A model generated the notes under the pieces. The model made no database searches and was not told the origin of the DNA. It saw nothing but the letters and a program-made list of their open reading frames with translations. The translations under genes were made by a program, and so were the position numbers. Below, piece after piece: positions 1 to 13,490 of a DNA stretch of 13,490 nt. Source of the DNA: Candidatus Atribacteria bacterium 1244-E10-H5-B2 (lineage in GTDB: Bacteria; Atribacterota; JS1; SB-45; 34-128); the NCBI GenBank assembly GCA_003575245.1, contig NMQN01000869.1:1-13490 (forward strand). The letters run 5' to 3'. The stretch's first letter is position 1. The number at the start of each line of letters is the position of its first letter.

Positions 1-413
1 AGGTCACGTACGTTTTTAATTTCCGGTGCCCACTCCATAGCTACGAAATTTTGCGGATTGGGATATACGTGGGATACAAATCTCATTCCCTTGTAGCGAT
101 CCTTTTCACGATCAGCCCACTGACCTATATTATTATAAGATTGAAAGGCTGGATTAGCACTTAAGAATGAAAGCTCTACTTCCTTATCTGCTAATAAATC
201 AACATTATTTGCGCTACCTTTAGTTGCTTGTATTGAAACCTGCAAATCTGGAAATAGATCATTCCATAATGAAGCCATGCCCGCACCCAAACGGTAATAA
301 TTACCTCCTGATCCTGCTGTACCTAATCTAATAAAAGTCTTAGCGCTAACAGTAACACCACACATTACCAATAAACTAATTATCAGTAATAAAATAACAC
401 ATTTCTTTAACAT
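1..413 (-). CDS. TAXI-family TRAP transporter solute receptor (N-terminal part, runs off left edge)
   Basis: Periplasmic substrate-binding subunit of a TRAP transporter, an ion-gradient-driven importer of organic acids. About 137 residues are visible. Residues 1-22 form a signal peptide (MLKK, then a long hydrophobic stretch, ending near VSA). Mature sequence begins KTFIRLGTAGSGGNYYRLG, which matches the TAXI family opening in which a glycine-rich turn is followed by Tyr and a Gly-containing helix. Two ATGs are in tandem at 416 and 413. The GGAGG at 420-424 lies 3 nt from the first and 6 nt from the second, so 413 is preferred. It lies 108 nt downstream of the SDR gene and is probably the last visible gene of the sugar-acid operon; the membrane subunits would follow outside the window. 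The ligand cannot be read from the sequence; a sugar acid is an inference from neighbours. Confidence 0.85.
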   Translation of the reverse strand, partial: MLKKCVILLLIISLLVMCGVTVSAKTFIRLGTAGSGGNYYRLGAGMASLWNDLFPDLQVSIQATKGSANNVDLLADKEVELSFLSANPAFQSYNNIGQWADREKDRYKGMRFVSHVYPNPQNFVAMEWAPEIKNVRD

Positions 414-480
414 CATAAACCTCCATAATAAATTTTATTTTTCTTAAGGAACTTAACTTGTACTTTTTTTAATGTTTTTT

Positions 481-489
481 TCACCTCCT
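481..489 (-). promoter_or_regulatory. Orphan Shine-Dalgarno-like sequence AGGAGGTGA in TRAP receptor leader
   Basis: A perfect anti-16S complement sits 68 nt before the receptor start, yet no start codon with a meaningful ORF follows it: the frame after GTG stops after ten codons. The real ribosome binding site is at 420-424. The same nine bases recur at a similar distance before the sugar-binding-protein relic at 10840. Confidence 0.35.
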
Positions 490-521
490 TTTTTCTGTTT
501 GGTGCATTCTGATTTGAGGTA

Positions 522-1268
522 TTAATCCATTAAACATCCGCCATTTACATCCAGAACTTCACCAGTTATGAATTTTGCTTTGTCTGAAACCAAGAATACC
601 ACCGCTTCAGCAACATCCTCAGGTTCTCCTAATCGACCAAGTGGAATGTCTGCAATAATACTTTTCCTTTTCTCTTCTGACCATTCCTTGCTCATATCTG
701 TTTTAATAGCATGGGGTGCGACGACATTGACATTTATATTATATGATGCTAATTCTCTGGCCAACGATTTCGCCAGGCAAGTCATGCCTGCCTTAGAAGC
801 CCCATAGCAAGGAGCGGAAGCAAGATCACCAATCTTTCCTGCAATAGAGGATATATTTACAATCTTTCCGTATCTCTGTTTCTTCATAGTTCCTACGACT
901 GCTTTTGCACAATTGAAAGCACCTTTAAGATTTACATCCATAACCCTATCCCAATCTTCTTCTGTAAGATCCTCTATCGAACCACGCTTTATAATTGCGG
1001 CATTGTTTACCAAAATATCAACTCGTTTAAATTTCTCAAGGACCAATTGTACCATTCGAAAAACTTCTTTACTATCTGAAACATCTACCTGGATGGCCCA
1101 AGTTTGCCGGTCCAAAGATTTAATTTCCCTAGCTACTTTTTCAGCCGTCTGAATATCAACATCGATAGCAATTATATTTGCTCCTTCCCGGGCTAAAGCT
1201 ATAGCTATAGCTTTGCCTATACCTCGACCTGCACCAGTAACTATAGCTACTTTATTGATTAAACTCAT
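522..1268 (-). CDS. Short-chain dehydrogenase/reductase (classical SDR, hexuronate or keto-gluconate reductase candidate)
   Basis: 248-residue cytoplasmic NAD(P)-dependent oxidoreductase of the classical SDR family, normal length. The Rossmann turn TGAGRGIG is at 11-18, Asp36 ends beta strand 2 (favouring NAD over NADP), NNAA is at 88-91, and the catalytic residues are Asn113, Ser141, Tyr155 and Lys159 (YGASK). After the active site, the usual PG motif reads APH (His186 for Gly), a small oddity near the substrate pocket. Start at 1268 is supported by GGAGG 7 nt upstream, which touches the stop codon of the preceding gene; the 12-nt gap indicates translational coupling. FabG, KduD, gluconate 5-dehydrogenase and the SDR-type mannonate oxidoreductase of Bacillus all look alike at this level. 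Beside KDG kinase and KDPG aldolase, reduction of a keto-hexonate or hexuronate is the best inference; fatty acid synthesis is unlikely. Confidence 0.9.
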   Translation of the reverse strand: MSLINKVAIVTGAGRGIGKAIAIALAREGANIIAIDVDIQTAEKVAREIKSLDRQTWAIQVDVSDSKEVFRMVQLVLEKFKRVDILVNNAAIIKRGSIEDLTEEDWDRVMDVNLKGAFNCAKAVVGTMKKQRYGKIVNISSIAGKIGDLASAPCYGASKAGMTCLAKSLARELASYNINVNVVAPHAIKTDMSKEWSEEKRKSIIADIPLGRLGEPEDVAEAVVFLVSDKAKFITGEVLDVNGGCLMD

Positions 1269-1280
1269 CTACTTACCTCC

Positions 1281-2261
1281 TTATATAACCTTTTTATTTA
1301 CTGCTTGAGGGTTAACCATTGCCTTCGGCAATCCTCCTTTTAAAACGGAAAGCACTGCCTTGGCGGTCTTGGTCTTCAACTCAACATAGGATTCTTCTGA
1401 GTAAAAAGAAATATGAGGCGTAACAATCAGATTATCTAACTTTGGTAAGAGATTTTTCCAGTCAGGTGGTTCTTTTTCCATCACATCCAAAGCAGCTCCA
1501 GCAATCCATCTTTCCTTAAGGGCTACATAAAGATTTCTTTCATCAATAATTGGTCCTCGGGCAGTATTTATTAAATAGGCAGTTTTCTTCATAGTCTTTA
1601 GTTCGCTTTCTCCAAAAGAATGCTTGGTCTTGTCCGTTAGGGGAGTATGAATGGAAATAAAATCTGAATCAGACAATAATTGAGAAAATTCAACCAACTT
1701 TATTCCTCCATCAATTTTGGAAACATAAGGGTCATAAGCTATAATTTTAAAACCAAATCCTGAAGCTTTTTGAGCTACTGCTCTAGCAATTTTCCCCAGA
1801 CCAAAGAGACCGAGAGTTTTTCCTTTAGTTCGAAAAAGAGGCTTGGCCAAAGTAAAATCCCATATTTTCTCACTTATTTTACTATCAAGTAAGGTTATTC
1901 CTCGTGCGCAGGACAGGATTAAAGCCATAGTATGAGTAGAAACCTCATCAATACAGTAATCCGGAATATTCGCTACGATAATCCCATATTCAGTAGCTGC
2001 TTCTATATCAATATTATCCACTCCTACCCCATAACGAGCGATAACTTTGCACTTCTTTAATGATTCAATCACTTTTCTGGTTATAGGTGCATATTGATTA
2101 ATTATTCCATCAGCATCCTGAGCTACTTCTATCACTTCATCCTCTGTATTACAGTAAGCCAAAACAAACTCCGGATCAATTTCACTTAATATTTCTTTTT
2201 CTATTTCTACAGAAGGGTGGTCGCAATCAGTTATTACTACTTTTGGTCTATTTTCAGACAT
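1281..2261 (-). CDS. D-isomer-specific 2-hydroxyacid dehydrogenase (CtBP/phosphoglycerate dehydrogenase-like)
   Basis: 326-residue NAD-dependent dehydrogenase that interconverts a D-2-hydroxyacid and its 2-keto acid in the cytoplasm. Visible in order: N-terminal substrate domain, VGVDNID at 79-85, the nucleotide-binding turn GLGKIA at 154-159 (last Gly replaced by Ala), Asp177 at the end of beta 2 favouring NAD, catalytic Arg235 in NTARG, Glu264 and His283 in TPH. There is no C-terminal ACT domain, so it is not a full-length serine-pathway SerA. GGAGG lies 4 nt before the ATG. It is 68 nt downstream of kdgK and 12 nt upstream of the SDR gene, so it is cotranscribed with the KDG enzymes. The substrate is unknown; a sugar-derived keto acid such as 2-keto-gluconate, glyoxylate or hydroxypyruvate would fit the family and the operon. 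The family call is firm, the reaction is not. Confidence 0.9.
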   Translation of the reverse strand: MSENRPKVVITDCDHPSVEIEKEILSEIDPEFVLAYCNTEDEVIEVAQDADGIINQYAPITRKVIESLKKCKVIARYGVGVDNIDIEAATEYGIIVANIPDYCIDEVSTHTMALILSCARGITLLDSKISEKIWDFTLAKPLFRTKGKTLGLFGLGKIARAVAQKASGFGFKIIAYDPYVSKIDGGIKLVEFSQLLSDSDFISIHTPLTDKTKHSFGESELKTMKKTAYLINTARGPIIDERNLYVALKERWIAGAALDVMEKEPPDWKNLLPKLDNLIVTPHISFYSEESYVELKTKTAKAVLSVLKGGLPKAMVNPQAVNKKVI

Positions 2262-2329
2262 ATATCCTCCTAACCTTAATTCTAAAAAAATTCTAAAACT
2301 TAACCTGTTTTTTGTTTTTAGTAACAGTC

Positions 2330-3358
2330 CTACCTTTGTACTCTCCCTGATGTTGCTCCTCCAGCTAAGCTTTTTACCTCTTCAACTGAAAGCAAAGGCA
2401 GATCACCGGGAATAGAATGTATAAGGCAAGATGCTGCTACCGCAAATTCAAGGGACTCTTTATCATTAGGCAAGTTATTAAAACCATAGATTAAGCCTGC
2501 AGCAAAAGCATCTCCTCCTCCTACTCTATCTATAATATTATGAATTTCATATTTTTTCGAAACAAAAAATTCCTTTCGGTTATTCAGCACTGCTGACCAT
2601 CCATTGTAGTTTGCAGAATGGCTCTCCCTTAAGGTTATTGCAATTTTTTTGATATCGGGATATAAATCAAGAACTCTATCGGTCAATTCTCTATACTTTT
2701 CTGTTTGGAGTCTTCCTGATTCTACATCTACATCTACTTTAATCCCAAGAGACTTCTGACAGTCCTCTTCATTTCCTATAGCAATATCAATATATTTAAC
2801 CAACTCACCCATTACTTGGGGAGCAGACTTTCCATGCTTCCATAACTTTTTCCTAAAGTTAAGATCACAGGAAATGGTAATGCCTTTTTCTCTGGCTTTT
2901 TTCACTGCTTCTATGGAAAGCTCTGAGGCCGAAAGGGAAATAGCCGGAGTAATACCGCTAATATGAAACCAACTTACTCCATCAAATACCTTGTCCCAGT
3001 TAATATCGCCAGGTTTTGCTTCAGCAATAGCCGAATGAGAACGATCATAAATAACCTTGGAGGGTCTCTGATTGGCTCCGGCTTCTAAAAAATAGATACC
3101 TAACCTGTTTCCTTTTCTGACGATAAGCGAAGTATCAACACCCTGCCTTCTCAGTTCTTTAATACAAGCATCGCCAATTGGGTTATTAGGGATTACAGAA
3201 ACATAGGCAACGTTTAAACCAAATCGGGCTAAACCCACGGCTACATTTGCTTCCCCTCCTCCAAAGGTAGCTTCCAGGAGAGGACTCTGAAAGAATCTTT
3301 CCCAATTGGGTGGTTTAAGCCGCAACATTATTTCCCCAAAAGTAATATACTTTTTCAT
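2330..3358 (-). CDS. kdgK: 2-keto-3-deoxygluconate kinase, PfkB family
   Basis: ATP-dependent kinase making KDPG from 2-keto-3-deoxygluconate. The start chosen is the ATG at 3358 (342 residues), not the in-frame ATG at 3370: GGAG at 3365-3368 lies 6 nt before 3358, nothing similar precedes 3370, and the protein then begins [17 protein letters not shown], the usual beginning of KDG kinases. The substrate-side PfkB signature [15 protein letters not shown] is at 33-47. The ATP/anion-hole signature [12 protein letters not shown] is at 277-288, with catalytic base Asp283. The C-terminal [11 protein letters not shown] is also typical of this subfamily. Only 20 nt separate it from the aldolase gene upstream, which uses its product. 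Fructokinase or another PfkB sugar kinase is the alternative, but the N-terminal LRLKPP motif and the neighbour argue for KDG. Confidence 0.92.
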
Positions 3359-3378
3359 TGTTTTCTCCATTTCAAAAA

Positions 3379-4338
3379 TTATTTTTGCAAAAGATGAATT
3401 GCAAATCCTGATACTTCTTGATCTAAATAGATTGCTTTAAGTTTGCCCTCCTTTTCTTTAGCAGTCTCCGGAAGAACTGGAATACCTTTTATTTTTAGGT
3501 AGGCTATTGCCCTGTGAATATTGTTAGTGGCTATGGCAATATGACCGCGCTTCCCCAAATACTTATTTTTAATAACCTCAAATCCTGAACCAGCAAAAAT
3601 AGAGCTTGTTCCCTCTTTTATAGGAAAATAAAAAAGACGTGAAAGTAGGTTGGCAGAATTAAGAGCTTTATCTTTGGTTTCCTCATTTATTCCCAGATGG
3701 GCGAACTCAAAACCGAGCATTATAGAAACAGCTTCCTTGGTAAGTCTGGTAATCTCATCAAAATGACCCGAAGAAATAAGGTCGGTCTTTACCATCCAAC
3801 TACCACCACAGGCAAGTACTTTATTATTGGACAAGTAAGAAGATAAGTTATCCTGATTAATCCCTCCGGTGGGAATAAATTTTATCCCGGTATAAGGTGC
3901 TGACATAGATTTGAGAAGTGGTAATCCTCCTGATGCTTCAGCAGGAAAATATTTTACTACCTCAATTCCTCTCCCTAAGGCCATCTCAATCTGGGTGGGA
4001 TTATTTATACCAGGGGTTACCGGAATGCTGTTTTCTAGGCAATAATCTACTACTTTTGGGTTAAAACCCGGGGATACAATAAATTTAGCACCTGCAGAAA
4101 CTGCCTTTTTCACCTGTTCAACTGTTAATACGGTCCCTGCTCCAACTAAAAGTTCGGGGAGTTCTCTGGTTAGGGTTTTAATTGACTCTTCTGCAGCAGA
4201 AGTTCTGAAGGTAATCTCAGTAATAGGAAGGTTACCATCAATAAGTGCCTTCCCAAGAGGAAGAGCATCTTCAGCTTTTTCAATTTTAACCACAGGTACA
4301 ATCCCCAGCTCACCGATTTTTTCAAGAATTTTATTCAC
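3379..4338 (-). CDS. eda: KDPG/KHG aldolase with fused C-terminal VOC (glyoxalase-like) domain
   Basis: Class I aldolase that cleaves 2-keto-3-deoxy-6-phosphogluconate to pyruvate and glyceraldehyde 3-phosphate. Residues 1-207 form the Eda TIM barrel: catalytic Glu41 with Arg45 in EITFRT, GAGT at 66-69, SPGFNP at 89-94, Schiff-base Lys129 in VKYFPAE, and the phosphate loop PTGGI at 156-160. Ordinary Eda ends here. This protein continues for about 110 residues with two beta-alpha-beta units resembling the vicinal-oxygen-chelate fold (AHLGIN around 213, GHIAIAT around 265, final GFAIHLLQ around 311). His315 takes the place of the usual metal-binding Glu. The same fusion occurs, as far as known to me, in some Firmicutes aldolases, and its role is unclear. 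The start is GTG, with GGAGG 8 nt upstream. It is the first intact gene after the operon promoter and lies 28 nt from the IclR relic. Confidence 0.92.
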
Positions 4339-4365
4339 CTAAACGACCTCCTTTTTGTATTAATT

Positions 4366-4509
4366 TTAGTAATGAATAGTGCTAGGATAGATTCCTAATT
4401 TTTCACTGATTTCAGTCATGTTCATAGAGGAACTTTGTTGAAGTAAAATTTCCAGAATAGAGAGGGATTTATTTAAAACTTTTATAGGATAATTAGGTGA
4501 TTTTTTCAT
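4366..4509 (-). pseudogene. IclR-family regulator relic, N-terminal helix-turn-helix only
   Basis: A 47-codon reading frame from the ATG at 4509 to a TAA at 4366. Residues 8-24 (PIKVLNKSLSILEILLQ) and 31-46 (MTEISEKLGIYPSTIH) reproduce the opening of IclR-type regulators: a VLNKSLSILE helix, then the helix-turn-helix with its TEIxxKLGxxxSTIH recognition segment. In intact members the next residues are R-L-L, followed by a wing and an effector domain of about 180 residues. Here the sequence goes straight to a stop and the ribosome binding site of the aldolase gene, so an internal deletion removed about four fifths of the gene. IclR proteins of the KdgR type control KDG and uronate genes, which fits the operon it precedes. 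The sequence match was judged by eye. Whether the stub is translated is unknown; only AAGGA precedes the ATG. Confidence 0.75.
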
Positions 4510-4537
4510 CTTGTTATCCTTACTGCTTTTCTACATT

Positions 4538-4554
4538 ACAGAAATTGGTTCTAT
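4538..4554. promoter_or_regulatory. Inverted repeat just downstream of the aldolase promoter (operator candidate)
   Basis: Minus strand reads ATAGAACCAATTTCTGT. The arms AxAGAA and TTCTxT are symmetric around a 5-nt centre, placing it at roughly +9 to +25 from the expected transcription start. A repressor site there would block transcription; the lost IclR protein or a paralogue elsewhere is a possible ligand. The symmetry is short and could be chance in AT-rich DNA. Confidence 0.3.
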
Positions 4555-4569
4555 TTTTATTCTATTCTT

Positions 4570-4599
4570 ATTATACAAGATGAATTTTAATTTTGTCAA
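4570..4599 (-). promoter_or_regulatory. Sigma-70 type promoter of the eda-kdgK operon
   Basis: A perfect -35 hexamer TTGACA (4594-4599) and a perfect -10 hexamer TATAAT (4570-4575) are separated by 18 nt on the minus strand. Transcription would begin near 4563, about 54 nt before the IclR relic and 225 nt before the aldolase GTG. It is the best promoter match in the window and now drives the sugar-acid operon. Confidence 0.75.
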
Positions 4600-4816
4600 C
4601 TTTTTATATAACTTTTTTTTCTTATTCTAATCTTTCTCTAACTACCCCACCCAAGTTTACCCTAACTATAACTTTTTGTATAAAATTATAATAAAATACT
4701 CATTGGAAATAAAAAATTAGTATACAAGGAATTGAGCGGAAAATTTAGTAGGCTGAGTAGAAATTACTATGCTTTTCTTCATTGTTTTATACTCCCATTG
4801 TAATTAAAATTAATCT
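4600..4816. other. AT-rich gene-free stretch upstream of the eda promoter
   Basis: No open frame, RNA gene or clear palindrome is seen here. It is rich in A/T runs and separates the promoter from the repeat mosaic to its right. Weak TATAAT-like strings occur on the minus strand near 4690, without a recognisable -35 partner. Confidence 0.5.
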
Positions 4817-4837
4817 AGCAACTGTCAACTCGCAACT
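4817..4837. repeat. Three tandem heptamers NNCAACT
   Basis: AGCAACT, GTCAACT and CGCAACT follow each other without a gap on the plus strand. It resembles the heptamer series at 5182-5223 in unit length and lies at the other edge of the same repeat-filled intergenic region. Confidence 0.6.
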
Positions 4838-4900
4838 ATTTCTTCTTCTTTGTTAGATACTATTAGTAGACAAGCGAGACGCCTACGGGTTACTTACCTA

Positions 4901-4921
4901 GGGCAGACACGAGGTCTGCCC
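4901..4921. repeat. Palindromic repeat, GGGCAGAC stem-loop
   Basis: Arms GGGCAGAC (4901-4908) and GTCTGCCC (4914-4921) are perfectly complementary over 8 bp with a 5-nt loop. No U-run follows on either strand, so it is not a normal intrinsic terminator. Its outer bases GGGCA/TGCCC are shared with the stem-loop at 5135-5154, suggesting one dispersed palindrome family. Confidence 0.7.
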
Positions 4922-4985
4922 CAACAACTATCTCCTGATTCTGATTCCCTCTTTCATAACCATACGCTCTACGCTAATTCTTGAG

Positions 4986-5017
4986 ATTGTCGCGCTCCCT
5001 ACGGCCGCAATGACAAT
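4986..5017. repeat. Inverted repeat ATTGTC...GACAAT
   Basis: Six-base arms enclose 20 nt of GC-rich sequence (including CGCGCTCCCTACGGCCGCAA) that differs in composition from the AT-rich surroundings. The layout resembles short dispersed elements of the type 'attg-c...gcaatgacaat' common in intergenic regions of many uncultured bacteria; that comparison is from memory. Confidence 0.5.
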
Positions 5018-5022
5018 TGCTC

Positions 5023-5040
5023 TTTTGCGTTTACGCAAAA
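5023..5040. repeat. Perfect palindrome TTTTGCGT-tt-ACGCAAAA
   Basis: Eight-base arms at 5023-5030 and 5033-5040 are separated by two bases. It is part of the repeat mosaic downstream of iolN. The transcript could fold here, but there is no adjacent gene on the plus strand for it to terminate. Confidence 0.6.
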
Positions 5041-5060
5041 TCGAACATCTACGTTTACAT

Positions 5061-5103
5061 AGACAGGTGGGACTGCCCTCGTGGAAACGGGTAACGCCTG
5101 TCT
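5061..5103. repeat. Inverted repeat AGACAGG...CCTGTCT
   Basis: Seven-base perfect arms enclose 29 nt, which themselves contain a short CTCG/CGGG hairpin around a TGGAAA loop. The unit looks like a folded element inserted in, or left in, the intergenic region rather than a regulatory site of a known gene. Confidence 0.5.
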
Positions 5104-5134
5104 CTGAATCAAGGTAGGAGTTCGATTCTAGGAA

Positions 5135-5154
5135 GGGCACAATTCATTGTGCCC
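5135..5154. repeat. Palindromic repeat, GGGCACAAT stem-loop downstream of iolN
   Basis: Arms GGGCACAAT (5135-5143) and ATTGTGCCC (5146-5154) form a 9-bp perfect palindrome with a 2-nt centre. In the iolN transcript it would form a stable hairpin about 60 nt past the stop codon. No U-run follows, so it may protect the 3' end or be a dispersed repeat copy rather than a true terminator. Confidence 0.65.
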
Positions 5155-5181
5155 CTACACCTGAATCTTATTTTTTTTCAC

Positions 5182-5223
5182 GCAATACGCGATATGCGAT
5201 ACGAATTACTATTCACTATAGAC
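5182..5223. repeat. Degenerate heptamer series overlapping the 3' end of iolN
   Basis: On the plus strand the sequence divides into six consecutive heptamers: GCAATAC, GCGATAT, GCGATAC, GAATTAC, TATTCAC, TATAGAC. The first four are clearly related; the last two are weaker. The series ends inside the last codons of iolN, so repeat sequence supplies the stop codon and perhaps the last residues. Confidence 0.55.
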
Positions 5224-6340
5224 TATTTATTTGCCCAATATATGGTAACTCAAATACAGATTTCCAGCCTTTGCTCATAGGTTCCTTTAAAAAAGGTTCC
5301 ATCTCTTTAGGGTCACGCAGACTAATCTTTTCTACCGGTGGTAATTTTCCTGCCGGATAGGTCTCCATAATCTCATCATGAACCAAAGTCAAATAGCTTA
5401 GAATTGCAGCGATGGGGCGTTTTGCTTTTTCAGCACTCGCTCGAGTCGGACAGCCTACTACTCCTTCCGGTACAGCTGCTCTTTCAATGGCAGATTGACC
5501 TTCTCCTTGCTGCCACCCTTGAGGACGACGATAGGGGTCAACCGATGTATCAAAATGACCACCCGGCAATAAAGATTCCCCTTCAGTATCAACCGCATAC
5601 TCCATATCTAACATATCTGGAAATAACAATTGAGCCACTGAGGCTTCTGCTTCATCGGCATGAATAAAATCGGTGGTGAGACTATCTTTTCTATCAATAG
5701 GAATAAAGAATTCTCTAATTGACCTATGCCAGTCAATTACCCGATAGATACCAGGTAATTGATAGCGTTTGCAGAATTCCTGTATGGCTGATTCTAATAT
5801 CCATAATTGTCCATGATTATTAACCCACATCTGCTTGCGAAAACCATCATTCCAAAGTCCATACATCACATTGATCATAGTTTCTCTAACTACATCTTCG
5901 GGCATAATAATTGTGCCAGCCATACCAAAATGATGATAAGGATGTCCGCCATAATTTAAAGGAGGTAATACTAAACTACATCCTACTCCATCTCTATTTT
6001 TTATATAGCGTCGAACTCCTTCACAGATTTGGGTGACCATAAAAGTATCCAGACCTGTATTAGCATAATCACCATGACACTCGGTGCATCCCACCGGCAC
6101 AAAAACAAAATCATTTTTACGCCTGTTTTCTATAACATGCATGCGGGGAGTAGTTTGAATATAACTCCCTGCTTTCCCTAATTCAGGAGAAGAAGGGATT
6201 TCATATTTCTTTAGTATTTCTTCTATTTTACTCATCGGTGCATTAAAAATATCTTTTTTCAATCTGCCAACTTGAGTATTTTCAAAGATTATTTGAGGAT
6301 AATCAGTAGTCAGCCATTTTTTATTTTTTTTATCAGACAT
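5216..6340 (-). CDS. iolN: 3-dehydro-scyllo-inosose hydrolase, creatininase family
   Basis: Hydrolase proposed to open the cyclic diketone 3-dehydro-scyllo-inosose to 5-keto-L-gluconate in the cytoplasm. The 374-residue protein has the creatininase-type metal site: PVGCTECHG at 82-90 (Glu87, His89), Asp98 in TGLD, a His-rich GGHPYHHFG at 131-139, His176 in NNHG, and HADEAEAS at 227-234. It is longer than creatininase itself, with about 75 extra N-terminal residues (conserved-looking WLTTDYP and PSSPELG) and a C-terminal extension. The assignment rests on the metal motifs and on iolM lying 24 nt upstream, the same pairing as TM0412-TM0413 of Thermotoga maritima. GGAGG lies 8 nt before the ATG. 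The stop codon falls in a repeat (5182-5223). A creatininase-like amidohydrolase of unknown substrate is the alternative. Confidence 0.82.
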   Translation of the reverse strand: MSDKKNKKWLTTDYPQIIFENTQVGRLKKDIFNAPMSKIEEILKKYEIPSSPELGKAGSYIQTTPRMHVIENRRKNDFVFVPVGCTECHGDYANTGLDTFMVTQICEGVRRYIKNRDGVGCSLVLPPLNYGGHPYHHFGMAGTIIMPEDVVRETMINVMYGLWNDGFRKQMWVNNHGQLWILESAIQEFCKRYQLPGIYRVIDWHRSIREFFIPIDRKDSLTTDFIHADEAEASVAQLLFPDMLDMEYAVDTEGESLLPGGHFDTSVDPYRRPQGWQQGEGQSAIERAAVPEGVVGCPTRASAEKAKRPIAAILSYLTLVHDEIMETYPAGKLPPVEKISLRDPKEMEPFLKEPMSKGWKSVFELPYIGQINSL

Positions 6341-6364
6341 TTTCAGTTCCTCCTTTTTATTAAA

Positions 6365-7549
6365 TTATTTAAATAAACAGGTAATTTTACATTCTGTTCT
6401 ATCAGTCCGCAGGAGAACTATATTCTCCGGAACTTCATCTAAGGCTATCTTTTTGGTAATCAATGGAGTCATGTCCATTCCTGAAGCCATTGAACTAATA
6501 ACTCGGGGGAATGTTCCATGCCCTGAATGCCCCTGGGAACCCACGATAGATGCCCTTCTTACCTGAAAAACTTCGCCGGTTACCGGAATCTTTTTATCAG
6601 AACGGGCTACAATTACTACTGTGCTGTTAATCATCTTACCTTCCCAAATGGCTTGCTCAATATCTGCCCAGACCTTATCAGGTAAACCCGTTGCTTCTAA
6701 ATACAATTTAGCTCCCAAACCACCGGTTATATCTAGCACTCTCTCGGCAAAGTTTTCCTTAAAGGGATTGATGATATGGTCTGCGCCCATTAACTTGCCT
6801 AATTTTGCTCTTGATTCAGAAGGTTCAGAGAGAATTACATTGGAGGCTCCGGCTTTTTTCATTATAGCTACTGCTGCAAGACCGATAGGCCCTCCGCCTA
6901 AAATTACTGCATTATCTCCGGGTCTTATTCCTCCGCCTCGTTCTATCATTGCATTATAAGCTACTGATGTAGGTTCAACTACACTGCCAGCCAGAAATAA
7001 GTCATCACCTTTATAAACTCTCTTTAGTTCTTCCAGGCTCCAAATATAGCGGGAATCAACTTTAACATACTCCGCAAAAGCGCCATCACAACTAAAACCA
7101 ATCTCTTGTAATTTTTCACAGTGATTAGGATAGCCGTCGGCACAGGGTCGGCAAGAAGCACACCAGAACATTTCTTCTGCAGTTACTGCTTCTCCTTCTT
7201 CGAATTTCTTCCCCGTTCTCTTGTTGATGGCCTGTTCACCTGCCTCCACTACCAATCCTGAAAATTCATGACCCAGGGTCGCCGGAAAAGCAGTAAGTCC
7301 CGGATACCAGATATAATCATCATCATCAGGTTGAGCCATATGAACATCACTTCCACATATTCCGCAAGCTTTAACTCTTATTAAAACCTCTGTGGGTCCA
7401 ATTTTAGGAATGTCTTTCTCCACTATTTTAATCTCCGGATTCTTCCAAACTTTGCTCCCCAAATAAGTAAGTTTCCCGTCAATATCTTTTGTTCCTAACT
7501 TAAAATCTGGTTTAGGCTGCCAGTCAGCGTATAAAGTTACAGTTTTCAT
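6365..7549 (-). CDS. iolM: scyllo-inosose 3-dehydrogenase, zinc-dependent alcohol dehydrogenase family
   Basis: NAD-linked medium-chain dehydrogenase that oxidises scyllo-inosose to 3-dehydro-scyllo-inosose. At 394 residues it is longer than sorbitol or threonine dehydrogenases because of an N-terminal extension (KLTYLGSKVWKNPE around 26-39) and an insert near 105-120, both features I recall in TM0412 of Thermotoga maritima. Catalytic zinc ligands are Cys65 (CGICGSD), His94-Glu95 and Glu192 (VEP). Structural zinc ligands are Cys130, 133, 136 and 144. The nucleotide turn GGGPIG is at 218-223, and Glu242 at the end of beta 2 favours NAD. The C-terminal QVRRASIVGSQGHSGHGTFP (329-348) is a distinctive block. 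GGAG lies 9 nt before the ATG. It lies 47 nt after the LacI gene and 24 nt before iolN. Confidence 0.9.
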   Translation of the reverse strand: MKTVTLYADWQPKPDFKLGTKDIDGKLTYLGSKVWKNPEIKIVEKDIPKIGPTEVLIRVKACGICGSDVHMAQPDDDDYIWYPGLTAFPATLGHEFSGLVVEAGEQAINKRTGKKFEEGEAVTAEEMFWCASCRPCADGYPNHCEKLQEIGFSCDGAFAEYVKVDSRYIWSLEELKRVYKGDDLFLAGSVVEPTSVAYNAMIERGGGIRPGDNAVILGGGPIGLAAVAIMKKAGASNVILSEPSESRAKLGKLMGADHIINPFKENFAERVLDITGGLGAKLYLEATGLPDKVWADIEQAIWEGKMINSTVVIVARSDKKIPVTGEVFQVRRASIVGSQGHSGHGTFPRVISSMASGMDMTPLITKKIALDEVPENIVLLRTDRTECKITCLFK

Positions 7550-7596
7550 TTTTTATTTCTCCTTTTTTTTAATTTTAATTTAGTAATTTACTTTTT

Positions 7597-8607
7597 TTAT
7601 TTTCCGTTTATTTTTTTACAAGATTCTCTGATGATTAATTTAGATTCTAACACTTCTTTTCTTTGATTAAATTCTCCCTCCTCTATTATCTTTATTAACG
7701 TCTTTACTGCCAATGCCCCCATCTCCAACATCGGCTGACGAATAGTAGTCAAAGAGGGATAGACAAAAGATGCTAATTTAATGTCATTAAAACCTACTAC
7801 TGAAAAATCTTCTGGAATACGGAAATTCTTTTTTTGAATAACTTGCATAGCTCCTAAAGCCAGCAAATCATTGGCAGCAAATATAGCAGTAGGCGGTTCA
7901 GCTAATTTTAAAAATCTTTTCATAACCTGATAGCCACCTTTTATTCTAAAATCACCTTCTCCTACCAATTCGTCTCTGTATTCAATTTCATATTTTTTTA
8001 AAGCTAATTTATAGCCTTTTAATCTATTAAGTGCTGATCTTGTCTTAAGGGGGCCAGTGATATGGGCAATTCGACGATGACCAATCTTAATTAAATATTC
8101 AGTAGCCACAATTCCACCTTCTACATCATCAACGATTATACAATTTTTATTTAATTTTTCAATATTTCGGGAAACTAATATATAAGGAAATTTCTTCTTC
8201 TCTAATTCTAAGATACTTTTGTCTTTGATATGGGCCGTCCCTAAAATTAAACCATCAACTCTTTTTCCCTTTAATATCTCCAGATAAATTCTTTCCTTTT
8301 TTAACTTGTCATCAGTGTTGCACAATATTATGTTAAATCCATTTGCATTAGCCGCATCTTCCGCTCCTCGAGCTATCTCTGCAAAAAAAGGATTGGTTAT
8401 ATCCGGAATAAGCATTCCCAGGGTATAAGTTCTTTTTGTTTTTAGCCCACGAGCAATGGCATTAGGAGTATATCCTAATTTTTTAATTATCAAAAGAACT
8501 TTATTTTTAGTCTTTTCACTTATCCGGGAATCATCGTTTATTACCCGGGATACTGTGGAGGGATGGACCCCCGCTAATTCTGCCACATCCCTAATTGTCG
8601 GATTCAT
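7597..8607 (-). CDS. LacI-family transcriptional regulator of the inositol genes
   Basis: 336-residue sugar-responsive repressor, full length. The helix-turn-helix spans about 4-23 (TIRDVAELAGVHPSTVSRVI). The hinge helix is PNAIARGLK at 48-56, with Leu55 in the position that intercalates a central CpG. The periplasmic-binding-like effector domain follows, with IPDITNPFF at 67-75, an NDLLALGA segment at 246-253 and GFND at 272-275. Two operator-like palindromes with central CpG lie upstream of this gene set (11105-11120, 11305-11318), so autoregulation together with the iol genes is likely. Its position between iolG and iolM, 38 and 47 nt from them, suggests inositol or an early intermediate as effector; this is inference. 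No close Shine-Dalgarno precedes the ATG (AAAGGA is about 17 nt away), which may keep repressor levels low. Confidence 0.9.
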   Translation of the reverse strand: MNPTIRDVAELAGVHPSTVSRVINDDSRISEKTKNKVLLIIKKLGYTPNAIARGLKTKRTYTLGMLIPDITNPFFAEIARGAEDAANANGFNIILCNTDDKLKKERIYLEILKGKRVDGLILGTAHIKDKSILELEKKKFPYILVSRNIEKLNKNCIIVDDVEGGIVATEYLIKIGHRRIAHITGPLKTRSALNRLKGYKLALKKYEIEYRDELVGEGDFRIKGGYQVMKRFLKLAEPPTAIFAANDLLALGAMQVIQKKNFRIPEDFSVVGFNDIKLASFVYPSLTTIRQPMLEMGALAVKTLIKIIEEGEFNQRKEVLESKLIIRESCKKINGK

Positions 8608-8645
8608 AATCTATTTTTGTTATTTCCTTTCTTCTCTCCAATTTT

Positions 8646-9653
8646 TCACTTGGTTATTTTTACAAAACTTCCCTTGATTAGAGATTCTTTGGCTGCGTAT
8701 CCCATCTGGACAGAGAGTTTACCATCCAATCCACCTACTAGCGGTTCAGTATCCTCCTGGATACATTTAATAAATTCTTTCATCTCAACTAAATAAGCTT
8801 CTTGATATCGTTCTATAAAGAAATAAAGAGGTTTATCAGTCTTGGTATCCTCAGCGCTATTAATAGTTACTTCTGTTGGTGTTGGATTCCCTACCATTAC
8901 GCAGCCTTCCGAGCCAAATATTTCTATACGCTGGTCATAGCCATAAACTGCTTTTCGACTGTTATCGATAGTTCCCCAGGCAGCACCTTCGTATTTCAGA
9001 GTAACTATCGCTGTATCAATATCCCCTGCCTCTCCAATAGCCGGGTCAACCAAACAACTACCCACCGCCATCAACTCAACCACCTCTTGGTCTAAAAGGA
9101 AACGAGCCATATCAAAATCATGAATCATCATATCCAAAAAAATTCCCCCGGATACTTTAACATAACTAATCGGTGGCGGTTCAGGATCTCTACTGGTTAT
9201 TCGCACCAGGTGAGGAGTGCCAATTGTGCCTTTTACCACCAGGTCTTTTGCCTTTTTAAAGCTGGGGTCAAAACGGCGATTAAATCCCACCTGTAGTTTT
9301 ATTCCCGCATTTTTAACTGCAGCTATAGCTTGGTCAATTTTATCTATATCTAAAGCAATGGGTTTTTCACAAAAGATGTGTTTACCCGCTTCAGCTGCTT
9401 CGGAAATTATTTGAGCATGGGTATCAGTAGAGGAACAGATTACTACTGCATCAATATCCTTATTTTCTAATAAAACTCGATAATCTTTTTCAGCGGTAGG
9501 TATTTCTAATTGAGAGGCTGTTTCCCTGGCGCTCTTTTCAAGTATATCAGCAACCGCTAACACTTTTGTCCCAGGAATCTGATATTTTAAATTGCGAGCA
9601 TGTAATCTTCCAATTCTACCAACACCAATTACACCAATATTAACTTTTTCCAT
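8646..9653 (-). CDS. iolG: Inositol 2-dehydrogenase, Gfo/Idh/MocA family
   Basis: Oxidises myo-inositol to scyllo-inosose (2-keto-myo-inositol) with NAD, the first step of inositol catabolism. The 335-residue length is typical. The Rossmann turn GVGRIG is at 10-15, Asp36 ends beta 2 (NAD), catalytic Lys97 lies in CEKPIA, and Asp174/His178 in FLDMMIHDFD are the substrate residues equivalent to Asp172/His176 of Bacillus IolG. AAAGGA lies about 10 nt before the ATG. Its neighbours iolM and iolN make the inositol assignment much stronger than motifs alone would, since many Gfo/Idh/MocA enzymes act on other sugars. A separate promoter flanked by inverted repeats may lie between it and the TIM-barrel gene (9695-9764). 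scyllo-Inositol dehydrogenase is the closest alternative. Confidence 0.88.
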   Translation of the reverse strand: MEKVNIGVIGVGRIGRLHARNLKYQIPGTKVLAVADILEKSARETASQLEIPTAEKDYRVLLENKDIDAVVICSSTDTHAQIISEAAEAGKHIFCEKPIALDIDKIDQAIAAVKNAGIKLQVGFNRRFDPSFKKAKDLVVKGTIGTPHLVRITSRDPEPPPISYVKVSGGIFLDMMIHDFDMARFLLDQEVVELMAVGSCLVDPAIGEAGDIDTAIVTLKYEGAAWGTIDNSRKAVYGYDQRIEIFGSEGCVMVGNPTPTEVTINSAEDTKTDKPLYFFIERYQEAYLVEMKEFIKCIQEDTEPLVGGLDGKLSVQMGYAAKESLIKGSFVKITK

Positions 9654-9694
9654 AATTTATACTTCCTTTCTTGTTAATTTTTTATCTATAAATA

Positions 9695-9764
9695 AATGAT
9701 TACAGAGATTATATTAGACTGCACAGGTTAAATTCCATACTCATTAAAAATCTGCGTAATCATT
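9695..9764 (-). promoter_or_regulatory. iolG promoter candidate enclosed by an inverted repeat
   Basis: A TATAAT -10 box on the minus strand lies at 9708-9713; the -35 region is poor (TGGAAT at 18 nt). AATGATTACagAGA (9695-9708) and TCTgcGTAATCATT (9751-9764) are inverted copies matching at 12 of 14 positions. One copy covers the expected start of transcription and the other lies about 56 nt upstream, the layout of a pair of protein sites. In RNA reading through from the gene upstream, the same bases could pair as a stem. Confidence 0.4.
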
Positions 9765-9779
9765 AATAATGTATTCTTT

Positions 9780-10550
9780 TTATAAATCAACTGATTGAAT
9801 CCATTTATAAAGTTTTTCATAAGTAAAACTTTTTTCTTTTACAAAAAACTCAAATCCTACAAACCCTGAATAAACTTTTGAAAGTTCTTTAAGAATAAAT
9901 TTGAAGTCAAGTTCTCCGATCCAGGGTTCACACCTATACGGAACATTTGCTATATGGATATATCCTATAAATTGGTGATATTTTTGTAAAGTTTCTAAGA
10001 CATTTCCCTCCATAATCTGCATATGGTATATATCATAAAGTACTTTAAGATGCTCAGAATCTATTGATTGAATCAACTCAAGGGTTATTAGAAAATTATC
10101 TAAAAAATAATTTTTATGGTCTTTTAAAGAGTTTAGTGGTTCAATCACCAACATAATATCTCTCTTTTTAACAACCTCAACAAGAATTCTAAGATTATCA
10201 TATAAGCGAAGTAATTTTTTTTCACTGCTTATTGAATTAGTTTTTACGCTTCCATCGCCTTCTAATATATCTGATAATAACATAATACGTTCACATTTTA
10301 ATCTCTTTGCAATATCGATAGAAGTGCTTATCTCCTGGACAACTTTTTCTTTATTATCTAAACTTAAGGATGATACTCTATTCCCACTAAAATTTGAAAC
10401 TTTCAAACCACTATTTATAATTAGCTCAAAATCTTTATCTCGCCAATCCCAGAATTCAATAAATTTAAATCCTGCTTGTTTTATTTTTTCAAGTTTTTCC
10501 TTTAAACCATCTTCAGGATATATTGAATCTATACATAATGAAAACTGCAT
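9780..10550 (-). CDS. Hydroxypyruvate-isomerase-like sugar isomerase/epimerase (TIM barrel)
   Basis: 256-residue member of the xylose-isomerase-like TIM-barrel superfamily, closest by eye to the hydroxypyruvate isomerase (Hyi/OtnI) branch: FIEFWDWRDKD near 30-40, IEPLN at 136-140, LYDIYHMQIMEGN at 171-183, and YIHIANVPYRCEPWIGELDF near 197-216. The metal ligands expected for the fold are present: Glu137, Asp173, His199 and Glu234. It opens the surviving inositol gene set, 44 nt behind the binding-protein relic, with AAGGA about 6 nt before the ATG. The Thermotoga inositol pathway needs a 5-keto-L-gluconate 3-epimerase (IolO, also a TIM barrel). No other epimerase is visible, so this protein may fill that role; its sequence does not resemble IolO closely as I remember it. 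A keto-acid isomerase unrelated to inositol is also possible. Confidence 0.85.
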   Translation of the reverse strand: MQFSLCIDSIYPEDGLKEKLEKIKQAGFKFIEFWDWRDKDFELIINSGLKVSNFSGNRVSSLSLDNKEKVVQEISTSIDIAKRLKCERIMLLSDILEGDGSVKTNSISSEKKLLRLYDNLRILVEVVKKRDIMLVIEPLNSLKDHKNYFLDNFLITLELIQSIDSEHLKVLYDIYHMQIMEGNVLETLQKYHQFIGYIHIANVPYRCEPWIGELDFKFILKELSKVYSGFVGFEFFVKEKSFTYEKLYKWIQSVDL

Positions 10551-10594
10551 TTCTTTTCCTTTTCATAATATTTGAATTAATTTAAATATTTTTA

Positions 10595-10840
10595 TTAAAA
10601 TCTAAATTCCTCAAGTTTAAATACCGCAGGTCCAGTATAAATCACTTTTAAATCGTCATATAGATCACCTGCATCGAGTGCCCCATTTTCACAAACTTTC
10701 CAGAATGGGTCTGCAATACCACCGTGGACTACTACATAAATTGTATATTGCTTTTCTGCCGCAAAAGAAGATAGGAAGATACTCGAAAACAAGAAGATTA
10801 CGATAAAGATAAACAAACCAGTTTTTAAATTGCTTTTCAT
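10595..10840 (-). pseudogene. Truncated periplasmic sugar-binding protein of a CUT2-type ABC transporter
   Basis: Eighty-one codons that begin like an intact receptor and then stop. Residues 1-27 are a signal peptide (KSNLK, then a hydrophobic core, ending SSFAA). Residues 32-76 (YTIYVVVHGGIADPFWK, then a VIYTGPAVFKLEEF segment) match the first beta-alpha-beta unit of RbsB/AI-2-like binding proteins, which normally have about 320-350 residues. The frame ends RF-stop, and no other frame resumes the family before the next gene starts 44 nt later, so the rest of the gene and any ATPase and permease genes are missing here. The leader is intact: GGAGG lies 6 nt before the ATG. CUT2 systems include the known inositol importers, so this was probably the operon's own transporter. 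Confidence 0.78.
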
Positions 10841-10904
10841 TTTTTACCTCCAAATAATTTTTAAATTTCTAAAAAATATCCAGGAAAAATTTTCTCCTTA
10901 TGTC

Positions 10905-10913
10905 TCACCTCCT
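10905..10913 (-). promoter_or_regulatory. Orphan Shine-Dalgarno-like sequence AGGAGGTGA in binding-protein leader
   Basis: Same nine bases as at 481-489, here 65 nt before the receptor start at 10840. It is not followed by a usable ATG; the overlapping GTG frame ends after 15 codons. The gene's own GGAGG lies about 55 nt further down. Confidence 0.35.
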
Positions 10914-10922
10914 CTTGTTGGT

Positions 10923-10972
10923 TCCCTGTTATTTGAAGGATAGTCTCTTTTTTCAGGGTATGACTACAGGGA
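10923..10972. other. Leader dyad with two possible pairings
   Basis: TCCCTGT (10923-10929) pairs with ACAGGGA (10966-10972), with a second short pairing AGTC/GACT inside. A copy of CAGGG at 10954-10958 can compete for the same CCCTG. On the plus strand the dyad runs into GTTTTTTG like an intrinsic terminator, but no plus-strand gene precedes it. On the minus strand it lies in the leader of the receptor relic. Confidence 0.4.
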
Positions 10973-11104
10973 GTTTTTTGATTTTTAAGAAGCCGAATTT
11001 TAGTAATTTTTGCACCAAAATAATTATATTTGTATTATAAATAATTCAAATAATATCTTAATAAGTTAATTTCTAATGTTAGCCTGAACAATTTTAAATA
11101 TTAA

Positions 11105-11120
11105 ATGCGAACGATTGCAT
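11105..11120. promoter_or_regulatory. LacI-type operator O1
   Basis: ATGCGAACGATTGCAT fits the LacI-family pattern TGNAANCGNTTNCA at all fixed positions but one, with the central CG in place. It abuts a TATAAT box on the minus strand (11119-11124) whose -35 is weak. It is centred 199 nt from O2, close to a whole number of helical turns, and about 200 nt downstream of the other promoter candidate. Confidence 0.6.
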
Positions 11121-11304
11121 TATAATAATTTAAATACTATAAAATTCTTTTCTTTGATTTATTTTAATTGAATCACTTCTTTTGATTTCTAATTTTCGAG
11201 TATTTGTGTTTAATTTTATTCATTAATCACTTACTGAGCTCGTTAACAAAAATTCAAAATAGTGATAAAAATGAGAAGGCATTTTCAGTGAAATTTTATA
11301 ATTA

Positions 11305-11318
11305 TGCATTCGATTGCA
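11305..11318. promoter_or_regulatory. LacI-type operator O2
   Basis: TGCATTCGATTGCA has the same TGC...TGCA ends and central TCGA as a LacI-family site, one base off the pattern TGNAANCGNTTNCA. It would sit at about +5 to +18 of the promoter at 11330-11357, the classic position for repression. The LacI-family gene at 7597-8607 is the obvious candidate ligand. Confidence 0.58.
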
Positions 11319-11329
11319 GGTGATTTTAT

Positions 11330-11357
11330 TTTACAATAAGACAATCCTTCTTGTCAA
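11330..11357 (-). promoter_or_regulatory. Promoter candidate for the inositol gene set
   Basis: The -35 box TTGACA (11352-11357) is perfect; the -10 TGTAAA (11330-11335) matches four of six positions, with a 16-nt spacer. Transcription would begin near 11323, directly in front of operator O2, giving a leader of about 480 nt to the receptor relic. Confidence 0.45.
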
Positions 11358-11422
11358 AAAAATTTTTGAAGCAGATTTTTTCATAAGGTAGTTGGATAAT
11401 AAACTTTCATTATTAAAATCTG

Positions 11423-11439
11423 AAAAATAATTTATTTTT
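11423..11439. repeat. All-AT palindrome AAAAATAA-T-TTATTTTT
   Basis: Eight-base perfect arms around one base, composed only of A and T. It lies about 140 nt beyond the mannosidase stop. The predicted hairpin is weak, so a terminator role is doubtful. Confidence 0.4.
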
Positions 11440-11577
11440 GAATTCTTTTTATTTCTCAGTCTATTTTATATCTTCTTTATATTTGGAGATCCCTTTAGTT
11501 GCGCCATTTAGGTGCTTATTTCCTCTCGGAGACTTCATGTAAGAACCATAACTATATTCCACTTATTTATACTTAAT

Positions 11578-13490
11578 TTACAATACTTCAAAAATAATAG
11601 TCTTTATTTCTTTTGGTTTAAGCGCTATTTCAACTCCATCATTATAGGGCAATTCTTCCCTATAACTTTCATCCAATCTACCAAAGTAAACCTTGTGTAC
11701 ATTAAATCCTAATTTAATCTTTCCAGTGGTCTCTCTATTAGTAGGATTATAAATCCTGACTACCAATTTATCTCCAAACTCATTCTTTTTAATGGCACTA
11801 ATCTCTAAATACTTACCTTCTAATTGAATAAAACTACAGCTACTCGGTAGATTTCCAGATTGATTTTCTAATTGTCTGGTTAATATTTTTGTCTTATACT
11901 GCTTTGTCTTCTGAGAAATACAAGCATCATCCCAATTACCCTGATGAGGTATGAGAGCATATAAGAAAATATTTTCACCTAAACATTGTGCTTCTGGGGT
12001 GGCAAATGAAGGACCAGCATTCCCCCTTTTATATTCCAGATCCCCCCGGGATAACCAACCTACACATCGGAGTAAAGTTAAAGCTATGCTATTATTCTCA
12101 GGTATTATCTCGTACTCAGGTAGTCCTCGATTTAGTACAGCCAGTCCATATTTACCATCATTAATATCTATGAATCCTGAATTATGAGCAGTTTTATAAG
12201 CTTTTTCTTTCCAGCCTTCACTATCAGGTATATTGATGAAACGTTTTGCTACATCAAAGTGACCTTCAGCGTAAACATAATTGCTTTTAATAGCTGTGGG
12301 AAATTCTACTTGTAAACGATGATCACAGACTCTGTTATCAAATTTAGTTTTAAATTCTATTCTCTGAACTTCGCTAAATAATTTTATTTCAGATTCAATA
12401 GGACACTCTACCTTCTTATCTTCTCGAGATTTTCTATCAGATTTTAATCCGACTGGCAACATCATCTTCCCAGATACTTTTAAGATGACTTCAGAGGGAC
12501 CCACATCCTGAATGCCAATATTATCCAATCGGCTAACTATTATTTCATCATTCAAAGGTGGAGAATAAGTATATTCATCTCCTGCATCTCCCCCGTCTAC
12601 AAATCTATAGCAATTTTTAAAAACTTTATTATTTAATTTGTCTATAATGGTTACAGTTCCGTTAGCTTCTTCAGCGATTACCTTATAATATTTATTCTCA
12701 ATGTAATCTCTACCGGCTCTTATATCAGTCTCGTATTCTTTAGAGGTCCTTAAATCATTAATTGTCTTAATAGTAAAAGTTTTATAACCACAGGCAGGAA
12801 TATCTTCAGCAGTAAAAGATATATCAGCATAATTTACTTCTAGAGGCTGGGGAGATTTAAAAGGATTAAAAATAATTTTATAATCTAAGCCATGCCCTTT
12901 TAATTGATAAGGAATCTCCTCTCCTTCTGTAGTTAAAACCTTTACCCGGTTTAAGTTAATCTCTTTGGGGAATTTAATTCTTACCTCTACATTCTCATCT
13001 ATAGAATAAGGCAGAGGGTTGAAGACCACGAGGACCAATTCATCTTTGTTTAAATAATCGATCTTAATCTTATCAGTAATATAATCTAAACTTTTATTGA
13101 TTACTTCTTGGGCAATCTGTTTGCACCAATCAAAGCGGGTCATCATCTCTTTATGTACCTGATCAATACTGCAACCACAGATACTATCATGGGGGTGATT
13201 CTTTAATAACCATTTCCAGCTGGTCCAGATTAAATTCTGGGGATAATTATTGCCTAACAGCCAGGCCAGAGAGGCGGTCGGTTCAGCCCAATCCTCTAAA
13301 AGGGTCTCACACTTTTCATTGGCTTGTTTGATATACATCCTGGATGAATATACACTCTGTAAAATCGAGGCATCTTTGCCCGATCTGAATTCACCGGTGA
13401 CTTTATTAAGATTAGGCTTTACAGTCTCTTTAGCATAATCTATATATTCTTTTAAGTTCCCTTGTTTTATCTTGATATCGCTAAAGCATT
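11578..13490 (-). CDS. GH38 alpha-mannosidase, C-terminal 636 residues (5' end beyond right edge)
   Basis: Glycoside hydrolase that removes alpha-linked mannose. The frame stays open from the first internal ATG (13338) to the window edge, so the true start lies outside. The first visible codons read GEFRSGKDASILQSVYSSRMYIKQAN (given in two parts: GEFRSGKDASI, then LQSVYSSRMYIKQAN), the end of the catalytic barrel and start of the helical bundle. His100-Asp101 of the visible part (HPHDSICGCSIDQVHKEM) supplies the zinc-binding histidine of bacterial GH38 enzymes. The long beta-rich C-terminal part follows (about 170-636). The nucleophile Asp lies in the missing N-terminal part. No signal peptide can be assessed. 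It precedes the inositol genes but is 737 nt away with a promoter region between, so it may be a separate transcript. Substrate linkage is not readable. Confidence 0.9.
   Translation of the reverse strand, partial: CFSDIKIKQGNLKEYIDYAKETVKPNLNKVTGEFRSGKDASILQSVYSSRMYIKQANEKCETLLEDWAEPTASLAWLLGNNYPQNLIWTSWKWLLKNHPHDSICGCSIDQVHKEMMTRFDWCKQIAQEVINKSLDYITDKIKIDYLNKDELVLVVFNPLPYSIDENVEVRIKFPKEINLNRVKVLTTEGEEIPYQLKGHGLDYKIIFNPFKSPQPLEVNYADISFTAEDIPACGYKTFTIKTINDLRTSKEYETDIRAGRDYIENKYYKVIAEEANGTVTIIDKLNNKVFKNCYRFVDGGDAGDEYTYSPPLNDEIIVSRLDNIGIQDVGPSEVILKVSGKMMLPVGLKSDRKSREDKKVECPIESEIKLFSEVQRIEFKTKFDNRVCDHRLQVEFPTAIKSNYVYAEGHFDVAKRFINIPDSEGWKEKAYKTAHNSGFIDINDGKYGLAVLNRGLPEYEIIPENNSIALTLLRCVGWLSRGDLEYKRGNAGPSFATPEAQCLGENIFLYALIPHQGNWDDACISQKTKQYKTKILTRQLENQSGNLPSSCSFIQLEGKYLEISAIKKNEFGDKLVVRIYNPTNRETTGKIKLGFNVHKVYFGRLDESYREELPYNDGVEIALKPKEIKTIIFEVL

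Follow-up and report, generated by a model that had tools for sequence, protein, structure and literature searches.

The stretch of DNA analysed here, 13,490 nucleotides long and called the window below, probably carries a myo-inositol locus of the Thermotoga kind, in its Atribacterota type, that has lost some of its parts. The pathway is a known one, here found in a host that has received little study and with part of it deleted at this locus. As judged from its closest relatives, the window is Atribacterota-like: among the best 80 of 483 matches, Atribacterota MAGs provide the top 11 loci, with IolN identities of 83–94%. This phylum is largely uncultured, and its diet is inferred from clusters like this one.

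Inositol genes and their regulator

Four intact ORFs lie together on the minus strand, namely iolG (8646–9653, 335 aa), a gene for a LacI-family regulator (7597–8607, 336 aa), iolM (6365–7549, 394 aa) and iolN (5216–6340, 374 aa). In NCBIfam profile searches, the inositol 2-dehydrogenase IolG scores 462.8 bits with TIGR04380 (cut-off 355), the scyllo-inosose 3-dehydrogenase IolM, of the zinc dehydrogenase family, 511 bits with NF041097 (cut-off 450) and the 3-dehydro-scyllo-inosose hydrolase IolN 315.6 bits with NF041098 (cut-off 245). The original prediction of a Thermotoga-type set, with the three enzyme genes grouped around a LacI regulator, is borne out by both the curated models and the gene order. 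A better fit to unrelated zinc dehydrogenases or creatininases is not seen, with a threonine dehydrogenase model reaching 183 bits on IolM and a creatininase model 47 bits on IolN, compared to 511 and 316 bits with their own models. The closest solved chain to IolM is 3ip1 (636 bits, E 1.7e-190; runner-up 145 bits) and that to IolG is 3ezy (373 bits; runner-up 271 bits), which we take to be TM0412 and TM0414, respectively. Across the retained genes of the window, dN/dS ranges from 0.03 to 0.18, with 0.07–0.09 for iolG (against four relatives), ~0.03 for iolM and ~0.04 for iolN.

The IolN of the window has an N-terminal extension and shares 37–41% identity with a subfamily of ~322 aa, whose members score 495–529 bits with NF041098, ~200 bits more than the window protein. 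It belongs to a long sister subfamily, and its predicted reaction is assigned from the curated cut-off together with the context. IolM and IolN are both present in at least 45 of 78 related loci, a sample drawn from the best 80 of the 483 matches and biased towards relatives of the window, which argues that their grouping is not due to chance. Greedy ORF calling lost genes in GC-rich loci (IolN was recovered in 73 of the 78), and all counts over 78 are lower bounds. The IolM and IolN models also match T. maritima among the control genomes. Plasmid records yielded distant creatininases only, from 32 records that each covered less than 80% of the query.

The LacI-type protein (PF00356 and Peripla_BP domains) matches 19 NCBIfam models, each below its cut-off. 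Its position between iolG and iolM is conserved in nine related loci (L001–L004, L010, L011, L135, L139 and L142). A scan for CG-centred palindromes, as a candidate LacI operator shared by the iol genes and the adjoining KDG operon, gave a single match for the window, which falls within the reading frame at 11578–13488; in the relatives, one well-placed candidate was found upstream of the ABC genes of L002, along with scattered matches in L010, L011 and L139. The classical iolB/C/D/E/J genes are missing from the window, as had been claimed, with no match over the cut-off of their models in the 11 window proteins scanned (for the SDR protein, among the best 25 of 231 families). The iolC domain model reaches 115 bits against 300 on the PfkB kinase discussed below.

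The adjoining KDG operon and the fate of the carbon

Based on these families, IolG would convert myo-inositol to 2-keto-myo-inositol and IolM would turn this into a diketone, of which IolN would hydrolyse the ring to give 5-keto-L-gluconate. In the relatives, IolO, the product of the next gene, would form D-tagaturonate, followed by fructuronate through UxaE and mannonate through a D-mannonate oxidoreductase. The Thermotoga inositol pathway reportedly goes back to Rodionova 2013, and UxaE to Rodionova 2012. In L001, L002, L003, L008 and L010, iolO directly follows iolN and all five proteins pass NF041099; the best solved relative of the L001 protein is TM_0416. The next genes in the relatives are, in a row, those for UxaE, D-mannonate oxidoreductase, 6-phosphogluconate dehydrogenase (Gnd) and a LarA-like protein, and they share a contig with the iol genes in G001, G002 and G008. 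Because iolO has been cut to a 5′ stub in the window, the locus alone would stop at 5-keto-L-gluconate.

Next to the iol genes, also on the minus strand, lies an operon for which a KDG kinase and a KDPG aldolase had been predicted. The aldolase holds: Eda (3379–4338), a KDPG/KHG aldolase with ~110 extra C-terminal residues, scores 253.9 bits against 156 with TIGR01182, which spans residues 7–206 of 319. The PfkB kinase (2330–3370, PF00294) is a probable KDG kinase only, since its best models contain KDG kinase and the scores are below the cut-offs (501 against 700 for the fusion protein model NF041633, 209 against 440 for NF041332). The operon further encodes a D-2-hydroxyacid dehydrogenase (1281–2261, PF02826/PF00389) with 73% identity to that of L008, where it comes after KdgK and TRAP genes, an SDR oxidoreductase (522–1268, PF13561) with 75% identity to L008, and a TAXI-type TRAP binding protein (3–416), truncated by the edge of the window, which is over the cut-off of PF16868 and reaches 77.3 bits against 84.35 with TIGR02122.

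The original prediction went on to link the two operons, and here it is only partly supported. In a single working route, enzymes encoded elsewhere would bring the IolGMN product to KDG, and the neighbouring KdgK and Eda would carry out the last steps, which we consider unlikely. The adjacency itself recurs, as among the 13 Atribacterota loci that were read past iolN, four (L003, L008, L009 and L138) have IclR, Eda and KdgK after iolN or iolO; in L138, TRAP genes separate IclR from Eda. Eda and KdgK are also found together at the locus in at least 5 of the 78 loci, two of which (L012 and L032) are outside Atribacterota; weaker Eda-like tblastn matches in L026, L035, L038 and L040 are not counted among these five. 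However, the KDG genes do not follow in the remaining nine of the 13 loci, and in G001 they are on another contig. The 13 loci are L002, L003, L005–L009, L058, L131, L135, L138, L139 and L143, of which L143 is the continuation of L001, L002 and L009 come from one genome, and L005 and L007 provide only 2–3 kb; L004, L010, L011 and L142, which end too early, and iolN places with short flanks (e.g. G018, G020–G022, G024, G033 and G034) were omitted.

Also against a single route, no match to UxuA (PF03786), UxaA (PF04295) or enolase-type (PF13378) dehydratases was found in the 12 draft genomes with the most similar clusters at a threshold of E 1e-20; for PF00920, the threshold was 1e-40. All but one of the 12 have an IlvD-type gene, and the IlvD family also includes sugar-acid dehydratases, but the gene is single-copy in 10 of the 12 and may serve amino-acid synthesis. 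These genomes (G001, G002, G003, G004, G007–G010, G038, G039, G045 and G048) were chosen for an IolM 79–97% identical to that of the window, except G039, included for synteny, where the contig ends inside iolN and no IolM is over the cut-off. G005 and G006 (IolN 85 and 83%) were excluded, their iolM not being adjacent. Outside this set, enolase-type matches number two in G006, one in G011 and none in G005. The unsupported part of the proposed link is therefore inositol carbon reaching KDG in these organisms, and iol genes beside KDG genes do not prove an Entner-Doudoroff-type exit. Most likely, the KDG operon (IclR, Eda, KdgK, transporter, 2-hydroxyacid dehydrogenase and SDR) would be a separate sugar-acid module.

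Since the genes from UxaE to the LarA-like protein are present in relatives and the three dehydratase types were not found in the 12 genomes, carbon may exit by gluconate instead of KDG. A fuller version of this exit is tentative, and we doubt it somewhat more than we trust it: in this branch of Atribacterota the inositol route would have no KDG end, mannonate would be converted to gluconate by the LarA-like protein and leave via 6-phosphogluconate dehydrogenase, KdgK and Eda would handle an imported sugar acid, and the lineage of the window would have deleted its cluster iolO, as at least three relatives have. LarC counts against a gluconate exit where it is absent, because the nickel cofactor needs it. 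In the 50 Atribacterota genomes searched, LarC is present in 31, including G002, G003, G004, G010, G038, G039 and G043, and was not found in G001, G007, G008, G009, G045, G046, G048 and G050. Also against it, no gluconate kinase was recognised within the operon. A 347-aa protein after PPi-PFK in the relatives was rejected as evidence for one, as some sources describe it as HAD hydrolase-like and a search for solved relatives gave none at E values up to 1.

Truncated genes and TIM-A

Three minus-strand genes of the window are 5′ stubs, in each of which homology breaks off abruptly. The iolO remnant (4717–4782, homology 4735–4782), recognised by alignment with the intact iolO of relatives, keeps the first 16 codons, followed by codons without homology and a stop, leaving the locus without an intact IolO (5-keto-L-gluconate epimerase). 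Its amino acid identity is 94% over 16 codons to L001 and 95% over 19 residues to L002, with a DNA identity of 88–89% over ~80 bp. The IclR-type regulator remnant (4366–4509, 47 codons) is 64% identical to residues 4–47 of the 257-aa IclR of L003; on the DNA level, it is 91% identical to G001:C65, with similarity ending at ~4373. The third remnant (10595–10840, homology 10604–10840, 81 codons) is 90% identical to residues 1–79 of a 327-aa sugar ABC binding protein (L002:568–1551), which itself is nearest to NF052284 with 197 bits against 420. All three stubs had been overlooked in the earlier reading of this DNA.

The differences within the stubs are mostly synonymous, with 23.5 synonymous against 10.5 other differences over 79 codons for the ABC binding protein, 10 against 4 over 46 codons for IclR and 4 against 1 over 16 codons for iolO. 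Although the numbers are small, this suggests that the three genes were lost recently. It is improbable that the stubs are assembly artefacts hiding an intact cluster. The window could be a contig from a metagenome, and three truncated genes inside 6.5 kb are many, but alignments across the junctions revealed short similarity only and no long repeat, and the genes downstream of the stubs retain their start regions. Moreover, iolO remnants lie beside iolN or IclR in three further genomes (G010, G046 and G048). The deletions would be biological rather than assembly faults. An IolO over the cut-off is encoded elsewhere in G010 and G048 and not found in G046; by analogy with these two relatives, the organism of the window may have another IolO.

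Upstream of iolG, in the window as in L002, lies a minus-strand gene for a hydroxypyruvate-isomerase-like TIM barrel protein (TIM-A, 9780–10550, PF01261), which carries the full E/D/H/E pattern common to IolO, presumably the metal ligands in both. TIM-A occurs in at least 10 of the 78 iol loci, from Atribacterota and others; of the three without a separate IolO-type gene, L011 ends at the contig end. That TIM-A took over the IolO step, completing the pathway of the window to tagaturonate, is very improbable and was rejected as the main reading, because despite the shared fold family, residue pattern and position it scores 72.7 bits against 300 with the IolO model NF041099 and mostly co-occurs with IolO (7 of 10 loci), so that it would normally be an addition to IolO and not a substitute.

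Comparison with known systems

The window shares the IolG, IolM and IolN families with the T. maritima cluster TM0411–TM0416 with InoEFGK, and its relatives share IolO as well. The regulator differs, being LacI in the window and ROK in T. maritima according to PMC3750489. The same paper describes T. maritima itself as failing to grow on inositol, which speaks against the present reading. Compared to that cluster, the IolN of the window is of the long subfamily, iolO and the transporter protein are only stubs, and the KDG operon is adjacent. The one PfkB kinase of the window, which fits KDG-kinase models best, may differ from TM0415.

In the hexuronate branch of T. maritima, which runs through UxaE, GntE2 epimerises D-mannonate to D-gluconate, as stated in PMC7583248. 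The relatives resemble it in having UxaE, D-mannonate oxidoreductase, Gnd and the LarA-like protein in a row; they differ in that these genes are on the contig of the iol genes (G001, G002 and G008) and in the LarA-like protein of L002, which scores 200 bits with NF052594 against a cut-off of 500. The L-glucose pathway of Luteolibacter LG18, as described in PMC12632266, is similar in that an IolO-like C-4 epimerase turns 5-keto-L-gluconate into D-tagaturonate, from which the route continues to KDG and KDPG. It differs in starting from L-glucose and in using a tagaturonate reductase and an altronate dehydratase, of a family (PF04295) that gave no match in any of the 12 Atribacterota genomes. 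With the Bacillus-type pathway (IolGEDBCJ), the window has the first step by IolG in common and differs in the other enzymes scanned for.

Likely substrates of Atribacterota would be hexuronates as well as inositol, which phospholipid head groups and plant matter provide. In the phylum sample, only the Thermotoga-type marker of the two inositol routes passes: the classical IolD is over its cut-off in 0 of 50 genomes, and IolM in 19 of 50.

Inositol genes in the window

All main genes of the window are carried on the minus strand. Four of them, all intact and located as predicted, make up the inositol cluster: iolG (8646–9653; 462.8 bits with a TIGR-type NCBIfam model, cut-off 355), a LacI regulator (7597–8607), iolM (6365–7549; NCBIfam, 511 bits, cut-off 450) and iolN (5216–6340; NCBIfam, 315.6 bits, cut-off 245). 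With all three enzymes exceeding curated cut-offs, the original prediction of Thermotoga-type inositol enzymes is upheld, as is the lack of the classical genes from the window, since none of the 11 window proteins scanned matched an iolB/C/D/E/J model over its cut-off. The nearest solved chain of IolM is 3ip1 with 636 bits (second-best chain, 145), and that of IolG is 3ezy with 373 bits (second-best, 271). We take these to be TM0412 and TM0414, respectively; the structure search names both just as dehydrogenases. The solved relatives of IolN are remote creatininases, with a top score of 31 bits. As a control, the cut-offs of the IolN and IolM models were each exceeded in one of 14 controls, taken as T. 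maritima.

A TIM-barrel protein (TIM-A, 9780–10550) is hydroxypyruvate-isomerase-like and scores under every NCBIfam cut-off listed. It has an E/D/H/E pattern, presumably of metal-binding residues, in common with IolO, the 5-keto-L-gluconate epimerase acting after IolN. An IolN alignment run against the genome collection returned 483 relatives, the best 80 of which were kept, representing 78 loci. TIM-A is found in at least 10 of these 78 loci, and an IolO-type gene was also found in seven of those 10. At 11578–13488, a GH38 alpha-mannosidase-type protein (PF07748, PF09261, PF17677) is cut by the window end; it reaches 375.7 bits with the mannosylglycerate hydrolase model (cut-off 1138).

A truncated iolO and other gene remnants

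In relatives, iolO directly follows iolN. The TIM-barrel protein at this position in loci L001, L002, L003, L008 and L010 passed the IolO model in all five cases (379–384 bits, cut-off 300), and the top solved relative of the L001 protein is TM_0416 (228 bits). In the window, the minus strand carries an iolO stub (4782–4735) of 16 codons with 94% amino acid identity to relatives, followed by a stop; its DNA is 88–89% identical to theirs over about 80 bp. Two further minus-strand stubs derive from an IclR gene (4509–4366, 47 codons), for which the DNA match to genome G001 stops at about 4373, and from an ABC binding protein gene (10840–10604, 79 codons, 90% to L002). The junction alignments show the relatives' sequence on both flanks and no long repeats, and the starts of the genes downstream are preserved. 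Because the stubs differ from relatives chiefly at synonymous sites (dN/dS of 0.05–0.08 against L001, L002 or G001, and of 0 for the iolO stub against L138, all from few codons), with retained window genes at 0.03–0.18, the losses look recent, if they are real.

Remnants of iolO also adjoin iolN or IclR in genomes G010, G046 and G048. A second IolO over the cut-off is present in G010 and G048, and none was found in G046. Overall, IolO exceeds its cut-off in 21 of the 50 Atribacterota genomes searched; among the 11 genomes from which the first tested loci come, 10 have it. The stretch separating iolN from the iolO stub (4867–5215) holds short sequences that match dozens of Atribacterota contig places as dispersed intergenic repeats (query parts 1–87, 114–178 and 239–349).

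The KDG operon and the exit of carbon

The order iolN-iolO-IclR-Eda-KdgK, ending with KDPG aldolase and the probable KDG kinase, is found in L003, L008 and L009, and L138 has the same order but with TRAP genes inserted between IclR and Eda. KDG genes thus follow iolN/iolO in four of the 13 Atribacterota loci whose sequence was read beyond iolN. G046 (L137) has its iolO remnant in one row with fragments of IclR and with Eda and KdgK. In G001, the KDG operon is on a separate contig (L140). The adjacency is thus real and recurrent, yet separable. At least five of the 78 loci (best 80 of 483 relatives) contain Eda together with KdgK. The proposed wiring of the inositol genes to the KDG enzymes is partly supported: it is an adjacency in which the following enzyme, IolO, is missing from the window, and dedicated dehydratases for this link were not found in the relatives examined. 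UxuA-, UxaA- and enolase-type dehydratases were not found in the 12 draft genomes with the most similar iol clusters, where IlvD-type genes number one in ten genomes, two in G008 and none in G004. Outside these 12, enolase-type matches occur in G006 and G011, both iolN carriers. The window aldolase has about 110 extra C-terminal residues (3379–3720; the aldolase model covers 7–206 of 319), and the L003 and L138 aldolases are equal to it in length.

Relatives carry a row of genes for (UxaC), UxaE, a 274-aa SDR, 6-phosphogluconate dehydrogenase, a LarA-like protein and a PPi-dependent phosphofructokinase. It is complete to the phosphofructokinase in eight genomes (G002, G003, G008, G009, G038, G046, G048 and G050); in G001 and G039, the contig stops at the LarA-like gene. 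The L002 SDR passed the D-mannonate oxidoreductase model (364.4, cut-off 281), the G001 UxaE matches PF16257 with 615 bits, and Gnd of L002 and G008 passed TIGR00873. UxaE is found in 29 of the 50 genomes; these include all of the 12 with the closest iol clusters except G004. In G008, a single contig carries the iol genes, KDG operon and UxaE row within about 28 kb, all on the same strand (L008, L141, L146), and in G010 and G043 UxaE is close to the IolO gene (L132, L133). According to PMC7583248, T. maritima GntE2 is a tested D-mannonate to D-gluconate epimerase, and a mannonate-gluconate link of that type is proposed for hexuronates in PMC6978723. We infer that inositol carbon in these relatives may exit via gluconate and 6-phosphogluconate. 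Against this exit, the LarA-like protein scores 200 bits, far below the hexonate-epimerase cut-off of 500, no gluconate kinase was recognised within the UxaE row, and 19 of the 50 genomes gave no LarC match, including G001, G007, G008, G009, G045, G046, G048 and G050. All absences carry the limit that the genomes are drafts.

Regarding the Lar proteins, a LarA-like protein is seen in G008, G009, G046, G048 and G050, which together with G007 and G045 gave no LarC (PF01969) match. After the phosphofructokinase, all seven loci whose sequence continues encode a protein of 347 aa that matches no Pfam model (L002, 18787–19830; orthologues in L146, L148, L149, L152, L153 and L154). Some sources describe it as HAD hydrolase-like, and its named matches are mostly from Atribacterota.

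Spread and subfamilies of IolN

The closest IolN loci (L001–L011, 83–94% identity) are all from Atribacterota MAGs, and the window GC content of 0.358 fits the 0.343–0.384 of nine Atribacterota loci. The IolN family is common, as a protein search retrieved 2,593 proteins at E 1e-20 or better; within the 50 Atribacterota genomes, 21 have an IolN over the cut-off. These matches comprise proteins of about 322 aa (495–529 bits) and of about 370 aa (293–324 bits), which are 37–41% identical and set apart by an N-terminal extension, with the E-x-HG...D and HG motifs common to both. An IolM orthologue adjoins the short kind in L101, L102 and L108 and the long kind in L109, L111–L113 and L115–L122. 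As the window IolN belongs to the long group, its putative assignment is based on cut-off and context rather than on direct comparison with a tested enzyme.

The short IolN-like proteins (about 322 aa; L145, L103–L107) fall into two or more subgroups. The L145 member (6997–7962; G039:C13) has as neighbours an SDR, genes of a TRAP transporter and a zinc dehydrogenase just 30% like IolM, so its substrate may be a different cyclic compound.
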